Shown here in pieces: positions 1-64,000 of a DNA stretch of 64,000 bases. The stretch is from contig CAMCVK010000002.1 in NCBI GenBank assembly GCA_945881865.1, forward strand, positions 310,001 to 374,000, written 5' to 3'. The notes beneath the pieces are model-generated. The model was not told the origin of the DNA. It did no database searches and saw only the letters and a program-made list of their open reading frames with translations. The stretch's first letter is position 1. Each line of letters begins with the position of its first letter. The stretch comes from Fimbriimonas ginsengisoli Gsoil 348. Its GTDB lineage: Bacteria; Armatimonadota; Fimbriimonadia; Fimbriimonadales; Fimbriimonadaceae. Both the position numbers and the translations under genes were made by a program.

Positions 1-2
1 TC

Positions 3-80
3 ATTCAACTGACCTTTTCGGTGCCTCGCGGCGTCGAACCAACAAGCGCATCGCTTACCGCCGAAACATTGGCCCCTTAA
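3..80 (+). CDS. C-terminal end of an unidentified gene (partial)
   Basis: An open frame runs in from the left edge and stops at TAA (78-80), six bases before the IscA-type gene. It encodes about 25 residues ending in ETLAP. The other forward frames also contain little constraint, so the call rests on the open frame and the tidy spacing to the next gene. No family can be assigned from so short a tail. It could equally be non-coding. Confidence 0.3.
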   Translation: MQLTFSVPRGVEPTSASLTAETLAP

Positions 81-86
81 ACCGAA

Positions 87-449
87 ATGGAAACCGAACT
101 TTCCCCATTCCCGATTACGCTCACCCCCGCCGCCGTTGGCCAGGTGAAGCGCATGATGACGAAGCAGGCCAAGACCGGCGCTGCGCTTCGGCTTGGTGTG
201 AAAGGCGGCGGATGCAGCGGGTTTGAATACGTGATTCGCTTCGAAGAGATCGCGAAGCCGATCGACCTGCGGACCGAGATCGACGGGCTTACGGTTCTAT
301 GCGATGCGAAGTCGGCGGTCTACTTGCAGGGCGCGACGTTCGATTACACCGGCAATCTGATCGGCGGCGGCTTCAAATTCACGAACCCCAACGTGGCGCG
401 CAATTGCGGTTGCGGAACAAGTTTCTTTCCGAAAGAGATCGCGTCGTAA
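87..449 (+). CDS. IscA/ErpA-type iron-sulfur cluster carrier (HesB family)
   Basis: A 120-residue A-type carrier that would hold and pass Fe-S clusters to apoproteins in the cytoplasm. The three ligand cysteines of the family are visible: Cys43 in GGGCSGF, and Cys107 and Cys109 in the C-terminal CGCG. The conserved tail GGGFKFTNPN followed by CGCGTSF fits the family, and the length is typical. The ATG lies six bases after the preceding stop. No isc or suf genes are visible in the window, so whether it acts like ErpA, IscA or SufA cannot be decided. Confidence 0.93.
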   Translation: METELSPFPITLTPAAVGQVKRMMTKQAKTGAALRLGVKGGGCSGFEYVIRFEEIAKPIDLRTEIDGLTVLCDAKSAVYLQGATFDYTGNLIGGGFKFTNPNVARNCGCGTSFFPKEIAS

Positions 450-565
450 CGCAACTCGTTTCTTAACCTCGCCCGTGCGCGGAATGGTCCTAGGACTATG
501 CCTTTCGCACGTACACTAATGCAAACGAAACGCGACGGTGGTCCCGTCTCGTTTAGCGGGGAACA

Positions 566-2539
566 ATGATTCGAAGCACCGTAGCGATTTGCAAGGTATT
601 CACCGTCGGCATATGCCTTGCCGCGCTCGGCTCTTTTGCGGGAGCTGCCGACCCGCTTCGCATGGTGGTGACGTCGCTCTTCGAGAAGGTAATTCCGCAA
701 TCCCAGAGCCAGCCGATTCTCATTCAGCTGGAGAATGACGGCGCCGGTGCCCAGGGCGTACTTCGGCTCACCAGCGGCTCCTTCAGCGTCGAACAGGCAG
801 TTGACTTGCCTTCCGGGGCGAAAAAGAAGGTCGTGATGTACGTTCCGACCGACTACCAGGGAGTGAACGCCGTCCTCAGCACGAACCGTGGCGGCGTTCA
901 AAAAACGTTCAATCCTCCCTTCTCGTCGGACAATCAATCGCTCTTCCTGAACATTACCGATTCGCCCGGCGACATGGGCTTCCTTCAGCTCGCGATTCGG
1001 GCCCAGGGGAGCGTCCGCAACGTGGTGATTACGAAGGACGCCTACGTCGCGCCCGCGCTCGCCCCGACCCGCAGCGTTGGCTACAAGGGCTTTGCCGCCG
1101 TCATGCTGGGTAGCGGCAGCGAGCGGCTTTCGGACGAAGCGGTTGCTGCCCTCAAGATGTGGGCCCAGACCGGTGGTCACATCGTTTTCGTCGGCGGCGC
1201 GTCCGATCCGGTGCTGAGTGATGCCCGCTGGACCGACGCCCTGCCAATTAAGGACGCAAGGGTGAAGACCATCCCGCAGGCCACGTACTTGGCCGATTTG
1301 TCCGCCGAAGAAGCCCCCGGCCCGATCTCGGTGGTCGCGGGCACGCCGCTGCCGGGCGTCACCACCCTCGGCGACGACGAGAAATACGCGTTCAAGCGAC
1401 GCTACGGAGTTGGCGCCATCACGCTGTTGACCTTGAATCCAACGGAGGCACCGTACAATCGCTGGGTCGGCAACCGACGGGCTTTCCTTCGCCTGGTCGA
1501 TCAATACGACGTTGGTCGCTCAACGTCGTACATCGGCGGCAGCGGCGTTGAAGTATCTTCGATGGGGAGCGGTTCGCTCACAACTTTTACGAGAACGACG
1601 CCTCCTCCAATGAGTCCCGCAGGGGTGCCTCAGGCCTACGCGGACGCCGACCCGTTCAGCACGAAACTGCCGGACGGCTCTTTCTTTGTCGGGATCCTGG
1701 TGGGTTACTTGGTGCTCGTCATCCCGGTCAACTTCCTCATCCTGAAGAAAATGAAGCGGGGCGAGTTGGCCTGGATCACCGCTCCCGTCCTTAGTCTGGG
1801 CTTCTCGATCTTCCTCTTTCAGTCGGCCCAAAGCCTTTACAAAGCCGAAGCCTCGGTCGCCAGCCAGGGCGTCGTCATTTTCCGGCAGGGGTCACCGGAT
1901 TCGTTCTTTGTCGGCCAATCCCAGCTCTTCATCCCACGCAGCGGCGGCTACAACCTCAAGCTGCGGGGCGTTGAAGCAATCACGAATGGCGGCGGAGTTG
2001 ACGAGTACTCGTACTCCTACGGGCAGGACTCGGGCGAACCCATTTTCACCGTAGATAACGGTATCGAGCTCGAAGTCCCGAATCTACGCGTGAACAACCT
2101 CGCCTTCCGGCAGCTCACCGTTTGGCAGCGACTCGCGATGAAACCGCCGGTGAATATTCAGGCGGTACCGGCAAATGACGGTCGAGTTGAAGTTCGCATC
2201 GCCAACACCGGCCCGTACGACCTGCGGGAACTCACGGTAAACGTTGCCGGCCAGATCGAAACGGTCAAGAGCATTCCGGCCGGAAAATCGCATATTTACC
2301 GAATCGCGGATGTTCGGCCCAGCCGAGGGGTGAACCTTCCTAACGGCGGCAAGGACTTCGCCCAGGCAAGGCTCATCGACAACCGCGGCATTCAGTTGCA
2401 GGCCGATATGAGCGAATTTGAGCCCGGGCCGAAGCTCGGTAAGACCGTCGAGGCGCGGCAAGCGATTCGGTTGAACTACTTCGTGGATGGGACCGACCTT
2501 CCGGCGCTTCAGTCACTGCGTGGCGGGGGCCGACCGTGA
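566..2539 (+). CDS. Exported membrane-anchored protein heading the ABC/MoxR/VWA operon
   Basis: 657 residues. A signal peptide covers about residues 1-27, with likely cleavage after AGA. A large outside domain follows, then two membrane helices at about 372-393 and 400-420, then a further soluble domain of about 230 residues. Residues about 175-212 (SERLSDEAVAALKMWAQTGG, then HIVFVGGAS) look like the glutamine-amidotransferase-like fold found in proteins of such operons, without an obvious catalytic cysteine. GGGGA precedes the ATG as a plausible ribosome site. The next gene starts inside its stop codon (GTGA), so the two are probably translationally coupled. No family name can be assigned with confidence; a role in building or sensing the envelope is inferred from the operon. 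Confidence 0.85.
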   Translation: MIRSTVAICKVFTVGICLAALGSFAGAADPLRMVVTSLFEKVIPQSQSQPILIQLENDGAGAQGVLRLTSGSFSVEQAVDLPSGAKKKVVMYVPTDYQGVNAVLSTNRGGVQKTFNPPFSSDNQSLFLNITDSPGDMGFLQLAIRAQGSVRNVVITKDAYVAPALAPTRSVGYKGFAAVMLGSGSERLSDEAVAALKMWAQTGGHIVFVGGASDPVLSDARWTDALPIKDARVKTIPQATYLADLSAEEAPGPISVVAGTPLPGVTTLGDDEKYAFKRRYGVGAITLLTLNPTEAPYNRWVGNRRAFLRLVDQYDVGRSTSYIGGSGVEVSSMGSGSLTTFTRTTPPPMSPAGVPQAYADADPFSTKLPDGSFFVGILVGYLVLVIPVNFLILKKMKRGELAWITAPVLSLGFSIFLFQSAQSLYKAEASVASQGVVIFRQGSPDSFFVGQSQLFIPRSGGYNLKLRGVEAITNGGGVDEYSYSYGQDSGEPIFTVDNGIELEVPNLRVNNLAFRQLTVWQRLAMKPPVNIQAVPANDGRVEVRIANTGPYDLRELTVNVAGQIETVKSIPAGKSHIYRIADVRPSRGVNLPNGGKDFAQARLIDNRGIQLQADMSEFEPGPKLGKTVEARQAIRLNYFVDGTDLPALQSLRGGGRP

Positions 2540-3459
2540 ACCGACCGGTGACGCCGCCGGTTCGCACTCCCAGTACGTTTCAGCAACGGTTCGACGAGCT
2601 CATCACCTCGAACCCAATGATGATCGAGGTCACCCGGTTCAAGCGAAAGTTTTTAAGTGTGAGCAGCAATAACACGGTAAACATCGCGGTTTTGATGCTC
2701 TTCGGGGTGGTCTATCTGGCCATCCTGGCCCTTGTGTTCTCCGCGAACGGCTACCTGCAGCCCAGCATTCTGGTCAATCTCCAGTTGGTCTTGGTCTGTT
2801 TTCTGGTTCCTTCGATGTTCCACGGCACCATCGCGGGCGAGCGCGAGCGACGGAGTTGGGACCTCCTGCTGGTAGCGCCGATCTCGAAAGCCCAGATCGT
2901 GGTTGGCAAGTTTTTTGCCGCCGTCGCAACGCTGTTCGTCGCGATCGGGGCATGCGCGCTGCCGATTAGCATTGCGGCCGCGATGTATGCGGGACGTAAC
3001 CCGGACATTGCTCGGTTCAACCCGGTTGGGGTGGTGTTAGCGCAACAGGTTATGGTCTTCGCTTTCGGTGTTGCTCTTGCCGCGTTCACGATCCTGTTCT
3101 CGGCCCGGGTGCGGCGCGGGCTTACTGCCCTGGGCGTGGTATTTGGCCTCGAAACGCTGTTCCTAGTCGTTGTGCCCATCTTCGTTGGCCTAATGGTCGC
3201 GGGCAGTAACGGACCGGACAACGTGCTGATGGACTTCACCTTCTTTTTGCATCCGTTCTACACGTTAGACAAAATGCAGCCTAAGTGGCAAAGCTCCTAC
3301 GAACAGGTGCAAACCTTTTCGCCTTGGATGTGGGGCACTCCGCAAATTCTGATCTACCTGGGCATGGCGGTGGTGTTTCTTCAGTGGGCCATCGCGACGC
3401 TGTACTATGCCGAAAACGACGTGAAGTTCATTCCCGACAAGAAGAAAGTTGATGCTTGA
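2536..3459 (+). CDS. ABC-2 type transporter permease
   Basis: 307 residues beginning at GTG, which overlaps the previous stop by four bases. About six hydrophobic segments are seen after a soluble N-terminus. The phrase GERERRSWDLLLVAPIS at roughly residues 95-112 matches the conserved cytoplasmic motif of ABC-2 permeases (E-R-x-x-x-T/S-x-x-L-L-x-x-P-x-S). It pairs with the ATPase that starts at 3452 and with the second permease at 4383, in the manner of gliding-motility (GldA/GldF) or NatAB-type exporters. Substrate unknown. Confidence 0.92.
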   Translation: MNRPVTPPVRTPSTFQQRFDELITSNPMMIEVTRFKRKFLSVSSNNTVNIAVLMLFGVVYLAILALVFSANGYLQPSILVNLQLVLVCFLVPSMFHGTIAGERERRSWDLLLVAPISKAQIVVGKFFAAVATLFVAIGACALPISIAAAMYAGRNPDIARFNPVGVVLAQQVMVFAFGVALAAFTILFSARVRRGLTALGVVFGLETLFLVVVPIFVGLMVAGSNGPDNVLMDFTFFLHPFYTLDKMQPKWQSSYEQVQTFSPWMWGTPQILIYLGMAVVFLQWAIATLYYAENDVKFIPDKKKVDA

Positions 3460-4381
3460 AGTAAAAAACCTCCGAAAAGAATACGGTCCGCTGACGGCCG
3501 TAAAGGGCATCTCTTTCTCGCTGAAGCCGGGAGACATCTTCGGCTTCATCGGGTCGAACGGTGCCGGCAAAACGACCACCATCCGAATGATTAGCACCCT
3601 ACTGGAGCCGACCTCCGGAACGGCGGTGCTAAACGGCGCGGACATCATCGCAAACCCGATGGACGTGCGACGGATGATCGGCTACATGCCGGACTTCTTC
3701 GGTCTCTACGACGACGTGAAAGTCTGGGAGTATCTCGACTTTTTCGCCGCAATCTACCGCGTTCCGTCCGGCCAGCGGCACGACATCATCACGAACGTGC
3801 TGGAGCTAACGGACCTCACCGTGAAGAAGGACGCGTTCGTGCAGTCGCTCAGCCGTGGAATGCAGCAGCGCCTCTGCCTTGCGAGATGTTTGGTCCACGA
3901 CCCCGCTCTGCTCCTGCTGGACGAACCGGCAAGCGGCTTAGATCCGCGTGCCCGCGCTGACCTAAAGGAGCTGATTGCTGAACTTGGTCGAATGGGCAAG
4001 ATCGTCATCGTTTCCTCGCACATTCTTCCGGAGCTTGCTGACTTCTGCAACTGCGTCGGCATCATTGAGCGCGGCGAACTGCTCGCATTTGGCACGGTAG
4101 ATGACGTCGTGCGTGGCATCCAACCGACCCGCGAACTCGAAATTCGTGTCCTTGCCGATGCGCCGAACGCCGCCCGCGCCGTTAGCGCGATGAACGGCGT
4201 GCATGAAGTGCGCTCAACCGGCGAAGATACGGTTCGCGTTGAGTTTAGCGGCACCCTGGAGGGACAAGCCGACATCATCGACAAGCTCGTTCGCGATGGC
4301 TACCGCGTGGTTGGACTGCGCGAGCAGCAGGCGGATCTTGAAGACGTCTTCCTACGACTGACAACCGGAGCGGTTAATTAA
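3452..4381 (+). CDS. ABC transporter ATP-binding protein (GldA/NatA-like)
   Basis: 309 residues. ATG at 3452 is chosen over a TTG three bases upstream; the gene overlaps the permease end by eight bases. Walker A is GSNGAGKTT near residue 35, the signature LSRGMQQRL near 132, and Walker B LLLLDEP near 153, followed by the D-loop SGLDPRAR. A C-terminal extension of about 90 residues is typical of drug/lipid or gliding-type ABC-2 ATPases. It would power the two flanking permeases. The next gene starts one base after its stop. Confidence 0.95.
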   Translation: MLEVKNLRKEYGPLTAVKGISFSLKPGDIFGFIGSNGAGKTTTIRMISTLLEPTSGTAVLNGADIIANPMDVRRMIGYMPDFFGLYDDVKVWEYLDFFAAIYRVPSGQRHDIITNVLELTDLTVKKDAFVQSLSRGMQQRLCLARCLVHDPALLLLDEPASGLDPRARADLKELIAELGRMGKIVIVSSHILPELADFCNCVGIIERGELLAFGTVDDVVRGIQPTRELEIRVLADAPNAARAVSAMNGVHEVRSTGEDTVRVEFSGTLEGQADIIDKLVRDGYRVVGLREQQADLEDVFLRLTTGAVN

Positions 4382-4382
4382 T

Positions 4383-5933
4383 ATGGCGATAACAGCTTGG
4401 ATAACTGAGTTTCGCGACACGTACTTCGCGAACGCAACCTCTCGGCGAGACTTTCGCGTTCAGATGCGCGGCAGCCGGTCGGCCATCCTCTTTGGCTGCT
4501 ACCTTTCCGCCTTGGTTGCGGTGGCGACGATCTATTACTCCGGCTCGAACATTGGGCAGGTCCAGTCCGTCGTCGAAGCGCAACGAGCCCTGACGGAGTT
4601 CTACGCGACGATGATGCGCGTTCTGGCGATTCTTGTCGTCCTCATCACCCCGGCGCTATCCGCGAGCACCATCTCGGCGGAGCGCGCCCGGCAATCCCTG
4701 GACCTCCTCTTCTCCGCACCCGTTTCTCCTCGCTACTACCTTGTAGGCAAGGTCATCAGCAGTTATCGATACACGTGGATGCTTCTCATCCTTGCCTTGC
4801 CCATCACCGCCGCGGCCGTGGTCCTCGGTGGAGCGGCGTGGGCGGACGTTTTGAACGCCTACCTGCTGCTCTCCTTCCACGCGCTTTTGTTTACGACGTT
4901 TGCGCTCCTGATGAGTGCCGTCGCGCCAAAGCCGGTGACTGCAATCGTGTGGAGCTACGTCGGCGTCGGCCTTTACGTTCTGTTCACGACCGCCTTCGGC
5001 GGGTTCGCAACGTTTTCCCGGGGTTCCACCGACGAACTGCCGGTGATCTCCACGCTGAGCCCGTTTTTTGTTGCTGAGAACGCGTCGTCGTACTCCTTGA
5101 TTGCCGGAATCAACGTTCCGAACTGGATCCTCACCGGGCTGCTTGTTCTGGCCGCATGCAAGTTTATGCTTTTGGGCGCGGCCGTACGGCTGGAACCAGG
5201 CCAACCCAAACATGTGCGGTCGCTACGGGCGCATGCGCTCGCTTACTGGTTCGCGCTTGCGCTGCTCAGCGGATTTAGCGCCACGTCGGGCGGATTCTTC
5301 GGCACGACCATATCGGCGGTGCAGCTCGGCGCAGCCACATTTGCCATGGGGCTCGTGCTGTTGCTGTTTCTGCCAGGAATCGTCACCTACGGCTTCGATG
5401 ACGGTCGGCGGCACTACCCAGACGGCATATTCAGGTTCAAGAAGATGCTCACCGCACAGCCGAGTGGCAGCTTGCCCTTCGTCCTCACGTTCTTTACGAC
5501 GTCAATTGTGGGCGTGGTGATTGGACAAGCGGCCGCCGGAAGAGCTCCCAGTACCGACCTGATTCCTTGGGTGATTTTCGGCCTCGGCTTCTGGTCGCTG
5601 CTATGGGCTTTGGGCCGACTCGCTTCGAGCGCATTACTCGGCGTTAAGTCCGCCCGGTCGGTCCTAAGCGGCATCATTGGCACGGTCGTTTTGCTGCCGG
5701 TCGGAATCATTCCGGCGCTCCACACCGCCCTCGGCATCAACTGGCCTGCGAACCTCTGGATGTTCTGGATTCTTGGCCCTATCATCGACCCGAAGACGTA
5801 CGGAATCACGCCGGTACTCTACGGCGGCGGCTACCTGCTGCTCGCCACCTTCATTCTCATCGCCGCCGAGGCCAGCCTAAAGAAGCGGATGCTTCGCGTA
5901 CGACTACCCCATGGATATTCAGCAACAACTTAA
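4383..5933 (+). CDS. ABC-2 type transporter permease, long form
   Basis: 516 residues with about twelve hydrophobic segments. The N-terminal half is a recognisable ABC-2 permease: residues about 95-120 contain SAERARQSLDLLFSAPVSPR, the same cytoplasmic motif as in the permease at 2536. The C-terminal half adds more membrane helices with no motif I recognise. Two unequal permeases with one ATPase resembles GldF/GldG-style transporters. The coiled-coil gene starts 23 bases before its stop, a sign of coupled translation. Confidence 0.9.
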   Translation: MAITAWITEFRDTYFANATSRRDFRVQMRGSRSAILFGCYLSALVAVATIYYSGSNIGQVQSVVEAQRALTEFYATMMRVLAILVVLITPALSASTISAERARQSLDLLFSAPVSPRYYLVGKVISSYRYTWMLLILALPITAAAVVLGGAAWADVLNAYLLLSFHALLFTTFALLMSAVAPKPVTAIVWSYVGVGLYVLFTTAFGGFATFSRGSTDELPVISTLSPFFVAENASSYSLIAGINVPNWILTGLLVLAACKFMLLGAAVRLEPGQPKHVRSLRAHALAYWFALALLSGFSATSGGFFGTTISAVQLGAATFAMGLVLLLFLPGIVTYGFDDGRRHYPDGIFRFKKMLTAQPSGSLPFVLTFFTTSIVGVVIGQAAAGRAPSTDLIPWVIFGLGFWSLLWALGRLASSALLGVKSARSVLSGIIGTVVLLPVGIIPALHTALGINWPANLWMFWILGPIIDPKTYGITPVLYGGGYLLLATFILIAAEASLKKRMLRVRLPHGYSATT

Positions 5934-7584
5934 ACGCTTCGAGCGCCGGGTCCGCCTGATGCGCGGATGGAAAGGCTTTGCCATCGGGGCGAGCCTGGCG
6001 GCGGCGGTCGCGCTCATATGGGCCGTGCTGGACTGGGCGAACCTGGCACCTGCGAGCGCCTTCGATCTCGGACTCATCGTCGCCTTGGGGGCGATCGTGG
6101 GCGGGGTGATTGGGTTCCTTCAGCCGGTCCCGGCAAAAACCTTGGGCGACTCGATCGACCGACGTGCCGGACTCGACAACCGACTCGGTACCGCGTTGGA
6201 AGGCAATCCGGCCGACGACGCCTTTGCCGAACCGCAGCGGGCCGATGCCCAAGCCAAGCTCGGCGGCATCCGGGCCAAAGACCTGTTTCCGTTCCGATTC
6301 GGTCGCCCGCAGTTTGCCGCCGTTACGCTTTCGGCGTTGGTCGCGGCGGTGTTCCTTTTGGGGAACACGCCGCTGCTTCTGAGCCCGGAGCAGAAGCAAG
6401 CGCGGAAAGAAATGAAGGCCGAAAGCGCCCGGGTCGAGAAAGTTCGGCGCGAGAACCTCGAGAACCCGAAGGATGCCCCCGGCATGTCGGAGGAAGAGAA
6501 GCGGCTCGCCGATGAGATGCGACGCCTGGAGCGTGAACTCGAACGGGCGAAAATGTCGCCCGAAGAGGCCATGCAGAAGGCGAACAACATCGCGAACGAG
6601 GCCGACAAACTTTCGCTCAAGGCAAACGAAGATGCCCAAAAGCAGCTTGCCACGGCAAGCGAAGCCATGGAGCAGATGAAGGCGGACGCGCTGAAGCAAG
6701 CCGGTCTTCCGCCGATGCCGAGCGGCATGACCGAGATGTCGCCCGAGCAGCGCAAAAACGCCCAGAAGGAAAACCAGAAACGGCAGAACGACCTAAAGGC
6801 GCAGATGGCCGCGCTGGAAAAACGGCTGGCCGAAATCAAAGAGCGACTGAAGTCGGACAAGCTGTCTAAAGCCGAGCGGGACCAGCTTGAGAAGGAACGC
6901 GCCGCGCTGGAGGCGCAGAAGAAAGCGCTAGAGAGCGAGCTTGCCGCCGCCAAGAAAGACGAATTGACGCTGAAGCTGAGCGCGGAAGCCCAGGCCGTCT
7001 TCGAAAAGATGGCCAAGAATCCGCTCTACCAAGAGCTGATGAAATTGCAGGCGAAGCTACAGGCGAACGCCGACGCCATGGCGAACGGCCAAAAGCCGAC
7101 CCTCACGGCCGAGGAGCGCCGGAAGATGCAAGAGGCGCTGGAAGCTTTCGCCCGAGAAATGAAGGACCAGAAGGCCATGGAGGCGTACCTCAAGGCGATG
7201 ATCGAGGCCCTCAAGAACGCCAAGACGGCGGGCAACTGCAAAAGCGTCGGCCTGGGGATTCGCCCGACGATGCCTGGAATCGGTGGCCCATCGAACGACA
7301 TTTGGGCAGGCGACAACAAGAAGATCAACAAGCTCGATAAGGGCGTCGAGGGCGGCGGCAAGACCTTCACCACCCAGGTGACGGGCTCGAAGCGCCCCAC
7401 CGGCGAATCGGACCCGTACATTGAGTTCAAAGCCCCGACGATGGTTGGTAACCGGTCGTCGATTCCCTACTCGAAGGTGCTGCCCAGCTACAAAAAGCGC
7501 GCCGAATCTGCTCTGAATCGGCAAGAGATTCCGAAGGAGTATCAGGGTCACGTGAAAGAGTATTTCAAGAGCCTCGGCCAGTAA
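5911..7584 (+). CDS. Membrane-anchored coiled-coil protein (DUF4175-like architecture)
   Basis: 557 residues. Two membrane helices lie at about 23-43 and 50-69 and a third at about 133-152. A very charged helical stretch of roughly 280 residues, rich in Lys, Glu, Ala, Gln and Met, then forms long coiled coils. The last 120 residues are less charged and Gly-rich. The layout of N-terminal helices followed by a low-complexity coiled coil recalls DUF4175/TIGR02302 proteins that accompany BatA-type genes, but this is resemblance of layout only. MoxR starts two bases after its stop. Probably a structural scaffold of the envelope complex encoded by the operon (inference). Confidence 0.82.
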   Translation: MDIQQQLKRFERRVRLMRGWKGFAIGASLAAAVALIWAVLDWANLAPASAFDLGLIVALGAIVGGVIGFLQPVPAKTLGDSIDRRAGLDNRLGTALEGNPADDAFAEPQRADAQAKLGGIRAKDLFPFRFGRPQFAAVTLSALVAAVFLLGNTPLLLSPEQKQARKEMKAESARVEKVRRENLENPKDAPGMSEEEKRLADEMRRLERELERAKMSPEEAMQKANNIANEADKLSLKANEDAQKQLATASEAMEQMKADALKQAGLPPMPSGMTEMSPEQRKNAQKENQKRQNDLKAQMAALEKRLAEIKERLKSDKLSKAERDQLEKERAALEAQKKALESELAAAKKDELTLKLSAEAQAVFEKMAKNPLYQELMKLQAKLQANADAMANGQKPTLTAEERRKMQEALEAFAREMKDQKAMEAYLKAMIEALKNAKTAGNCKSVGLGIRPTMPGIGGPSNDIWAGDNKKINKLDKGVEGGGKTFTTQVTGSKRPTGESDPYIEFKAPTMVGNRSSIPYSKVLPSYKKRAESALNRQEIPKEYQGHVKEYFKSLGQ

Positions 7585-7586
7585 TC

Positions 7587-8579
7587 ATGGACGCAACACA
7601 GCAAACCAAAAAATTCTCCGAAACGTTTCAGAAGGTCCGAACGGAGATCCAAAAGGTCATCGTCGGGCAGGATGACGTGGTCGAGAGCGTCCTCATCGGC
7701 TTGGCGTGCAACGGCCACGTGCTTCTGGAAGGAATGCCCGGCCTCGGAAAAACGCTGCTCGTCAAGTCATTGGCCCAGTCCCTCCGGCTGGACTTCAGCC
7801 GCATCCAGTTCACCCCGGACATGATGCCGGCGGACGTGACCGGTACCAACGTGCTGACCGACTCACGCGCGTTCGAGTTTCGCCGAGGGCCCATCTTTGC
7901 GAACTTGGTGCTGGCCGATGAAATCAACCGCGCCACGCCAAAAACGCAAAGCGCGATGCTTGAAGCGATGCAAGAGCGCAGCGTGACGGTCGGCGGCAAA
8001 CGGATGCCGCTCGCCGAGCCGTTCCTTGTGATGGCAACCCAGAACCCGGTAGAGCAAGAAGGTACGTACCCGCTGCCGGAAGCCCAGCTGGACAGGTTCC
8101 TGGTCAAGGTTTTGGTTCCGTTCCCGACCAAAGATGAGCTGCGCGAGGTTGTCCGGCGAACGACCGGGAACGAGCTCCAAGAGGCCCTGCCCGTCGCCGA
8201 GAAGGAGGACGTTTTGGAGATGCGCAAGACCCTGCGCCAGGTTCAAATCTCGGACGAGGTTCTCAACTTTGCCCTTTCGCTCGTGGTGGGCACGCATCCA
8301 ACTGGAGACGGATCGACCGACGTCGCCCGCAAGTACGCCCGCTACGGCGCGTCGCCGCGCGGCGCACAATCGCTGGTATCCGTCGCCAAGGCGCACGCCT
8401 TGCTTGGCGACCGGTTTAACGTCTCGAAGGAAGACATCAAGCGGTCGCTGAAGTCGGTTTTGCGGCATCGGATTCTGCTGAACTTCGAGGCGGAAGCGGA
8501 CGGAATGACGACAGACCAAGTGCTGGATCAGGTGCTGGCCTCCGTCGAAGCGAAAGATCGCGACCCGATCCGGGTTTAA
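7587..8579 (+). CDS. MoxR-family AAA+ ATPase
   Basis: 330 residues. Walker A is GMPGLGKTL near residue 49, Walker B LADEINRA near 110, then the MoxR hallmarks ATQNPVEQEGTYPLPEAQLD near 150 and the sensor-2 region TGDGSTDVARKYARYGASPR near 240. MoxR ATPases act as chaperones that insert metal or mature protein complexes, usually together with VWA-domain partners. Three such partners follow directly (8621, 9478, 11274). The start sits two bases after the coiled-coil gene. Confidence 0.97.
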   Translation: MDATQQTKKFSETFQKVRTEIQKVIVGQDDVVESVLIGLACNGHVLLEGMPGLGKTLLVKSLAQSLRLDFSRIQFTPDMMPADVTGTNVLTDSRAFEFRRGPIFANLVLADEINRATPKTQSAMLEAMQERSVTVGGKRMPLAEPFLVMATQNPVEQEGTYPLPEAQLDRFLVKVLVPFPTKDELREVVRRTTGNELQEALPVAEKEDVLEMRKTLRQVQISDEVLNFALSLVVGTHPTGDGSTDVARKYARYGASPRGAQSLVSVAKAHALLGDRFNVSKEDIKRSLKSVLRHRILLNFEAEADGMTTDQVLDQVLASVEAKDRDPIRV

Positions 8580-8620
8580 GCCATCCCCATGCGCAACCTT
8601 CGCCCACGTGGAGCCAAACC

Positions 8621-9481
8621 ATGCTGAGCCCGCGTGAGCTGCGCGCGCTTGGCGGGTTTCGTCTCGCCCCGCGAAAGTCGTTTCCGGGCAAGGTGCGGGG
8701 CGAGCGGCTGACCAGTCGACGCGGCCTCAGCATCGAGTTCGCCGACTATCGCGAGTACGCGGAAGGCGACGACCTGCGGCACCTCGACTGGAACGTGCTC
8801 GCCCGGCTCGAAACGCCGGTCATGCGGACCTACCGCGACGAGGAGGATCTTGCCGTCCACATTCGGCTGGACGCCAGCCCGAGCATGTCGTTTGGTGAGC
8901 CAAGCAAGCTCGATTACGCCCGCCGACTCGCGATGGCGGTCGGCGTGATGGGCTTGATCGGCGGCGATGCGGTATCGATTCGGCCGCTTGGCGACACCCG
9001 GCGGTTTCCTCCACTTCGCGGCCGGGCGTCCTATCTGCGGCTTCAGGAAGGAATCACCGCCACCGATGAGCGCGCCTCCGAAGGCTTCGCTCGGGACGTC
9101 CGGACTCTCGCGTCAACCAGCATTTCTACTGGCCTAGTCATCATCATCTCCGATGCACTCGACCCGGACGCGGCGGCGGCGTTGAACCTGCTTGGCGGAC
9201 GCGGCCACGAAGTCTGGCTGCTGCAGACCCTAAGCGCGGTCGAAATCGACCCCGACCTGGAGGGCGACCTCCGATTGATCGACGCGGAGAGCGGTGCCGA
9301 AGTCGAGATCACGGCGAACTCAGAAGCGATCGCCCGCTACCGCGAGAACCTACGTGCCCACAACGAAGGGCTGGCGAGTGCCGTGCGGCGCATTGGCGGA
9401 AGGTTTGCGAGCGTGGCCGTCGGAACCCCGCTTGAGGACGTCGTGCAAAAGACCATGCGAAGGGAGGGCTGGCTCCGATGA
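8621..9481 (+). CDS. DUF58 domain protein with VWA-like fold
   Basis: 286 residues. The DUF58 signature is clear at about 36-65: EFADYREYAEGDDLRHLDWN. An incomplete MIDAS motif DASPSM near residue 84 fits the VWA-like core, with no membrane helix seen. DUF58 proteins nearly always follow moxR and are thought to be its adaptor or substrate. The gene is separated from moxR by 41 bases, the widest gap in the operon, with GGAG ahead of the ATG. The following gene overlaps by four bases (ATGA). Confidence 0.95.
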   Translation: MLSPRELRALGGFRLAPRKSFPGKVRGERLTSRRGLSIEFADYREYAEGDDLRHLDWNVLARLETPVMRTYRDEEDLAVHIRLDASPSMSFGEPSKLDYARRLAMAVGVMGLIGGDAVSIRPLGDTRRFPPLRGRASYLRLQEGITATDERASEGFARDVRTLASTSISTGLVIIISDALDPDAAAALNLLGGRGHEVWLLQTLSAVEIDPDLEGDLRLIDAESGAEVEITANSEAIARYRENLRAHNEGLASAVRRIGGRFASVAVGTPLEDVVQKTMRREGWLR

Positions 9482-11277
9482 GCTTTCTGAATCCGGCCGC
9501 GCTTTGGGCGATGCTCCCGTTGGGCGGCATCATCGTTACCCTCTACTTGCTGAAGATGCGCCGCCAGGATCTTCGCGTCCCGGCCTCGTTCCTTTGGCCA
9601 GCGCAAACCGAGGAGATCCGGGCGAACAGCCTGTTTCAGCGGCTCCGGTTTTCGTGGCTGCTGGTGCTCCAGTTGCTGGCGGCTTTGCTGGTGGTGCTGG
9701 CGGTCGCGCGGCCGCAAACGATGCAATCCGGCCTCGCCGGGCAGGTCACCGTCATCGTTTTGGATTCCAGCGCGAGTATGGCGGCGACGGACGTTCGACC
9801 GAGTCGTTTTGACGCGGCGAAGGGCATCGTCGCCGGAGCCATCCGCGAGGCTAAGCCAAGCGACCGGCTGGCACTCATCGAAGCCGGCCCGAACCCACGC
9901 GTGCTATTTTCGCTCTCCAGCGACCCGCGGAAGCAGCTTTCTGCGCTCGATAGCCTAGGCACGACCGACTCCGAAAATGACGTCGCGGAGGCGCTCCGTC
10001 TGGCGGGGGCTCTTGTTGGTGGGATCGACGGCGCGCGCATCATCCTGGTTTCGGACGGAAGCTTCGCCCCGGTGACAGACTTCTCGCGCGGCAAGGCAGC
10101 CGTGTTCTACCAAGGCGTCGGCAAACTTTCCGACAACCTGGCGATCACCGCGCTTGGCCAGACCGACTCGCCGGAGGGCCGCCTGCTGTACGTCGCCGTG
10201 AAGAACTTTGGGCCGAGCGCGACCGAAGGCACGATCAGTCTCTACGCTGACGGAAAGCCGCTTGATAGTCTCGCCTTCAAGATCGGAAAGGGGTCAACCT
10301 GGGGCAAAACCTTGCAGGTAGCTCGCAAAACGCTGGTCTACGAGGCGCGGCTGGAAGCGCCGGACTATCTGAAAGCCGACAACTATGCGGTGGCGGTCGC
10401 CGATCCCGGGGCAAATTTGCGGGTTTTACTCGTGGGACCGCCCGACCCATTCACCGAGCGCGCCCTCGGCCTCGACCCCCGGGTGAAGCTGGAGAAGGCA
10501 ACCCAACTTCCGGCCAATGCCGGTGGGCAGTACGACGTTGTCGTGTACAACGGCGTGGAGGAGCGCCCGGTTTCGGCACGCGGAGTGTTGGTCTTGGGGC
10601 GAAGCGGGACTGGCTCGGCGATCAAGGAATCCGGGACCTCGAAAGGAATGGAATTCCTTTCGAAGACGGACGACCCGATTCTTAAGGGCGTTGACTTCCG
10701 CGTGACTCAGGCCGACAAAATCGCCCGGTGGGCTGCCGCTGGCCGGGGCACAGAACTCGCGACGTCGTCCCGCGGGGCGCTGGTGGTGAAGGAAGAAACC
10801 GCCGGTCGCCGCCGCCTGTATTTGGCATTTGCCCCGCTCGATTCGGATTTTCCGTTGCAGGTCGGCTTCCCAATCTTCTTCGCCAACGCGGTGACCTATC
10901 TCGGCGGGGCGCGCGACCAATCCGCGCTGTCCGTCGATGCCGGGAAGCCGTTCTCAGTGCCAGCCGAGAATGAAGCCAAAGTCTCGCTCAACGGCGATAG
11001 CATCGTTCCCTCGCGCAACGGCATGGCGGTGATTCGAAGCGTCGCCCGGGTCGGGCGCGGCGAAATCCGGGTGGACGGCAAACCCCGCGCGCTTTACGCA
11101 AGCCTCCGGAGCGAGCGCGAATCGAACATCGTTCCGCAGAAGTCGGTTTCGCTTGGCGGCGGCGAAGTCAAAACAACCCAGACGCCCACGCGGCTGGGCG
11201 ACTTTTGGCGTCCGCTGCTTGCGATGCTGCTCCTCGTTTTGGCCTTTGAGTGGTGGCTGTTCGTGAAAAAATCATGA
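9478..11277 (+). CDS. BatA-type von Willebrand factor A membrane protein
   Basis: 599 residues. The N-terminal segment (FLNPAALWAMLPLGGIIVTL, then a RVPASFLW-type patch) is the BatA/aerotolerance N-terminal domain, followed by a second membrane helix at about 58-78. A VWA domain carries the MIDAS sequence DSSASM at about 96. The long C-terminal part is predicted beta-rich and ends in a membrane helix near 577-595 with a short basic tail. Such proteins display their VWA domain outside the membrane and act with MoxR and DUF58. ATG overlaps the DUF58 stop; the next ATG overlaps this stop. Confidence 0.92.
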   Translation: MSFLNPAALWAMLPLGGIIVTLYLLKMRRQDLRVPASFLWPAQTEEIRANSLFQRLRFSWLLVLQLLAALLVVLAVARPQTMQSGLAGQVTVIVLDSSASMAATDVRPSRFDAAKGIVAGAIREAKPSDRLALIEAGPNPRVLFSLSSDPRKQLSALDSLGTTDSENDVAEALRLAGALVGGIDGARIILVSDGSFAPVTDFSRGKAAVFYQGVGKLSDNLAITALGQTDSPEGRLLYVAVKNFGPSATEGTISLYADGKPLDSLAFKIGKGSTWGKTLQVARKTLVYEARLEAPDYLKADNYAVAVADPGANLRVLLVGPPDPFTERALGLDPRVKLEKATQLPANAGGQYDVVVYNGVEERPVSARGVLVLGRSGTGSAIKESGTSKGMEFLSKTDDPILKGVDFRVTQADKIARWAAAGRGTELATSSRGALVVKEETAGRRRLYLAFAPLDSDFPLQVGFPIFFANAVTYLGGARDQSALSVDAGKPFSVPAENEAKVSLNGDSIVPSRNGMAVIRSVARVGRGEIRVDGKPRALYASLRSERESNIVPQKSVSLGGGEVKTTQTPTRLGDFWRPLLAMLLLVLAFEWWLFVKKS

Positions 11278-14093
11278 GACTGGCCGAACCGCTGTATCTG
11301 CTTCTTCTGCTGCCCATTTTCGCCGGGTTGTGGTTCAGCTTCCGCCGAACCTTCGGCATGGTTAAGGCCCGGAAGCGGATGGCATTTGTCCTTCGTGCGA
11401 TCTTGGCGAGCCTGCTCGTCATCGCTCTCGCCGGGCCAGAAGCGGTTCTTCCGAACGTTGGTTTGGCGACCATTTTCGTCATCGACCGGTCGGATTCGGT
11501 GAGCGGTGCCCCGGCAAAAGCCGCCGAGACGTTCGTCGATGCGGCTCTCCAAAAGCTCGGGCCGGATGACCAGGCCGGGGTTGTCGTCTTCGGCCGCACT
11601 CCGCTTGTCGAGTCCAGCCCGGGTGGCCGACGACGCCTAGACCCCATCCGATCCGACATCGACCCCTCCGATAGCGACCTAGCAGCGGCGGTGCGACTTG
11701 CCACGGCTACGTTCCCCGAGGGCAAAGCCCGGCGGCTTGTCGTGCTCTCCGACGGAAACGAGACGAAGGGCGATGTTGCCGGCGTGGCCCAGGTCGCCAG
11801 CACCGACAACCTGTCGATCGACGTCGTTTCGCTTGCGGCCAAAGCTTCCGATAAGGAAGTCAGCGTGGTTGCCCTCGAGTCGCCGGATGAAGTGCGGACC
11901 GACCAGCCGTTTAACCTGCGGCTGTTGGTCGATTCCAGCGGAACCCAAAACGGCCAGGTCGAGATCGACCGCGACGGCGTGCTCCTTCGAAAGATCAACG
12001 TAAGCTTGACCGCCGGGACGAACTCGATTGTCATTCCGGAAAAGCTTCCGCGCACCGGTTTCTACCGCTACCGCGCGACCCTTCGCACCGAACGAGACGG
12101 AGATAACCGAAACAACGTCGGCCTCAGCTTTGTCGCGGTCCGGGGCAAGCCCAGAGTCTTGGTGCTTCAGGAAAACCCCGGCGACAAAACCCTGGCAGCG
12201 GCCCTACAGAAGTCGGGCCTCTCCGTGGATCTTGGAGGGCCAGCAAGTGCGCCGGTTCGACCCGAGGATTTTCAGGCCTACGACGCCGTCATCTTTAACG
12301 ACGTGAATGCCGATTCCTTCCGCTCCATGCAGCTGAAGCTGGTGCAATCGGCTATCCGCGATTCCGGCGTTGGCTTTGCTATGGTCGGCGGGGAGAACAG
12401 CTTCCTTCCCGGCGGCTACTACGGAACTCCGGTCGCCGAGGCGTTACCGGTGGACCTCAACATTCGGCAACGAAAGACATTCCCCAGCACCTCGATCCTG
12501 ATCATGGCGGACGCCAGCGGATCGATGGGCATGATGGAGGACGGCGTCCAGAAAATCCGATTGGCGGCGATGGCGGCCGAGGAAACGGTCAAGCTGCTGT
12601 CGCCGATGGACCGCGTGGGCGTTGCGGGAAGCACGGACGGCATCGAGTTCGTCGCCCCGATGCAAAAGCTGACGGACAAGGAGTCGGTCATCGCCCAGGT
12701 GCGAAGATTAAGCGTTGGCGGAGGCGGCATCTACGTTCGGCCATCCATGGAAAAAGCCCAGGAGGTCTTGATGAAGGAGACCTCCCAGGTACGGCACTTC
12801 ATCCTGTTGGCCGACGGCGCGGACGCCGACGAGCATCCCGGCAGCGTCGCGATTGCCCTGCAAATGCGGGCGAACAAGATCACGACGTCCGTGGTTTCGA
12901 TTGGTCGCGGCAAGGACGTGAGCTTCCTTCAGGAACTCGCCGCCGCCGGTGGCGGGCGATTCTATCTCGCGGACCGGGCGAGCCAGCTACCCGCGATTTT
13001 CACCCAAGACACGTCGATCATGTCCCGCTCGGCCATTGAAGAAGGCGCGTTCCTGCCGAAGTTCACCGGCGACGACGACATGCTGAACGGCATCGACGGG
13101 ACGCCGCCCTTGATGGCGTACTGCCTTACCGACTCGCGACCACTCGCACGAACGCTGATGCGCACGGCGAAAGATGATCCGCTCTTGGCCACCTGGCAAT
13201 ACGGATTGGGAACCTCGGTCGCCTTCACCAGCGACGCGCAGCCGCGATGGGCGGCGAAGTGGGTCGGCTGGAGCGGCTACGACGCTTTTTGGAGCCAGCT
13301 CGCGCGCGGCATCGGCCGACGCGCGACCAGCAACCGGTACCAGGTCTCGGTGCGGCAGAACGGCGGAAAGGGCGAACTTGAACTTCGGGCGTTCGACCGG
13401 CTTGGGAATCCGCTGACGACGAACGGCGCGAAGGTTCGGGTGGCAACTCCCAAAGGCGATCCGCGAGACGTGGCCGTTACGCAACGTGCCCCGGGCGTGT
13501 TTACTGGCTCGTTCGATGCGAATGAGCTGGGCAGCTACATCGTCACCGTCGCCGAGAGCGACGGCGCCGGAAAGTCGCGGGTGTCCGCGAGCGGGTTCAG
13601 CGTTCCCTACCCGCCCGAGTACCGAACCAAGCGGACGAACACGCCATTGCTGACGGCCCTCGCCGAGACCACCGGCGGTAAGGTGCTGAGGTCGCCCGAG
13701 GAAGCCCTGCGGCCGGTCGCCGATCCGGGCGGCTCGATCTCAGAACTTTGGCTATGGTTTGTGGGCGCGGCTGCGGTCTTGCTGCCGCTCGATATCGCCA
13801 TCCGCCGCATCGCGCTGCCGTTCGGGGCGATTTGGGCGGCCATTCTTAGCTGGATTCCCCGGCGTGGCGTAAAGGAAGAAGCGCCCCAGGCCAAGGTGGT
13901 GGCGCAGCTTAAAACCGTCCGGCAAAGGACCGCCCGCGAGGCCGCGCCCAAACCCGAAGGCAGCCCGGTGGTTCCCACCGTTCCCGTCACAAAAACTCCG
14001 GAGACGAATCCGGAGCCCAAAGCACCGACGCCGGACGCCGCCAACACGGCCAACGCCTTGCTGGAAGCAAAGCGTCGGCGGCGCGGCGAGTAG
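11274..14093 (+). CDS. Large membrane protein with two VWA domains and a GATase1-like domain
   Basis: 939 residues from ATG at 11274, which overlaps the preceding TGA; a GTG eight codons upstream is less likely. Two N-terminal membrane helices are followed by VWA-1 (DRSDSVSG near 70), an Ig-like region, a glutamine-amidotransferase-like segment at about 295-390, and VWA-2 (DASGSMGMM near 412). Two membrane helices near 820-865 precede a Pro/Lys/Ala-rich tail. This matches the COG5426-type layout found at the end of MoxR operons. The amidotransferase-like part shows no convincing catalytic triad. Two MIDAS motifs in one chain suggest several ligand contacts on the outer face. Confidence 0.9.
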   Translation: MRLAEPLYLLLLLPIFAGLWFSFRRTFGMVKARKRMAFVLRAILASLLVIALAGPEAVLPNVGLATIFVIDRSDSVSGAPAKAAETFVDAALQKLGPDDQAGVVVFGRTPLVESSPGGRRRLDPIRSDIDPSDSDLAAAVRLATATFPEGKARRLVVLSDGNETKGDVAGVAQVASTDNLSIDVVSLAAKASDKEVSVVALESPDEVRTDQPFNLRLLVDSSGTQNGQVEIDRDGVLLRKINVSLTAGTNSIVIPEKLPRTGFYRYRATLRTERDGDNRNNVGLSFVAVRGKPRVLVLQENPGDKTLAAALQKSGLSVDLGGPASAPVRPEDFQAYDAVIFNDVNADSFRSMQLKLVQSAIRDSGVGFAMVGGENSFLPGGYYGTPVAEALPVDLNIRQRKTFPSTSILIMADASGSMGMMEDGVQKIRLAAMAAEETVKLLSPMDRVGVAGSTDGIEFVAPMQKLTDKESVIAQVRRLSVGGGGIYVRPSMEKAQEVLMKETSQVRHFILLADGADADEHPGSVAIALQMRANKITTSVVSIGRGKDVSFLQELAAAGGGRFYLADRASQLPAIFTQDTSIMSRSAIEEGAFLPKFTGDDDMLNGIDGTPPLMAYCLTDSRPLARTLMRTAKDDPLLATWQYGLGTSVAFTSDAQPRWAAKWVGWSGYDAFWSQLARGIGRRATSNRYQVSVRQNGGKGELELRAFDRLGNPLTTNGAKVRVATPKGDPRDVAVTQRAPGVFTGSFDANELGSYIVTVAESDGAGKSRVSASGFSVPYPPEYRTKRTNTPLLTALAETTGGKVLRSPEEALRPVADPGGSISELWLWFVGAAAVLLPLDIAIRRIALPFGAIWAAILSWIPRRGVKEEAPQAKVVAQLKTVRQRTAREAAPKPEGSPVVPTVPVTKTPETNPEPKAPTPDAANTANALLEAKRRRRGE

Positions 14094-14104
14094 CCCTTTC
14101 CGAC

Positions 14105-14110
14105 TATCCT
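14105..14110 (+). promoter_or_regulatory. Putative -10 hexamer TATCCT of nfo
   Basis: TATCCT lies six bases before the nfo ATG, so a transcript initiated there would start at or next to the start codon (leaderless). No good -35 box is visible. It is listed because the same arrangement recurs before many genes in the window. Confidence 0.4.
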
Positions 14111-14116
14111 GAAGGC

Positions 14117-14962
14117 ATGTCGGCAAAGTATCTGGGCGCGCATATGCCCACCGGGAAGGGTCTCGGAAACGCGGTTCGAGAAGGCAAGAAGATCGGCTGC
14201 ACCGCCGTCCAGGTTTTCACGAGTAGCCCGCAAACCTGGCGCGCGAAGGCGATTACCGACGACATGGTCGCCGACTTTCGCGCCGCGCTAGCTGAGACCG
14301 GCATCGACCGCGTCGTGAGCCACGATAGCTACCTGGTGAATCTTTGCGCCGCCGATGAAGATAAGCGCGAGCAAAGCCGCCAAGGGCTGGGCGACGAACT
14401 GAAGCGATGCGCCCGCTACGGCATCGGCTACGTCGTCAGCCACATGGGCGCGCACGTTGGAGCGGGAACCGAGGCCGGCCTGGCGATGGTCGCCGAATCC
14501 GCCAAGATCGTGCTCGACAAAGCTCCCGAAGGCGTGATGCTGCTGATGGAAACTACCGCCGGGCAGGGCAGTTCGCTCAACGCGAATTTCGAAGAAATCG
14601 CTTGGCTCCTGCGCGAAATCGACCATCCGCAGCTCGGCGTTTGCCTGGATACGTGCCACATCTTTGCCGCGGGATACGACATCCGAACCGCCGAAACCTT
14701 CCACGAGACGTTCGCGAAGTTCGAAGCAACCGTTGGCTTCCAGCATCTAAAATCGGTTCACTGTAACGATAGCGCCAAGCCGTTTGGCAGCCGAAAAGAC
14801 CGGCATGCACACATCGGCGAAGGGGAGATTGGAATCGAGGCGTTCCGGTTGCTGGTGAACGACGTGAGGTTCACGGAGATTCCGATTCTGTTGGAAACGC
14901 CGGATGCCGAAACCGACCATGCTCGGAATCTGGCGACTCTGCAGAGCCTGATCGGAAACTAA
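14117..14962 (+). CDS. nfo: Deoxyribonuclease IV (AP endonuclease)
   Basis: 281 residues, the usual size. Endonuclease IV cuts the DNA backbone 5' to abasic sites in base-excision repair, using a three-zinc centre in a TIM barrel. Family motifs are present: VSHMGAHVGAG near 110, METTAGQGSSLN near 142, CLDTCHIFAAGYD near 176, HCNDSAKPFGSRKDRHAHIG near 215-235 and LLETP near 260. The His, Glu and Asp ligands sit in these motifs. It starts 23 bases after the VWA operon, behind its own -10-like hexamer. tRNA-His converges on it five bases downstream. Confidence 0.96.
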   Translation: MSAKYLGAHMPTGKGLGNAVREGKKIGCTAVQVFTSSPQTWRAKAITDDMVADFRAALAETGIDRVVSHDSYLVNLCAADEDKREQSRQGLGDELKRCARYGIGYVVSHMGAHVGAGTEAGLAMVAESAKIVLDKAPEGVMLLMETTAGQGSSLNANFEEIAWLLREIDHPQLGVCLDTCHIFAAGYDIRTAETFHETFAKFEATVGFQHLKSVHCNDSAKPFGSRKDRHAHIGEGEIGIEAFRLLVNDVRFTEIPILLETPDAETDHARNLATLQSLIGN

Positions 14963-14967
14963 AAAGG

Positions 14968-15045
14968 GTGGGACGACTGATGGGAATTGAACCCACGGCC
15001 TCCTGTGCCACAGACAGGCGCTCTAACCACTGAGCTACAATCGTC
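14968..15045 (-). tRNA. tRNA-His (GTG anticodon)
   Basis: Read on the minus strand it folds as a full cloverleaf. The acceptor stem ACGATTG pairs with CAGTCGT, preceded by the tRNA-His-specific extra G at position -1, which faces discriminator C73. The D arm is GCTC/GAGC, and the anticodon stem CCTGT/ACAGG closes a loop CTGTGGC with anticodon GTG. The T arm is GTGGG-TTCAATT-CCCAT. The CCA end is encoded. The G(-1):C73 pair and the anticodon agree. Confidence 0.97.
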
Positions 15046-15057
15046 GCGCGAAAAATC

Positions 15058-15085
15058 ATAATACCCGGCGGGCCGATATACTCAA
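15058..15085 (-). promoter_or_regulatory. Putative tRNA-His promoter, overlapping the folK promoter
   Basis: On the minus strand TTGAGT (15080-15085) and TATTAT (15058-15063) are separated by 16 bases. They lie about a dozen bases ahead of the tRNA 5' end, fitting a sigma-70-type promoter. The -35 shares bases with the TATACT hexamer that precedes folK on the other strand. Confidence 0.5.
15077..15082 (+). promoter_or_regulatory. Putative -10 hexamer TATACT of folK
   Basis: TATACT ends eight bases before the folK ATG, placing the transcript start at or close to the initiation codon. There is no clear -35 and no Shine-Dalgarno sequence. Confidence 0.45.
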
Positions 15086-15090
15086 TCGGA

Positions 15091-15609
15091 ATGGCACTCG
15101 TCTTCATCGCGTTGGGTTCAAACCTCGAATCTGAGCTTCCGCGCGAGATGTATCTGCACGATGCGCTCAACCAGCTTTCCGGCTTGCTTTACGGTATGCG
15201 AGTCAGTCCGTTTTACGAAACGGCCCCGAAATACCTGCTGGATCAGCCGCCCTTTTTGAACGCGGTGGCGTGTGGAACGGCGGTTCTGGCACCTCTTGGC
15301 CTCCTACAGCGGCTCAAGGCGATCGAGCAGATGCTTGGTCGAACCGAGGGCGTGCGAAACGGTCCCCGCGAAATCGACCTCGACCTGATCTCGTACGGAA
15401 CGCTTCGATATCGGTACGGCGACACGCTCATCGTTCCGCACCCTCGCGCCGCCGAGCGGCGTTTTGTGCTTCAGCCGATGGCCGACCTAGACCCAATGGC
15501 CCAGCTGGTGGGAATTGGCGCGGTTGGCGACCTGCTCCTCAAAACAAACGACCCCCCGGAAAGCGTCCAACTATATACCGATGCCGTACTACCGCTACAC
15601 CGCAACTAG
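15091..15609 (+). CDS. folK: 2-amino-4-hydroxy-6-hydroxymethyldihydropteridine pyrophosphokinase (HPPK)
   Basis: 172 residues. HPPK transfers pyrophosphate from ATP to the pterin alcohol in folate synthesis. Visible motifs are FIALGSNL at the N-terminus, FYETAP near 35, FLNAVACGT near 54, and the signature NGPREIDLDLI near 90-100, with the metal-binding Asp pair, then VPHPRAAERRFVLQP near 115-130. Length and order are standard. The downstream PilC-type gene starts 29 bases inside its 3' end, so the two are read together. No other folate gene is in the window. Confidence 0.95.
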   Translation: MALVFIALGSNLESELPREMYLHDALNQLSGLLYGMRVSPFYETAPKYLLDQPPFLNAVACGTAVLAPLGLLQRLKAIEQMLGRTEGVRNGPREIDLDLISYGTLRYRYGDTLIVPHPRAAERRFVLQPMADLDPMAQLVGIGAVGDLLLKTNDPPESVQLYTDAVLPLHRN

Positions 15610-16894
15610 GCCGTCGGGCGGTGCCCGGGTGGGGCAGAGCGTCAATGGCACCATCAAAGCGGGCTCGCTCGCCGAAGCGAATCAGCTTTTGGTTCAGCAG
15701 GGATTGGTGGTTCAGCATCTCGCGGATCCAGCCGCGCAGGCACCGGTGGCATCTGCCCCGGTTGCCGTGATGGCAAGACCGGTCGCCGCTGCCGCGCCGG
15801 TGATCTCCGCGCCGGTAGATACGCGCCCGGTGATCCGGACGGTTCCGGGATCGAACAAAGACCGCATGTTCCTCTTTTTGCAGCTCGGCGGGGCGCTGCA
15901 GGCGGGGATCAACCCGGCCCAAGCGTTTCACGAGATCTCGCGGCGGGTTCCGGGCTACTACCGACCAGCAGTGGAAGCCCTTGCGGCCGCCGCCGCCGAA
16001 GGTGCCGACCTTGGGGCAGTCATGGCGCGCTACCCGGACCTGTTCCCCGACGACACGATTGCCATGATTCGCGCCGGGCAAGAAGGCGGCTATCTGGCCG
16101 AGGCCGCCACCGAGATTTCGCGCCAGTCCGAGAGCGCCCATAAGTTCAAGCGGTTCTTTTGGTGGATTCACCTCGTTTTCTGGAACGCGATCATCGGTAT
16201 TCCGGGCATGATCTGGGCCTCGAACTCGATGCTGGAGATGTACGACCGGATGGAGAAGTCGGTCAATTCTGGTCAGGGCCCCGGCCTGGGCGAAATCGGC
16301 GGGGCCTATTTAGGCATGCTGATTTGGCCCTACGGACCGGCGTTCTTGCTCCTGCTCGCGATCAGTTGGGCACTTTGGAAGTACTTCGGCGCGGCGCGGA
16401 CCCGTCGGCTGCGGCACAAGATCGGCCTTCAGGTGCCAGTGTTTGGCAAACGCGCTTGGCACGAGAATTTGCGCCGCTTCACCTGGTCCCTTTCGCGCCT
16501 TTCAAAGGCCGGGTTCGCCCCGGCCCGCGCCTATGCGATGGCGGCCGATACCGTGCCGAATCTCGAGATGCGCGATCGGCTGCGGCATCTCGGCCAAAAC
16601 CTCGGTGGTGCTGAGAAAATGTCGGACATCATCGGACGGTCGAACCTGTTTCCCGATGAATTTGTGCCCGTGATGGCGACCGCCGAGTACACGGGAGACA
16701 TTCCCGGCGCGATGGACCACCTCTCGCGCAGCAGCCAAGGCGAGTTTGAAACCGCCGAGGGTTACGCCAAGCTCCGCAGCTCCATCTGGGGCGTGCTGGC
16801 TTTGGTCGTGACATCCGGCCTCATGCTGGCCATCTTTATGTACATGTGGTACCACCAGCTCCCGGCAAAGGTGCTGGAAGGATTGGAGCCGTAA
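15581..16894 (+). CDS. Type II secretion/type IV pilus inner-membrane protein (GspF/PilC-like), first copy
   Basis: 437 residues from ATG 15581; an upstream in-frame start would lie deep inside folK. The N-terminus YYRYTATRPSGG is the YxYxAxxxxG unit of PilC/GspF proteins, followed by an Ala/Pro-rich linker (about 50-95). Two T2SF domains follow, with membrane helices near 195-220, 250-270 and 410-430. MIRAGQEGGYLAEA near 160 is the conserved GspF motif. It would form the cytoplasmic-membrane platform of a pilus or pseudopilus. A second copy follows two bases after its stop. No PilB/GspE ATPase is seen in the window. Confidence 0.88.
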   Translation: MPYYRYTATRPSGGARVGQSVNGTIKAGSLAEANQLLVQQGLVVQHLADPAAQAPVASAPVAVMARPVAAAAPVISAPVDTRPVIRTVPGSNKDRMFLFLQLGGALQAGINPAQAFHEISRRVPGYYRPAVEALAAAAAEGADLGAVMARYPDLFPDDTIAMIRAGQEGGYLAEAATEISRQSESAHKFKRFFWWIHLVFWNAIIGIPGMIWASNSMLEMYDRMEKSVNSGQGPGLGEIGGAYLGMLIWPYGPAFLLLLAISWALWKYFGAARTRRLRHKIGLQVPVFGKRAWHENLRRFTWSLSRLSKAGFAPARAYAMAADTVPNLEMRDRLRHLGQNLGGAEKMSDIIGRSNLFPDEFVPVMATAEYTGDIPGAMDHLSRSSQGEFETAEGYAKLRSSIWGVLALVVTSGLMLAIFMYMWYHQLPAKVLEGLEP

Positions 16895-16896
16895 GC

Positions 16897-18165
16897 ATGC
16901 CGACCTTTGAATTTGAAGCCCAAGATGCCGCCGGAAAGCCGATTCGCGGGCAGGTTTTCGGTGCCTCGCTCGATTCGGCGCTAGCCGATCTGGGCCGTCG
17001 CGGCCTCCAGGTTTCAAACATTGGCGCGGCAGTGAACCACAACGATCCGCTTTCAGAAGTGGCAAGCGAACCCCGACCGGTCGAAGTCGACCGTAGTCTG
17101 CCCGCCCCCGCACCGCTGGAGCAGCGGTCCTACATGCAAACCAATGTTTGGGGACCGCTGGTCGGACAGGTTTCGCTGAAGGACCTGGCGTTTTTCTTCC
17201 GGCAATCGGCGACGATGATCCACGCCGGAGTGCCGATTGTCCAGACCATCGACACGCTGGCGACCCAGGCGCGCGAGCCAAAGTTCAAGCAGATCCTGCG
17301 GGAGATGACCGGCGCCGTGAAGGAAGGCCACTCGATGTCGGACACCATGCAGCGGTACCCCGAGGTCTTCGGCATGATCATGGTGAGCATGACCCGCGCT
17401 GGCGAACGCGGCGGCTTCATGGACACGGCCCTCACCTACACCGCCGACTATCTGGACAAAGAGATCGCCCTGCGCGCTTTGTTCAAAAAGCTGACGTTCT
17501 ATCCCAAGTTGCAGGTCGGCGCGTCAATCCTCATCATCCTGGCCGCGAATGCGATCATCGTGGCGGTGCGGCCCGAGGGCCAGCAGATTCAGAGTCCGCT
17601 CACAACGGCGGCAACCTGGATCATCCTGACGCCGATCATCATCGGCATTTTCCTTTTCTTCCGGGTTGGGTTGAAGAACCTGGCGGTGAAGGCGACTTTC
17701 GACCGAATGATGCTGAAGTTCCCGGGCATCGGCACGATGATCATGGAGATGTCGATGGCGAAGTTTGGCCGCGCGTTCGCGGCGCTTCACAAGAGCGGCT
17801 TGCCGCTTTCCGAATCGATGAAGCTCTCAGCGGACGCCTGCGGGAACGAGCATCTTCGTGGGCTGATGTACCCGGCGATCAAACGCCTGGAAACCGGCGG
17901 CACCATCTACGAGACCCTTCGCGACACCCGGGCTTTCTCGCCGATCGTGCTCGATATGGTCGCGACCGGCGAAACAACCGGCAACCTGGACTACATGCTC
18001 CAGAAGGTCGGTGAATTCTACGAAGAGGAAGCGACCGCGAAGTCGACCCAGGCCGCCTACATCACCGGGACTATCCTGGCCCTCATCGTCGGTGTCTACA
18101 TCGGCTACATCATCATCACGTTCTACAGCGGCTACACCGCCGGAATCATGCGCGCGGGCGAATAA
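16897..18165 (+). CDS. Type II secretion/type IV pilus inner-membrane protein (GspF/PilC-like), second copy
   Basis: 422 residues from ATG 16897, two bases after the first copy. The N-terminus FEFEAQDAAGKPIRGQVFG is closer to the classical PilC start than that of the first copy. T2SF domains contain FFRQSATMIHAGVPIVQTID near 105 and VSMTRAGERGGFMDTAL near 167, and in the second domain FAALHKSGLPLSESMKL near 300 and MVATGETTGNLD near 355. Three membrane helices are seen at about 205-225, 245-270 and 385-410. The two copies probably form a heteromeric platform or serve different systems. They could act with the pseudopilins at 37-39 kb (inference). Confidence 0.93.
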   Translation: MPTFEFEAQDAAGKPIRGQVFGASLDSALADLGRRGLQVSNIGAAVNHNDPLSEVASEPRPVEVDRSLPAPAPLEQRSYMQTNVWGPLVGQVSLKDLAFFFRQSATMIHAGVPIVQTIDTLATQAREPKFKQILREMTGAVKEGHSMSDTMQRYPEVFGMIMVSMTRAGERGGFMDTALTYTADYLDKEIALRALFKKLTFYPKLQVGASILIILAANAIIVAVRPEGQQIQSPLTTAATWIILTPIIIGIFLFFRVGLKNLAVKATFDRMMLKFPGIGTMIMEMSMAKFGRAFAALHKSGLPLSESMKLSADACGNEHLRGLMYPAIKRLETGGTIYETLRDTRAFSPIVLDMVATGETTGNLDYMLQKVGEFYEEEATAKSTQAAYITGTILALIVGVYIGYIIITFYSGYTAGIMRAGE

Positions 18166-18195
18166 GCCCAAACCAGCCAAAATAGGGGTGCCGCC

Positions 18196-19263
18196 ATGGC
18201 ATCGCATTACGAAACGCTGGGAATTAGCTCGTCCGCCACGGCGGAAGAGATTCGCCGCGCGTTCCGTCAGATGGCGCTGAAGCATCATCCCGACCGCTCT
18301 TCGTCCTCCGCCTCCCAGGCGAAGTTTCTGGCCGCGAAGGAAGCGTACGATGTCCTGATCGACCCGGTGCGTCGAGAGTCATACGACTCCACCCAAAGGA
18401 GTCGCGCCGCCTACGAGGCGGAGAAAGCCCAACCCAAGCCACGCCCCGCTCCGGCGCCACCCACCCCGCCCAAGCCGGCTTCCGGGCCGATTTCGGTAAA
18501 GATGCAGCGGCTCGCGAGCCTGTTCTCGCGTGGCCAGCAGGCCTCGGCGGAAGCCCTCGCGCGCGAGATTTTGCAGCAGGATCCACGTCAGGCCATGCCG
18601 TACGCCGTGCTGGGCGACATTGCGCGCGGTCGCGGCGACCTAAACGAGGCGTGCCGAATGTATGCCTATGCCGCGCAGTTCGACGCGACGAACCCGCTCT
18701 ATGCCCGCCGCTACGAGGAGTTACTGGAGAGCGCGATGGTCGTCACGAATCGTCGCGGCGCGCAAATGGTGGCCGGCCCGAGCAACAGCACCGGTGGGTT
18801 AGTCGGTCTGGGAATCAGTGCGTTGCTTGGCGTCGGAGTTGCCGCGCTCTCCTTTGATGGTGCGGTGTTGCTTGCCGGGTTACTGGCCGCCCTTGCCGGA
18901 TTCATTCTTGGGATCTCGTTTTCGCTGTCGAACCTTGTCGACCCGGCCGAGAGCGTGATGGTCACTCCCGGGCAGCGCGGCAACATGCGGCTGGGTCCCA
19001 GCGGGTTCCTATTCGTGCTCGGCTTCGCCAACTTTTGGCTCTCGGCCGGGGTCGGCGTCGTGCAGTTCCTGGTTCAGCAGACGGCCAACCGAAGCTTGGC
19101 GCGCAGTTTTGCCGCCGTTGCCGCGGTGGCGCTGGTGTTTATCCTGTTTGGGCAAGTGTCCGGGGCGGTTCCGTTGCCGGTAGGTTGGCTCTGGCTCGGC
19201 AATGTGGTCCTGTTTGGCCACCTGCTGGGATGGATTCTGGCCGACGGTTTCCGTCGGCCCTAA
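18196..19263 (+). CDS. J-domain protein with TPR-like and C-terminal membrane region
   Basis: 355 residues. An N-terminal J domain (residues 3-65) has the HPD tripeptide at 31-33 (ALKHHPDRSS), needed to stimulate DnaK. A Pro-rich linker (about 78-97) follows, then a short TPR-like helical stretch (about 100-180), then four to five hydrophobic segments at about 195-350. There is no Gly/Phe-rich or zinc-finger region, so it is a class C co-chaperone that would recruit Hsp70 to the membrane. AGGGGTG precedes the ATG as a strong ribosome site. It lies 30 bases after the PilC pair, hinting at a role with that machinery (inference). Confidence 0.9.
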   Translation: MASHYETLGISSSATAEEIRRAFRQMALKHHPDRSSSSASQAKFLAAKEAYDVLIDPVRRESYDSTQRSRAAYEAEKAQPKPRPAPAPPTPPKPASGPISVKMQRLASLFSRGQQASAEALAREILQQDPRQAMPYAVLGDIARGRGDLNEACRMYAYAAQFDATNPLYARRYEELLESAMVVTNRRGAQMVAGPSNSTGGLVGLGISALLGVGVAALSFDGAVLLAGLLAALAGFILGISFSLSNLVDPAESVMVTPGQRGNMRLGPSGFLFVLGFANFWLSAGVGVVQFLVQQTANRSLARSFAAVAAVALVFILFGQVSGAVPLPVGWLWLGNVVLFGHLLGWILADGFRRP

Positions 19264-19276
19264 TAGTCGGACCTGG

Positions 19277-19771
19277 TTATCGGAAGTTGACGAAGTCGAC
19301 CGGGAAGTCGAGGTCGAGCCCTTTGATGAACTGAATCGCCTTCTGAAGGTCGTCCTTGCTCTTTGAGCTCACGCGGATTTCTTCGCCCTGGATCTGCGCC
19401 TGCACTTTGAGGCCGGCGTCCTTGATCTTCTTGATGAGCGGCTTCGCCTTTTCTTGGGGGATGCCACTCTTGAACTCGATCTTCGAGCGAATGGAAATTC
19501 CGGCGCCGGGCTCCGCAGTGCCCCAAGCGAACTGGCGCGCATCGATTCCGCGCTTGAGGAGCTTTGAGAAAACGATATCCTGAAGCTGCTCCATCTTGAA
19601 TTCGTCGTCGGCGACCAGCGTCGTCTCCTCCTTATCCGTCACGATTTCGCACTTCGAACCTTTGAGGTCGTAGCGGTTCGAGAGGTCCTTCTCGGCCTGG
19701 TTCAGCGCGTTTTTGACCTCCATCTGGTCAACTCGCGACACGATGTCAAAGCTAAAATCGGCGGTTGCCAT
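19277..19771 (-). CDS. YajQ-family nucleotide/cyclic-di-GMP-binding protein
   Basis: 164 residues, matching the family. Conserved stretches are SFDIVSRVDQMEVKNALNQA at the N-terminus, RYDLKGSK near 34, and the C-terminal QIQGEEIRVSSKSKDDLQK followed by FPVDFVNFR. The fold is a pair of ferredoxin-like domains; members bind RNA or cyclic di-GMP and can act as effectors. It begins three bases after the stop of the small KOW-like gene and is probably co-transcribed with it. The convergent J-domain gene ends 13 bases away. Confidence 0.96.
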   Translation of the reverse strand: MATADFSFDIVSRVDQMEVKNALNQAEKDLSNRYDLKGSKCEIVTDKEETTLVADDEFKMEQLQDIVFSKLLKRGIDARQFAWGTAEPGAGISIRSKIEFKSGIPQEKAKPLIKKIKDAGLKVQAQIQGEEIRVSSKSKDDLQKAIQFIKGLDLDFPVDFVNFR

Positions 19772-19774
19772 GGT

Positions 19775-20107
19775 TTACGCGGCCTCCAGGTCGCTGCTCT
19801 GCACGAGCAAAACGTAGTTCACGTCAAAATCCATCTCTTCTTTAGTGAGCACTTTCTTCTGTTCTTCGGAGACACTGCCGACAAACTTGGCCCGCATCCG
19901 CCCGGTCGCCACCTGGTGCACGTCGGCGGTCACGGTGCTCATGCTGCTCGGCTCCACCTTTACGGCAACTTCCTTTTCGCTATAAACCGACTGCACGACC
20001 CCGACCAAACCGCTCATATGGCCGTAGTATCGGTTGCTCTTCCGGTCTTCGGCCGTCACCGGGCGGTCGATGATGCGGACTCGGTCCCCATCCTTCCAAG
20101 TAATCAC
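19775..20107 (-). CDS. Small conserved hypothetical, SH3/KOW-like
   Basis: 110 residues from a GTG start. The N-terminal part reads WKDGDRVRIIDRPVT and later HMSGLVGVVQSVYSEKEVAVKV, the spacing of a KOW/SH3-like beta barrel that often binds RNA or ribosomes. The C-terminal 35 residues are acidic and helical. No exact family is recognised. It leads yajQ and is preceded by a TAAACT box six bases before the GTG. The pairing with yajQ suggests a nucleic-acid-linked role (inference). Confidence 0.75.
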   Translation of the reverse strand: MITWKDGDRVRIIDRPVTAEDRKSNRYYGHMSGLVGVVQSVYSEKEVAVKVEPSSMSTVTADVHQVATGRMRAKFVGSVSEEQKKVLTKEEMDFDVNYVLLVQSSDLEAA

Positions 20108-20113
20108 CGGATT

Positions 20114-20143
20114 AGTTTACCGGTCCGGGTCTTGCTCCCTCAA
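20114..20143 (-). promoter_or_regulatory. Putative promoter of the KOW-like/yajQ pair
   Basis: On the minus strand TTGAGG (20138-20143) and TAAACT (20114-20119) are 18 bases apart, and TAAACT ends six bases before the GTG start. It is the only one of the start-proximal -10 boxes in this window with a convincing -35. The -35 overlaps the dxs stop codon. Confidence 0.5.
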
Positions 20144-22050
20144 AGGTGCGGGCTTTCGCTCGGAACGGAGAAGCGTTGCAGGATTTTCGCCAGCACGCTT
20201 TCCGCATCGAGTCCGACCTCGTGCCGAAGCTGCGCCTGCGTGCCATGCTCCACAAAACGGTCGGGCAGGGCGATGATCTGCTGTCGAATCGGGAGATCAA
20301 GCTCACCGACCCGCGCCTGAACCTGCTGTCCAAATCCGCCGATGGTCGCGCTTTCCTCAAGGGTCACGAGGCGACCGGTTTGCGCCGCCAAGCCCAGAAT
20401 CGTTTCCTCGTCCCACGGTTTCGTAAATCGCACGTTGATTACGGTGGCCCGAACGCCATGCTCCTGCAGCCGAGTGGCGACTTCCCAGGCGACGCCAACC
20501 ATGCTGCCCACCGCCGCGATCGTCAGGTTTGGCTTGTCCAATTCGGGGTTCAAAACTTCGGCGCGGCCGTGCTGAATCGAAGTTCGATGCTCCGGAAGGC
20601 GATCATCGCCCGCACCGCGCGGATAACGAACGGCTGCCGGCCCCGAGTCGAAGTCCGTCATCCAGCGAACCATTTCCCGAAGCTCGGTCGCATCTCGCGG
20701 GGCGATCACCGTCATGTTCGGCATCATCGAAAGGTAGGAAAGATCGAAAACACCGTGGTGCGTCGGGCCGTCGTCGCCAACCAAGCCAGAACGATCGAGG
20801 CAGAACCGCACCGGCAGGTTCTGCAAACAGACGTCGTGAAGAATCTGGTCGTACGCTCGCTGAAGGAAGGTGCTGTAGATCGTGGCGAACGGCTTGAGTC
20901 CGCCCGCCGCCATTCCCGCTGCCATGGTGACGGCGTGGGACTCGGCGATTCCCACGTCGTAGTAGCGATCCGGGAATGTCTTCGCAAAACCGTTCAGGCC
21001 GGTGCCGTCCGGCATGGCAGCGGTAATGGCGACGACTTTCGGATCGGTGTCGGCCGCCTGGCAAATCGCGTCGCCGAACGCCTGCGTGTAGGTCACCGGC
21101 CCGGCCGATTTCTTCATATCGTGCAGCGCGAGATCGAACGGAACGACGCCATGCCATTTTCGAGCGTCTTCTTCGGCGACCTCGTAGCCCTTGCCCTTAA
21201 CCGTGAGCGCATGCACGAAGACCGGGTAGGTGAGCTCGCGGATATTGCGGAAGACCTCCAGTAGCGTCGGTAGGTCGTGGCCATCGACCGGGCCGATATA
21301 CTCCCAACCGAGCTCCTCAAAGATGGTTCCGGTGACGTCCGGGGCTAAGTAGTGGGTGATGCCATGACGGAGGCCGTCGGCAACTTTCGTGATCGGGTCA
21401 GGCATCTTCGAAATCGCTTCCTTGGCCCGGCGGGCGACGTGCTGGAGCGTTGGCTGGCTGCGAAGTTTTGCGAGGTAATTGGTGAGCGCGCCCACGTTCG
21501 GCGCGATGGACATTCGGTTGTCGTTCAATACGACAGCCAGGTCGAGGCCCATTTCACCCGCATGGTTCAGGGCTTCCCAGCTCATTCCGCTCGCGATCGC
21601 GGCGTCACCGGTAACCGCGACAACCTTCTCGTTGCCACCTTGACGGTCCCGAGCAGCGGCAAATCCGACGGCCGCAGAGATGGCCGTCCCGGCGTGGCCC
21701 GCGCCGAAGCTATCCAGCGGGTGCTCGGTCCGGCGAAGGAATCCGCTGATGCCGCCGTGCTTGCGAAGCGTCGGGAATTCCTTCAATCGGCCGGTGAGAA
21801 TCTTGTGCGGGTAGGCCTGATGTCCGGTGTCCCAGATCACGCGGTCCGGAGGCAGGTGGTAGGCGGCGTACATCGCGACCGTCAGCTCGACCGTCCCGAG
21901 GTTGGAGCTGAAATGCCCCCCCGTTTTGCTGACGTTGTCGAGGATCGCTTGGCGCACCTCTTTGGCCAGCTCGCCGAGTTCTTTGTCCGTCAGTCGATGC
22001 AGTTCTGCGGGGGTGACGAGCGCTTCGAGAAACTGGCGGGTGGATTCCAT
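20140..22050 (-). CDS. dxs: 1-deoxy-D-xylulose-5-phosphate synthase
   Basis: 636 residues from ATG at 22050; a TTG three codons upstream is unlikely. Dxs condenses pyruvate and glyceraldehyde 3-phosphate with thiamine diphosphate, the first step of the MEP isoprenoid pathway. Motifs are SSNLGTVELTVAMY near 50, DTGHQAYPHKILTGR near 75, SFGAGHAGTAISAA near 115, VTGDAAIASGM near 145, IGPVDGHDL near 255, and the catalytic-Glu segment GIAESHAVTMAAG near 370. The cofactor loop reads GDA where most Dxs enzymes have GDG. No other MEP gene is visible. Confidence 0.97.
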   Translation of the reverse strand: MESTRQFLEALVTPAELHRLTDKELGELAKEVRQAILDNVSKTGGHFSSNLGTVELTVAMYAAYHLPPDRVIWDTGHQAYPHKILTGRLKEFPTLRKHGGISGFLRRTEHPLDSFGAGHAGTAISAAVGFAAARDRQGGNEKVVAVTGDAAIASGMSWEALNHAGEMGLDLAVVLNDNRMSIAPNVGALTNYLAKLRSQPTLQHVARRAKEAISKMPDPITKVADGLRHGITHYLAPDVTGTIFEELGWEYIGPVDGHDLPTLLEVFRNIRELTYPVFVHALTVKGKGYEVAEEDARKWHGVVPFDLALHDMKKSAGPVTYTQAFGDAICQAADTDPKVVAITAAMPDGTGLNGFAKTFPDRYYDVGIAESHAVTMAAGMAAGGLKPFATIYSTFLQRAYDQILHDVCLQNLPVRFCLDRSGLVGDDGPTHHGVFDLSYLSMMPNMTVIAPRDATELREMVRWMTDFDSGPAAVRYPRGAGDDRLPEHRTSIQHGRAEVLNPELDKPNLTIAAVGSMVGVAWEVATRLQEHGVRATVINVRFTKPWDEETILGLAAQTGRLVTLEESATIGGFGQQVQARVGELDLPIRQQIIALPDRFVEHGTQAQLRHEVGLDAESVLAKILQRFSVPSESPHL

Positions 22051-22120
22051 GGGCCTCAACCTTATCTACGCCTTCACCATACGCCACGTTAAGGCGTTGC
22101 AGGGCCATAAGTCTTCCGGC

Positions 22121-23008
22121 TTAATTTTCTAGGATGCGATCGGCCCAATCCCGCAACGCGTCGCCCGCGGTTTGACTCGTGGGCGGAAGAACCTCAAGCA
22201 CCGGGATGCCTTCCCATACCGCCCGGTCGAATCCGCCTTCAGCCAAAACAAAGCCGTCGGTTCGGTCGCCGGCGTTCATCGGCGACCGGATCAACGCGGT
22301 CTGCGCCAGCAGGATGAGGAATCGCTCCGCGATGGCCATCTCGTGATCCAGGAGCGTCGCCAGCTCAAATTCGGGCAGAGCGAACTTCTGCATGCCCAGG
22401 GTGTAGCCGGTGTTGGCCCCGGCGACGGTTCGAAACTGCACGGAAACGTGCTCCCGGGCATCGAACTTTGGGTCGAGCCGATCCGAAAGTCGAACCTGGC
22501 TTGGGAGCAAATAGCGCCGGGAAATCGGGTCGGCGATGACGCCCTCCGAGAGGCTAGCCAGCCGCGCCGTCACGTCTTGCAGGAAGTCAAGGGAGGGAAA
22601 AACGTCTGGGTCGTGGCTTTGAAAGGTGAACTGCGCAATCGTCCAAGTTCCGCGGATTCGGGCGACCGTCTCCGCCGAAAAGTCCATCGCCAGGGCGCTT
22701 TGGGCAAAGGTCTCCGGGTTGAAGCCGGCGTCTTCTTTGCCCATTAGCAGCATTTGGCAGACCGTCTTGCGGCTTCGGTCGGCGATGGCATATGCCCCCG
22801 GTCGCATCGGCTGCCGAAGCTCTTCCTTCGTGGCTCCGGCCCGCAACGGTGCCCCAAAGCCGACCACCGGCCCTTCATACTCCGGCTTCGGAACGATGAC
22901 GTCTTCGATGGACGGCAGAACCGAGGCGGAACTGAGAACGGAAAGGTAGTAGGATTTCGAAAGCCCAAAGCCCGGCGTCTTGGGTGCGCCAAACCGCCAA
23001 AGTTTCAT
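22121..23008 (-). CDS. Conserved hypothetical protein (DUF4261-like features)
   Basis: 295 residues, soluble, no signal peptide. I do not recognise it with confidence. The second half (SLSEGVIADPISRRYLLP, later GMQKFALPEFEL, then WEGIPVLEVLPP) recalls DUF4261-type proteins, whose function is unknown. It starts four bases after the stop of the HTTM gene, so it may belong to that operon. A TAAAAT box six bases before its ATG could also give it its own leaderless transcript. Confidence 0.75.
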   Translation of the reverse strand: MKLWRFGAPKTPGFGLSKSYYLSVLSSASVLPSIEDVIVPKPEYEGPVVGFGAPLRAGATKEELRQPMRPGAYAIADRSRKTVCQMLLMGKEDAGFNPETFAQSALAMDFSAETVARIRGTWTIAQFTFQSHDPDVFPSLDFLQDVTARLASLSEGVIADPISRRYLLPSQVRLSDRLDPKFDAREHVSVQFRTVAGANTGYTLGMQKFALPEFELATLLDHEMAIAERFLILLAQTALIRSPMNAGDRTDGFVLAEGGFDRAVWEGIPVLEVLPPTSQTAGDALRDWADRILEN

Positions 23009-23012
23009 TGGG

Positions 23013-24146
23013 CTATTTTACGATCCCTCGATCCAGAAGCCGCCGCCAAAGTCCCGGGATCCACGCGAAAAACCACGCGCCGACCGCCCCGCGCCAAGCA
23101 CCTGCCGGAACGCTTTCGGCCCCGGATTCGATCTTCACCAGCCCAAAAGGATCGACCGCCGAGAAGAACTCCTTTGGACCGGGGCGCAGTGTCCCCGGAA
23201 GCCGAATCGTTTTCGCGAACCGGGCCAACTTCGGCCGCATCCGTCGGCTCCAGGCGGTGATTTCTTCGCCTTCGAAAAACATCAGGTAGGAGCTGATCAT
23301 CAGCATCGAGAACAGCGGGATGTTCATGCTGTACTCGATGTAGGCGTGCATGCCGATCGCGGCGATGACCACGTACTTCCGCGCCGGCTTGTAGTAAACC
23401 AAGGACACGAGGCAGAACTCGACGAGCAACGTACCGTAGGTGGTCACCTTGACCATCGGCAATTCCTTCATAAACGGCGGCACGGGAAACCGCTCGAACT
23501 CCTGCAACCGCGCCGTGTACCAAGTTGCCGTGCCATCGCGCCATAGGTTGCCGCCGTACTTGATCCAGGTCGTCATCAAGTACAGCACCGAGACGTTGAA
23601 CGCCATCAGCCGTTGCGGCCATAGCGGCGCATAGACCGGACCGGGTTGGATCTTCCCGCGCCACAGCCCGATGAGCCGGTCTAGCGAACACGCTGCCCCC
23701 GCAGGCGCCATGCACAAGTAGAGCAGCATCACGCGAATGACCGTGTCGCCGCCGTGCAGAATCGTGGGAGATCGGTGGTGCACCGTAATGAGGCAGACCG
23801 CGAGGAGGATCGTCGAGAACCGGGTGAACAGGCCCAGCATCACGAACAGGCTAGCGACCGTCGCCAGAATAAACACGAGCGCTACCCAGAACGGGTCGGT
23901 GACGCCCTGCAGCAAGTTCACCCGGGCCAAAGTCTGGTCGCCTAGCGTTGGCTGCGGCCCGAGCCACGGTAGCGCCAAGCGGTTCGGCAGGAATCCGGTT
24001 TCGGTGAACCAATCCTGGTACTGCGGAATCAGCATGAGCTGATCGAACAGCACGATGGCCCCAAAGCAGATCCGGTAAAGACCGACGGGAACTGGTGATC
24101 CCCAGCTGAACCAGTATCGGTCGAGTGCCTTCAGGAACTCCTTCAC
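23013..24146 (-). CDS. HTTM domain membrane protein (vitamin K-dependent carboxylase-like)
   Basis: 377 residues with about seven membrane helices. The start FLKALDRYWFSWGSPVPVGL, then YRICFGAIVLFDQL, and the central VLYLMTTWIKYGGNLWRDGT match the HTTM module shared with vitamin K-dependent gamma-carboxylase, including the conserved patch before WRDGTA. Bacterial members have no proven substrate. It overlaps by four bases the gene for a partner protein (24143). HTTM proteins are often paired with, or fused to, such a partner. Confidence 0.9.
   Translation of the reverse strand: MKEFLKALDRYWFSWGSPVPVGLYRICFGAIVLFDQLMLIPQYQDWFTETGFLPNRLALPWLGPQPTLGDQTLARVNLLQGVTDPFWVALVFILATVASLFVMLGLFTRFSTILLAVCLITVHHRSPTILHGGDTVIRVMLLYLCMAPAGAACSLDRLIGLWRGKIQPGPVYAPLWPQRLMAFNVSVLYLMTTWIKYGGNLWRDGTATWYTARLQEFERFPVPPFMKELPMVKVTTYGTLLVEFCLVSLVYYKPARKYVVIAAIGMHAYIEYSMNIPLFSMLMISSYLMFFEGEEITAWSRRMRPKLARFAKTIRLPGTLRPGPKEFFSAVDPFGLVKIESGAESVPAGAWRGAVGAWFFAWIPGLWRRLLDRGIVK
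23015..23020 (-). promoter_or_regulatory. Putative -10 hexamer TAAAAT before the 22121-23008 gene
   Basis: TAAAAT on the minus strand lies exactly six bases before the ATG at 23008, over the stop codon region of the HTTM gene. No -35 was found. The spacing matches other start-proximal boxes in the window. Confidence 0.35.
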
Positions 24147-24799
24147 GGCTGCGATTTCTCCGTTTTTGCGCCGCGTAGCACCGCGGCTTCGACGACATAG
24201 GTGTAGTACGGATAGCTTGAGTAGGCGGTGGCTTGCGGCTTGCCGGGCGCGGCAACGTCGCGCCAGTGCCGGTTAAGGGTGATCTGCACCGGCGGATTCC
24301 CAGGGTACGTATCCACCTTACGCGCCACGGTTTGGGCGAACGGCAGCCAGAGGTACACGTTCGTTTCCATATGCGCTCGCTCAAAAAACTTGCGGTACCG
24401 TTCCGCCGGGTACTTCTGGGGAATCGGGAGATCGGCGATTCGGGGGTAGGCGTACCGTTCGACTTTGCCGTCGCGGTAGCGCACGGTAGCGTCGCCGTAA
24501 TAGTCGCGCTGGGCCGGGTTTGGCGAGAACATATCCCAGTACTGCCAGAAGCCGGTGGAAACGACGTATGCGCGAACGACCGGAATCTGCCGGAGCTTCA
24601 TCTGGTTGAAGATGAGCAAGTGGTCCGTACCCATCGGCACAAACTTCGCGTCAACGTTTCGCGTCGGGAGTGTCCAGACAACCACGCAAAAAATCTGAAA
24701 AGGGACGAAAACCTTAACCCACAACGGGGTGCGGCGGGGCGAAGTAGGGTCAACGCGGTTTTCAGGCGGAGAATCCGCCGACGTTGACCCTTTCTTCAT
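24143..24799 (-). CDS. HTTM-partner membrane-anchored protein
   Basis: 218 residues. One N-terminal membrane helix (about 25-45, WVKVFVPFQIFCVVVWTLP) is followed by an outside domain with FWQYWDMFSPNP near 82. This W-x-MF-x-P-x-P patch is often seen in proteins coupled to HTTM domains. A repetitive Ala/Tyr-rich end (SYPYYTYVVEAAV) completes it. The HTTM gene begins inside its last codons. A TAACCT box six bases before its ATG suggests it is the first gene of the unit. Molecular role unknown. Confidence 0.83.
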   Translation of the reverse strand: MKKGSTSADSPPENRVDPTSPRRTPLWVKVFVPFQIFCVVVWTLPTRNVDAKFVPMGTDHLLIFNQMKLRQIPVVRAYVVSTGFWQYWDMFSPNPAQRDYYGDATVRYRDGKVERYAYPRIADLPIPQKYPAERYRKFFERAHMETNVYLWLPFAQTVARKVDTYPGNPPVQITLNRHWRDVAAPGKPQATAYSSYPYYTYVVEAAVLRGAKTEKSQP

Positions 24800-24805
24800 G
24801 GCCCG

Positions 24806-24811
24806 AGGTTA
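24806..24811 (-). promoter_or_regulatory. Putative -10 hexamer TAACCT of the HTTM operon
   Basis: TAACCT on the minus strand is six bases before the ATG at 24799 and includes the TAA stop of the upstream TPR gene. No matching -35 was seen. Confidence 0.35.
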
Positions 24812-26659
24812 CCGCTCGATCTCGGCAAGTACCGGTTCAAGCTCTTCGTTCGGCCCGATGGCTTCTCGAATCTGCTTGGCCAAGGCGCGTGCTTCTTCGC
24901 TGTGGCCGGCTCGGCTTGCGGCAAGCCCGAAGTTGATGTGGATCGGGAGCGAAGACGGGTTCGCGATGGCCACCTGCTTCATGACGTTGTAGGCTTCTTC
25001 GGTTCGACCGAGGCCGGTCATCGCCATCACGTATTCGCCGAACGCCGGTTCGCAACCCGGGAAGAGCTCCAGCAATCGAATCGCGCTTTCGAGCGCGTCT
25101 TCGTACTGCTCGGTTCGGTTGTAGGCCGAGGCCAACAGGGCGTACAGCTTCCAGTAATCGGCCAGCCAGTTGCGCAACGGCTTGAGCTCGCGAATCGCTC
25201 CCTGGAAGTCGCCGGCTTCCATCTTCAGTCGCGCGCTATCGACCGTCTCGACGCGCTTCGGCTGCTCCAGCTCGATCAGACGCGCCAGCGTCTCGGCACG
25301 GATGTCCGGTTCGGGGTTACAGTTGAGGATTTGCTTGAGGACGTCCGGCACTTCGAACTGTCGTCCGGCTCGCTCCAAGGTCTGGGCGTACTCGATGAGC
25401 GTCGGGACGTCGTTCGGAGCCTCGTCCAGCGCGTCCTCGTAGAAGTCCATTGCGCGGTCGAGGTCGTCCTTGCTGACGAGGTACGGCGCGTAGTACCGCT
25501 TGATCATCGCGGACTCTTCCACCGTTTCGAGCGCGGTTTCAAACGCTTGCTCGCCTTCTTCGGTCTTGCCGTTTTGGAGGAGGCTGATCGCGTACTTGGC
25601 GTGGGCGGCGGCGTTCTGCGGGTTCGCGTCAATGATTGCTTTCCAAATCGGCGGAATCTCGTGGCTGCGGTTGGTTTGGCCCAAGACGTTCGCGAGCATG
25701 TCGGCGCTCGGCTTGTCGTCGTCTTCCAGCTCCATCGCGCGGCGGAAGTTGCGTTCCGCGTTCACCGGCATACCCATCTGCGCCTGGACGATGCCAAGTC
25801 GGGTGTACAGGCCCGGGTCCTTGTCGTCCTTCTGAATCGACTTTTCGAAAGCGTTGGCCGCTTTCTCCAGGTCACCGGCGGCCTGGTAAAGCTCGCCTTG
25901 GGCAAAGAATGCGGGGGCTTCGGCAGGCTGGGCCACGGCCGCGCCCTTGAGGGCTTCTTCAATCAGCTCAAACGTGCCGATGCGGTAGTTGGCGCACGCC
26001 CGGCAAAGCTGCACGAGCACGTGGTAAGGGCCAAGAAACTCGGGGTCGGCCGTCATTGCGGATTCGAGTGAACGAATCGCGATCTCCGGATTGAACTCGA
26101 GGGCGACCGCGCCGTTCGCCTGGTTGATGTAGTTAAGAGCATCGAACCCGCCGAGGAAGGACCAGAAGACGTCTGGGTTCTCGGTGCCAAACGACATTTC
26201 GTCGCCGGCCAGCATCTCGGGCAGGCCAACCTGCGCCATGAACGCAAGCTTCTTCACCAAACGGTGCAGCACCGCAAAAACTTCCGGCTTCCCGAACTGA
26301 ATTTCGTCGTACGAGACCGGCTCGGCGTTATCTGCGCCGTGGAAACGAAGAATCAAGGTGTAGGTTTCGCCGTCGAGGGTCAACCGGCCGTCTTGCACGA
26401 GGTCGAGCCCGCCACCTTCCTCGTTTTGACCTTGGGCAAAAAGGTCGGCCATCTGCTCGTACGGCAGCAGGTCGTCCTCGATGTTCGCAAACGCAACCCG
26501 GGTGACGCCTTCCTGCTCGATTTGGCTGAGATAGCTCACCGCTTGAACGTCCGCTTCGGCGGCGGCGCGCAGTTGCTCGGCGGCAAACGCCGCGAACTGA
26601 CGGCCAATTTCCGGCGGGACTCCCGGTCCGGTGGTGAACGGCAAAACCGCAATTCTCAT
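24809..26659 (-). CDS. TPR-repeat protein with TolB-like N-terminus
   Basis: 616 residues. The N-terminus MRIAVLPFTTGPG, followed by AEQLRAAAEADV and then a repeat of YEQMADLFAQGQ, looks like the N-terminal domain found in TolB/FlgO-type or adenylate-cyclase-associated TPR proteins. From about residue 185 to the end, helix pairs with TPR spacing are seen (AGDLEKAANAFEKSIQKD near 270, GRTEEAYNVMKQVAIANPSS near 565); at least ten repeats are likely. No signal peptide is obvious. A scaffold for protein assembly is the safe inference. Confidence 0.85.
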   Translation of the reverse strand: MRIAVLPFTTGPGVPPEIGRQFAAFAAEQLRAAAEADVQAVSYLSQIEQEGVTRVAFANIEDDLLPYEQMADLFAQGQNEEGGGLDLVQDGRLTLDGETYTLILRFHGADNAEPVSYDEIQFGKPEVFAVLHRLVKKLAFMAQVGLPEMLAGDEMSFGTENPDVFWSFLGGFDALNYINQANGAVALEFNPEIAIRSLESAMTADPEFLGPYHVLVQLCRACANYRIGTFELIEEALKGAAVAQPAEAPAFFAQGELYQAAGDLEKAANAFEKSIQKDDKDPGLYTRLGIVQAQMGMPVNAERNFRRAMELEDDDKPSADMLANVLGQTNRSHEIPPIWKAIIDANPQNAAAHAKYAISLLQNGKTEEGEQAFETALETVEESAMIKRYYAPYLVSKDDLDRAMDFYEDALDEAPNDVPTLIEYAQTLERAGRQFEVPDVLKQILNCNPEPDIRAETLARLIELEQPKRVETVDSARLKMEAGDFQGAIRELKPLRNWLADYWKLYALLASAYNRTEQYEDALESAIRLLELFPGCEPAFGEYVMAMTGLGRTEEAYNVMKQVAIANPSSLPIHINFGLAASRAGHSEEARALAKQIREAIGPNEELEPVLAEIER

Positions 26660-26667
26660 TTGCGCCG

Positions 26668-26673
26668 AGTGTA
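26668..26673 (-). promoter_or_regulatory. Putative -10 hexamer TACACT of the TPR gene
   Basis: TACACT on the minus strand ends eight bases before the ATG at 26659. No Shine-Dalgarno sequence lies between them and no clear -35 upstream. Confidence 0.4.
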
Positions 26674-26709
26674 CTCAGAACGGCTGATTTGCCTCTGCCG
26701 GACCCTCCT

Positions 26710-27723
26710 TTACGGAAACGTAAAAACGACTTTTCCGGCCTGACCCGCCGACATCAGCGACATGGCTTCTTCAAATTCGGTGAAGGGCATTTGGTGAGTG
26801 ATGACGGGGGCGACGTTGAGCAACCCAGAACCGAGGAGCAGACTCATCTGATCCCACGTTTCCCACAGTTTTCGCCCCACGATTCCTTGAACCAGCAGCC
26901 CTTTGAAGATGATGTCGTTGATGGGCACCGGCTGCAGTTTGTCTTTGTGCAGGCCGAGCAAACTGAGCCTCCCGCCCGCCCGTAGGCGGTCGACGGCGGT
27001 GGCAAGCGCGCCCGCGTTCCCAGACATTTCGAGCGCGACGTCGACGGTGCCGATCTTCTCGTTAACGTTTCCGTCGGTTGGGTTGACGATGACGTCCGCG
27101 CCCAGTTGCTCGGCCAAACCCCGCCGGTAGGGGCTGATCTCGCTAACAATGACTTCGCTTGCCCCGGCGGCGCGGCAGACTGCGACGGCGAACAGGCCGA
27201 TGGGGCCGGCCCCGGTGATGAGCACGCGGCAGTCCTCAATCGGCCCGGCGAGGGCAGTGTGCACGGCGTTCCCTAGCGCGTCCTGGAAGCATGCGATCTC
27301 CTTCGGAATCGACCGGGAGGTCGTGCGGGCATTGGCCTCCGGAACCACCGCGAATTCGGCAAATCCACCGTCGGTATCGACGCCGAGAAGCTGGGTCTCG
27401 GGGTCGAGGTGTCCGAGGCCAGCGGCGAGCCAGATGCTGTTGGGGGCGACGATGTGGCTTTCGCTGGAGACGAACTCGCCGATGCGGTCTTGCGCGACGC
27501 CTTCGCCGACCTCGATGATCGTGCCGCAGAACTCGTGGCCGATCACGCGGGGCGGCCGGACCCGGGAGGCCGACCAAGCGTCCCACTGGTAAATGTGCAG
27601 GTCGGTGCCGCAGACCGAGGCGGCCTCGAGCTTGATTTTGACTTGTCCCGGGCCCGTCGACGGTTCGGGAACATCCACCAGGTTCAGGCCTGGCGCGGCG
27701 GTCAACTTCGCAATAGCTTGCAC
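26710..27723 (-). CDS. L-threonine 3-dehydrogenase-like medium-chain dehydrogenase lacking structural zinc ligands
   Basis: 337 residues from GTG. It matches Tdh, which oxidises L-threonine with NAD+. The catalytic zinc residues Cys38, His63 and Glu64 and the relay residues Thr40 and His43 (VCGTDLH) are present, with QDALGNAVHTAL near 147 and the Rossmann motif GAGPIGLFAV near 170. The four-cysteine structural-zinc lobe (normally about residues 92-111) keeps its length but reads IVAPNSIWLAAGLGHLDPE, with no cysteine. A medium-chain dehydrogenase with another substrate is possible. No kbl (glycine C-acetyltransferase) gene is next to it. Confidence 0.85.
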   Translation of the reverse strand: MQAIAKLTAAPGLNLVDVPEPSTGPGQVKIKLEAASVCGTDLHIYQWDAWSASRVRPPRVIGHEFCGTIIEVGEGVAQDRIGEFVSSESHIVAPNSIWLAAGLGHLDPETQLLGVDTDGGFAEFAVVPEANARTTSRSIPKEIACFQDALGNAVHTALAGPIEDCRVLITGAGPIGLFAVAVCRAAGASEVIVSEISPYRRGLAEQLGADVIVNPTDGNVNEKIGTVDVALEMSGNAGALATAVDRLRAGGRLSLLGLHKDKLQPVPINDIIFKGLLVQGIVGRKLWETWDQMSLLLGSGLLNVAPVITHQMPFTEFEEAMSLMSAGQAGKVVFTFP

Positions 27724-27785
27724 GGCCGCCCTAGGCTACCTTCGCTCCGTTTTTGTTGGCTTTCGGTGGCTCAGGCGGGCGGTCC

Positions 27786-29066
27786 CTATCGAATGTGGTC
27801 AGGCTCGAACAGCGAGCCGATGCCCGGCCCTATGCTGCCCGGTTTGGGTTCCGTGAGGAAGGCCACAACGTCGCGCACCGAATGAACCGGAATTGCGCCC
27901 AACGCACAAAGCGCCCGCGCCGCCCGCTGGACACCGTTTTCCCGGTCAGAGCTCATCGCCTCCGTCTCCATCAACCTATCCTCATGAGCCTCACTTCTCC
28001 TCCACTTCGCCTCGTCTTCCCCCCACCCATCCTCGACATCCTCGACATCCTCGACATCCTCGGCTCTGCTCCACTCCGCCTCGCCTTCTTCCCCCTCTCC
28101 CAGATACACCATCACGCGCTCCCCCCGACGCAGAGCGGATACCGCGCCGTGCCAGGTACCGCCCTCCCGCAGTCTTGCCTCGACTACCACCGTGACGAGC
28201 CCGGCCGCATAGATGAATCCGTTCCGCTCCATCGCGCGGGCCGCCGAAAACGGCTCATCCGGAGCCGCCGCCGAGAGCGCGCGAATTCGGCGCCCTCCTT
28301 CAAACTCCGGCTCCGCCCAAACGTCGCTTGCATCCATCACGGCCGACCAAGGCCGGAGTAACCCGCACGGCCAAAATTCGGTCAGGTCGCTGCCTTCGGC
28401 GCGCAGGTAGGCCGCGGCCGCGATCCGGTCGATGCCGGGAGCCCCGCCGGAGACCAACGCGAATCCGCTCCGCGCAAGGGTAACGCCCAGCGCCGAGGAA
28501 AACCGCGCGGCCGCCGGGCTCGGCGAGCGCGAACCCACGACGGAAACCGGGATCGAGGGATCCGAAAAGACGAATTCGCTCGCGGAACGCAGATGCTCTC
28601 GGCACCAGAGCACCGGAACCCGATCTCGCAAAGCGGCGGGGAACGAACCGTCGCCAGCCGCAAGGAAGCCTAAGCTCTCAACACAGTCCAAAGAAGAAAC
28701 TGCCAAACGGTCGACCCGTGCCCACGCTGACGAATCCTCCAAGAACATCGCGGCCTCCCGCATCCCCGCCCGGCGGCAAGTCTCCGCAAAAGCAACCGCA
28801 CCGTGCAGCCCCGGCAAGCGACGAAGGAGCGCCTCCACCTCAAAGACCGGGCCGGCCGCCATCGCTGGACGGCGCGGATAGAACATCCCCGCAAGGCCCA
28901 GAATGGCCACCGCCCGGCGGATGCGTTCCAGCGACTGGTCATCCGGGACAAAAACCGCCGCCGTATCCGCTGACGTAACCTCCGCCGCAGCGTGCGCCGC
29001 AGCCGCCACCGCGGACCCACCGCCGGTCAGCGCGTCGGCCGTGTCCGGCTCCACAATCAATACCAT
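27786..29066 (-). CDS. Divergent DprA/SLOG-type protein
   Basis: 426 residues. The middle contains VSVVGSRSPSPAA near 190, ALVSGGAPGIDRIAAAAY near 218, and, after a long gap, ERNGFIYAAGLVTVVVEA then GGTWHGAVSALRRG. These are the GSR, GGA.GID and RN..I...A motifs of DprA Rossmann domains, which load RecA on incoming single strands during transformation. The N-terminal 170 residues and the acidic tail are unlike standard DprA. The tail holds a VED repeat encoded by a 9-bp tandem array. A DprA-like nucleotide-sensing SLOG protein is an alternative to true DprA. Confidence 0.8.
   Translation of the reverse strand: MVLIVEPDTADALTGGGSAVAAAAHAAAEVTSADTAAVFVPDDQSLERIRRAVAILGLAGMFYPRRPAMAAGPVFEVEALLRRLPGLHGAVAFAETCRRAGMREAAMFLEDSSAWARVDRLAVSSLDCVESLGFLAAGDGSFPAALRDRVPVLWCREHLRSASEFVFSDPSIPVSVVGSRSPSPAAARFSSALGVTLARSGFALVSGGAPGIDRIAAAAYLRAEGSDLTEFWPCGLLRPWSAVMDASDVWAEPEFEGGRRIRALSAAAPDEPFSAARAMERNGFIYAAGLVTVVVEARLREGGTWHGAVSALRRGERVMVYLGEGEEGEAEWSRAEDVEDVEDVEDGWGEDEAKWRRSEAHEDRLMETEAMSSDRENGVQRAARALCALGAIPVHSVRDVVAFLTEPKPGSIGPGIGSLFEPDHIR
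28028..28063. repeat. 9-bp tandem repeat (four copies) inside the DprA-like gene
   Basis: Four consecutive copies of CATCCTCGA (the last ends in G) give an in-frame VED-VED-VED run on the minus strand. Copy number could change without shifting the frame. Confidence 0.9.
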
Positions 29067-29075
29067 AAGTACCTA

Positions 29076-29081
29076 ATTATA
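29076..29081 (-). promoter_or_regulatory. Consensus -10 TATAAT of the DprA-like gene
   Basis: A perfect TATAAT on the minus strand ends nine bases before the ATG at 29066. Initiation about seven bases downstream would leave a leader of 0-3 nt. The -35 region is only T-rich (TTTTGT at 17 bases). It sits in the most AT-rich stretch of this neighbourhood. Confidence 0.5.
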
Positions 29082-29132
29082 CCGTACTTTCATCGAAAAC
29101 AAAACCGTGTACACTCCAGCCCTGCGACCGCC

Positions 29133-32100
29133 ATGCTAAAGCACGCCGACCTCACCCTGAACCGCATTGGAGCCTTCCTCTTCCAAACGCTGAAGCCGGC
29201 CATCCACCCGCACCGGCATGGCCTGAAGATCGAGATCAACGATTCGGGAGCCGAGGACCAGGTCCAGGCCGAGTTGGGTCCGTGGCGCGAAGTCACGAAG
29301 GGGTTCGCGTACGGACCGGCTTACACCACCGTCTGGTTCCGAGTTTCGGGCGTCGTGCCGCCGGAGTTCGCCGGGCAGCCTCTGGCCATCATCGCTGAGC
29401 TCGGCGGAGAGCGCACGGTTTGGAAAGACAACAGCCCGTGGTGCGGCGTCGACGTTGAACACTCCGACTTTGGTTGGCTCAGCGGGCACTCCTTCTCGGC
29501 CGGGCCAGAAAGCGGCCGATCGGACCTTGCCGCCGGTGGCGAAAGCATTTCCTACACGATTCAAACCTACGCCCGGAACGCGCAAACCACCGTGCACGGC
29601 AAAGAAGCCCCGCGCACCGAGACCTCGGAAACGGTCGACTACGCCGCCGTCGTTACGGTTAACACGGAAGTCAAGGCCCTGTTCTACGACGTTGAGTTCT
29701 CGCTTGGACTCCTGCAAACGATTGCGAAAACGGACCCCGCGTACCAGAACATCCTCCGCGTTCTCAACGACATCGCCAACAACTACCAAGCCAACGCGAC
29801 CGGAGCCGCCGCGCGCGACAACGTGGCGCGCGGCCGAAAAGCGATCCGCGACCTGCATGCAAGCTTGGGAGGGGAGCTGAAGCACGCGATCTACCCGGTC
29901 GGTCACGCCCACCTCGACACGGCGTGGCTCTGGCCCATCGAAATTACCAAGAAGAAGATGGCGCACACGACCTCCACCCAGCTTGGGTTGATGGAGCGCT
30001 ACCCGGACTACGTGTTCGTGCACAGCCAGGCGAGCCAGTACGAGTGGCTGGAAAAGGAGTATCCGGCCCTCTTCGCCCGCGTGCAAAGCGCCGTCAACCG
30101 GGGCCAATGGGAGCCGGTGGGTTCCATGTGGGTCGAAGCCGACTGCAACCTCACCGGTGGCGAGTCGCTCGTCCGGCAGTTTCTCTACGGACGCCGCTAC
30201 TTCCGGCAGAAGCTCGGCTACGAGACGGAAGACATGTGGCTGCCCGACGTTTTTGGCTACAGCGCCGCCCTGCCGCAGATCCTCGCGAAGTTCAACATTC
30301 GGTATTTCCTTACCCAGAAGATTTCTTGGAACCAGTTCAACAAGTTCCCGCACCACACGTTCTGGTGGCAAGGAATTGACAGCACCCGCGTGTGGTCCCA
30401 CTTCCCGCCGGCCGATACCTACAACGCCAGCGCCGAGCCGAAAGAAGTCACGTTTAGCGTCCACAACTACAAAGACCACGGACGGTCCGACCAGTCGCTG
30501 TACGTGTACGGATTTGGCGATGGCGGCGGTGGGCCTACCGAACGGCACATCGAGTTCCTGAAGCGGGGACGACTCGCCCCGAATTATCCCGAGGTGAACT
30601 TCGGCAAACGCGCCATCGACTTCTTCCGAGAAGCCAAGGCTCGATCGAAGGACCTCCAAACCTGGGTCGGCGAGCTGTACCTGGAACTTCACCGCGGCAC
30701 CTACACCAGCCAGGCCGCCAACAAGAAGGGGAACCGGCACTCCGAATTCCTCTTACGCGATGCCGAATGGCTTGCGTCCTTCTCGCCCGGCTTTCCCGCG
30801 AACTATCCGAAATCCGAGTTGGAAGCCGCTTGGAAGCTGGTGCTCCTGAACCAGTTCCACGACATCATCCCCGGTTCCTCCGTGCGCGAGGTGTACGAAG
30901 ACAGCGATCGCGACTACGCCGCGATCAAGGCGACTGGCGAAAAGATCATCGACGACTGCCTACGCCAGCTCGGGGCGGCTTTCGACACTTCCGCAATGAC
31001 CCGCCCGGTCGCGCTCTTCCAGAACGCCACCGTGCCCGGGACGGTGTTCCTCCCGTGGAACGAAGAGGGCCCGGCTCCGCAAAGCGTGAAAAGCGCTGAA
31101 GAGACTCTGCCCGCTCAGATTGTAGAAGTCTTCGGCGAAAAGCAATTGGTCTTCACGACGCCGCTCGAAGCCCTCGGGACGGTCGCCGTCGCCGAGCTCA
31201 GCGACGCGTACGCGCCGCCCCGCTCGAGGCTGAAGGGCAGCGTCCGAAAGCTGGAAAACGACGAAATCATCGTCCGGTTCGACGCCCACGGAAACATCAC
31301 AAGCATCCTCGCCCAGGAAGAAAGAACCGAGTTCATCACTCCGGGCAAGCTTGCGAACCTATTCCAACTGTTCGAAGACAAGCCGAATTTCTGGAGCGCA
31401 TGGGATATCGATGCCTTCGCCTTGGAGACGGGCGTCGACCTCGTGAAATCGGAGAGCTTCGAACTCGTCGAGAAAGGCCCCGTGCGGGTAGCCGTCGAGC
31501 TCGTCAAGAAGTTCGGAAACAGCCGAATCCGGCAACGCATTTCCCTTGGCTCCGGCCCGGGAATCCGGTTCGATACCGAAGTGGACTGGCATGAGGAAGA
31601 TCGGCTTCTCAAGGTCGCCTTCCCCATCCAGGTGAACGCAGCCCGCGCCACCTATGAGATTCAGTTTGGAAACGTGGAGCGACCCACGCACATGAACACC
31701 TCCTGGGAGATGGCGAAGTTCGAGGTTTGCGCGCACAAGTGGGTCGACCTGAGCGAGGCGGACCTCGGCGTCGCCCTCATCAACGAATCCAAGTACGGAT
31801 TCGACGTCCGTGGCAATGTGATTCGCATGAGTCTCCTGCGCAGTCCGAAGGCACCGGACCCGATCTGCGACATGGGAACCCATCGGTTCTCGTACATGCT
31901 CCTGCCGCACTTTGCGCCGTTCCGGCATGCCGACGTGGTCGCCCAGGCGTATGCGTTCAATGCTCCCGCTCGGTTTGCCCACCTCGAGCCGCACCAGGGC
32001 GAGGCGGCCTCGCTTCCGCCCTTTCTCAGCTGCGAAAACCGCAACCTGGTGATCGAAACGGTGAAAAAGGCCGAAGACTCCAACGATCTCATCGTTCGTC

Positions 32101-32276
32101 TCTACGAGTGCCATAACACGCGCGGCCGGGCGGAAGTGAATTGCGCCATCCCGCCAAAATACGCGTACCTGTGCGACTTGGAAGAGAATGTAATCGATGA
32201 AATCGAGGTGCACGGGCGGGTGATTCCGATCGACTTCAAGCCTTTCGAAATCATCACCCTCAAAATTCAGGCGTGA
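29133..32276 (+). CDS. Glycoside hydrolase family 38 alpha-mannosidase
   Basis: 1047 residues from ATG 29133; the open frame extends upstream into the DprA-like gene, but the family alignment starts here (HADLTLNRIGAFL). GH38 enzymes are retaining alpha-mannosidases needing a divalent metal. GHAHLDTAWLWP near 256 carries the metal-binding His and Asp, and WLPDVFGYSAALPQIL near 368 the nucleophile Asp. FHDIIPGSSVREVYED near 578 and a long beta-sandwich C-terminus complete it. No signal peptide, so it is likely cytoplasmic and acts on imported oligosaccharides. No glycan transporter is adjacent. Confidence 0.95.
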   Translation: MLKHADLTLNRIGAFLFQTLKPAIHPHRHGLKIEINDSGAEDQVQAELGPWREVTKGFAYGPAYTTVWFRVSGVVPPEFAGQPLAIIAELGGERTVWKDNSPWCGVDVEHSDFGWLSGHSFSAGPESGRSDLAAGGESISYTIQTYARNAQTTVHGKEAPRTETSETVDYAAVVTVNTEVKALFYDVEFSLGLLQTIAKTDPAYQNILRVLNDIANNYQANATGAAARDNVARGRKAIRDLHASLGGELKHAIYPVGHAHLDTAWLWPIEITKKKMAHTTSTQLGLMERYPDYVFVHSQASQYEWLEKEYPALFARVQSAVNRGQWEPVGSMWVEADCNLTGGESLVRQFLYGRRYFRQKLGYETEDMWLPDVFGYSAALPQILAKFNIRYFLTQKISWNQFNKFPHHTFWWQGIDSTRVWSHFPPADTYNASAEPKEVTFSVHNYKDHGRSDQSLYVYGFGDGGGGPTERHIEFLKRGRLAPNYPEVNFGKRAIDFFREAKARSKDLQTWVGELYLELHRGTYTSQAANKKGNRHSEFLLRDAEWLASFSPGFPANYPKSELEAAWKLVLLNQFHDIIPGSSVREVYEDSDRDYAAIKATGEKIIDDCLRQLGAAFDTSAMTRPVALFQNATVPGTVFLPWNEEGPAPQSVKSAEETLPAQIVEVFGEKQLVFTTPLEALGTVAVAELSDAYAPPRSRLKGSVRKLENDEIIVRFDAHGNITSILAQEERTEFITPGKLANLFQLFEDKPNFWSAWDIDAFALETGVDLVKSESFELVEKGPVRVAVELVKKFGNSRIRQRISLGSGPGIRFDTEVDWHEEDRLLKVAFPIQVNAARATYEIQFGNVERPTHMNTSWEMAKFEVCAHKWVDLSEADLGVALINESKYGFDVRGNVIRMSLLRSPKAPDPICDMGTHRFSYMLLPHFAPFRHADVVAQAYAFNAPARFAHLEPHQGEAASLPPFLSCENRNLVIETVKKAEDSNDLIVRLYECHNTRGRAEVNCAIPPKYAYLCDLEENVIDEIEVHGRVIPIDFKPFEIITLKIQA

Positions 32277-32292
32277 AGCCGCAGGTGCCCGG

Positions 32293-34167
32293 ATGGCAAA
32301 GACGCAGAACGAAGTGGGAAGACGGCGAGAGGACACCACGCCCGCGTTTGCACAACGCGCCGCACCTTTCCTGGTGCTCTTTGCCACCCTCGCCCTCACG
32401 CTGAGTCTCAGTATTTACAGCGCCAACACGGCCGAAAACCGGGAAAAGGTCCGGTTTGAATCATTGGCAATGCGGGCCCGAACGTCGGTGGACGGCCGAA
32501 TCCGCAGCCAGATTCTCGTTTTGCGAGCGGCCACCGCAATATTTAGTCGTGAGGGCCGGGCAACGAAGGCGGATTTACGCAATTTTGTTGACCGGGTAAC
32601 GAGCCAAGATGGAGAAAACGAACGGCTGGGAGTTGGCTTTGCCATGGCCTTTACCGCGGAGAACTACACCGAGCGGCAAGCGCTTTGGCGATCCATTGGC
32701 GATGCGCCGGTGCCTCCAAAACCGTCCGAGAGCAGCGTAAACATCGCGATGGTGGAGCCGGCAACGCCAAATTCCCGTGCGACCATTGGAATCAATGTTC
32801 AGGAATTGCCGGATCGACTAGCCACCCTACAGTCAGCGATTGACACGGCGGCTCCCACCGCAACGCCGCCGCTAAGTCTTCTCAACGGTCCCTCGCCAAG
32901 CTACACGGAAGAGGAGCGGCGCGGCTTCGTGATCTATGTGCCGGTATACGACGGAGGAGCAATCCCGGCTACGGTTCCCGAAAGGAGGGCGAAAATCGTT
33001 GGGTTTGTCTTCAGTCCGTTTCGTACCGCCCAGTTTTTTGAGCGGCTGACCGGCCGAGGACTTCCGCCGGAGCTGAGCATCGATATCTTCGATGGTCCGC
33101 CCGACGGGCCGGGCACCCCCATCTTCGAGTCCGCCATTCGCCCCGCGAGAGATGAGACCGCGGATATGCAGCAGAACTACCTGATGCGGATTTGCAACCG
33201 CGAATGGACCCTTAGGATTCTCCCCACCGAAACGTTTGCCAGTCAAGGAAGCGGCCGGTTTGTGGGTCTCGTCCCCCTGCTGGGCACCGTCATTGCGGGC
33301 TTGCTTTTCTCACTTTCCCTCGCCCAGCGAAGGGCCAAAGAGAAGGCAGACCTTGACGCCATGGAGCTTGCCCGAGAAGTAGAAGAACGCGCGATGGCCG
33401 AGGCCGAGATCCGTAGGCTCAACGGCGGGCTGGAAGAATTGGTCGAGGAACGCACCCGCGCGTTGCGGCTGGCAAACCAGGAACTGGAGGCATTCGTCTA
33501 TTCCGTCTCGCACGATCTCCGCGCGCCGCTCCGCACCATCGATGGCTTCAGCCTCGCGCTTGCGGAAGACTACGGAGAACGGCTGGACGCGGAAGCGCAA
33601 GACTACATTTCGCGGGTTCGCCGTGCCGCGAAACGGATGGATGGCCTGATCTCTGATCTTCTCACCCTTTCGCGAATCACCCGGGCCGAGCTGAACTGGG
33701 TGAATGTTGACGTCACCGCCACGGCGACAGAGATCGCCGCCGACCTCGTGCGCAACGGTTTGGTCGGGGGCACGGAACCGCAGTTCGTCATCCAATCTGA
33801 TATGTGGGCAAAAGCCGATGCGCGACTGCTGGTAATCGCCCTGGAAAACTTGCTGTCCAACGCGGTGAAGTTTACGAAAAACAACTCGAACCCGCGGATC
33901 GAGCTCAGCTGCACCGACGGCGTTTTCTGCCTCAAGGACAACGGCGTCGGCTTCAACCCGGATTTCATGGCCAAGCTTTTCATGCCGTTCGAACGCCTGC
34001 ACTCACCCAAAGACTTTCCGGGAACCGGAATCGGACTTGCGACCGTGCAACGCATCGTCCAGCGGCACGGCGGGGAAATCTGGGCCGACGCCAAAGAAGG
34101 CGAAGGCGCGAGCTTTTGGTTTTGCCTGGAGGCCCGCCCGGTACAGGAATCCGTAGCGGTACCCTGA
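32293..34167 (+). CDS. CHASE-domain sensor histidine kinase
   Basis: 624 residues. A membrane helix at about 28-47 is followed by an extracytoplasmic CHASE domain (about 65-290, with AMAFTAENYTERQALWR and FVIYVPVYDGG), a second helix near 320-338, and a coiled linker. HisKA has phospho-acceptor His407 in SVSHDLRAPLRT. HATPase_c has the N box ALENLLSNAVKFTK near 517, the G1 motif KDNGVGFNPDF near 550 and GTGIGLATV near 580. No HAMP domain or response regulator gene is seen nearby, so the partner lies elsewhere. It follows the mannosidase by 16 bases and could sense a small ligand linked to glycan use (inference). Confidence 0.93.
   Translation: MAKTQNEVGRRREDTTPAFAQRAAPFLVLFATLALTLSLSIYSANTAENREKVRFESLAMRARTSVDGRIRSQILVLRAATAIFSREGRATKADLRNFVDRVTSQDGENERLGVGFAMAFTAENYTERQALWRSIGDAPVPPKPSESSVNIAMVEPATPNSRATIGINVQELPDRLATLQSAIDTAAPTATPPLSLLNGPSPSYTEEERRGFVIYVPVYDGGAIPATVPERRAKIVGFVFSPFRTAQFFERLTGRGLPPELSIDIFDGPPDGPGTPIFESAIRPARDETADMQQNYLMRICNREWTLRILPTETFASQGSGRFVGLVPLLGTVIAGLLFSLSLAQRRAKEKADLDAMELAREVEERAMAEAEIRRLNGGLEELVEERTRALRLANQELEAFVYSVSHDLRAPLRTIDGFSLALAEDYGERLDAEAQDYISRVRRAAKRMDGLISDLLTLSRITRAELNWVNVDVTATATEIAADLVRNGLVGGTEPQFVIQSDMWAKADARLLVIALENLLSNAVKFTKNNSNPRIELSCTDGVFCLKDNGVGFNPDFMAKLFMPFERLHSPKDFPGTGIGLATVQRIVQRHGGEIWADAKEGEGASFWFCLEARPVQESVAVP
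34160..34165 (+). promoter_or_regulatory. Putative -10 hexamer TACCCT of gltX
   Basis: TACCCT is exactly six bases before the gltX ATG and overlaps the stop of the histidine kinase gene. No -35 was identified. gltX could alternatively be read through from the upstream gene. Confidence 0.35.
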
Positions 34168-34171
34168 GCGT

Positions 34172-35719
34172 ATGGTTCGCGTTCGATTTGCGCCTAGCCC
34201 CACCGGGATGTTGCACGTGGGAGCCCTTCGGGATGCTCTCTTCAAGTCTCTTTTCGCGCAACGTGAAGGCGGCCAGAATGTGTTTCGAATTGAGGATACG
34301 GACCGAAGCCGCTACAATGCCGACTCGGAAAGTGAGTTCGTCGAGACCCTTCGCTGGGTTGGAATTGAGTTTGACGAGGGCCCGCACATCGGCGGACCGT
34401 TCGCGCCGTACCGCCAGAGCGAGCGCAAAGAAGCGGGAATCTACGCGCCGCTTGCGGAAGAACTGATGGCCCGCGGCCACGCGTACAAGGCTTTCGAGAC
34501 CTCCGCTGAGCTCGACGAAATGCGGGAGTTTCAGCAGATCAACAAGATGCCGACCGGCTACTTTGGCGGAGCTTGGCGGGATGCAACTCCCGAGCAAGTA
34601 GACGCCGCCCAGGCCGAGGGTAAGCCTTTCGTCATTCGGCAGCGCATTCCCCGAGACACCAAAATTGTCATCGACGACGTCGTTCGGGGCCGTATCGAGT
34701 GGGACAGCAACACGGTGGATGATCCGGTCCTCATCAAGGCCGACGGCATGCCGACCTACCATTTCGCGGCGATGGTCGACGACCACCTGATGCAGATCAC
34801 GCACATTTTGCGCGGCGAAGAATGGATTAGTTCCGCGCCGAAACATGCTTTGTTGTTTGACGCGTTTGGATGGGAGCGGCCCATCTTTTGCCACTGCCCG
34901 GTCATCGTGGGCAGCGACGGCAAGAAGCTATCCAAGCGCCATGGCGCAACCCGCGTACTCGATTATATGGCGCAAGGGTTCTTTCCTCATGCCCTGAAGA
35001 ACTTCATCGCCCTCATCGGTTGGTCCCCTGGCGACGACCGGGAAGCCATGACGATGCCGGAACTAATTGGTGCGTTTGAGCTGAAAGGAATCCAGGCGTC
35101 GCCGGGCCGGTTCGACTTTGAGAAGCTGCGCTGGCTCAACGGAAACCTGATCCGCAGCCTGACGCCGCAGGACATTCTGGATGCGATCCTCGAGCTTCTG
35201 GATCACCCGCACGCGCAGGCCTACTGGGAGAACTTTGTCGACGAACCGATGCCTAACCAGGTGCCGGTTGACGGCAAAGTGGTCTGGAGCAGGCTGGAGC
35301 TGATTCGAACGAAGTTCGCCGAGGACCCGGAGCTCGTTTTGGCCGCCATTCGGGAAGAGCAGCCGCGCGTTCACACGCTCGTGGAGTTCGGCGAGGCGGT
35401 CGAATTCTTCCTCGTCGACCAACCGGTGATGGACGAGAAGGCGGTTTCGAAGTGGTTGACGCAACCCCACGTTCCGGCTCTCTTTGCCGCGATCGTCGCG
35501 AACCCGCCGGCCCCCGATTTGCCGGAGGCCGACATTCGGAACCACTACGACGCGGTGTTGCGAGCTTTTGCGGCCGACAATGGCTTCGACAAGCTTGGAC
35601 CGGTGGTTCACCCAACGCGCGTCGCCCTCACCGGGAAGACGGTCGGTCCCGGGCTGTTCGAACTCATGGCCATCCTCGGTCCAGAGCGCATCGCCGCCCG
35701 GCTCGCAAAGTGGCTATGA
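34172..35719 (+). CDS. gltX: Glutamyl-tRNA synthetase
   Basis: 515 residues. Class I synthetase that charges tRNA-Glu. The HIGH-type motif is in RFAPSPTGMLHVGALRDA (residues 5-22), FRIEDTDRSR near 41 is conserved, and the KMSKS-type loop is GKKLSKRHGA near 250. The C-terminal anticodon-binding domain ends with LTGKTVGPGLFELMAILG. Length is slightly above the usual 470-490. The start overlaps nothing; hisD starts inside its stop codon. Whether it is discriminating or also charges tRNA-Gln cannot be seen. Confidence 0.97.
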   Translation: MVRVRFAPSPTGMLHVGALRDALFKSLFAQREGGQNVFRIEDTDRSRYNADSESEFVETLRWVGIEFDEGPHIGGPFAPYRQSERKEAGIYAPLAEELMARGHAYKAFETSAELDEMREFQQINKMPTGYFGGAWRDATPEQVDAAQAEGKPFVIRQRIPRDTKIVIDDVVRGRIEWDSNTVDDPVLIKADGMPTYHFAAMVDDHLMQITHILRGEEWISSAPKHALLFDAFGWERPIFCHCPVIVGSDGKKLSKRHGATRVLDYMAQGFFPHALKNFIALIGWSPGDDREAMTMPELIGAFELKGIQASPGRFDFEKLRWLNGNLIRSLTPQDILDAILELLDHPHAQAYWENFVDEPMPNQVPVDGKVVWSRLELIRTKFAEDPELVLAAIREEQPRVHTLVEFGEAVEFFLVDQPVMDEKAVSKWLTQPHVPALFAAIVANPPAPDLPEADIRNHYDAVLRAFAADNGFDKLGPVVHPTRVALTGKTVGPGLFELMAILGPERIAARLAKWL

Positions 35720-37011
35720 CAAGCAGTTTCTGGGATGTCTTGGACGTCCGCGACGGTGCCGGGCTTTCGGAACTTTCGTCTCGCGGTCCAACGAGAGACG
35801 CCAAGACGGAAGAAACCGTGGCGAACATTCTTGCCGACGTTCTTCGTCGCGGCGACGCTGCTCTTCTGGAAGTCTGCCAGCAGTTCGACTGCTACAGCCT
35901 GACGGAGCTTCGAGTTACGGCGACGGAGATCGACGAAGCTACGGTCGCTCCGGAAGTTGATGTGGCGTTGGACCACGCCATTCGGCGGGTGACCGAGTTT
36001 CACGTTGCCCAAGCCCGCGAATTTGGCCTCGGCGACGGAACGACCCGAACATGGGGCTCGGAGGTCGGACAACAGATTCGTCCGCTGGCGCGTGTCGGCG
36101 TTTACGTTCCCGGTGGGGCGGCGGCTTACCCAAGCAGCGTCTTGATGAACGTGCTGCCGGCCGTTGTCGCGGGCGTTGGCGAGATCATCGTGACGACTCC
36201 GTCGCGGCCGGACGGAACACTTGAGCCCGCTGTTTTGGTGGCGCTGCGAAAGACCGGCGTGCGCACCGCGTTCAAAGTTGGCGGGGCCGCCGCCATCGCC
36301 GCGCTCGCCTTCGGCACGGAGTCGGTACCTCGCGTGGACAAAATTGTCGGGCCCGGCAACCGTTTCGTAAACGAGGCCAAGCGTCAGGTCTGGGGCCGAG
36401 TTGGTCTGGATGGCTATGCCGGGCCGAGCGAGGTCTGCGTCGTGATCGACGAATCCAGCGATCCGGTGCTGGCCGCCGCCGACCTCCTCACCCAGTTGGA
36501 GCACGCCCCCGATAACGCCGGATTTCTTATCTCAGAGTGTTCAGAGGCCATCGCGGCGGTCCACACGGAGTTGCACTTGCGGCTAGAGTTGGAGCCCAGG
36601 CGGGAAATTTTGGACGCCGCGTTTGGCAGGAACGGCCGGACCATACTGGTTCGCGACCGAGAGCAGGCACTAGAAGCCGTAAACCTTTTGGCCGCTGAGC
36701 ACGTAACGGTTGCCGTTCGGGATGCCGATGCTTTCGCCGAAGGCGTGGTGAACGGCGGATGCATCCTCATCGGCGAGTTCTCGGCGGAAAGTGCCGGGGA
36801 CTACCTCGCCGGTCCATCGCACACGCTACCCACGGCAGGGGCAGCGAGGTGGCAAAGCCCGGTAAACGTGCTGGACTTCATCAAGATCCAAAGCCGAATC
36901 GCGCTCGACCAGGCAGCTATGGAAGCGTTGGCCGCAGACATTCGGGCTTTGGCCGAATTGGAAGGCTTCCCCGCGCATGCGCGCGGGGCAACCCTGCGAT
37001 CAGCTAGCTAG
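35716..37011 (+). CDS. hisD: Histidinol dehydrogenase
   Basis: 431 residues from ATG 35716, overlapping the gltX TGA by four bases (ATGA). HisD oxidises L-histidinol to L-histidine in two NAD+-dependent steps. Motifs seen are RVGVYVPGG near 115, YPSSVLMNVLPA near 128, KIVGPGNRFVNEAKRQVWG near 210, GYAGPSEVCVV near 233, QLEHAPDN near 260, and the zinc-site end GEFSAESAGDYLAGPSHTLP near 355. No other his gene is in the window, so histidine genes are dispersed. Its stop shares CTAG with the convergent lipoprotein gene. Confidence 0.97.
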   Translation: MTSSFWDVLDVRDGAGLSELSSRGPTRDAKTEETVANILADVLRRGDAALLEVCQQFDCYSLTELRVTATEIDEATVAPEVDVALDHAIRRVTEFHVAQAREFGLGDGTTRTWGSEVGQQIRPLARVGVYVPGGAAAYPSSVLMNVLPAVVAGVGEIIVTTPSRPDGTLEPAVLVALRKTGVRTAFKVGGAAAIAALAFGTESVPRVDKIVGPGNRFVNEAKRQVWGRVGLDGYAGPSEVCVVIDESSDPVLAAADLLTQLEHAPDNAGFLISECSEAIAAVHTELHLRLELEPRREILDAAFGRNGRTILVRDREQALEAVNLLAAEHVTVAVRDADAFAEGVVNGGCILIGEFSAESAGDYLAGPSHTLPTAGAARWQSPVNVLDFIKIQSRIALDQAAMEALAADIRALAELEGFPAHARGATLRSAS

Positions 37012-37238
37012 CCGCCTTTCGGCAACCGCTTCGGAGCTTCGGGCGCGGAGCCCGCATCGGTCTTCGCGGCCCCGCCGGGGCCGACGTTTTTGTTCTTGTA
37101 CTCGCCGAAGTCGGGGCCGTTGGCCCGAGGCTTTGGCACCTCGGAACTAAGACTCTTGCTGTATTCGGCGGAGTTTTGCTCGGCGCAACCGGCAAGCCCG
37201 ACGAGCGCTAGTACTCCTAACAGAAGTGGCTTTTTCAT
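37008..37238 (-). CDS. Small lipoprotein, pseudopilin module A
   Basis: 76 residues. Start at ATG 37238, inside the stop of the pseudopilin gene (ATGA); a longer open frame upstream is just overlap. [18 protein letters not shown] is a lipoprotein signal with Cys18 in a LAGC lipobox. The mature part is short, polar and rich in Lys, Pro and Gly ([16 protein letters not shown]), with no known domain. It repeats the arrangement of the next module (38304), where a pseudopilin is likewise followed by a small lipoprotein. Confidence 0.82.
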
Positions 37239-38125
37239 CGGAGATCGTAGAGGTACTTGTCGCCGTCGAACGCCGCGCCTGCCCAGCCAGTTCGAACGTC
37301 GCATCCAGCGGTGAGGGTGCCGAGAGGAACCGATCCCACGTGGCCATCGGTGTATGAGATAGTGAACCGCTTCGTGAAGAATGGCCAAGCGCCGCCAAAT
37401 TCCAGCCAGCTATAGGGGGCCGTTCCGGTCTCGCTCACCACCCAGCCTTGGTAGCCCTGGTAGTACTTGATGTCACTGACCGGAATTAGAATGTTTCCGT
37501 TGCTATCGAAGATACACGGCGGCTCAACGACCCAGTTTCCGGCTCCGCGGGGCGTGCCGGAGGTCGGGTCTCGGTCCCAGATGGATTCTGTGGTCATGAT
37601 CGTCGACGCGACGCTGGTGATCTGGCCCATGTTCACACTCTCCGATCCGACATAGCGCGTCGTGTCGTAGTAATACACCCACGGGCTGAGGAACTCGTAG
37701 TTGAGCGCGATGTTCGATCGCTCGCCCCAGTAGTACTTGAGCTGCGGGTCGTCGGAGGGAACGCGATTGCCGAACGGATCGATCGACAAGCCGGAGTCGG
37801 TGGCGTTCGGGTCAACCGGGCAGCGGAACAGGTTCCAGTTTTTGAGGTACGGCTGAACTAGCTCGGGCCACACGTAGTCGGGGCGACCGAAACCCCAGCC
37901 GGGAATGTCAATTCCGCCCGAGTTCGACAACACCATCGTGTCGTCGTAGTCGTTGGCATACATCAGCAAGCCGAGGCCGACCTGCTTCTGGTTCGAGATC
38001 CACTGGGTCTTCTTTGCGGCGTTTTTTGCCTGGGCGAAGACGGGGAAAAGGATCGCCGCCAGAATGGCAATGATCGCGATGACGACAAGTAGCTCAATGA
38101 GCGTGAAACCGCGTGATTTAAACAT
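37235..38125 (-). CDS. DUF1559 (H-X9-DG) type II pseudopilin, module A
   Basis: 296 residues. The prepilin leader [15 protein letters not shown] is cleaved after Gly by a prepilin peptidase and forms the hydrophobic stem helix. [18 protein letters not shown] follows. The C-terminal [14 protein letters not shown] carries the DGH motif of this family. Mature proteins would polymerise with a type II secretion-like platform; function unknown. AGGAG precedes the ATG. Its neighbour at 38543 is a paralog. A TTCCGC hairpin lies in the leader. Confidence 0.94.
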
Positions 38126-38151
38126 ATAAGTCTCCTGATCGGTAACTCAAA

Positions 38152-38169
38152 TTCCGCATCGTCGCGGAA
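38152..38169 (-). other. Hairpin in the leader of pseudopilin A
   Basis: TTCCGC and GCGGAA pair perfectly around a six-base loop, about 27 bases before the ATG at 38125. There is no T tract, so it is not a terminator. It could be an mRNA-stabilising or regulatory hairpin, or chance. Confidence 0.35.
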
Positions 38170-38231
38170 AATCTAGACCTATCATCCGTCGGATTCACGT
38201 GATTGTGCTAGTTTTTTAAGAATTTTGTCGC

Positions 38232-38270
38232 AAAAAACTCCGACCATTGAACGAATCAAAGGTCGGAGTT
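38232..38270 (-). terminator. Rho-independent terminator after pseudopilin module B
   Basis: On the minus strand a perfect ten-base stem AACTCCGACC/GGTCGGAGTT with a 15-base loop is followed at once by a run of six T (including stem Ts). It ends the transcript that carries 38543-39370 and 38304-38546. Confidence 0.85.
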
Positions 38271-38303
38271 GATGGAGCTCTTCGTTTAGTCTAATTGCCT
38301 AGA

Positions 38304-38546
38304 CTATCCGCCGCCGCCAAGCTTCGGATCCTGCTTAAACCTTGGATCGTTCGGATCTTTTGGTTGAAGTTGAATGCCTTCTGCCGGGATTTTTTGGCCA
38401 GGCTCGTTTGCAATGACGGGGTTCTCACCACCGCCCTTAACCGACGCATTATCCTTGGTAACCGGCTCTTCTTGGCAGCCGACTAGGCAGACTAGTGCTA
38501 CCGCCGCGAAGGCGGCGGTAAGCGTTTGCATCAGACCCTTTTTCAT
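38304..38546 (-). CDS. Small lipoprotein, pseudopilin module B
   Basis: 80 residues. Signal peptide MKKGLMQTLTAAFAAVALVC with Cys24 in the lipobox LVGC. The mature peptide is polar with PKDPNDPRFKQDP and a Gly-rich end. No known domain. The ATG overlaps the pseudopilin stop by four bases, as in module A. The two lipoproteins share layout rather than clear sequence similarity. Likely anchored to the membrane near the pseudopilin. Confidence 0.8.
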   Translation of the reverse strand: MKKGLMQTLTAAFAAVALVCLVGCQEEPVTKDNASVKGGGENPVIANEPGQKIPAEGIQLQPKDPNDPRFKQDPKLGGGG

Positions 38547-39370
38547 GGATCAATAATGCAGGGGTCTTGGATGTTGAACTTCAGCTTTGCGGCGTTCACG
38601 TCGTACCACCACTTTCCGGTGAAGAACGTGTCGTCTTTGCACTGATACGGAGCGTTCGGGTTGCCAAGGATTGCGACCGTCTTGTACCACTTCGCGTGTC
38701 CGTCGAAGAAGCCAAGAATCGTGCCTTCGCTGTAGCGGCTTGCGAGACCAAGTTGGCCCGGAAGCGGCTTCGCGTTTGCGCCGCCGTTGTCGGCGAGGTA
38801 ACCGCGCCAGCCTTCAGGAGTCGGGCCAGCGTTCGAACTCATGAACTGGACCGTCTTTGATGGTGACGAGAGGTTCAGGACGCCGTTTCGCGGGAATCGC
38901 GCTGGGCAACCTGGAACACTAGCATCTGGGAAGTACCAACCCATAGTGGTCGAGTTGTTTCCGATGGAAGGCCAGCCGCGTCCCCACTTGTTAGGGAGAG
39001 GTCGGGTTGCTCCGCCTTCGTCCGTCCAAATTCCTCCATACCGGGTGTTGGACGCACCTGGATCGAGGTACACGCCCTCGCTCTTGATGTATGTCTGGAG
39101 GATGTTCGGCCAGATGTTGGTCCGGTCGTTTGGTGCGTCGGGAGCACCCACGGCGCCGCAGGCATCATAGCGCGGCAGAATGTCGTCGTTGTTGTCGTCC
39201 GAGTACATGACTGCACCCAGGGCAACTTGCTTGTGGTTGGAAACAGAGACCGTCTTTTTTGCCGCGGCCTTTGCTTGAGCAAACACCGGGAACAAAATTG
39301 CGGCGAGAATGGCGATGATAGCGATGACTACCAGAAGTTCAATAAGCGTGAAGCCTAAGCGGCGAAACAT
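38543..39370 (-). CDS. DUF1559 (H-X9-DG) type II pseudopilin, module B
   Basis: 275 residues. Leader [15 protein letters not shown] and [19 protein letters not shown] are almost the same as in module A. The C-terminal TILGFFDGHAKWYKTVAIL holds the DGH motif. The middle domain is beta-rich and Gly/Asn-rich, diverged from the paralog. It is the first gene of the unit; upstream is the 173-base gap shared with the divergent dehydrogenase. No prepilin peptidase gene is visible in the window. Confidence 0.93.
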   Translation of the reverse strand: MFRRLGFTLIELLVVIAIIAILAAILFPVFAQAKAAAKKTVSVSNHKQVALGAVMYSDDNNDDILPRYDACGAVGAPDAPNDRTNIWPNILQTYIKSEGVYLDPGASNTRYGGIWTDEGGATRPLPNKWGRGWPSIGNNSTTMGWYFPDASVPGCPARFPRNGVLNLSSPSKTVQFMSSNAGPTPEGWRGYLADNGGANAKPLPGQLGLASRYSEGTILGFFDGHAKWYKTVAILGNPNAPYQCKDDTFFTGKWWYDVNAAKLKFNIQDPCIIDP

Positions 39371-39531
39371 GAAACACCTCAGCGGGACTAGTTTCGGAAG
39401 CCGTCAACACTAACGGTTTACCGTGGAAATATCATCCAACACTTTTTTCAAAAATCAGACCTATTTTTTGATTTTTCGGGAACAAATTTTCGCCCCCGTT
39501 GCTTTCAAAAAGCACGCAGAGTCGAAACCGG

Positions 39532-39537
39532 TATTCT
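39532..39537 (+). promoter_or_regulatory. Putative -10 hexamer TATTCT of the dehydrogenase gene
   Basis: TATTCT lies exactly six bases before the GTG start at 39544, supporting that start over an upstream ATG at 39499. No -35 was identified. Confidence 0.4.
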
Positions 39538-39543
39538 TCACCT

Positions 39544-40425
39544 GTGGCAAGGCTCGCTTTTGTCGGTTTAGGAACGATGGGTAAGCCCATGGCGGGCCAT
39601 CTTCTGGCCGCCGGGCACCAAGTCACCGTCTGGAACCGAACCGCCGGGCGGGGTGAACCTTTGCGCGAGCAGGGAGCGACGTTTGCGGCCACTCTGGCGG
39701 AAGTTGGCGCAAGCGCCGACGTGATCATGCTCTGCGTTCGCGGAACCGAGGACGTTGCTGAGTGTCTTGCCGAGCTATACGCGACCGCCGCGCCGGGAAC
39801 GCTGTTCATCGACCACAGCACAATCTCCCCTGACGGCGCAGTTAGAATCGGCGAGGAAGCCCGGCACCGCGGCTTTCGGTTCATTGATGCGCCCGTAACC
39901 GGCGGGAGCATGGGAGCCGAGAAAGGGACTTTGACGATTTTCGTTGGGGCAGCAGACGCTGACGCCGAAGAAGCGATACCCTTGCTGGCCGCGTACGGAA
40001 AGCGTGTCGCCCACGTTGGCCCGGTCGGTGCCGGCCAAATGATGAAGATGGCCAACCAAATCGCGGTCGGCGGCGCGGTCCTTGCCCTGTGCGAGTCACT
40101 GAACTTTGCCGCCAAAGCTGGGCTGGACCTTGCCGTGACCAAGGAGCTTTTGGGAACCGGCGGCGGCGGAAGCTGGGCCTTTGAGAATTACGGCCCGAAG
40201 ATTCTGAAAAACGACTGGACGCCGGGGTTTAGCGCGGCAAACCAACGAAAGGACTTTGGCTATTGCCGAGAAGCCGCCGAGAAGATCGGAGCGGCATTGC
40301 CCGGCACGCTTGTTATCGACCGTCTGCTGGCCGAGTTACAGGCCGAGGGTCGCGGCCAAGACACCACCGCCGCCGTTTTCGAAGTTCTGCGCGACCTTCC
40401 TCAGGACTGGTTCCCGGCAGCCTAG
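39544..40425 (+). CDS. NAD(P)-dependent beta-hydroxyacid dehydrogenase (3-hydroxyisobutyrate dehydrogenase family)
   Basis: 293 residues from GTG 39544. The N-terminal Rossmann motif is FVGLGTMGKPMAGHLL. DAPVTGGSMGAEKGTLTIFVGA near 116 is the family substrate motif, and GQMMKMANQIAVGG near 162 contains the catalytic Lys. SAANQRKDFGYCREAAEKIG near 230 fits the C-terminal domain. Substrates in the family include 3-hydroxyisobutyrate, tartronate semialdehyde and glyoxylate; the sequence does not decide. It is followed two bases later by the ABC importer ATPase, so it may act on an imported compound (inference). Confidence 0.93.
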   Translation: MARLAFVGLGTMGKPMAGHLLAAGHQVTVWNRTAGRGEPLREQGATFAATLAEVGASADVIMLCVRGTEDVAECLAELYATAAPGTLFIDHSTISPDGAVRIGEEARHRGFRFIDAPVTGGSMGAEKGTLTIFVGAADADAEEAIPLLAAYGKRVAHVGPVGAGQMMKMANQIAVGGAVLALCESLNFAAKAGLDLAVTKELLGTGGGGSWAFENYGPKILKNDWTPGFSAANQRKDFGYCREAAEKIGAALPGTLVIDRLLAELQAEGRGQDTTAAVFEVLRDLPQDWFPAA

Positions 40426-40427
40426 GC

Positions 40428-41924
40428 ATGAACGCCGCGTCGCCTGCCGTCGAGATGCGCGGCATCATCAAACGCTACGGTGCGTTCACCGCGCTGGAAT
40501 CGGTTGACTTGGTGGTTGAAAGAGGAACGATCCATGCCGTGGTCGGCGAAAATGGCGCGGGCAAAACAACTCTGATGAAGGCCCTTTTTGGGTCGATTCG
40601 GCCGGATGAGGGCACGATTGCCGTGGAGGGCGAGGCGAGGACGTTTCGGTCCTCCAAAGAAGCTCTCGCCGCCGGGCTAGGGATGGTCAGCCAGCACTAC
40701 GCGATCATTCCCGAGCTGAGCAACTTGCAGAATCTGATGCTTGGGGCCGAAGCAGGGCCGCTGATCTCGCAAAAGGCCGCCGAGACGCGCGCGAACGCGA
40801 TCATGCACACGATGGGGTTTGCATTCGATTGGGCAAAGCCTTCCGGAGGCCTATCTCCCGGCGACGCGCAAAAGCTCGAAATTCTGAAGCTGCTGTGGCG
40901 GAACGCCCGGATCATGATTTTGGACGAGCCGACCGCGATGCTCTCGCCCGCCGACAGCGACATGCTCTTTGGCAGCTTGCGTCGGCTAGTCGATGGCGGG
41001 GCGACAGTGCTCTTGGTCACGCACCGCGTTGCCGAAGTTCTCGACCACGCGCGGAGCGTGACCGTGCTGCGGGCCGGAACAGGCATGGGCACCTTCTCCA
41101 CCGCCGACCTCACGCCGAGCGCTTTGGCCGAGTTGATCATTGGCGAGTCGCCGCCTCGGTTCACCGCCGATCCGCCGACCCCGGGTCCGGTCCGGCTGTC
41201 GGCACAGGGGCTCTCCACAAAAGGAGAGCGGGGGAACTTTGCCTGCCGAAACGTCACCTTCCATCTAGCTGCCGGTGAAGTTGTCGGCATCGCGGGCGTC
41301 GATGGCAACGGGCAACGCGAACTCTTTGAGATGCTCATGGGCACGCGACGAACGGAGAGCGGCCAACTTTCGCTGGATGGCGAGAAAATCACCAACGCCA
41401 GCCCGCGTACGCGGCTCGCGGCGGGCTTGGCCTGCGTTCCGGAAGATCGCCACGCCGAGGCCGTGGTGGAAGGTTGGAACCTGAGCGACAATGCGATTCT
41501 TTCTCGCCAGCGGTTCAACCCTATCTCCCAAAACAGCACGCTTCAATCTGGCCCCATCGCGGAGTGGACGAAGCGGGTGATTTCGGCATTCGACGTGCGG
41601 AATCCCGGCGTCAAGTCCGCCATCGGCAGCCTCTCCGGAGGGAACCAGCAGCGGTTCGTCGTCGGCCGTGTGTTGGAGTCAGATCCCAAAATCATCCTGG
41701 CTTTTCAGCCGACGCGCGGTCTCGACCTCAAGGCGACCGGCCGCATCTATGAGCGGATCCGCCGGCAATGCCGCGCGGGCAACACCGGGCTTGTCGTCAG
41801 CTTCGACCTGGAAGAGTTGATTCAACACTGTGATCGCATTCTCGTGATGCGGGACGGCGAACTTCTGGACCCCGGGACGATGGATCGCGCAGTCATTGGG
41901 CGGCTGATGGTGGGAGGCGCGTGA
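40428..41924 (+). CDS. Nucleoside-type ABC importer ATPase with two nucleotide-binding domains
   Basis: 498 residues from ATG 40428. Domain 1 has Walker A GENGAGKTT near 38, a degenerate signature LSPGDAQK and Walker B LDEPTAMLSP. Domain 2 replaces Walker A by GVDGNGQREL near 288, keeps LSGGNQQR near 405, and has AFQPTRGLD for Walker B. A degenerate second site is usual in sugar and BmpA-type nucleoside importers (NupO/YufO). Two permeases follow with overlapping starts, the layout of nucleoside uptake systems. No substrate-binding lipoprotein gene is next to them. Confidence 0.94.
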   Translation: MNAASPAVEMRGIIKRYGAFTALESVDLVVERGTIHAVVGENGAGKTTLMKALFGSIRPDEGTIAVEGEARTFRSSKEALAAGLGMVSQHYAIIPELSNLQNLMLGAEAGPLISQKAAETRANAIMHTMGFAFDWAKPSGGLSPGDAQKLEILKLLWRNARIMILDEPTAMLSPADSDMLFGSLRRLVDGGATVLLVTHRVAEVLDHARSVTVLRAGTGMGTFSTADLTPSALAELIIGESPPRFTADPPTPGPVRLSAQGLSTKGERGNFACRNVTFHLAAGEVVGIAGVDGNGQRELFEMLMGTRRTESGQLSLDGEKITNASPRTRLAAGLACVPEDRHAEAVVEGWNLSDNAILSRQRFNPISQNSTLQSGPIAEWTKRVISAFDVRNPGVKSAIGSLSGGNQQRFVVGRVLESDPKIILAFQPTRGLDLKATGRIYERIRRQCRAGNTGLVVSFDLEELIQHCDRILVMRDGELLDPGTMDRAVIGRLMVGGA

Positions 41925-42940
41925 AGCACCCTTCCTTCCGCCTCGCGTTGCTGGTTTTGGCGGCGATTGTCGCGGTTGCGCTGCTGTTCACCACCGTCGA
42001 CCGACCCCTGCCCGAAGTTTGGGAAGGCTTCGTTCGCGGCACGACGGGAACCCCGATTGCCTGGACGGGAACCTTGCGCGAAACAACGCCGCTCCTGCTG
42101 CTGGGCGCGGGGGTGTTCATCGCGCTTCGGGCCGGGCTTTTCAACATCGGCATCGAGGGGCAGTTCATCGTCGGCGCGGCATGTTCGACCTGGGTCGCGC
42201 TAAACCTTCCGGGACCGCCCGGAACCGAGCCCGTGCGAATGCTGCTGGCGATGCTTGCTGGAGGTGTCGCTGGAGCGCTATGGGCCCTCCCGGCGGCGTG
42301 GATCAAGGCGTATCGCAACGGGCACGAGGTCATCTCCACGATCATGCTGAACAGCATTGCGATCGCCCTCACCGATTTCTTGGTTGCCGGGCCGCTGAAG
42401 GACCCGAAGGGAGCAAGCCCGAGTACGGCCAAGCTTTCCGAGGCCATGCGCCTTCCGTTCGCCTTCAGTCAAGGCAACCTGCAGGTGAGTTCCGGGCTTC
42501 TGCTGGGCATTGCGCTTGCGGTGGCGATGTATCTCTGGTTGCGATTCCGCGTCGCCGGGTACGAACTTCGGCTGACCGGCGAAAACCCAACCGCGGCGAG
42601 GGCCGCGGGCGTCTCGGTTGCACGCGTGACGATGGCGGCGATGGTTGCCTCCGGAGCGATCGGTGGAGCCGCCGGAGGGATCCACGTGCTTGCCTTCGAG
42701 GGTCGCTTCTACCAGGGATTCAGCCCGGGCTACGGGTTCGATGCTCTTGGCGTTGCCCTTTTGGCGGCCGGAAACAGCCTCTTGCTCATTCCGGCCGGGT
42801 TCCTTTTTGGCTTCCTCACCAAGGGCGGAGCTTCGCTTCAGGTGTTTGGGGTGCCGAAGGGGATCACCACGATCATGCTTGGGCTCATCATTCTTGTGGC
42901 GGCGGCAATTCGCTACCGGAGGGAATCCAACGATGCTTAG
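41921..42940 (+). CDS. Nucleoside-type ABC importer permease 1 (NupP-like)
   Basis: 339 residues from GTG overlapping the ATPase stop. About nine to ten membrane helices. LFNIGIEGQFIVGA near 72 and RFRVAGYELRLTGENPTAARAAGVSV near 205-230 are typical of the BmpA-type permease family (EAA-like loop). GFDALGVALLAAGNSLLLIP near 270 is also conserved. It forms the channel with the permease starting at 42933, which overlaps by eight bases. Confidence 0.93.
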   Translation: MKHPSFRLALLVLAAIVAVALLFTTVDRPLPEVWEGFVRGTTGTPIAWTGTLRETTPLLLLGAGVFIALRAGLFNIGIEGQFIVGAACSTWVALNLPGPPGTEPVRMLLAMLAGGVAGALWALPAAWIKAYRNGHEVISTIMLNSIAIALTDFLVAGPLKDPKGASPSTAKLSEAMRLPFAFSQGNLQVSSGLLLGIALAVAMYLWLRFRVAGYELRLTGENPTAARAAGVSVARVTMAAMVASGAIGGAAGGIHVLAFEGRFYQGFSPGYGFDALGVALLAAGNSLLLIPAGFLFGFLTKGGASLQVFGVPKGITTIMLGLIILVAAAIRYRRESNDA

Positions 42941-43775
42941 CTTCGCAACAAACACACTCAGTTTTGCGACGCCGCTGATCTTCGCCGCTCTCGCCGGGTA
43001 TCTCAGCGAGCGGAGCGGGGTCATCAACATCGCGTTGGAAGGCAAGATGCTGCTGGCCGCTTGTCTCGCGGCAATCGTGGGTGCGGCGCTTGGCCCGGTC
43101 GCTGGAATCGCCGCCGGATTGGCCGCTGCCGTCGGCCTGAGCATGCTGCACGCGATTGCAACGCAGACCTACCGCGTGGACCACGTGGTGAGCGGGATGG
43201 CGGTGAACGCGATTGCGGCCGGCGCGGCTAATTTTGTCCTGCTTCAGAATCGGGATACGGCGCTGGCCAAAGCGGTCCAACTTCCGCCCCTCGGAGTCTT
43301 TCAGGTTTTGGCGCTCTTGTCGGTTGTGGTCATTGCCCTCTGGGTGGCCAACTGCCGCGCCGGCCTTCGGCTGGTCGCGGTCGGCAATGACCCGTTCAAG
43401 GCGCGGCTTGCGGGCTTGCAGCCGGTGCAGATTCGGTTCGCGGCGCTCGTTGGAACGGGGCTGCTTGCCGGGCTGGGGGGCATCTACCTGGTGGCCAACA
43501 GTGCCGGAAACTACACCGACAACATGACGGCCGGTCGCGGATACATCGCGCTGGCGGCGCTCATTTTGGGTGGATGGCGGCCGGTGGCGTCGCTGGTGGT
43601 TTGCTTCGTGTTTGCTGCGTTCGCCGCGCTCAGCGTTCAGTTTCAGGGTCAGCCGTTCCTTGGGCTGGCCGTTCCCGGCGAATTCTGGACGGCCTTACCG
43701 TACGTCGTAACCCTCATCGCCCTTGCCTTGGCGATGGGTCGGACGCGGGCCCCGGGCGGACTGGGTAGATTCTAA
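42933..43775 (+). CDS. Nucleoside-type ABC importer permease 2 (NupQ-like)
   Basis: 280 residues from ATG 42933, overlapping the previous gene by eight bases. Family start FATPLIFAALAGYLSERSGV and INIALEGKMLLAA match the shorter permease of nucleoside importers. CRAGLRLVAVGNDPFKARLAG near 137 is the coupling loop. TAGRGYIALAALILGGWRP near 190 is diagnostic. About eight membrane helices. The following gene starts three bases after the stop. Confidence 0.93.
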   Translation: MLSFATNTLSFATPLIFAALAGYLSERSGVINIALEGKMLLAACLAAIVGAALGPVAGIAAGLAAAVGLSMLHAIATQTYRVDHVVSGMAVNAIAAGAANFVLLQNRDTALAKAVQLPPLGVFQVLALLSVVVIALWVANCRAGLRLVAVGNDPFKARLAGLQPVQIRFAALVGTGLLAGLGGIYLVANSAGNYTDNMTAGRGYIALAALILGGWRPVASLVVCFVFAAFAALSVQFQGQPFLGLAVPGEFWTALPYVVTLIALALAMGRTRAPGGLGRF

Positions 43776-43778
43776 CGA

Positions 43779-45008
43779 ATGCCGATTCTCCCGCCCGCCG
43801 ACGAATTTCGGCGCGTCGCTACCGCCCTCGATAAGTTGCAGACCTACCAGGTCTCGGTGTCGGTCGCGACCGTGGCCAAGAACAAAAAGTTTCGCGGCGA
43901 GTTCGACTATGCGATGGTGTCGGCCGAGAAGCAGGAGCTGCGCGTACGGCTTCCACGACAGAACGGCCTGGATCGCATCGACCGCGCCTTTCGGTTTGTT
44001 TCAAACCAGGTAACGGGCTACGACGTCCTGGCGAACGAGGTTCTCCAAACTCGCTACGCAAAAACCGCCTCGCCTAAGGGCCGAATCCAGCTGGCGCTTG
44101 GCGCGCTTGACGACGGACTTCGATCGGCGGTCGCACCGAAGGAATTCGCGCAAGCATTACGGAACTTCGGTAACTCGGGACGCTGGACGCAAACTAAGCC
44201 CGGCATTTTGGACGGCGTTGTTGGCGGCCGAAAGCTCCGGCTAGAACTGGCGTCGGGCGGCTTGCCAAAACGGCTCTCGATCACCAGCGGTGCCGAGCGA
44301 ACGGACTGGTCCTACCGTTTCACCGTTGCCGGCGCGGTTGTCCCGGCGGTGTCGCCGAGCGCGATGAAGGTGAAGTTCTTTGTCGATAAGCCGGCGCTCC
44401 CGGTCTTTGCCGACGCCAAATCCGAGCAGATCATTCGCAATGTGCTGAACGCACACAAGACCCTGCGGGCGACCACCATCACGATTGGCGGAACCGGCGC
44501 CGCCAAAAAGGTTTACATCGGCGCGGGCCAGAACCCGACCATCGGTGAAGACGCAGACGGGTGGCAGTGGCGGCTTCAGCCGAACGGCGCCCTTAACGTG
44601 GTTCGAAAGAGCCCGGTAAAGAGCTGGAGCGGTAAGGTCGCTCGGCTGGAGGCTCAGGGGACCCTGAAGTCGATCGGCGTTCCTGGAATATCCGGCTACA
44701 TGCGGGAATGGCTCCAGCGGCGGGTCCCGTTCCGCGACCTGCTGGATGCCTCGTTGACGGGCCGCAAGATCGGTGAGATCCAACTCGCCGGAAAGACATG
44801 CGATCTCATCTCGTTCAGCAATAAGATTCGCAGCATGACGTTCGCCGTCCAACGCTCGCCATTGCGGCTCGTGGAAATCGATTCGGAGACTCGCTATCCG
44901 GGCGGAAAGGTGCTGGACCGAGGGACAACGACATTCCGCTACGGCCCGCTTTCCGGAGAGAACCTGCCCGCCACCGGCAGCAAGGCACCCCTACCCAGCA
45001 TCAACTAG
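43779..45008 (+). CDS. Hypothetical protein of two similar halves (LolA-like pattern)
   Basis: 409 residues with no signal peptide or membrane helix. I do not recognise the family. Two halves (about 8-190 and 218-405) each start with a helix (FRRVATALDKLQTYQV and SEQIIRNVLNAHKTLR) followed by many beta strands, and end with conserved-type strands (GLPKRLSITSG and SPLRLVEIDSE). This looks like a duplicated LolA/LppX-type half-barrel, but those are usually exported. A TAGATT box lies seven bases before the ATG. Its stop shares CTAG with the convergent protease gene. Confidence 0.7.
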   Translation: MPILPPADEFRRVATALDKLQTYQVSVSVATVAKNKKFRGEFDYAMVSAEKQELRVRLPRQNGLDRIDRAFRFVSNQVTGYDVLANEVLQTRYAKTASPKGRIQLALGALDDGLRSAVAPKEFAQALRNFGNSGRWTQTKPGILDGVVGGRKLRLELASGGLPKRLSITSGAERTDWSYRFTVAGAVVPAVSPSAMKVKFFVDKPALPVFADAKSEQIIRNVLNAHKTLRATTITIGGTGAAKKVYIGAGQNPTIGEDADGWQWRLQPNGALNVVRKSPVKSWSGKVARLEAQGTLKSIGVPGISGYMREWLQRRVPFRDLLDASLTGRKIGEIQLAGKTCDLISFSNKIRSMTFAVQRSPLRLVEIDSETRYPGGKVLDRGTTTFRYGPLSGENLPATGSKAPLPSIN

Positions 45009-46240
45009 CCGTTCTTCGTCAATTCGACGGCTTTCAGAAGCGTAAGGTCCGGTTGGCCGGGGAGCCTTGGCGGGGCGTCTTCGACGAGGACGTCGGGCTT
45101 GACGCCGTTACCTTCCAGCCGGACGCCCTGGATCGTGATGTAGTCGCTGAGGGGGTACTGCAAGGAGAAGCCTTCGCCGACCGGCATGATGACGGAAACA
45201 AGCACCGCGCCGGCGCTCGGCCGACCCACGACCTTAGCGCCGAGCCTCTCCCGCAGGGCAGCCGCGCACATCTCGGAGGCGCTGCCGGAGCCACCGTTGA
45301 CCAGCACGATGACATTGCCCTTAAATACCTTTCCTTTTTCGGGGGCAAGAGGCATCAGCTTTCGCTTTTGCCACTTGGCAATCGCGACCAAATCGGTTCC
45401 ATCGAGGCCGGTCTCGGCAACGTACTTGTTGATCGTTTGCTTCCCGATGAAGGTTCCGATCGGCTCGTCGGCCGGAAGGAAGTAGCCCAGAAGATGCTGG
45501 AGGTTCACCACCGCGCCGCCGCCGTTATCACGCAGGTCCAGAATCAGGTTCTTCGAATCCATCGCCTTCGCCATGAGTTCATCCACGCGATTCGCGTCGT
45601 ACTGAAGGTCGAACGTGTAGACGGAAAGTCGCTTCGTATCTTCGGATACCGTCTCCAGAACCTCCGGTCGGCGGGTGCTAAACGGCTTACGAACGATGTT
45701 GTATTCGACCTCTTCGCCGGTGACCCGTCGGACCTTGAGGGCGACCGAGGTGCCCGCCTCGCCCGGAATGCCGGTGATGCCTTCCGGCTTCTTACCGTTA
45801 ACTTCGATGATGATGTCTCCGGCAATCAGGCCGACCTTATCCGCCGGCGCGCCGTCGACGACGCGCATGACGAGGAGGCCGTCTTTGTGCGGATAGGTGC
45901 TTACGCCGATGCCTGTGCTGGTGGCCGTGCGGCGCATCGTGACGTTGCGCGGGGACTGCAAAACGATGTGGCTGAGGCCGAACTTGCTGAGGGCACCGTT
46001 CACGGCCGAGGTGAACTCGTCGTCCGTCTTTGCCGCTTCAAGCTTCGGTTTCTCTGCGGCCAGAAAGTCGGGCCACTTCTTGAAATCGACCTTGGGAACG
46101 AAGGCGTAGTTCGTGACGATCTCGGTTACCTTGCCCAAAACTCCAGCTTTTACGGCGGGCTTGCCATCCACCGTTTGGGCCGGCGCGAAAACGGCGAAGC
46201 CCACGAGCGCGAATAAGACGGGAAGCCGGAGAAAGTGCAT
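45005..46240 (-). CDS. S41-family carboxy-terminal processing protease with PDZ domain
   Basis: 411 residues with a signal peptide (about 1-21, ends in PAQ). A PDZ domain near 115-190 contains GLLVMRVVDGAPADKVGL and GDIIIEVNGKKP. The peptidase core has LILDLRDNGGGAV near 235 and GNVIVLVNGGSGSASEM near 310, whose second Ser is the nucleophile, with Lys in RLGAKVVGRPSAGA near 335. Such proteases act outside the cytoplasmic membrane on misfolded or C-terminal substrates. It is the last gene of the run that includes two ClpS paralogs. Confidence 0.93.
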   Translation of the reverse strand: MHFLRLPVLFALVGFAVFAPAQTVDGKPAVKAGVLGKVTEIVTNYAFVPKVDFKKWPDFLAAEKPKLEAAKTDDEFTSAVNGALSKFGLSHIVLQSPRNVTMRRTATSTGIGVSTYPHKDGLLVMRVVDGAPADKVGLIAGDIIIEVNGKKPEGITGIPGEAGTSVALKVRRVTGEEVEYNIVRKPFSTRRPEVLETVSEDTKRLSVYTFDLQYDANRVDELMAKAMDSKNLILDLRDNGGGAVVNLQHLLGYFLPADEPIGTFIGKQTINKYVAETGLDGTDLVAIAKWQKRKLMPLAPEKGKVFKGNVIVLVNGGSGSASEMCAAALRERLGAKVVGRPSAGAVLVSVIMPVGEGFSLQYPLSDYITIQGVRLEGNGVKPDVLVEDAPPRLPGQPDLTLLKAVELTKNG

Positions 46241-46283
46241 TGTAGATTGATGTACGCCGAATGGGAGACAAATCGTTACCGGC

Positions 46284-46589
46284 TCACTCTTCGGTCACGG
46301 TGACCTGGATGCCGATCCGCCGGATGATCACGGCGGCTTCCTCGCAGACCGACTTGGATCCGTGGTGCACGACGGATTTCCCCAGGTTGTCGACCTCCCA
46401 AGTTTCCATTTCCGCTTCCTCCGGCGGGCAATTCGTGGCCTCCATCAGGATCTTGTAGACCTGATGGTACGTGTTGAAGTCGTTATCGTAGACGGTGACG
46501 ACAAAAGTCTCCCCGCCGGTGCCGTTATCTTCATCAACGCGGTCTAGCAGACCGGGCGCGGAACTGATGGGCGAGTAGTTCGGCATCAA
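46284..46589 (-). CDS. ClpS-domain protein 1 (key His replaced)
   Basis: 101 residues. The core TFVVTVYDNDFNTYHQVYKI and, after a gap, AEMETWEVDNLGKSVV follows the ClpS fold, which hands N-degron substrates to ClpAP. The ND motif is kept, but where ClpS has the conserved VHxxG, this protein has VDNLG, losing the His that recognises the N-terminal amino group. The Met-rich and acidic N-terminal 20 residues are non-conserved. The ATG overlaps the stop of the second ClpS gene by four bases. It may serve another substrate class. Confidence 0.88.
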   Translation of the reverse strand: MMPNYSPISSAPGLLDRVDEDNGTGGETFVVTVYDNDFNTYHQVYKILMEATNCPPEEAEMETWEVDNLGKSVVHHGSKSVCEEAAVIIRRIGIQVTVTEE

Positions 46590-46873
46590 TCGATAAACTC
46601 GGGTTCGACGGTGGTTTTGACGCCGCCGCTCGCGATGATGCCGGCCGCTTTTTCACACTCGGAAATGGTGGAAAAATGCACCGGAGCCTTGCCGAAGTGG
46701 TGGGCTTCCCACATTTCCAAGTAGGCCTCGTCCGCGTCGCAGCCGGTGGCCGTCATGAGGAGGTCCACCACGATTTCCATTGGGGTGGTGTCGTTGTTGT
46801 AGATGACGACCATCCACCGCTTCCCACCGGTGATGGCATCGTCAATCGATGGTTCGAGAACGATCTGTGCCAT
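46586..46873 (-). CDS. ClpS-domain protein 2
   Basis: 95 residues. WMVVIYNNDTTPMEIVVDLL and EAYLEMWEAHHFGKAPV match the ClpS core. The conserved His of VHxxG is retained as AHHFG, and the NND motif is present. It precedes ClpS 1 and would bind ClpA or ClpC if present; neither is in the window. No usable ribosome site is seen before its ATG except the AT-rich TATTTG stretch. Two ClpS domains as separate, overlapping genes are unusual. Confidence 0.9.
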   Translation of the reverse strand: MAQIVLEPSIDDAITGGKRWMVVIYNNDTTPMEIVVDLLMTATGCDADEAYLEMWEAHHFGKAPVHFSTISECEKAAGIIASGGVKTTVEPEFID

Positions 46874-46914
46874 GCAAATATTTTGGCGCGTTCGCCCGTT
46901 CGCGTGCTACCAAC

Positions 46915-49092
46915 CTATGCCTTGCGGCGGCTTTGGACCCAGCCGACCACCAAAAACGCCAGCAAGATGAGCGCCGCTCCGGCAAAAAGCTGCATGCCAC
47001 GCGCAAATCCCGGCGGTTCGTAGACAAACCGAACCTGGTGCTTTCCGTCGGGCACTTCGACCTCGCGCCAGAGCGGGCCTTTGATCGGCAGCGGCGTTCC
47101 GTCTTCTAGCGTCGCCGTCCAACCGGGCATGTAGCGGTCTTTCACGAGCAGGGGCCCACCGCCTTCGGTCTCGATGACGAGCTCGTCCAGGTCCTCGCGG
47201 GCGATGGTCGCCGTCCCAGGAAATTCCAACCGGGTGCCACCGATCACCGTCTTGTTGATGACCCCTTGGTCGGTGGTCCACATCTCGGCAACCCCCGCTT
47301 CGGCCAGCCGCTCCGGAACCGCTGACGGCTTGATGAACATCATGTTGCCGTTGGCCGGAGGCGCCGAATCCTGCCCGTTGATTTCGTTGAGCATCGCGAC
47401 CGTGTCTCGGTGGAGCAAGGAGTCGTAGCCGCCAAGGTCGTGGATGCGGGAGTAGCTGGCGGTGTTGGGAGGAAGCGTCGCCGGGACGGCAGCACTCAGG
47501 CCCCAGTTGGCGTTGATGACCGCGATTCGCTCGTTTATCGGGCCCTCGACTTTCGGCAACGGGGGCCCCATCAGGACGAGTGGGAGGTTGAGAACTCCCA
47601 ACAACACGGCCACAATGCCGACCGCCAGGTACGCCGCTTTGAATCCGCGCAGATACAGGACGCCACCCATCACCACGATCGCGACTAGTAGCGCCAGCGG
47701 CTGGCCAAAACCAGCGGCAAACGGCAGGCTCTCGGCGCCCTGCGGCAGCGTCGCCGACAATGCCAAGCTGCCAAGCCCAAGCGGCACGATTGCGAGCAGG
47801 AACCAAAGCGGCGAGGACTTGGCTTCTTTAAATCTCTCGAACCCGAGCCCGGCGATGACGCAGGCCACGAGCAAAAAGAGCACGATGACGCGCCCCGGCG
47901 AACCGGTGGAAGACCAGCCGGGCACGTTGAAGTACAGAAGGGCATTGAGCGGGGTGCCAAACGCCAGCAGCAACGCAAACCCGCCGATGGCGGCCAGCAC
48001 CCAAGCTCGGCGATCTCGCCAAGGGGCCATAACTAGGAGGACGAACGCGATCGGACCGATGCAAAGCGCAGCCTCGGCGAAGTTTGCGCCTTGCTTGGCC
48101 AACGGCGGCCAGTAAGAGGAAATTCCCGGAACGCGGTCACTTTCCACCCGGGGATTTCCAGTTTGGTACGGATTCACCAGGTTGCTGAGTTCAAACGGCT
48201 TGAGCGCAGATCCGAGATAGGCCTGATAGCCCTCGCCGGTGGGAACATTACGGCGGTGCGAAAACTGGCTGAACTCGAGCACTGGGAGCAACTGCGGCGC
48301 CGCAATGCACGCGCCAAAGCCAAGCCCGACAACTGCCGACGCCAGACCAAGCGGCAAGGCTTTGCCTCGTGCGAACACGGCTTCGCCGATCAGCCAAACC
48401 ACGGCGGCCATCAGCCCGTACGCAACGAACTGGAGGTGACCGGCAAGGATCATCATCCCCGCGCAAAAGGCGACCGAGCCGACGGCCACAAACGGGGACA
48501 GCTCCTTGTCACGGTCCAGCGAGCGAAATGCGCCCGAGATGGCGGCCAACAGCCACGGGATCCACGCAACGGTGGTTCCGACCGAAGCGAGCGGCGCCCA
48601 GGCGTACAGGAACGGCAGCGTGGCCGCCAGCAAGCCGGCCAGATTTGCCCCTTCCTCTTTGCCGCCGCAGGCCAAGACCAAGCGCCGAACCCCGAGCCCA
48701 AAGAGAGCAAGATTGAACCAGGCCAACAGGACCACCGCGACCGGCGGAGGAATCTGGAGAAGCCCCGCCAAGATATGAAGCGGATACAGCGCACCCGACT
48801 GGGAGTTCGCCATAAGCGGCGTCCCGGCAAGCTGGTACGGATTCCAAAACGGGCGGTCGCCGGAGCTCCAAGCGGTGAGAACGAGGTCGCGCCACATTCC
48901 AAACTGCAGGACTCCGTCAACCGGAAGAACATCCCAGGGCGTGGCCGGCTTTGCCTGGTTCCAAGGCGGCATCTGGGCGATCTGGTCGGTTGGACCCAAC
49001 GTCATGCCTTGAAAAACGCGGGCAAACGGAAGAAATGCCAGCAAGACGATGGCAAGGAGGGGAAGCAGTCGGGCCATCGGCGGAATCTTCAT
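46915..49092 (-). CDS. YfhO-family multi-pass membrane protein
   Basis: About 725 residues from ATG 49092; GTG six bases upstream also possible. About twelve to fourteen membrane helices span the protein. The N-terminal helix LLPLLAIVLLAFLPFARVF is followed by a loop with DGVLQFGMWRDLVL and then PFWNPYQLAGTPLMANSQSG, the conserved YfhO/GT-C-like first loop. The last 130 residues form an extracytoplasmic domain ending LLVKDRYMPGWTATLEDG, a known YfhO end pattern, before a final helix. YfhO proteins resemble lipid-linked sugar glycosyltransferases. A TPR protein gene precedes it by about 20 bases. Confidence 0.9.
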   Translation of the reverse strand: MKIPPMARLLPLLAIVLLAFLPFARVFQGMTLGPTDQIAQMPPWNQAKPATPWDVLPVDGVLQFGMWRDLVLTAWSSGDRPFWNPYQLAGTPLMANSQSGALYPLHILAGLLQIPPPVAVVLLAWFNLALFGLGVRRLVLACGGKEEGANLAGLLAATLPFLYAWAPLASVGTTVAWIPWLLAAISGAFRSLDRDKELSPFVAVGSVAFCAGMMILAGHLQFVAYGLMAAVVWLIGEAVFARGKALPLGLASAVVGLGFGACIAAPQLLPVLEFSQFSHRRNVPTGEGYQAYLGSALKPFELSNLVNPYQTGNPRVESDRVPGISSYWPPLAKQGANFAEAALCIGPIAFVLLVMAPWRDRRAWVLAAIGGFALLLAFGTPLNALLYFNVPGWSSTGSPGRVIVLFLLVACVIAGLGFERFKEAKSSPLWFLLAIVPLGLGSLALSATLPQGAESLPFAAGFGQPLALLVAIVVMGGVLYLRGFKAAYLAVGIVAVLLGVLNLPLVLMGPPLPKVEGPINERIAVINANWGLSAAVPATLPPNTASYSRIHDLGGYDSLLHRDTVAMLNEINGQDSAPPANGNMMFIKPSAVPERLAEAGVAEMWTTDQGVINKTVIGGTRLEFPGTATIAREDLDELVIETEGGGPLLVKDRYMPGWTATLEDGTPLPIKGPLWREVEVPDGKHQVRFVYEPPGFARGMQLFAGAALILLAFLVVGWVQSRRKA

Positions 49093-49111
49093 CGGCACCG
49101 ATTGCGCTGCG

Positions 49112-49468
49112 TCAGCAGTAGGTGGCCTGGTTTTTCGCCTTTTCGTGGCCTGGGTTGACTTCGAGAATCGCCTTGAAGTGGGCGCACGCTTCTTCGTACA
49201 TGCCCAGCATCATCTGGGTCATCGCGAGATCGTAGCGAATCTCTAGGTTCGCTGGATTCTCAAGGAAAAGCCCATGCAGGCTGGCGATGGAACCGTCAAA
49301 ATCGCCCTCGAAACCCTGGATAAGTGCAAGCTGGTGCCGGGCGTTCACGTGGCGAGGCGCCTGCTGAAGAACACGACTCAGTTCCGTCCGCGCTTCAGCG
49401 TACTGACCATTGCAACGGAAATTGAAACCCCGCTCATAGATCGCTTCGATCCCACTCTCGGTCGCCAT
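49112..49468 (-). CDS. Small TPR protein
   Basis: 118 residues from ATG 49468; the open frame extends through the terminator upstream but that part is not coding-like. Three TPR-spaced helix pairs are seen (NGQYAEARTELSRVLQQAPR near 20, EGDFDGSIASLHGLFLENPA near 52, LGMYEEACAHFKAILEVNPG near 87). No signal peptide. A TATACT box lies ten bases before the ATG. It probably heads the TPR-YfhO-ClpS-ClpS-S41 unit. Confidence 0.83.
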   Translation of the reverse strand: MATESGIEAIYERGFNFRCNGQYAEARTELSRVLQQAPRHVNARHQLALIQGFEGDFDGSIASLHGLFLENPANLEIRYDLAMTQMMLGMYEEACAHFKAILEVNPGHEKAKNQATYC

Positions 49469-49478
49469 GTGCGCTGAA

Positions 49479-49484
49479 AGTATA
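49479..49484 (-). promoter_or_regulatory. Putative -10 hexamer TATACT after the ftsH terminator
   Basis: On the minus strand TATACT ends ten bases before the TPR ATG and begins at the foot of the ftsH terminator stem. Confidence 0.4.
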
Positions 49485-49518
49485 ACACCCGACCGTCCCA
49501 TAGGAACGGTCGGGTGTT
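49484..49518 (-). terminator. Strong hairpin after ftsH
   Basis: A perfect 13-base inverted repeat AACACCCGACCGT/ACGGTCGGGTGTT with a nine-base loop lies 33 bases downstream of the ftsH stop. The T tract on the minus strand is short (TT at the end of the stem, then ATACTTT), so termination may be partial or the hairpin may also stabilise the 3' end. Confidence 0.7.
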
Positions 49519-49550
49519 GCTGTCGGCAAGGGATTCGAAAATCCAAGTAA

Positions 49551-51488
49551 TTAAGCGGGCTCGAGGCGCGGAGGAACCACCGTCGGCCGCCCGCTGTTAT
49601 CGGAACTCTCCGAAACTCCCGAGCTCGGCCGGTTTGGCGTTTCCACCCGAACGACCGGCTCCAGAGTCCGACCATCCATCACCGCCAGGAACTCATCCCG
49701 GTTCAACGTCTCACGCTCCAGAAGGGCGGCGACGACCGCATCCAGCTTGTGTCGGTTCTCCATGAGCATGCCGTGCGCCCGCAGGTGACAGGCCTCCACG
49801 ATGGCGAACACTTCTTCGTCGATCTGCTTGGCGATCTCCTCGGAATAGTTTCGATCTTCGTAGTAATCGCGGCCCATGAACGGATTCCCGTTTCGGCGGC
49901 CCAGCGCTAGCGTTCCAAGGCGCTCACTCATTCCGTACTCACAGACCATCGCGCGGGCGATCCGCGTAACGCGCTCAAGGTCATTGCTGGCACCGGTCCA
50001 AACCTCGCCGTAGACGATCTCCTCGGCGACACGGGCCGCTAGAAGCGCGGTGATGTCATCGGTGAGTTCCTGCTTCGAGACCAGGTACTTGTCCTGCACC
50101 GGCATGTGCCACGTCGAGCCGAGGCTCATGCCTCGCGGAAGAATCGTGACCTTGTGAACCGGGTCGGCGTGCTCAAGAAGCTCTCCAACGACGGCGTGGC
50201 CGGCTTCGTGGTAGGCGATGACTTCACGCTCTTTCGCATCGATGATTCGCGACTTTCGCTGCGGACCCGCGATGTTTCGGTCGAGCGCTTCTTCCAGATC
50301 GTCTTGAGAGACCTTGGAGTGCCCACGTCGAGCGGCGAGAAGCGCGCCCTCGTTGAGCATGTTTGCGAGGTCGGCACCGGTGAATCCCGGCGTGCGCTTC
50401 GCGAGCGTTTCCAGATCGACATCCGGCTCCAACGGCTTGCCCTTGGAGTGGACCTTCAAGATCATGTGGCGTCCGTTCTGATCCGGGGCGTCCACGACGA
50501 TCTGGCGGTCGAATCGGCCGGGACGAAGCAGGGCCGGGTCCAAAACGTCCGGTCGGTTCGTTGCCGCGATCAAAATAACGCCGGAGTTCGGATCGAATCC
50601 GTCCATCTCGACGAGCAGCTGGTTCAGGGTTTGCTCACGCTCGTCGTGACCGCCGCCCATTCCCGCGCCGCGCTGGCGACCGACGGCATCGATTTCGTCC
50701 ACGAAGATGAGCGATGGGCGGTGCGCCTTCGCCGTTTCAAACAGGTCGCGCACACGGGCCGCGCCCACGCCGACGAACATCTCCACGAAGTCCGAACCAC
50801 TGATGTGGAAGAACGGCACGTTCGCCTCGCCGGCTATGGCCCGGGCAAGGTAGGTCTTACCGACGCCGGGAGGGCCGGTGAGCAGGATGCCTTTCGGGAT
50901 CTTGGCTCCCAGCGCCGCGTACTTCTTGGTGTTCCGAAGGAAGTCGACGATCTCGAACAGCTCTTGCTTGGCTTCTTCGATTCCGGCGACGTCTTCAAAC
51001 GTCACCTTGGTTCCGTTTTCGCCGACTCGCTTCGCCTTGCTTCGGCCAAAGTTCATCGCCTGATTACCGCCCATTTGGGCGGGACGAATGAAGAAGAAGT
51101 ATAGGAACGCGACCAGCATCAGCGGGAACGCGATGGCACCCACGAAGCCCAGCACGCCGTTGATGGCAGGCGGATCTTCTTTCTTGTAGTCGGCACCACT
51201 TGACTGCAACCGTCGCAGGGTTTCGGGGGCGGCTTGGTCTCCGGCATCTCCGGCACGGACGAAGTACTTCGAACCGTCCTTCAGCTTCCCGCTGATCGTT
51301 GTTTGTTGCCAGGCGGCGTCTTGGACCTGCGACTTATCTAGGGCGGTGTAAAATTCTTTTAGGGATAGTTCCTTAGGTTTCGGACCACCGGTTAGGCCGG
51401 TTGGGCCAAAAAACGTGCTCATCAAGACGATGCCAAGTAGCACCACCACGAAAGCCATAAGGACTGCATTCAGGGGCTTGTTTCTCAA
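49551..51488 (-). CDS. ftsH: ATP-dependent zinc metalloprotease FtsH
   Basis: 645 residues from TTG 51488, preceded by GGAGAGGA. Two membrane helices (about 7-25 and 108-128) flank a periplasmic domain. The AAA domain has Walker A GPPGVGKT near 205, Walker [18 protein letters not shown] near 259, and the second-region-of-homology pattern [10 protein letters not shown] near 319. The zinc site is [10 protein letters not shown] near 425. It degrades membrane and short-lived cytoplasmic proteins. tilS lies just upstream, a common pairing. Length is typical. Confidence 0.97.
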
Positions 51489-51566
51489 TTCCTCTCCGAG
51501 GGGACCGTAGTTCCTATGTAAAGGCTACGCGTCACGTTAAAATTGCGTTGCCACATTATGCCCAGT

Positions 51567-52973
51567 TCAGCCTTCAATGGGTCCGAAAGTCAGGCGGGCA
51601 AGCCTCTGCGAGGCCAAATCGGGGCGAACGCGCTCCGAAACGCAAACTCCGGGCAGCCAAACCGGGCCCACCAGATCGCACACCACGGGCAGACAGCGGC
51701 GGGCCGCTTGTGTCAGTTTCGCCTCTCCGGCTAAGTCGCTCAGCTTTCGCGTGCCGTCGAATCCGAGCGGCATCATCGTGTCGCCGGGCTCCAAGCTTCG
51801 AAAGTACAGGTTCCCCTTCGCCTTTTGCAGGTCGATGACGGTTCGAAGTGCGGCGCGGGGCAGAACACTGGGAACCTCGGACCACGGCTCGGCGCAAATT
51901 CGCCAGCCAAAGATTTCGGCATCGGTGTCGCCGGGGTAGGTCAGCGGGAATCGGAACGGCTCGGCAACGTCCAGGCGGCGGAAATGGAAACGCGTTGCGT
52001 CCCATTCGCACACGACTTCTCCGCCCTCAGCCGTGATCGATCCCGCGCCCATCTCTGCCACTGCCGAAGCGACCCGCTGGACTTGATCGAAACTCAGCCC
52101 TGCGCCAAGCGCCTCGGCGGCGAGCCGGATCGCTCGCTTAAACAGAACGGCCGGAACCGTCGTGAGCCGCGCGCGATCGAAAGCTAGCTCAAGTGATGCC
52201 GTGATAAAGCCAAGATCGCCGTTGAGAGGCATTTCCGATTGCTCTAACGCGGCGGCGGCCGCGCCGTTGAGAAATCGGTCCTCTTCCTCGGCGGTTTCGC
52301 GCAGGCGCAGGATGGCTTTCGTCGCGCCGGGATGGACTCGCTCGAGTTCCGGGATGACATTTTTCCTCATCCGCACTCGCGAGAACGACAGGTCATCGTT
52401 GCCGGAGTCGTGGAGAACTTCGAAGCCCTGCTCGCGGCAATACGATTCGGTCTCCTCCCGAGAAAACGGAAGCAGCGGACGGATGATGTTTTCCCGCCGC
52501 CCAGGAATTCCGGCCAGGCCCGAGATGCCGGTCCCCCGCGCTAGATTCAGCAACACCGTTTCGGCGTTATCGGAACTTGTATGCCCGGTCGCAATCCAAT
52601 CGCATTCGGTTCGAAACGCACCTTGCCGAAAGAACTCGTAGCGGGCATTTCGCCCCGCTTCTTCCAGGCCGATCCCGAGGTCGCGCGCCATTTTGGGGAC
52701 GTCTGCCTTTCCGGCCAGAAACGGAATGCTGAATCGGTCGGCAAACGCCGCACATGCCGCCTGGTCGGCGTCTGCTTCGTCGCGCATCCCGTGGTTTAGG
52801 TGCGCCGCCACTGCATCGTATCCACTCGTGTGTAGGAGATGAAGCAGGCACGTCGAGTCGGCGCCACCACTAAACCCGACCAAAATGCGGGCCGGAGGCA
52901 AGACTCCCAGCCTGGCTTCCAGGTGCTCGCGAAAGGTTGTCTCCACCGCCTGAGGGTACTCTGACTTTGCCAA
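51567..52973 (-). CDS. tilS: tRNA(Ile)-lysidine synthase
   Basis: 468 residues, start TTG at 52973. TilS converts the wobble C of tRNA-Ile(CAU) to lysidine with ATP. The N-terminal PP-loop is ILVGFSGGADSTCLLHLL near 30-48, followed by AAHLNHGMRDEAD near 60, DWIATGHTSSDNAETVLLNL near 128-147, and GIPGRRENIIRPLLPFSREE near 160. The C-terminal TilS domain ends FGPIEG. It lies 78 bases upstream of ftsH; tilS-ftsH linkage is widespread. Confidence 0.96.
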   Translation of the reverse strand: MAKSEYPQAVETTFREHLEARLGVLPPARILVGFSGGADSTCLLHLLHTSGYDAVAAHLNHGMRDEADADQAACAAFADRFSIPFLAGKADVPKMARDLGIGLEEAGRNARYEFFRQGAFRTECDWIATGHTSSDNAETVLLNLARGTGISGLAGIPGRRENIIRPLLPFSREETESYCREQGFEVLHDSGNDDLSFSRVRMRKNVIPELERVHPGATKAILRLRETAEEEDRFLNGAAAAALEQSEMPLNGDLGFITASLELAFDRARLTTVPAVLFKRAIRLAAEALGAGLSFDQVQRVASAVAEMGAGSITAEGGEVVCEWDATRFHFRRLDVAEPFRFPLTYPGDTDAEIFGWRICAEPWSEVPSVLPRAALRTVIDLQKAKGNLYFRSLEPGDTMMPLGFDGTRKLSDLAGEAKLTQAARRCLPVVCDLVGPVWLPGVCVSERVRPDLASQRLARLTFGPIEG

Positions 52974-53044
52974 ACCAATGGAACCAAGCCGCAGTTAGTG
53001 CCGCCTCTTGTTAGGCGCAGATCCACGCAAAAAGGAGACCCGCC

Positions 53045-54454
53045 ATGAGAACCGACAAAGAGGCCCTCGCCGACCGGCTACGGCAGATAGTGAGCAGCGA
53101 AGCCGCCGAGCAGTTCCTGGATGAGCTGAACGGGCTCCGCGCCGAAGACGTTGCCGAGGCGATCGGACGCCTTGAGCTGGCCGACGCCGTCAGCATTTTG
53201 CAGGCGTTGGACTCCGATCTGGCCGCGTACGTTCTCATCGAGCTACCCACCGAAACCGCCCGTGCGGTCATCAACGAGCTGCCGGACGCCACCATCGCGC
53301 ACTACCTCGACATCCTGCCGATGGACGACGCGATGGACCTGCGCGAGGAGCTTGATCCGGACCGATTTGAGTCGCTCCTCAACGTCATTCCGCAGGAAGA
53401 CGCGCAAGAAATCCGCCGGTTGATGAGCTATCCCGACGGCTCGGCGGGGCAGATTCTCACCGAAGACTTCGTGGAGGTCGGTCCGGACGCGACCATGGCC
53501 GAAGTCATCGGCGTCATCCGCAGCGGCCTGGAAGAAGAGTACGAAACGGTCAACTATATTTACGTGCTCAGCGCGGACCGGCACCTTTTGGGGGTTTTGA
53601 CGCTGCGCCGGGTTTTGCGCGCCCATCCGGATGCTCCGGCACGCGAGGTGATGAACGCGAACCCGATGTCCGTGCCAGTTGAAATGGCCGAGGAAGAGGT
53701 CGCACGCATTCTGGCGCGATACGGCTTCACCGCAATTCCGGTTCTCGACCATCGTGGACGCATCGTTGGCATCATCACCGCCGACGACGCCCAGTCGGTC
53801 CTGCAGGACGCCCAAACCGAAGACGTTTTGAAGCTGGGCGGCGTCTCGGGCGACGCCGAGGCGTATCCGTCGCTCAGCATTTGGCAACTCGTGAAGCGGC
53901 GCACCCCGTGGCTTTTGATCTTGTTTGTGGCCGAGTTTTTCACCGGCTCCGTGCTTCGCCACTATCTCGGCTCCGCGGCCGATGATGACCCAAACAGCAC
54001 CCTCTCCATCATCGCAAAGCTCCAGCTTTTTATTCCGCTTCTGATTGGTGCGGGCGGCAACAGTGGTTCCCAGGTGACGACCACGATCACCCGCGCCCTC
54101 GCCCTTGGAGAAGTACGGTCCCGAGACTGGTGGCTCGTCATGCGGCGCGAGTTTGCGGTAGCCCTTATCATTGGCGGAATATTGGGTCTGTTCGGATTCG
54201 CCCGCGCGGTGTTGCCGGGCCTAGGTTGGAGTCAGCCGCTGCCCCTTAGCATCACCGTCGGCATCGCATTGCCCTGCATCATCGTGTGGGCGGCCGTCGT
54301 CGGCAGCATGCTACCGATTGGCGCGAAACGGCTCGGGATTGACCCCGCCGTCATGAGCGCGCCGTTCATCAGCACGTTCGTCGACGCCACCGGGCTGATC
54401 ATCTTCTTCGAAGTCGCCCGGCGGGTGCTTGCGGCCTACGGCCTCGTGATCTAG
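53045..54454 (+). CDS. mgtE: MgtE-family magnesium transporter
   Basis: 469 residues. The cytosolic N domain (about 1-130) is a helical superhelix with SYPDGSAGQILTEDFVEV near 133 leading into two CBS domains (about 140-260, e.g. EVMNANPMSVPVEMAEEEVA and FTAIPVLDHRGRIVGIIT). Five membrane helices follow from about 285, with GAGGNSGSQVTTTITRALALGE near 338, the ion-pathway signature. Mg2+ binding to the cytosolic part closes the channel. AGGAG eight bases before the ATG is a good ribosome site. No M-box riboswitch was recognised in the short leader. Confidence 0.96.
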   Translation: MRTDKEALADRLRQIVSSEAAEQFLDELNGLRAEDVAEAIGRLELADAVSILQALDSDLAAYVLIELPTETARAVINELPDATIAHYLDILPMDDAMDLREELDPDRFESLLNVIPQEDAQEIRRLMSYPDGSAGQILTEDFVEVGPDATMAEVIGVIRSGLEEEYETVNYIYVLSADRHLLGVLTLRRVLRAHPDAPAREVMNANPMSVPVEMAEEEVARILARYGFTAIPVLDHRGRIVGIITADDAQSVLQDAQTEDVLKLGGVSGDAEAYPSLSIWQLVKRRTPWLLILFVAEFFTGSVLRHYLGSAADDDPNSTLSIIAKLQLFIPLLIGAGGNSGSQVTTTITRALALGEVRSRDWWLVMRREFAVALIIGGILGLFGFARAVLPGLGWSQPLPLSITVGIALPCIIVWAAVVGSMLPIGAKRLGIDPAVMSAPFISTFVDATGLIIFFEVARRVLAAYGLVI

Positions 54455-54840
54455 CGCTTGTACTTGAGCGTGACTTTGTCGCTTGTGAGCGTCAGTTCGG
54501 ACCCGGTCAGCTTGTAGGTGTATTTGGTGACGGCCGGATCTTTGCCCTTCGGCTCAAATCGGAACGTGACCTCGGTATCGGTCGCGAGCCAGAGCCCTTC
54601 CTCGGTGCCAGCTGCGGTTTTGGAAACAAGCCGACCAGTCTCTTGGAGTTCCAAGGCGTCTTTCCCGGTGGAAAGCTTCCAGGTGCCCACCAGGTCCTTG
54701 CGGACGTCGCCCGCCATCTTGTTTGGTTCCGGGGCGACGACAGGTGTCTCCTTCGTAGAGGTCGGTTCCGTTTCGGCAGGAGGCTGACATGCCGCCAGCA
54801 TGCCAAGCAGCCCGAGGCTCATAAGCACGATTCGTTTCAC
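54451..54840 (-). CDS. Lipoprotein with lipocalin-like C-terminal domain
   Basis: 129 residues from GTG 54840; an ATG ten codons upstream (54870) is possible. KRIVLMSLGLLGMLAAC is a lipoprotein signal with Cys18 in LAAC. A Thr/Pro/Glu linker is followed by about 80 residues beginning DLVGTWKLSTGK and ending KLTGSELTLTSDKVTLKYK, the GxW plus alternating strands typical of small lipocalin-like domains. A similar lipoprotein is at 58136. Its stop overlaps the mgtE stop by CTAG. Confidence 0.8.
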   Translation of the reverse strand: MKRIVLMSLGLLGMLAACQPPAETEPTSTKETPVVAPEPNKMAGDVRKDLVGTWKLSTGKDALELQETGRLVSKTAAGTEEGLWLATDTEVTFRFEPKGKDPAVTKYTYKLTGSELTLTSDKVTLKYKR

Positions 54841-55095
54841 TGGTTGCCCGCCCTTGATCGCTTCGTTCATCTGCTTCGATTGTGCCCCAACCTGCGTTCG
54901 TCGAGACCGCATCTCTGGGCCCGGACCCGCATAAATGCGGGGTTTCTGTTGCTGACAGAACGTTAACAGACCGCCGGGAAAGAAGGTTCGTCTGGAAAGG
55001 TATACGATGGAGCGGGAGATGTTTCGTCTCCCGTAGTCGCCCAAAGCGCAAAAGCCCAAAGTCGAGCCACGCAACCCAGGAGATTGTAACTGTCG

Positions 55096-55515
55096 ATGTC
55101 ACCAAGCACGGGATCGCAAGTCACCGCCGAAACGAACGAAGAAATGATTGCCGCTGCAATCGAGAAGGCGCGCGAGGACCTCAAACCCATCTCCCGCCGG
55201 ATGCTCGGGCTGATGCTGACCCAGAAGCGCAACTTGCCGTACAAGGAGGCGATTGAGATCGTCGATGCCTACTGCGACGAGAAGGCGCCCTACATCCCCG
55301 GCTATGTTTCTTCCGAATTCGGCATCTACTGGCTGAAGGTCATCGCCGTTTTCAACGTGCTGATCGGCGTTACGGTTGCCTACTTTGGCGTTCGCGCCTA
55401 TCAGGACCCGAAGCAGATCGCCTGGCCGTGGTTCTGCGTGGCCACGATCTTCATCGGACTCGCCGCCCTCTCGTGGGTGAAGAGCGTCGAACGGGAATTC
55501 GGCAAGCGCGATTAA
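55096..55515 (+). CDS. Small membrane protein of unknown function
   Basis: 139 residues. A soluble N-terminal stretch of about 75 residues (ISRRMLGLMLTQKRNLPYKE and VDAYCDEKAPYIPGY) precedes two membrane helices near 77-97 and 110-128. No family is recognised. AGGAG lies 13 bases before the ATG, rather far. The 255-base space upstream, towards the lipoprotein gene on the other strand, shows no clear promoter. It abuts the convergent gene at 55516 with no spacer. Confidence 0.7.
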   Translation: MSPSTGSQVTAETNEEMIAAAIEKAREDLKPISRRMLGLMLTQKRNLPYKEAIEIVDAYCDEKAPYIPGYVSSEFGIYWLKVIAVFNVLIGVTVAYFGVRAYQDPKQIAWPWFCVATIFIGLAALSWVKSVEREFGKRD

Positions 55516-56013
55516 TTACCCTTCTTTCTGGCGGATGAAGTCCTGAATCTGGCCCGGCGGCACAATGACAACCGTTGGGTGCGCGGTCGCGACGAACTGG
55601 TCGTAGGTTAGCCCTTCCGCTTCGCCATCGACGTTTAGCTCTTCGATGAGCGCCTGGATCGCCTGAACTTCGGTGGGCGCATAGCCCCAAGCATCCACCC
55701 ACAGCCCGGGCCGCCCGCCCTCGGCGAGATACGCCACTGCGGCCACGAAAATGTGGTCCGCCGTCACGACGTCCGCCTCCAGCTCGTCTTGCACCAGCCA
55801 TCCGCCTTCGAACACGCGCAGGCCCTCCGCCTCCAGTCGTTTACGGGCGTCGGCGAGGCTCAGCGTGGTTCGGCTTGCGAGAACGAATTCTGTTTCCGGC
55901 GTGCTCGCAGTGGCAAGGGTGGTGCCGACATACGTTCGAAGGAAAACCTCGTCTCCGTGAAGCCGACGGCGTAGGGTTGCCGCGAAGCTTTCGAAAGGAA
56001 CCTGCAACGTCAT
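55516..56013 (-). CDS. Hypothetical protein
   Basis: 165 residues, soluble, acidic, no signal peptide. I do not recognise it. The N-terminal half looks like two alpha/beta units (FVLASRTTLSLADARKRLEA, GLRVFEGGWLVQDELE), and the C-terminal half contains VWVDAWGY-like strands around LWVDAWGYAPTEVQ. A TAAACT box is exactly six bases before the ATG. It is divergent from acs and shares a 122-base upstream space with it. Confidence 0.65.
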   Translation of the reverse strand: MTLQVPFESFAATLRRRLHGDEVFLRTYVGTTLATASTPETEFVLASRTTLSLADARKRLEAEGLRVFEGGWLVQDELEADVVTADHIFVAAVAYLAEGGRPGLWVDAWGYAPTEVQAIQALIEELNVDGEAEGLTYDQFVATAHPTVVIVPPGQIQDFIRQKEG

Positions 56014-56019
56014 GGGCGT

Positions 56020-56025
56020 AGTTTA
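56020..56025 (-). promoter_or_regulatory. Putative -10 hexamer TAAACT of the 55516-56013 gene
   Basis: TAAACT on the minus strand, six bases before the ATG at 56013; no -35 was found. The spacing matches the other start-proximal boxes. Confidence 0.4.
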
Positions 56026-56135
56026 CGGCGTGTATGGCCCTGAATCACGACAAAATCGGGTAAATCCAGACCGCGCCGCAATCGCATGCGCCGATTCCAT
56101 GTCTCGTCGAATGGAGTTGGCCGGAGCCGACGAAG

Positions 56136-58139
56136 ATGTCTCAAAACCACACCGATCCCATTCCCGCCACTGATCACGCTCCCGTGGAATCGCTGATGCA
56201 CGAGCACCGACTCTTTGCCCCCTCGGCCGAGTTTGTTGCACAGGCGAACGTGAGCGATCCGGCGATCTACGACGAAGCAGACGCCGACCCGGAAGCCTGG
56301 TGGGCGTCGTGGGCCGAGAAGCTGAGCTGGGTGGAACCCTGGACGACGGTGTGCGAGTTCAATGCACCGGATGCTAAGTGGTTCGTCGGCGGAAAGCTGA
56401 ACGTCTGCTACAACTGCGTGGACCGGCATGCCGAAGCCGACCCGAATCGCCGCGCCATTGTTTGGGAAGGCGAGCCCGGCGACGACCGAACCATCACTTT
56501 CGGCGAGTTGAAGGACGAGATTAGCCAGCTCGCAAATGCCCTTAAGGCGATGGGCGTCGGCAAAGGCGACCGCGTGAGCATTTACATGCCGATGGTCCCC
56601 GAGCTTGCCATGGCGATGCTCGCTTGCGCCCGCATCGGCGCCGCCCACAGCGTGGTCTTTGGCGGCTTCACCGCGGAATCTCTCCAGGAGCGCACCAACG
56701 ACGCGCAGTGCAAAGCCATCATCACCGCTGACGGTGGCTGGCGACGCGGTTCGGCGGTTCCGCTGCTCAAGATCACCCGCGCCGCGCTCGAACTTGGTTG
56801 CCCAACCGTCGAGAAGGTCCTGGTTCTGCGAAGAACCGGCATGGACGAGATTGACCGGCACGACGAACGGTTTGTGAGCTGGCACCACGTGGTTCCGGAG
56901 CAGAGCACCGACTGCCCCTGCGAGCCGATGGACAGCGAAGACATGCTCTTCATCCTGTACACGTCGGGCTCCACCGGAAAGCCGAAAGGCGTCGTGCACA
57001 CCACCGGCGGCTACCTGACCGGCGTCTCGGCGACGGCGAAGCTCGTCTTCGACCTGAAGCCCGACGACCTGCACTTTTGCACCGCCGACTGCGGCTGGAT
57101 CACCGGCCACAGCTACATCGTTTACGGGCCGCTTGCCAACGGCGCGACCGTCCTCATGTACGAAGGCGCGCCGGATACGCCGGACAAAGACCGGTTCTGG
57201 CAGATCATCGAGAAGCACCGCGCGACGATTCTTTACACCGCGCCGACCGCGATTCGCACATTCATGAAATGGGGCGACGAGTACCCGAACCGGTGCGATC
57301 TTTCGTCGCTGCGGCTCCTTGGTTCCGTCGGCGAGCCGATCAACCCCGAAGCCTGGATTTGGTACCACGAGACTATCGGCAAGGGCAACTGCCCGCTCGT
57401 CGACACCTGGTGGCAGACCGAAACCGGCGCGATTATGGTGACGCCGCTTCCTGGAATCACGGTGGCCAAGCCGGGTTCGGCGACCCATCCCTTCCCAGGA
57501 ATCAGCATTCGGGTCCTTACCGAAGAGGGCCACGGTCCGGATATTCGCGGGCCGAAAGCCGAACCCGCCAGCAGCGGCTTCCTCGTCATCGACCGGCCCT
57601 GGCCATCGATGACGCGCGGAATCTTTGGCGACCACGATCGCTTCATCAAGACTTACTGGAGCCGATTCGACGGCAAGTACTTTGCGGGCGACGGCATTTC
57701 GCTGGACGAAGACGGCTACCTTTGGCTTCTTGGCCGGGTCGATGACATCATGCTGGTCGCGGGCCACAACATCTCGACGATGGAAGTGGAGAGCGCGCTG
57801 GTCTCGCACCCGGCGGTGGCGGAAGCCGCCGTCATCGGCAAAACCCACGACGTAAAGGGCCAGGCCATTAGCGCATTCGTCACCCTGCGCGCCGGGATCC
57901 ACGGCGATGAAGCCCTGGAAAAGACGCTGAAGAAGCACGTTGGCGAGAAGATTGGGCCGATTGCGCGGCCCGACGACATCTTCTTCTCGGCCGAGCTCCC
58001 CAAGACCCGAAGCGGAAAGATCATGCGGAGATTGCTCCGCGACGTGGCCGAAGGTCGCGCCCTCGGCGACACGACGACGCTCGCCGACCCGAGCGTAGTC
58101 AACGCTCTGAAGAACGTTTACGAGGACAAGGAAGGCTAA
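56136..58139 (+). CDS. acs: Acetyl-CoA synthetase
   Basis: 667 residues, slightly longer than average. It activates acetate to acetyl-CoA via acetyl-AMP. The N-terminal region matches Acs (AWWASWAEKLSWVEPW near 52). The adenylation core has LYTSGSTGKPKGVVHTTGGY near 273, DTWWQTETG near 422, and YFAGDGISLDEDGYLWLLGR near 512. The C-terminal PKTRSGKIMRRLLR near 630 carries the Lys acetylated to switch the enzyme off. No acetylase or deacetylase gene is adjacent. Its TAA overlaps the convergent lipoprotein stop. Confidence 0.97.
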   Translation: MSQNHTDPIPATDHAPVESLMHEHRLFAPSAEFVAQANVSDPAIYDEADADPEAWWASWAEKLSWVEPWTTVCEFNAPDAKWFVGGKLNVCYNCVDRHAEADPNRRAIVWEGEPGDDRTITFGELKDEISQLANALKAMGVGKGDRVSIYMPMVPELAMAMLACARIGAAHSVVFGGFTAESLQERTNDAQCKAIITADGGWRRGSAVPLLKITRAALELGCPTVEKVLVLRRTGMDEIDRHDERFVSWHHVVPEQSTDCPCEPMDSEDMLFILYTSGSTGKPKGVVHTTGGYLTGVSATAKLVFDLKPDDLHFCTADCGWITGHSYIVYGPLANGATVLMYEGAPDTPDKDRFWQIIEKHRATILYTAPTAIRTFMKWGDEYPNRCDLSSLRLLGSVGEPINPEAWIWYHETIGKGNCPLVDTWWQTETGAIMVTPLPGITVAKPGSATHPFPGISIRVLTEEGHGPDIRGPKAEPASSGFLVIDRPWPSMTRGIFGDHDRFIKTYWSRFDGKYFAGDGISLDEDGYLWLLGRVDDIMLVAGHNISTMEVESALVSHPAVAEAAVIGKTHDVKGQAISAFVTLRAGIHGDEALEKTLKKHVGEKIGPIARPDDIFFSAELPKTRSGKIMRRLLRDVAEGRALGDTTTLADPSVVNALKNVYEDKEG

Positions 58140-58510
58140 AACCCGGGCAGTTTCGTCCGGGCTTCGCCCCGCTGCCAAATGCCGACGCCTTCCATTTGGA
58201 GTCGGTTGCCCTCGCCCTTAAACTTCACCGTGTGGGTCGAGAGCTTTTGGGGGATATCGGCTAGCCGCAGTTTGGTGAAGGTGAACGTGATCTCGTTTCC
58301 CTTCACCACGTAGCGGCCCAAACCCAGGTAGGTGGCCTTTTGGCAGTTCATATCAAACGATTCGCCCTCGTACAAACGGATGCGACAATCCGAAGCATCT
58401 TTCAAAGGGAAGGCCCCGAACCACGCTCCCGGTAACTTTTGGCCGGTACAGCCCACACAAACGAAGGCGATTGAACCTGCGACCACGCTGATAAGCCAAA
58501 ATTTAACCAT
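58136..58510 (-). CDS. Lipoprotein with lipocalin-like domain
   Basis: 124 residues from ATG 58510; a GTG three codons upstream is possible. MVKFWLISVVAGSIAFVCVGC is a lipoprotein signal with Cys21. The rest starts LPGAWFGAFPLKD and has strands GRYVVKGNEITFTFTKLRL and THTVKFKGEGNRLQMEGVG, like a small lipocalin-like domain. It resembles the lipoprotein at 54451 in plan. Its start codon overlaps that of the divergent fusion gene in CCATGG. Confidence 0.75.
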   Translation of the reverse strand: MVKFWLISVVAGSIAFVCVGCTGQKLPGAWFGAFPLKDASDCRIRLYEGESFDMNCQKATYLGLGRYVVKGNEITFTFTKLRLADIPQKLSTHTVKFKGEGNRLQMEGVGIWQRGEARTKLPGF

Positions 58511-59774
58511 GGCACTCACGATCCCGGTTGCGCACGACTTTATTTGCCCGTGGTGCTGGGCGGCTCTGCTCCAGGCGAGGCGCCTGCAGGCCGACTTTGG
58601 GGTCGAGATTGACTGGCGCGGGTACGAGCTTTTTCCCGCCGGGCTGTATTGGCCGGACTATCCGCCGACTCCGGAGCGCCCGCACAACCGACCGGACACG
58701 CCGAGCCGGTTTGAGTTTTTGCTGGCCGCCGACGGAGTTACCATGCCCGACGTGGTGCGACCCAAGAAAATGCGGACGTACAACGCTCACCAAGCGGCAG
58801 AATACGCCAAGACGGAGGGCGTTGGCGATGCCTTCATCGAGCGGCTGTACCGAGGTTTCTGGGAAAACGGCCTGGAAATCAATAAGCCCGAGGTCATTCG
58901 TTCCCTGGCCACCGGCTCGATTAGGGATTTGGACGCGCTGGACGAAGCCGTCCGCACCAAGAAGTTCAAGAAGAACATTGTAGATTTTGATGACGATGCA
59001 TATGCAAACGGCGTTTACAACGTGCCGACGTACTGGATCGGCGGCGAGCGGCTTGCCGAGCAACCGTATTCGGTTTTGGCCGCCGCCGTGAAGCGGTTTA
59101 TCGAGGAATCCGGCGGGATTGGGCTCTACCACGCGCTCGACTTCCCTGCGGTCCCGGCCGATCGTCCGTACATTTACGTGAACATGGTTTCGACCCTGGA
59201 CGGCAAGATTCTTACCGGAAAGCGGCACGAGCACGTGCACGACCTGGGTTCGAAGACCGATCACCTGCTGATGAAGCGCATCGAGTCTTCGGCCGACGCC
59301 GTGATTTTGGGGGCGGAAAGCCTGCGGGCGACTTCGCCGAAGTGGAATCCGCGCGCGCACACCCGCGTTGTGGTGACAAAGTCTGGGGACCTTCCGGCAG
59401 AAGCCGAGTTCTTTAAGCATGGCGCGCCGTTCGTGGCAACGCCAGGCTCGGCGGAGTTCCCTTTGCCCGCCGGAGCGAAGATTCTTCGGGCGGGTGGGGT
59501 GACTTTGGATCTTTCGCTGCTGTTGTATAAGTTGCGGCAGTCGGGGGTTCGGCGACTGCTGCTTTTGGGCGGCAGCGAGCTGAATGCGCAGTTCTTTGCG
59601 GCGGACCTGGTGGATGAACTCTTCTTGACGCTTGCGCCAAAGATCAAGCTTGGGCGCGACGTCCCGACTCTCGCCGACGGCGAAGCCCTCCCCCGCGAAG
59701 CGGTGCAAAAGTACGACCTCCTCAGCCACGAAGCAATCGGGAACGAACTGTTCCTCCGCTACCGGCGGAACTGA
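58509..59774 (+). CDS. Fusion of a FrnE-like DsbA domain and a RibD_C (reductase) domain
   Basis: 421 residues from ATG 58509. Residues about 5-205 form a DsbA/FrnE-like thioredoxin fold with the active site FICPWCWA (Cys13, Cys16) and cis-Pro loop VPTYWIGG near 170; no signal peptide, so cytosolic. Residues about 218-421 are a RibD_C/dihydrofolate-reductase-like domain: PYIYVNMVSTLDGKILT near 218, ADAVILGAESLRATSP near 259, LLLLGGSELNAQFFAADL near 345, and DELFLTLAPKI near 365. RibD_C reduces the riboflavin-pathway pyrimidinone or related compounds using NADPH. The fusion suggests a redox step joining a thiol and a nicotinamide-dependent reduction (inference). Confidence 0.88.
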   Translation: MALTIPVAHDFICPWCWAALLQARRLQADFGVEIDWRGYELFPAGLYWPDYPPTPERPHNRPDTPSRFEFLLAADGVTMPDVVRPKKMRTYNAHQAAEYAKTEGVGDAFIERLYRGFWENGLEINKPEVIRSLATGSIRDLDALDEAVRTKKFKKNIVDFDDDAYANGVYNVPTYWIGGERLAEQPYSVLAAAVKRFIEESGGIGLYHALDFPAVPADRPYIYVNMVSTLDGKILTGKRHEHVHDLGSKTDHLLMKRIESSADAVILGAESLRATSPKWNPRAHTRVVVTKSGDLPAEAEFFKHGAPFVATPGSAEFPLPAGAKILRAGGVTLDLSLLLYKLRQSGVRRLLLLGGSELNAQFFAADLVDELFLTLAPKIKLGRDVPTLADGEALPREAVQKYDLLSHEAIGNELFLRYRRN

Positions 59775-59777
59775 GAC

Positions 59778-60380
59778 TTAACGCTCGGATTCTTGCCTCG
59801 TCTGCGATAGAAACTTAGCCAAGAACTCGGTCTTGAGCAATGCGTACTGGTGCGTGTTGCGGCGGTTGCCGTCGACGCCAAGGGCGTCGGAGCGGAAGGT
59901 GGCTTCGCGGGTCATCCCCGCTTTTTCGGCGGTGCGGGCGCTGGCGAGGTTCTTGGAGTCGCACTTCCAGATCAGCCGTTCCCATCCCCATTCGCCAAAG
60001 CCCCACTCCAGCATCGCCTGAAGGGCGAGGGTTCCAAGCCCCTTCCCCGCGTGACGGGAGGCGATCCACATGCCGATTTCCGCGCATTTCCATTCGATGG
60101 GGCCGACCCGAAGGTGGAACCCGGTTGCGCCGATGAACTCTTCGCCGTCCCAGACAGAGAGTGTAAAGTCCGTGCCGAGCAAGTGATTGGCGATGGCTTG
60201 GCGCAGGAAGGCCTCGGTGTGCTCCTGGGTTTGATCCGGCCGCGCCCAGGGCATCCACGGTCGCAGGTGCTCGTACGATTCGGAGATGGCTTCCGTCGCG
60301 ACGGCGGCATCCTCCAGCCGGTACATCCGGATCTGGATCTGGCCGTTGTCGTAGCTCATCGGCGCACGAAAGGTGCTCAT
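59778..60380 (-). CDS. GNAT acetyltransferase (RimJ/RimL-like)
   Basis: 200 residues, start taken at ATG 60380 (an ATG seven codons later is also possible). RMYRLEDAAVATEAISESYEHL at the start, GATGFHLRVGPIEWKCAEIG near 95-115 and GKGLGTLALQAMLEWGFGEWGW near 123-145 give the acetyl-CoA-binding loop (R/Q-x-x-G-x-G/A, here RHAGKGLGT). KCDSKNLASARTAEKAG near 155 is typical of the RimJ/RimL branch, which acetylates protein N-termini or small molecules. A TAAACT box lies ten bases before the ATG. Confidence 0.9.
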   Translation of the reverse strand: MSTFRAPMSYDNGQIQIRMYRLEDAAVATEAISESYEHLRPWMPWARPDQTQEHTEAFLRQAIANHLLGTDFTLSVWDGEEFIGATGFHLRVGPIEWKCAEIGMWIASRHAGKGLGTLALQAMLEWGFGEWGWERLIWKCDSKNLASARTAEKAGMTREATFRSDALGVDGNRRNTHQYALLKTEFLAKFLSQTRQESER

Positions 60381-60499
60381 GGTTCGGAACAGTTTAGCGG
60401 GAAGGCACCTCCACCTTAGGGCAAGCCCTTGTCGTTTCATCGGCTCGCGCGTATCGTTCGCGAAACCATCCGGCGGTTCGCGACGTTGTATTACAAGGA

Positions 60500-61675
60500 A
60501 TGAGAACGCGCGGAGGGGAAAAAGCCGGCCGCCGCTCGAACCCGCTAGCGCCGATCACTTACCTGCTGCGCAACGCCGGGAAAACCATTCCGCTCACCGG
60601 CGTCATCGTCCTGGCCGTCATGCTGGTGGCCGGCATTATCAGCATGATCAACTCGATCCCGCTGTCGATTCGAACGATCTACTCCTACAGCAAAGAGTTC
60701 ACCGGCGTGACGCCGCGCGGCGACGCCACGAAGACGCTCCCGATCCTGGAAGAAATCCAGGCGAAGAGCCCATACGCCATCGACCGGGTGATCATCTGCC
60801 GCGTAACCGTCACCGAAATCCAGAGCATCGTCGGCAAGTGGCCGTTCTACTTCATCGGCATGAACGACGCCGACACCCGATACTACTTACAGCGGCAACG
60901 CGTGACCGGCATCGAAGGTCGGCTCCCGCGAGCCGGACTTCCGGAGGCCGTCATCAGCCGACCGGTCGCGAAGAACCTGAATCTCAAGATCGGCAGCGAG
61001 ATTCTCGGCCCAACCAAGGAGGGCGGCTTCTCGCCGAACAGCGTGAAGGTGGTTGGCATCGCCGAGACCGACCGCTGGCTCATGCTCTCCTCCATCGAAT
61101 ACCTGCGCGAGTACCACTTCCCTCCCATCGACCTCGGCATGGTCAGCGCGAAGGATCCCGCCGAGCAGCCGAAGCTCGATCAATGGGCAGATAAGCATTT
61201 CAAGGGTCGTCAAGCGGGAATCCTGGGCTATTTCCAGGTCGAAAAAGACACGAACGAGATGTTTGCGACGCTGTATCTGATCTTGAACGTGGTCATCGGC
61301 ACGCTGGTTTTGGTCGTCACGCTCATGATGAGCATGCTGATCAACATCTACCAAGGTCAGCGGCTGGTCGAATTCGGGTTGCTGCAGGCCATCGGCTACA
61401 CCAAAAAGCAAATCCTAACGCGGGTGCTAACGGAGACGGTCTTGGTCGTGATTCTGGGTTGGGTGCTGGGGCTGTTCGCCGCGTTCGGGCTGCTGAACCT
61501 GGCCAAGACGGTCATGATGGATCCGAAGTCGTACGCGCTGGACGTACTCGACCCGGTCGCTTATGCCTACTCGATTCCGATGCCGCTCGCAATCCTTGCC
61601 GTGGCGGCCGGAACCGTCTGGTGGCGATTCCGCAAGTTCGACCCCATCGGCGTGGTCGAGAGGAGAATCGTATGA
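60500..61675 (+). CDS. FtsX/MacB-type ABC transporter permease
   Basis: 391 residues. A basic N-terminus, a first membrane helix near 36-58, a large extracytoplasmic domain (about 60-260), and three helices at about 265-290, 315-340 and 355-380. This is the FtsX/MacB/DevC plan used for lipoprotein or peptide extrusion. The last residues WWRFRKFDPIGVVERRIV are a family-type end. Its partner ATPase starts inside its stop codon. No membrane fusion protein gene is seen next to it. Confidence 0.9.
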   Translation: MRTRGGEKAGRRSNPLAPITYLLRNAGKTIPLTGVIVLAVMLVAGIISMINSIPLSIRTIYSYSKEFTGVTPRGDATKTLPILEEIQAKSPYAIDRVIICRVTVTEIQSIVGKWPFYFIGMNDADTRYYLQRQRVTGIEGRLPRAGLPEAVISRPVAKNLNLKIGSEILGPTKEGGFSPNSVKVVGIAETDRWLMLSSIEYLREYHFPPIDLGMVSAKDPAEQPKLDQWADKHFKGRQAGILGYFQVEKDTNEMFATLYLILNVVIGTLVLVVTLMMSMLINIYQGQRLVEFGLLQAIGYTKKQILTRVLTETVLVVILGWVLGLFAAFGLLNLAKTVMMDPKSYALDVLDPVAYAYSIPMPLAILAVAAGTVWWRFRKFDPIGVVERRIV

Positions 61676-62322
61676 GCCTCCTCGCGGCCCGCGGGGCCAG
61701 GCTTCGGTACGTCGACCACGGCAAAGAGCACTTTGCCGTGGATGGCGTCAGCCTCGAGGTTCAGCCAAACGAGTTCCTGGGCATTCTCGGTCCATCCGGC
61801 TCGGGAAAGAGTTCGTTGCTGTATCTGCTTTCGGGCCTGAAGGTGCCGTCGTCGGGGCAAATTGAGTTTGACGGACGGCCGCTCAGCCAGATGGACGACA
61901 CCGAGCGCAGCCGACTGCGCTTGAAGGAGTTCGGTTTTGTATTCCAACAGCCATACCTTCTGGGCTATCTCAGCGCACTCGAAAATGTGCGCATCGCGGA
62001 GATGGACGCGGATAATTCGGCGGCGGCGGTCGCGCTGCTGAACCAGCTTGGGCTGGGTGAAAAGTTGCACCGGCTTCCGCACGAGCTCAGCGGTGGAGAG
62101 CGCCAGCGGGTGTGCGTGGCCCGCGCCCTGATGGGCAACCCGAAGGTCATCTTCGCCGATGAGCCGACGGCGTCGCTAGATCATCGCAACGGGGTTGCCG
62201 TCGTCTCGTTGCTCAACCAGCTTCGCGGCGAGGGATCGTTAGTGATGGTGACGCACGACGAAACGATGCTTGCCGAGGCCGACCGGGTGGTTCGCCTCGT
62301 CGACGGCAAAGTATCAGACTAA
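61672..62322 (+). CDS. MacB/LolD-type ABC transporter ATP-binding protein
   Basis: 216 residues from ATG 61672, overlapping the permease stop. Walker A GPSGSGKSSLLYLLSGL near 40, Q-loop FVFQQPYLLGYLSALENV near 87, signature LSGGERQRVCVARAL near 140, and Walker B VIFADEPTASLD near 160. The EF loop of LolD-like families (ADEPTASLD) is present. It powers the permease at 60500. The stop overlaps the convergent LacI-like gene by CTAA. Confidence 0.95.
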   Translation: MSLLAARGARLRYVDHGKEHFAVDGVSLEVQPNEFLGILGPSGSGKSSLLYLLSGLKVPSSGQIEFDGRPLSQMDDTERSRLRLKEFGFVFQQPYLLGYLSALENVRIAEMDADNSAAAVALLNQLGLGEKLHRLPHELSGGERQRVCVARALMGNPKVIFADEPTASLDHRNGVAVVSLLNQLRGEGSLVMVTHDETMLAEADRVVRLVDGKVSD

Positions 62323-63149
62323 GCGACCCGGACCGAACTTTCGCGAACGTGTAGGCTCGGCGGAACGACGAACTGTTGCAGAGGTAGATCCGGTTCGGCG
62401 GCGCGGCGGATTAGGGAATCCACCACGAGGTCGGCGGCGCTATCGTAGTCGAACCCAACGCTGGTCAGGCTCGGCACCGTCTGCGATACCCAGCGGTTGT
62501 TGTCGATCGAGACCAGGCCACAGTCTTTCGGGACAGAGTAACCAAGGCTGTGCAGCACGCGGACAAACACGCGAGCGGTTCGATCGTTAAAGCACACCAC
62601 CGCACCGGGCAGCCCTTCGCGCTCGATATTTCCGCGGAGGTGAGCCTGGATTTCGTCCTGGTCAGCACCGGGCGAAACGATAAGGCGCGTCGGAAGCGAG
62701 CGGTCGCGCATCGCCCCGACATAGCCAGAAAGACGCTCGGTGTAATGCGGCAACTTCGACTCCATCACGGCATGCGCCGAGAACGTGACGTAGGCGATGT
62801 CTTCGTAGCCTGCATCCTGAAGATGATTGGTTGCCAGCCGGGCGGCCTCCCAGACGTCCAGCCGTACGTGGTCGCCATCTAACCGAACGTTACTGCCGTA
62901 ATAGAGAATCTGCGGAAGGCCATCAAAGCGGCTGGGGTCCAGTTCTGAACCCATGTTCAAGACCACTGCGGCGGACCGCCCTGACAATGCAGCCACCTTG
63001 AACGGGGTCACTTCATCAAACTTCAGGACGTGCGACGGGATTGCCTGACGCTCGAATCGAGTCGTCAGCTCGTCAAGTCGCTCCATGTAAAAGGGACTCA
63101 TTAAAGTTGGTGTGGCAAGGATCACCCCTTCTGTTAAGTCCGTTCCCAT
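62319..63149 (-). CDS. LacI/PurR-like ligand-binding protein lacking a DNA-binding domain
   Basis: 276 residues from ATG 63149, where the family similarity starts (GVILATPTLMSPFYMERLDEL, the usual first strand and helix after the HTH). The longer ATG start at 63227 adds 26 residues without an HTH pattern. Later motifs: AARLATNHLQDAGYEDIAYV near 104, GAVVCFNDRTARVFVRVLHS near 180, and VPKDCGLVSIDNNRWVSQTV near 204, followed by PSLTSVGFDYDSAADLVV. No typical LacI HTH is found in the upstream frames. It may be a sensor or a remnant. It is divergent from the FAD oxidoreductase. Confidence 0.78.
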   Translation of the reverse strand: MGTDLTEGVILATPTLMSPFYMERLDELTTRFERQAIPSHVLKFDEVTPFKVAALSGRSAAVVLNMGSELDPSRFDGLPQILYYGSNVRLDGDHVRLDVWEAARLATNHLQDAGYEDIAYVTFSAHAVMESKLPHYTERLSGYVGAMRDRSLPTRLIVSPGADQDEIQAHLRGNIEREGLPGAVVCFNDRTARVFVRVLHSLGYSVPKDCGLVSIDNNRWVSQTVPSLTSVGFDYDSAADLVVDSLIRRAAEPDLPLQQFVVPPSLHVRESSVRVA

Positions 63150-63299
63150 TTGCGTTGGCGACCGGCCGCTACATTCGCGGCCGACGAATAAGATTTTACT
63201 TGCACAGGTTAACCGTTTACCATCCACCCAGCATTTCTACGGGACCGCCAAGAAGGTCGGGCGACCCATTACAATGTCGCGGCAGGCGTTCCTTACGGA

Positions 63300-63305
63300 T
63301 AATGT
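63300..63305 (+). promoter_or_regulatory. Putative -10 hexamer TAATGT of the FAD oxidoreductase gene
   Basis: TAATGT lies nine bases before the ATG at 63315. No -35 is convincing. Weak example of the recurring start-proximal box. Confidence 0.25.
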
Positions 63306-63314
63306 ATAGGCAGC

Positions 63315-64000
63315 ATGGAATGCGACGTCGTGATCGTGGGTGGGGGTCCGGCGGGCTCGACCACCGCCGGGTTTCTCAAAAAATACCGACCAGAAGTTAA
63401 GGTCCTCGTGGTCGAGCGGGAGCATTTTCCACGCGAGCACGTCGGCGAGAGCCAGCTTCCGCCGATCACGCGCGTCCCGAAGGAACTCGGAGTTTGGGAC
63501 AAGTGCGAAGCCGCCGGATTCCCGATTAAAACGGGAGCCCTGTACCGATGGGGCAAGACACCGGAGCCGTGGCGGTTCGACTTTTTGGTCGGCGAAGAGT
63601 TCCACAACAAGCCCCGACCAGAAAAGCTGCGCGGCCAGCGCGAGCAAACGATGTTCCACGTCGAGCGATCCATCTACGACAAGATCCTGCTGGATCACGC
63701 AAAAAGAGCTTGGCGCGGAGGTTCGCGAAGGCACCCGGGTGATGAAGGTTCACGCCGAAGGAGACCGAATCACCGGCCTAGAACTCGCCGTCGGGGAGAT
63801 GATTACGGCGAAGCACTACGTCGATGCCTCGGGTCACGTGGGCGTGCTGCGACGTGCAATGGGCGTTCGGTCCGAAGGGCCGACGCAACTGAAGAACATC
63901 GCGATTTGGGATTACTGGGAAGACGCTGCCTGGGCAAAAACCGTTTGCCACGGCGGTGTGCGGGTGCGCATCATGTCGGTCGGCTACGGCTGGATCTGGT
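63315..64000 (+). CDS. FAD-dependent oxidoreductase (halogenase/geranylgeranyl reductase-like), frameshifted and partial
   Basis: Reads from ATG 63315: CDVVIVGGGPAGSTTAGFL is the FAD-binding GxGxxG motif, and FPREHVGESQLP near 38 is typical of the tryptophan-halogenase/geranylgeranyl-reductase family. At a run of five A (63701-63705) the family-like frame shifts by +1: before it the protein ends LLDHAK, after it continues KELGAEVREGTRVMKVHAEG and then AKHYVDASGHVGVLRRAMGV. The original frame stays open but loses similarity. One extra A, a sequencing error or a real mutation would explain it. The gene continues past the window end. Confidence 0.8.
   Translation, partial: MECDVVIVGGGPAGSTTAGFLKKYRPEVKVLVVEREHFPREHVGESQLPPITRVPKELGVWDKCEAAGFPIKTGALYRWGKTPEPWRFDFLVGEEFHNKPRPEKLRGQREQTMFHVERSIYDKILLDHAKRAWRGGSRRHPGDEGSRRRRPNHRPRTRRRGDDYGEALRRCLGSRGRAATCNGRSVRRADATEEHRDLGLLGRRCLGKNRLPRRCAGAHHVGRLRLDL

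Follow-up and report, generated by a model that had tools for sequence, protein, structure and literature searches.

A tandem pair of ClpS-type proteins in Armatimonadota and the Asp/His alternative at pocket position 66

ClpS grips the alpha-amino group of its target with a set of residues that includes His66. At the entrance of the ClpS pocket, the available text of a review places N34, D35, T38, M40, and the pocket His (printed as H65 and then as H66), and it assigns the roles of E. coli D35 and T38 to the oxygen atoms of their amide bonds (PMC8346999). The same text equates D263 of human UBR1 with H66 of ClpS and describes the domain as a reader of type 2 N-degrons. In the UBR1 PDB chain, the aligned Asp is residue 264 by count, one above the D263 of the review. 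The N-domains of UBR1 and UBR2 both carry Tyr40, Asp66, Cys81, and Ala84 in the ClpS numbering. In addition, an S. pombe Ubr11 D251N/H254Y double mutant loses type 2 recognition, according to the available part of PMC4447728; judging by their spacing, D251 and H254 look like positions 35 and 38.

Among bacteria, ClpS1 of Leptospira interrogans (LIC11356) binds ClpA and inhibits the degradation of ssrA substrates (available text of PMC12493166, in which the term UBR does not occur). Cyanobacteria have two ClpS proteins, ClpS1 and ClpS2, both of which associate with ClpC but prefer different N termini (PMC7966870, in the part available). The ClpS of Mycolicibacterium smegmatis (9ayn, 9ayo, and 9b1p) combines D34, N38, and H66, and its structures were determined in the presence of Phe-Ala and Trp-Ser, as stated in their titles. 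Asp at site 66 is already known from UBR1 and Leptospira ClpS1, and paired ClpS proteins are known from cyanobacteria. In searches of the open-licence PMC literature, we found no account of a tandem pair, of a coupling among positions 34, 40, and 66, or of ClpS in the class of Armatimonadota studied here.

An overlapping pair of ClpS-domain genes

Within the window, the whole 64,000-nucleotide stretch of Fimbriimonas ginsengisoli Gsoil 348 DNA that was analyzed, two open reading frames on the minus strand encode ClpS-domain proteins, in agreement with the original prediction of two overlapping genes. The upstream gene, A (copy 1; positions 46586 to 46873), encodes 95 amino acids and the downstream gene, B (copy 2; 46284 to 46586), 100 amino acids when read from its ATG; both assignments draw on Pfam, AF2, and Foldseek. 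The sequence places the stop codon of A (46588 to 46586) and the ATG of B (46586 to 46584) in a minus-strand TGATG (46584 to 46588) with one base in common. The start listed for B, at 46589, is an upstream TTG. The one-base overlap would be fit for coupled translation.

Both proteins exceed the cutoff of 23 bits of the Pfam ClpS model (PF02617), with 49.8 bits for A and 42.8 for B, and they are the sole ClpS matches above cutoff in the 3.2-Mb genome. The NCBIfam ClpS equivalog cutoffs (86 to 160 for the models listed) are missed by both, the best scores being 29.9 bits for A and 18.9 for B. AF2 models, for which the input alignments comprised the two window proteins and 22 related loci, adopt the ClpS fold with a mean pLDDT of 84.7 (A) and 76.5 (B), the model of B being moderate (pTM of 0.56). 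When each model was submitted to Foldseek, 38 PDB chains were retrieved at an E value of ≤0.001, all of them ClpS or ClpS-complex entries.

At the pocket, the two proteins differ. In E. coli ClpS numbering, with which that of B coincides, A reads N34-N35-T38-M40-H66 and B reads D34-N35-N38-Y40-D66, with WEAHHFGKA and WEVDNLGKS as the motifs around site 66. A codon check on the minus strand located the His of A, its residue 58 at the place of E. coli His66, at 46700 to 46702. In B, it located Asp66 (GAC) at 46389 to 46391, Tyr40, in the place of the gatekeeper Met40, at 46467 to 46469, and Asp34, in the place of the alpha-amino-binding Asn34, at 46485 to 46487. The expected His in one paralog and Asp in the other are thus both present. 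The ND segment said to be kept in the two proteins does not survive alignment: in place of the canonical N34-D35, A has N34-N35, and B has D34-N35. Of the alpha-amino-binding residues N34 and H66, A has both and B neither. Among the ClpA-contact residues, E82 is kept in both proteins and K84 is replaced by Ala in both; the place of Lys84 is occupied by Val or Ala in most relatives.

The pair shares with canonical ClpS (E. coli and Caulobacter; PF02617) the fold, the Pfam model, an N-terminal extension (about 17 residues in A and 25 in B by alignment), and, in A, the pocket His and Met. It differs from canonical ClpS in that A and B lack D35 and Lys84, carry Cys81 for Ala81, and fall below the equivalog cutoffs, that B lacks His66 and Met40, and that no ClpA gene was found in the genome. 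Leptospira ClpS1 resembles B in having Asp62 for the His, Tyr36 for Met40, and Val80 for Lys84 and in being the second ClpS of its genome. Unlike B, it is not adjacent to its ClpS2, it has His34 at position 38, and its tested partner is ClpA (PMC12493166, available text). The comparison with the cyanobacterial proteins covers their published number, ClpC association, and N-terminal preference. M. smegmatis ClpS, the best Foldseek match of B, shares Asp34 and Asn38 with it, as read from the alignment, and departs from it in His66, Met40, and Asp35.

Further candidate components of an N-degron route are encoded in the same genome. Aat, the leucyl/phenylalanyl transferase, is present (TIGR00667, 186.1 bits; cutoff, 143.55), as is ClpP. 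The only Clp_N proteins are an 833-amino-acid protein with two Clp_N repeats and an 863-amino-acid frame, and no ClpA is visible among them. The best NCBIfam score of the 833-amino-acid protein is to ClpB (1,029 bits; cutoff, 1,232), with a lower one to ClpA (804 bits; cutoff, 993), all below cutoff. We take this protein to be of the ClpC type from its N terminus and the 863-amino-acid frame to be presumably ClpB. Across the class, Aat occurs in 85 of 113 genomes. It is found in 75 of the 83 with at least two ClpS matches and missing in 8, these last eight having been placed by elimination; it is also found in 1 of 18 genomes of family f3 and absent from both genomes that keep only copy 1. This distribution fits an Aat-fed N-degron route, yet it is clustered by family. 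A branch with Bpt/ATE is ruled out, as none of the 113 genomes of the class has an ATE_C match.

The neighborhood had been described as an S41 protease and TPR genes. An S41/PDZ peptidase of the C-terminal-processing type (45005 to 46240, minus strand) does adjoin B and a TPR gene lies nearby, but the immediate upstream neighbor of A is a YfhO-like membrane protein of 727 amino acids (46915 to 49098, minus strand; Pfam YfhO E value of 0.71, below cutoff). In loci of relatives, which span at most about 6 kb and in some cases end at a contig edge, 56 of 71 have a homolog of this protein on the upstream side of the pair (55 on the same strand). It is thus found near the pair far more often than the S41 peptidase (downstream in 20 loci) or the TPR gene (17 loci), and neither of the latter finds support as a fixed partner.

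Distribution of the pair and the residues at positions 66, 40, and 34

A ClpS match at an E value of ≤0.01 was found in 100 of the 113 genomes of the class. Families f1, f2, and f4, all of one order of Armatimonadota, together comprise 94 of these genomes, and at least two matches are present in 83 of the 94. Family f3 has a single match in 11 of 18 genomes and none in 7, and the class search at this threshold gave no match in the lone f5 genome. Pair loci were examined from 76 of the 94 genomes. In 71 of these, both copies lie on one strand, with the copy 2 core starting 50 to 293 nt (median, 67) past the copy 1 stop. The remaining five loci are those of G033, where the contig ends; G040, whose pair lies elsewhere (L187); G014, with copy 2 alone; and G067 and G068, two 1.5-Mb genomes of one genus with copy 1 alone. 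Besides its tandem pair, G040 carries a third, diverged ClpS-like gene at a different place on the contig that bears the pair (L059 and L187).

Phylum-wide, 161 of 291 genomes have a ClpS match. A copy 2-like protein, defined by Trp63 and Asn38, was found in 20 of 62 further loci from other families, as a rule one per genome and without an adjacent ClpS. One genome of another family, G202, has two such proteins on different contigs (L161 and L162), one with Asp66 and the other with His66 in a copy 1-looking WEAHH motif. These are perhaps an unlinked version of the pair, and the tandem duplication may, given this genome, be older than the class. In family f3, genome G108 (L004/L111) encodes a canonical, proteobacterial-looking ClpS (109.6 bits) together with the Aat that other f3 genomes lack. 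Its grouping with proteobacterial ClpS in the tree suggests a gain by lateral transfer. Seven further ClpS proteins of the phylum (L155, L160, L174, L176, L188, L189, and L191) have Cys at position 35, at the pocket mouth and often as Cys-x-Cys (NCDCH); these are possibly metal or redox linked. A contig scan with narrow patterns returned 23 loci, and all those with a named taxon (all but two) belong to Armatimonadota groups. By tblastn, B had no plasmid match; the UBR-type ClpS L156 matched a single plasmid sequence, weakly (Miltoncostaea), and no phage.

Among the copy 2 proteins of the 71 paired loci, 54 have Asp and 17 have His at site 66, with no other residue. In copy 1, it is His in 62, Asp in 3, Glu in 3, Gln in 2, and Gly in 1. 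The 20 copy 2-like proteins of other families have Asp in 6 cases and His in 14, and the nine ClpS proteins outside the phylum (8 proteobacterial plus Miltoncostaea) all have His. Asp66 is thus more than an isolated variant but falls short of a universal feature, the site permitting two states. The original prediction had proposed conservation of the Asp in relatives as a check, and its presence in 54 of 71 copy 2 proteins also rules out a lone variant or a sequencing error. B is not a pseudogene either; all 623 copy 2 pairs with 0.1 < dS < 1.5 show a codon-aligned dN/dS below 1 (highest, 0.875). Five close pairs give 0.02, 0.03, 0.03, 0.08, and 0.30, the values of distant pairs being near saturation and meaning little. 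Asn35 and Asn38 are each present in all 71 copy 2 proteins, and Asn35 in 60 of 71 copy 1 proteins. The copy 1 protein of one locus (L102, genome G003) has lost its pocket residues (Q34, T35, V38, L40, and G66) and is a natural example of a lost ClpS pocket; its copy 2 keeps its own.

Positions 40 and 34 are the copy 2 columns best associated with site 66. Tyr40 goes with Asp66 in 46 of 46 proteins, whereas Phe40 goes with His66 in 7 of 8, and Phe, Val, or Ile at 40 in 13 of 14; Trp40 is mixed (4 Asp66 and 3 His66), and the other 4 of the 71 have Asp, His, or Glu at this position. Asn34 accompanies Asp66 in 43 of 45 proteins. Asp34 accompanies His66 in 15 of 26 and Asp66 in 11, and B of the window is of this D34-D66 kind. 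The associations were evaluated with an in-house Pagel-type likelihood-ratio (LR) test. The tree for it was built from 72 concatenated pairs, that of the window included, after exclusion of columns 34, 36, 40, and 66. LR values were 49.3 for 66-40 and 22.6 for 66-34, while 107 control columns of both copies reached at most 18.3. On a tree of copy 2 only (94 rows, ten pocket columns excluded), they were 70.9 and 27.6, against at most 21.3 for 52 controls.

Both trees are short and poorly resolved. The best trees imply 11 (pair) and 19 (copy 2) changes at site 66, with 3 and 2 independent contrasts, respectively, on supported branches, and independent-pair sign tests on both trees had too few supported branches for significance to be within reach. 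Should copy 2 have been exchanged laterally, fewer of these changes could be independent. A universal Tyr40-Asp66 rule is ruled out, since Tyr40 goes with His66 in 14 of 14 copy 1 proteins. Among 42 other ClpS proteins of the phylum, 9 have Asp66, with Tyr40 in 3, Phe40 in 5, and Val40 in 1. The copy 1 pattern and these mixed cases show that the coupling depends on the rest of the pocket.

Similarity to the UBR1/UBR2 N-domains

The Asp66 and Tyr40 pair of the UBR1/UBR2 type is present in B and in 46 of 71 copy 2 sequences. Copy 2 further resembles these N-domains in Val43, Cys81, and Ala84, and they are its best PDB sequence matches. It differs in that Asp35 and His38 of the UBR segment NDExH are each replaced by Asn, in B as in all 71 copy 2 proteins, and in that B stands alone instead of forming a domain of a ubiquitin ligase.

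In a phmmer search of the PDB up to an E value of 1, B matched only UBR2 (2e-4) and UBR1 (0.013) and no bacterial ClpS, whereas A found bacterial ClpS. A profile of 63 copy 2 sequences placed UBR2 and UBR1 on top (about 1e-7), followed by Plasmodium ClpS (0.013), and E. coli ClpS was absent up to an E value of 1. The profile of 61 copy 1 sequences also put UBR1 and UBR2 first (1.9e-8 and 5.4e-7), with E. coli ClpS at 7e-4, and that of 10 f3 single copies preferred Plasmodium and E. coli ClpS. Sequence by sequence, a two-sequence UBR profile outscores E. coli ClpS for 71 of 71 copy 2 proteins, 64 of 71 copy 1 proteins, 11 of 16 single-copy proteins, and 47 of 64 others; A of the window scores lower with UBR (13.8 bits versus 28.5 for E. 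coli ClpS). The UBR likeness therefore extends beyond copy 2 to the group as a whole, although relative to E. coli ClpS it is most pronounced in copy 2.

All 142 paired proteins carry Cys81, and all nine outside ClpS proteins lack it. The sample beyond Armatimonadota consists of the 8 proteobacterial sequences, Miltoncostaea, and PDB chains, and the Cys81 type may extend past the phylum. Of the bacterial sequences in our set, L156, an Armatimonadota ClpS of genome G171 (FNDEEHTFDDV...ANTVDSEG...GDLEHCERVA), comes closest to the UBR N-domains, with 54.1 bits against the two-sequence UBR profile. In a 56-row tree, Cys81-type ClpS and UBR form one group (100/99) with UBR beside L156 (97/95) on a long branch. 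In the AU test, two alternatives withstand rejection: a grouping of UBR with canonical ClpS (P = 0.167) and a placement of UBR outside the bacterial Cys81 group (P = 0.438). We take the UBR likeness of Cys81-type ClpS to be real; common descent of the two is supported by a tree, not proven.

In the same tree, copy 1 forms one clade (100/99) inside a Trp63 group (100/100), to which copy 2 and the copy 2 relatives from other families belong as well. This result comes from 7 copy 1 and 14 copy 2-type rows, and a larger quick tree agrees, with the order of splits inside the group poorly fixed. Because the copy 1 clade is nested in the group that holds copy 2, the His copy is not simply the intact ancestor. 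It seems to be a duplicate of a copy 2-type protein, and A of the window seems to have come to look canonical (NNDTTPME).

Possible roles of the two copies

We lean toward the reading that A and B, which are probably produced jointly, act as a pair of ClpS-type N-recognins for one ClpC-ClpP machine and that Asp66 marks an alternative pocket rather than decay. Each would bind a free alpha-amino group and a bulky first residue and hand the protein to ClpC. A would do so with the classical His66 mouth, and B with an alternative mouth, such as UBR1/UBR2 N-domains have, in which Tyr40 and Asp66 are joined by Asn34 or Asp34. Jointly, they could read a wider or split set of N termini, for example, Phe or Leu added by Aat versus Ile, Val, or other neo-N-termini. 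Two adaptors with two pocket chemistries are favored over lost recognition by the restriction of site 66 to Asp and His, its covariation with 40 and 34, and the Asp in UBR1 and Leptospira ClpS1. The original prediction of one N-degron adaptor and one with altered or lost recognition accordingly finds support as to different pockets; the loss it also allowed is unsupported, as site 66 is only Asp or His in 71 proteins and covaries with the pocket mouth, and the Asp recurs in UBR1 and Leptospira ClpS1 (PMC8346999 and PMC12493166, available texts).

What speaks most against the predicted binding of N-degrons by B is the presence of Asn35 and Asn38, in view of the Ubr11 double mutant (PMC4447728, available part), whose altered residues are probably equivalent. 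It is also an argument for B as a ClpC regulator without N-terminal recognition, which would dock on the ClpC N-domain and compete with A or block other substrates, or would read an internal degron. Leptospira ClpS1, with its Asp and Tyr, lends this a precedent, in that it binds ClpA and inhibits ssrA-substrate degradation (PMC12493166, available text). The Asn objection is weakened, however, by the Asn35 of most copy 1 proteins, by the M. smegmatis Asn38 solved with two N-terminal ligands, and by the amide-bond roles of D35 and T38 (PMC8346999, available text). A dead pocket would not be expected to change its mouth residues jointly beyond any control column, the L102 copy 1 protein displays what true loss looks like, and the Tyr40/Asp66 pair recurs in UBR1/UBR2; we consider the regulator unlikely. 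Further points against two N-recognins are the replaced Lys84, the lack of generality of the Tyr40-Asp66 coupling, the UBR likeness shared by copy 1, the 8 of 83 genomes without Aat, the poor resolution of the trees, and the moderate quality of the model of B.

The one-base overlap in the window, the close spacing in the 71 loci, and the co-conservation of both copies would also suit an obligate A-B heterodimer that uses one or both pockets, with Asp or His66 of B tuning a shared site. The loci with copy 1 alone (two of 76) or copy 2 alone (one), and the copy 2-type ClpS without a neighboring partner in other families, make this improbable. Near-neutral drift at a tolerant position of redundant paralogs would account for the frequent changes at site 66 on both trees and for the occurrence of both states among close relatives. 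We hold it to be quite improbable, since only two residues are used in 71 copy 2 proteins and their association with positions 40 and 34 exceeds that with any of the control columns.

Returning to the two N-recognins, a broader proposal is tentative and, in our judgment, doubtful: Cys81-type ClpS would have two interchangeable N-degron pocket chemistries, Tyr40/Asp66 would correspond in bacteria to the eukaryotic UBR1/UBR2 type 2 pocket and perhaps have given rise to it, and duplication of one such protein in this order would have produced the tandem pair, which would split N-terminal recognition for ClpC between a His66 and an Asp66 mouth. If true, a repeatedly used natural Asp66/Tyr40 alternative that matches UBR1/UBR2 would change the annotation of ClpS paralogs. 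It would also provide small bacterial domains for residue-by-residue study and swapping of a UBR-type pocket, as well as a testable lead on the origin of the eukaryotic N-domain.
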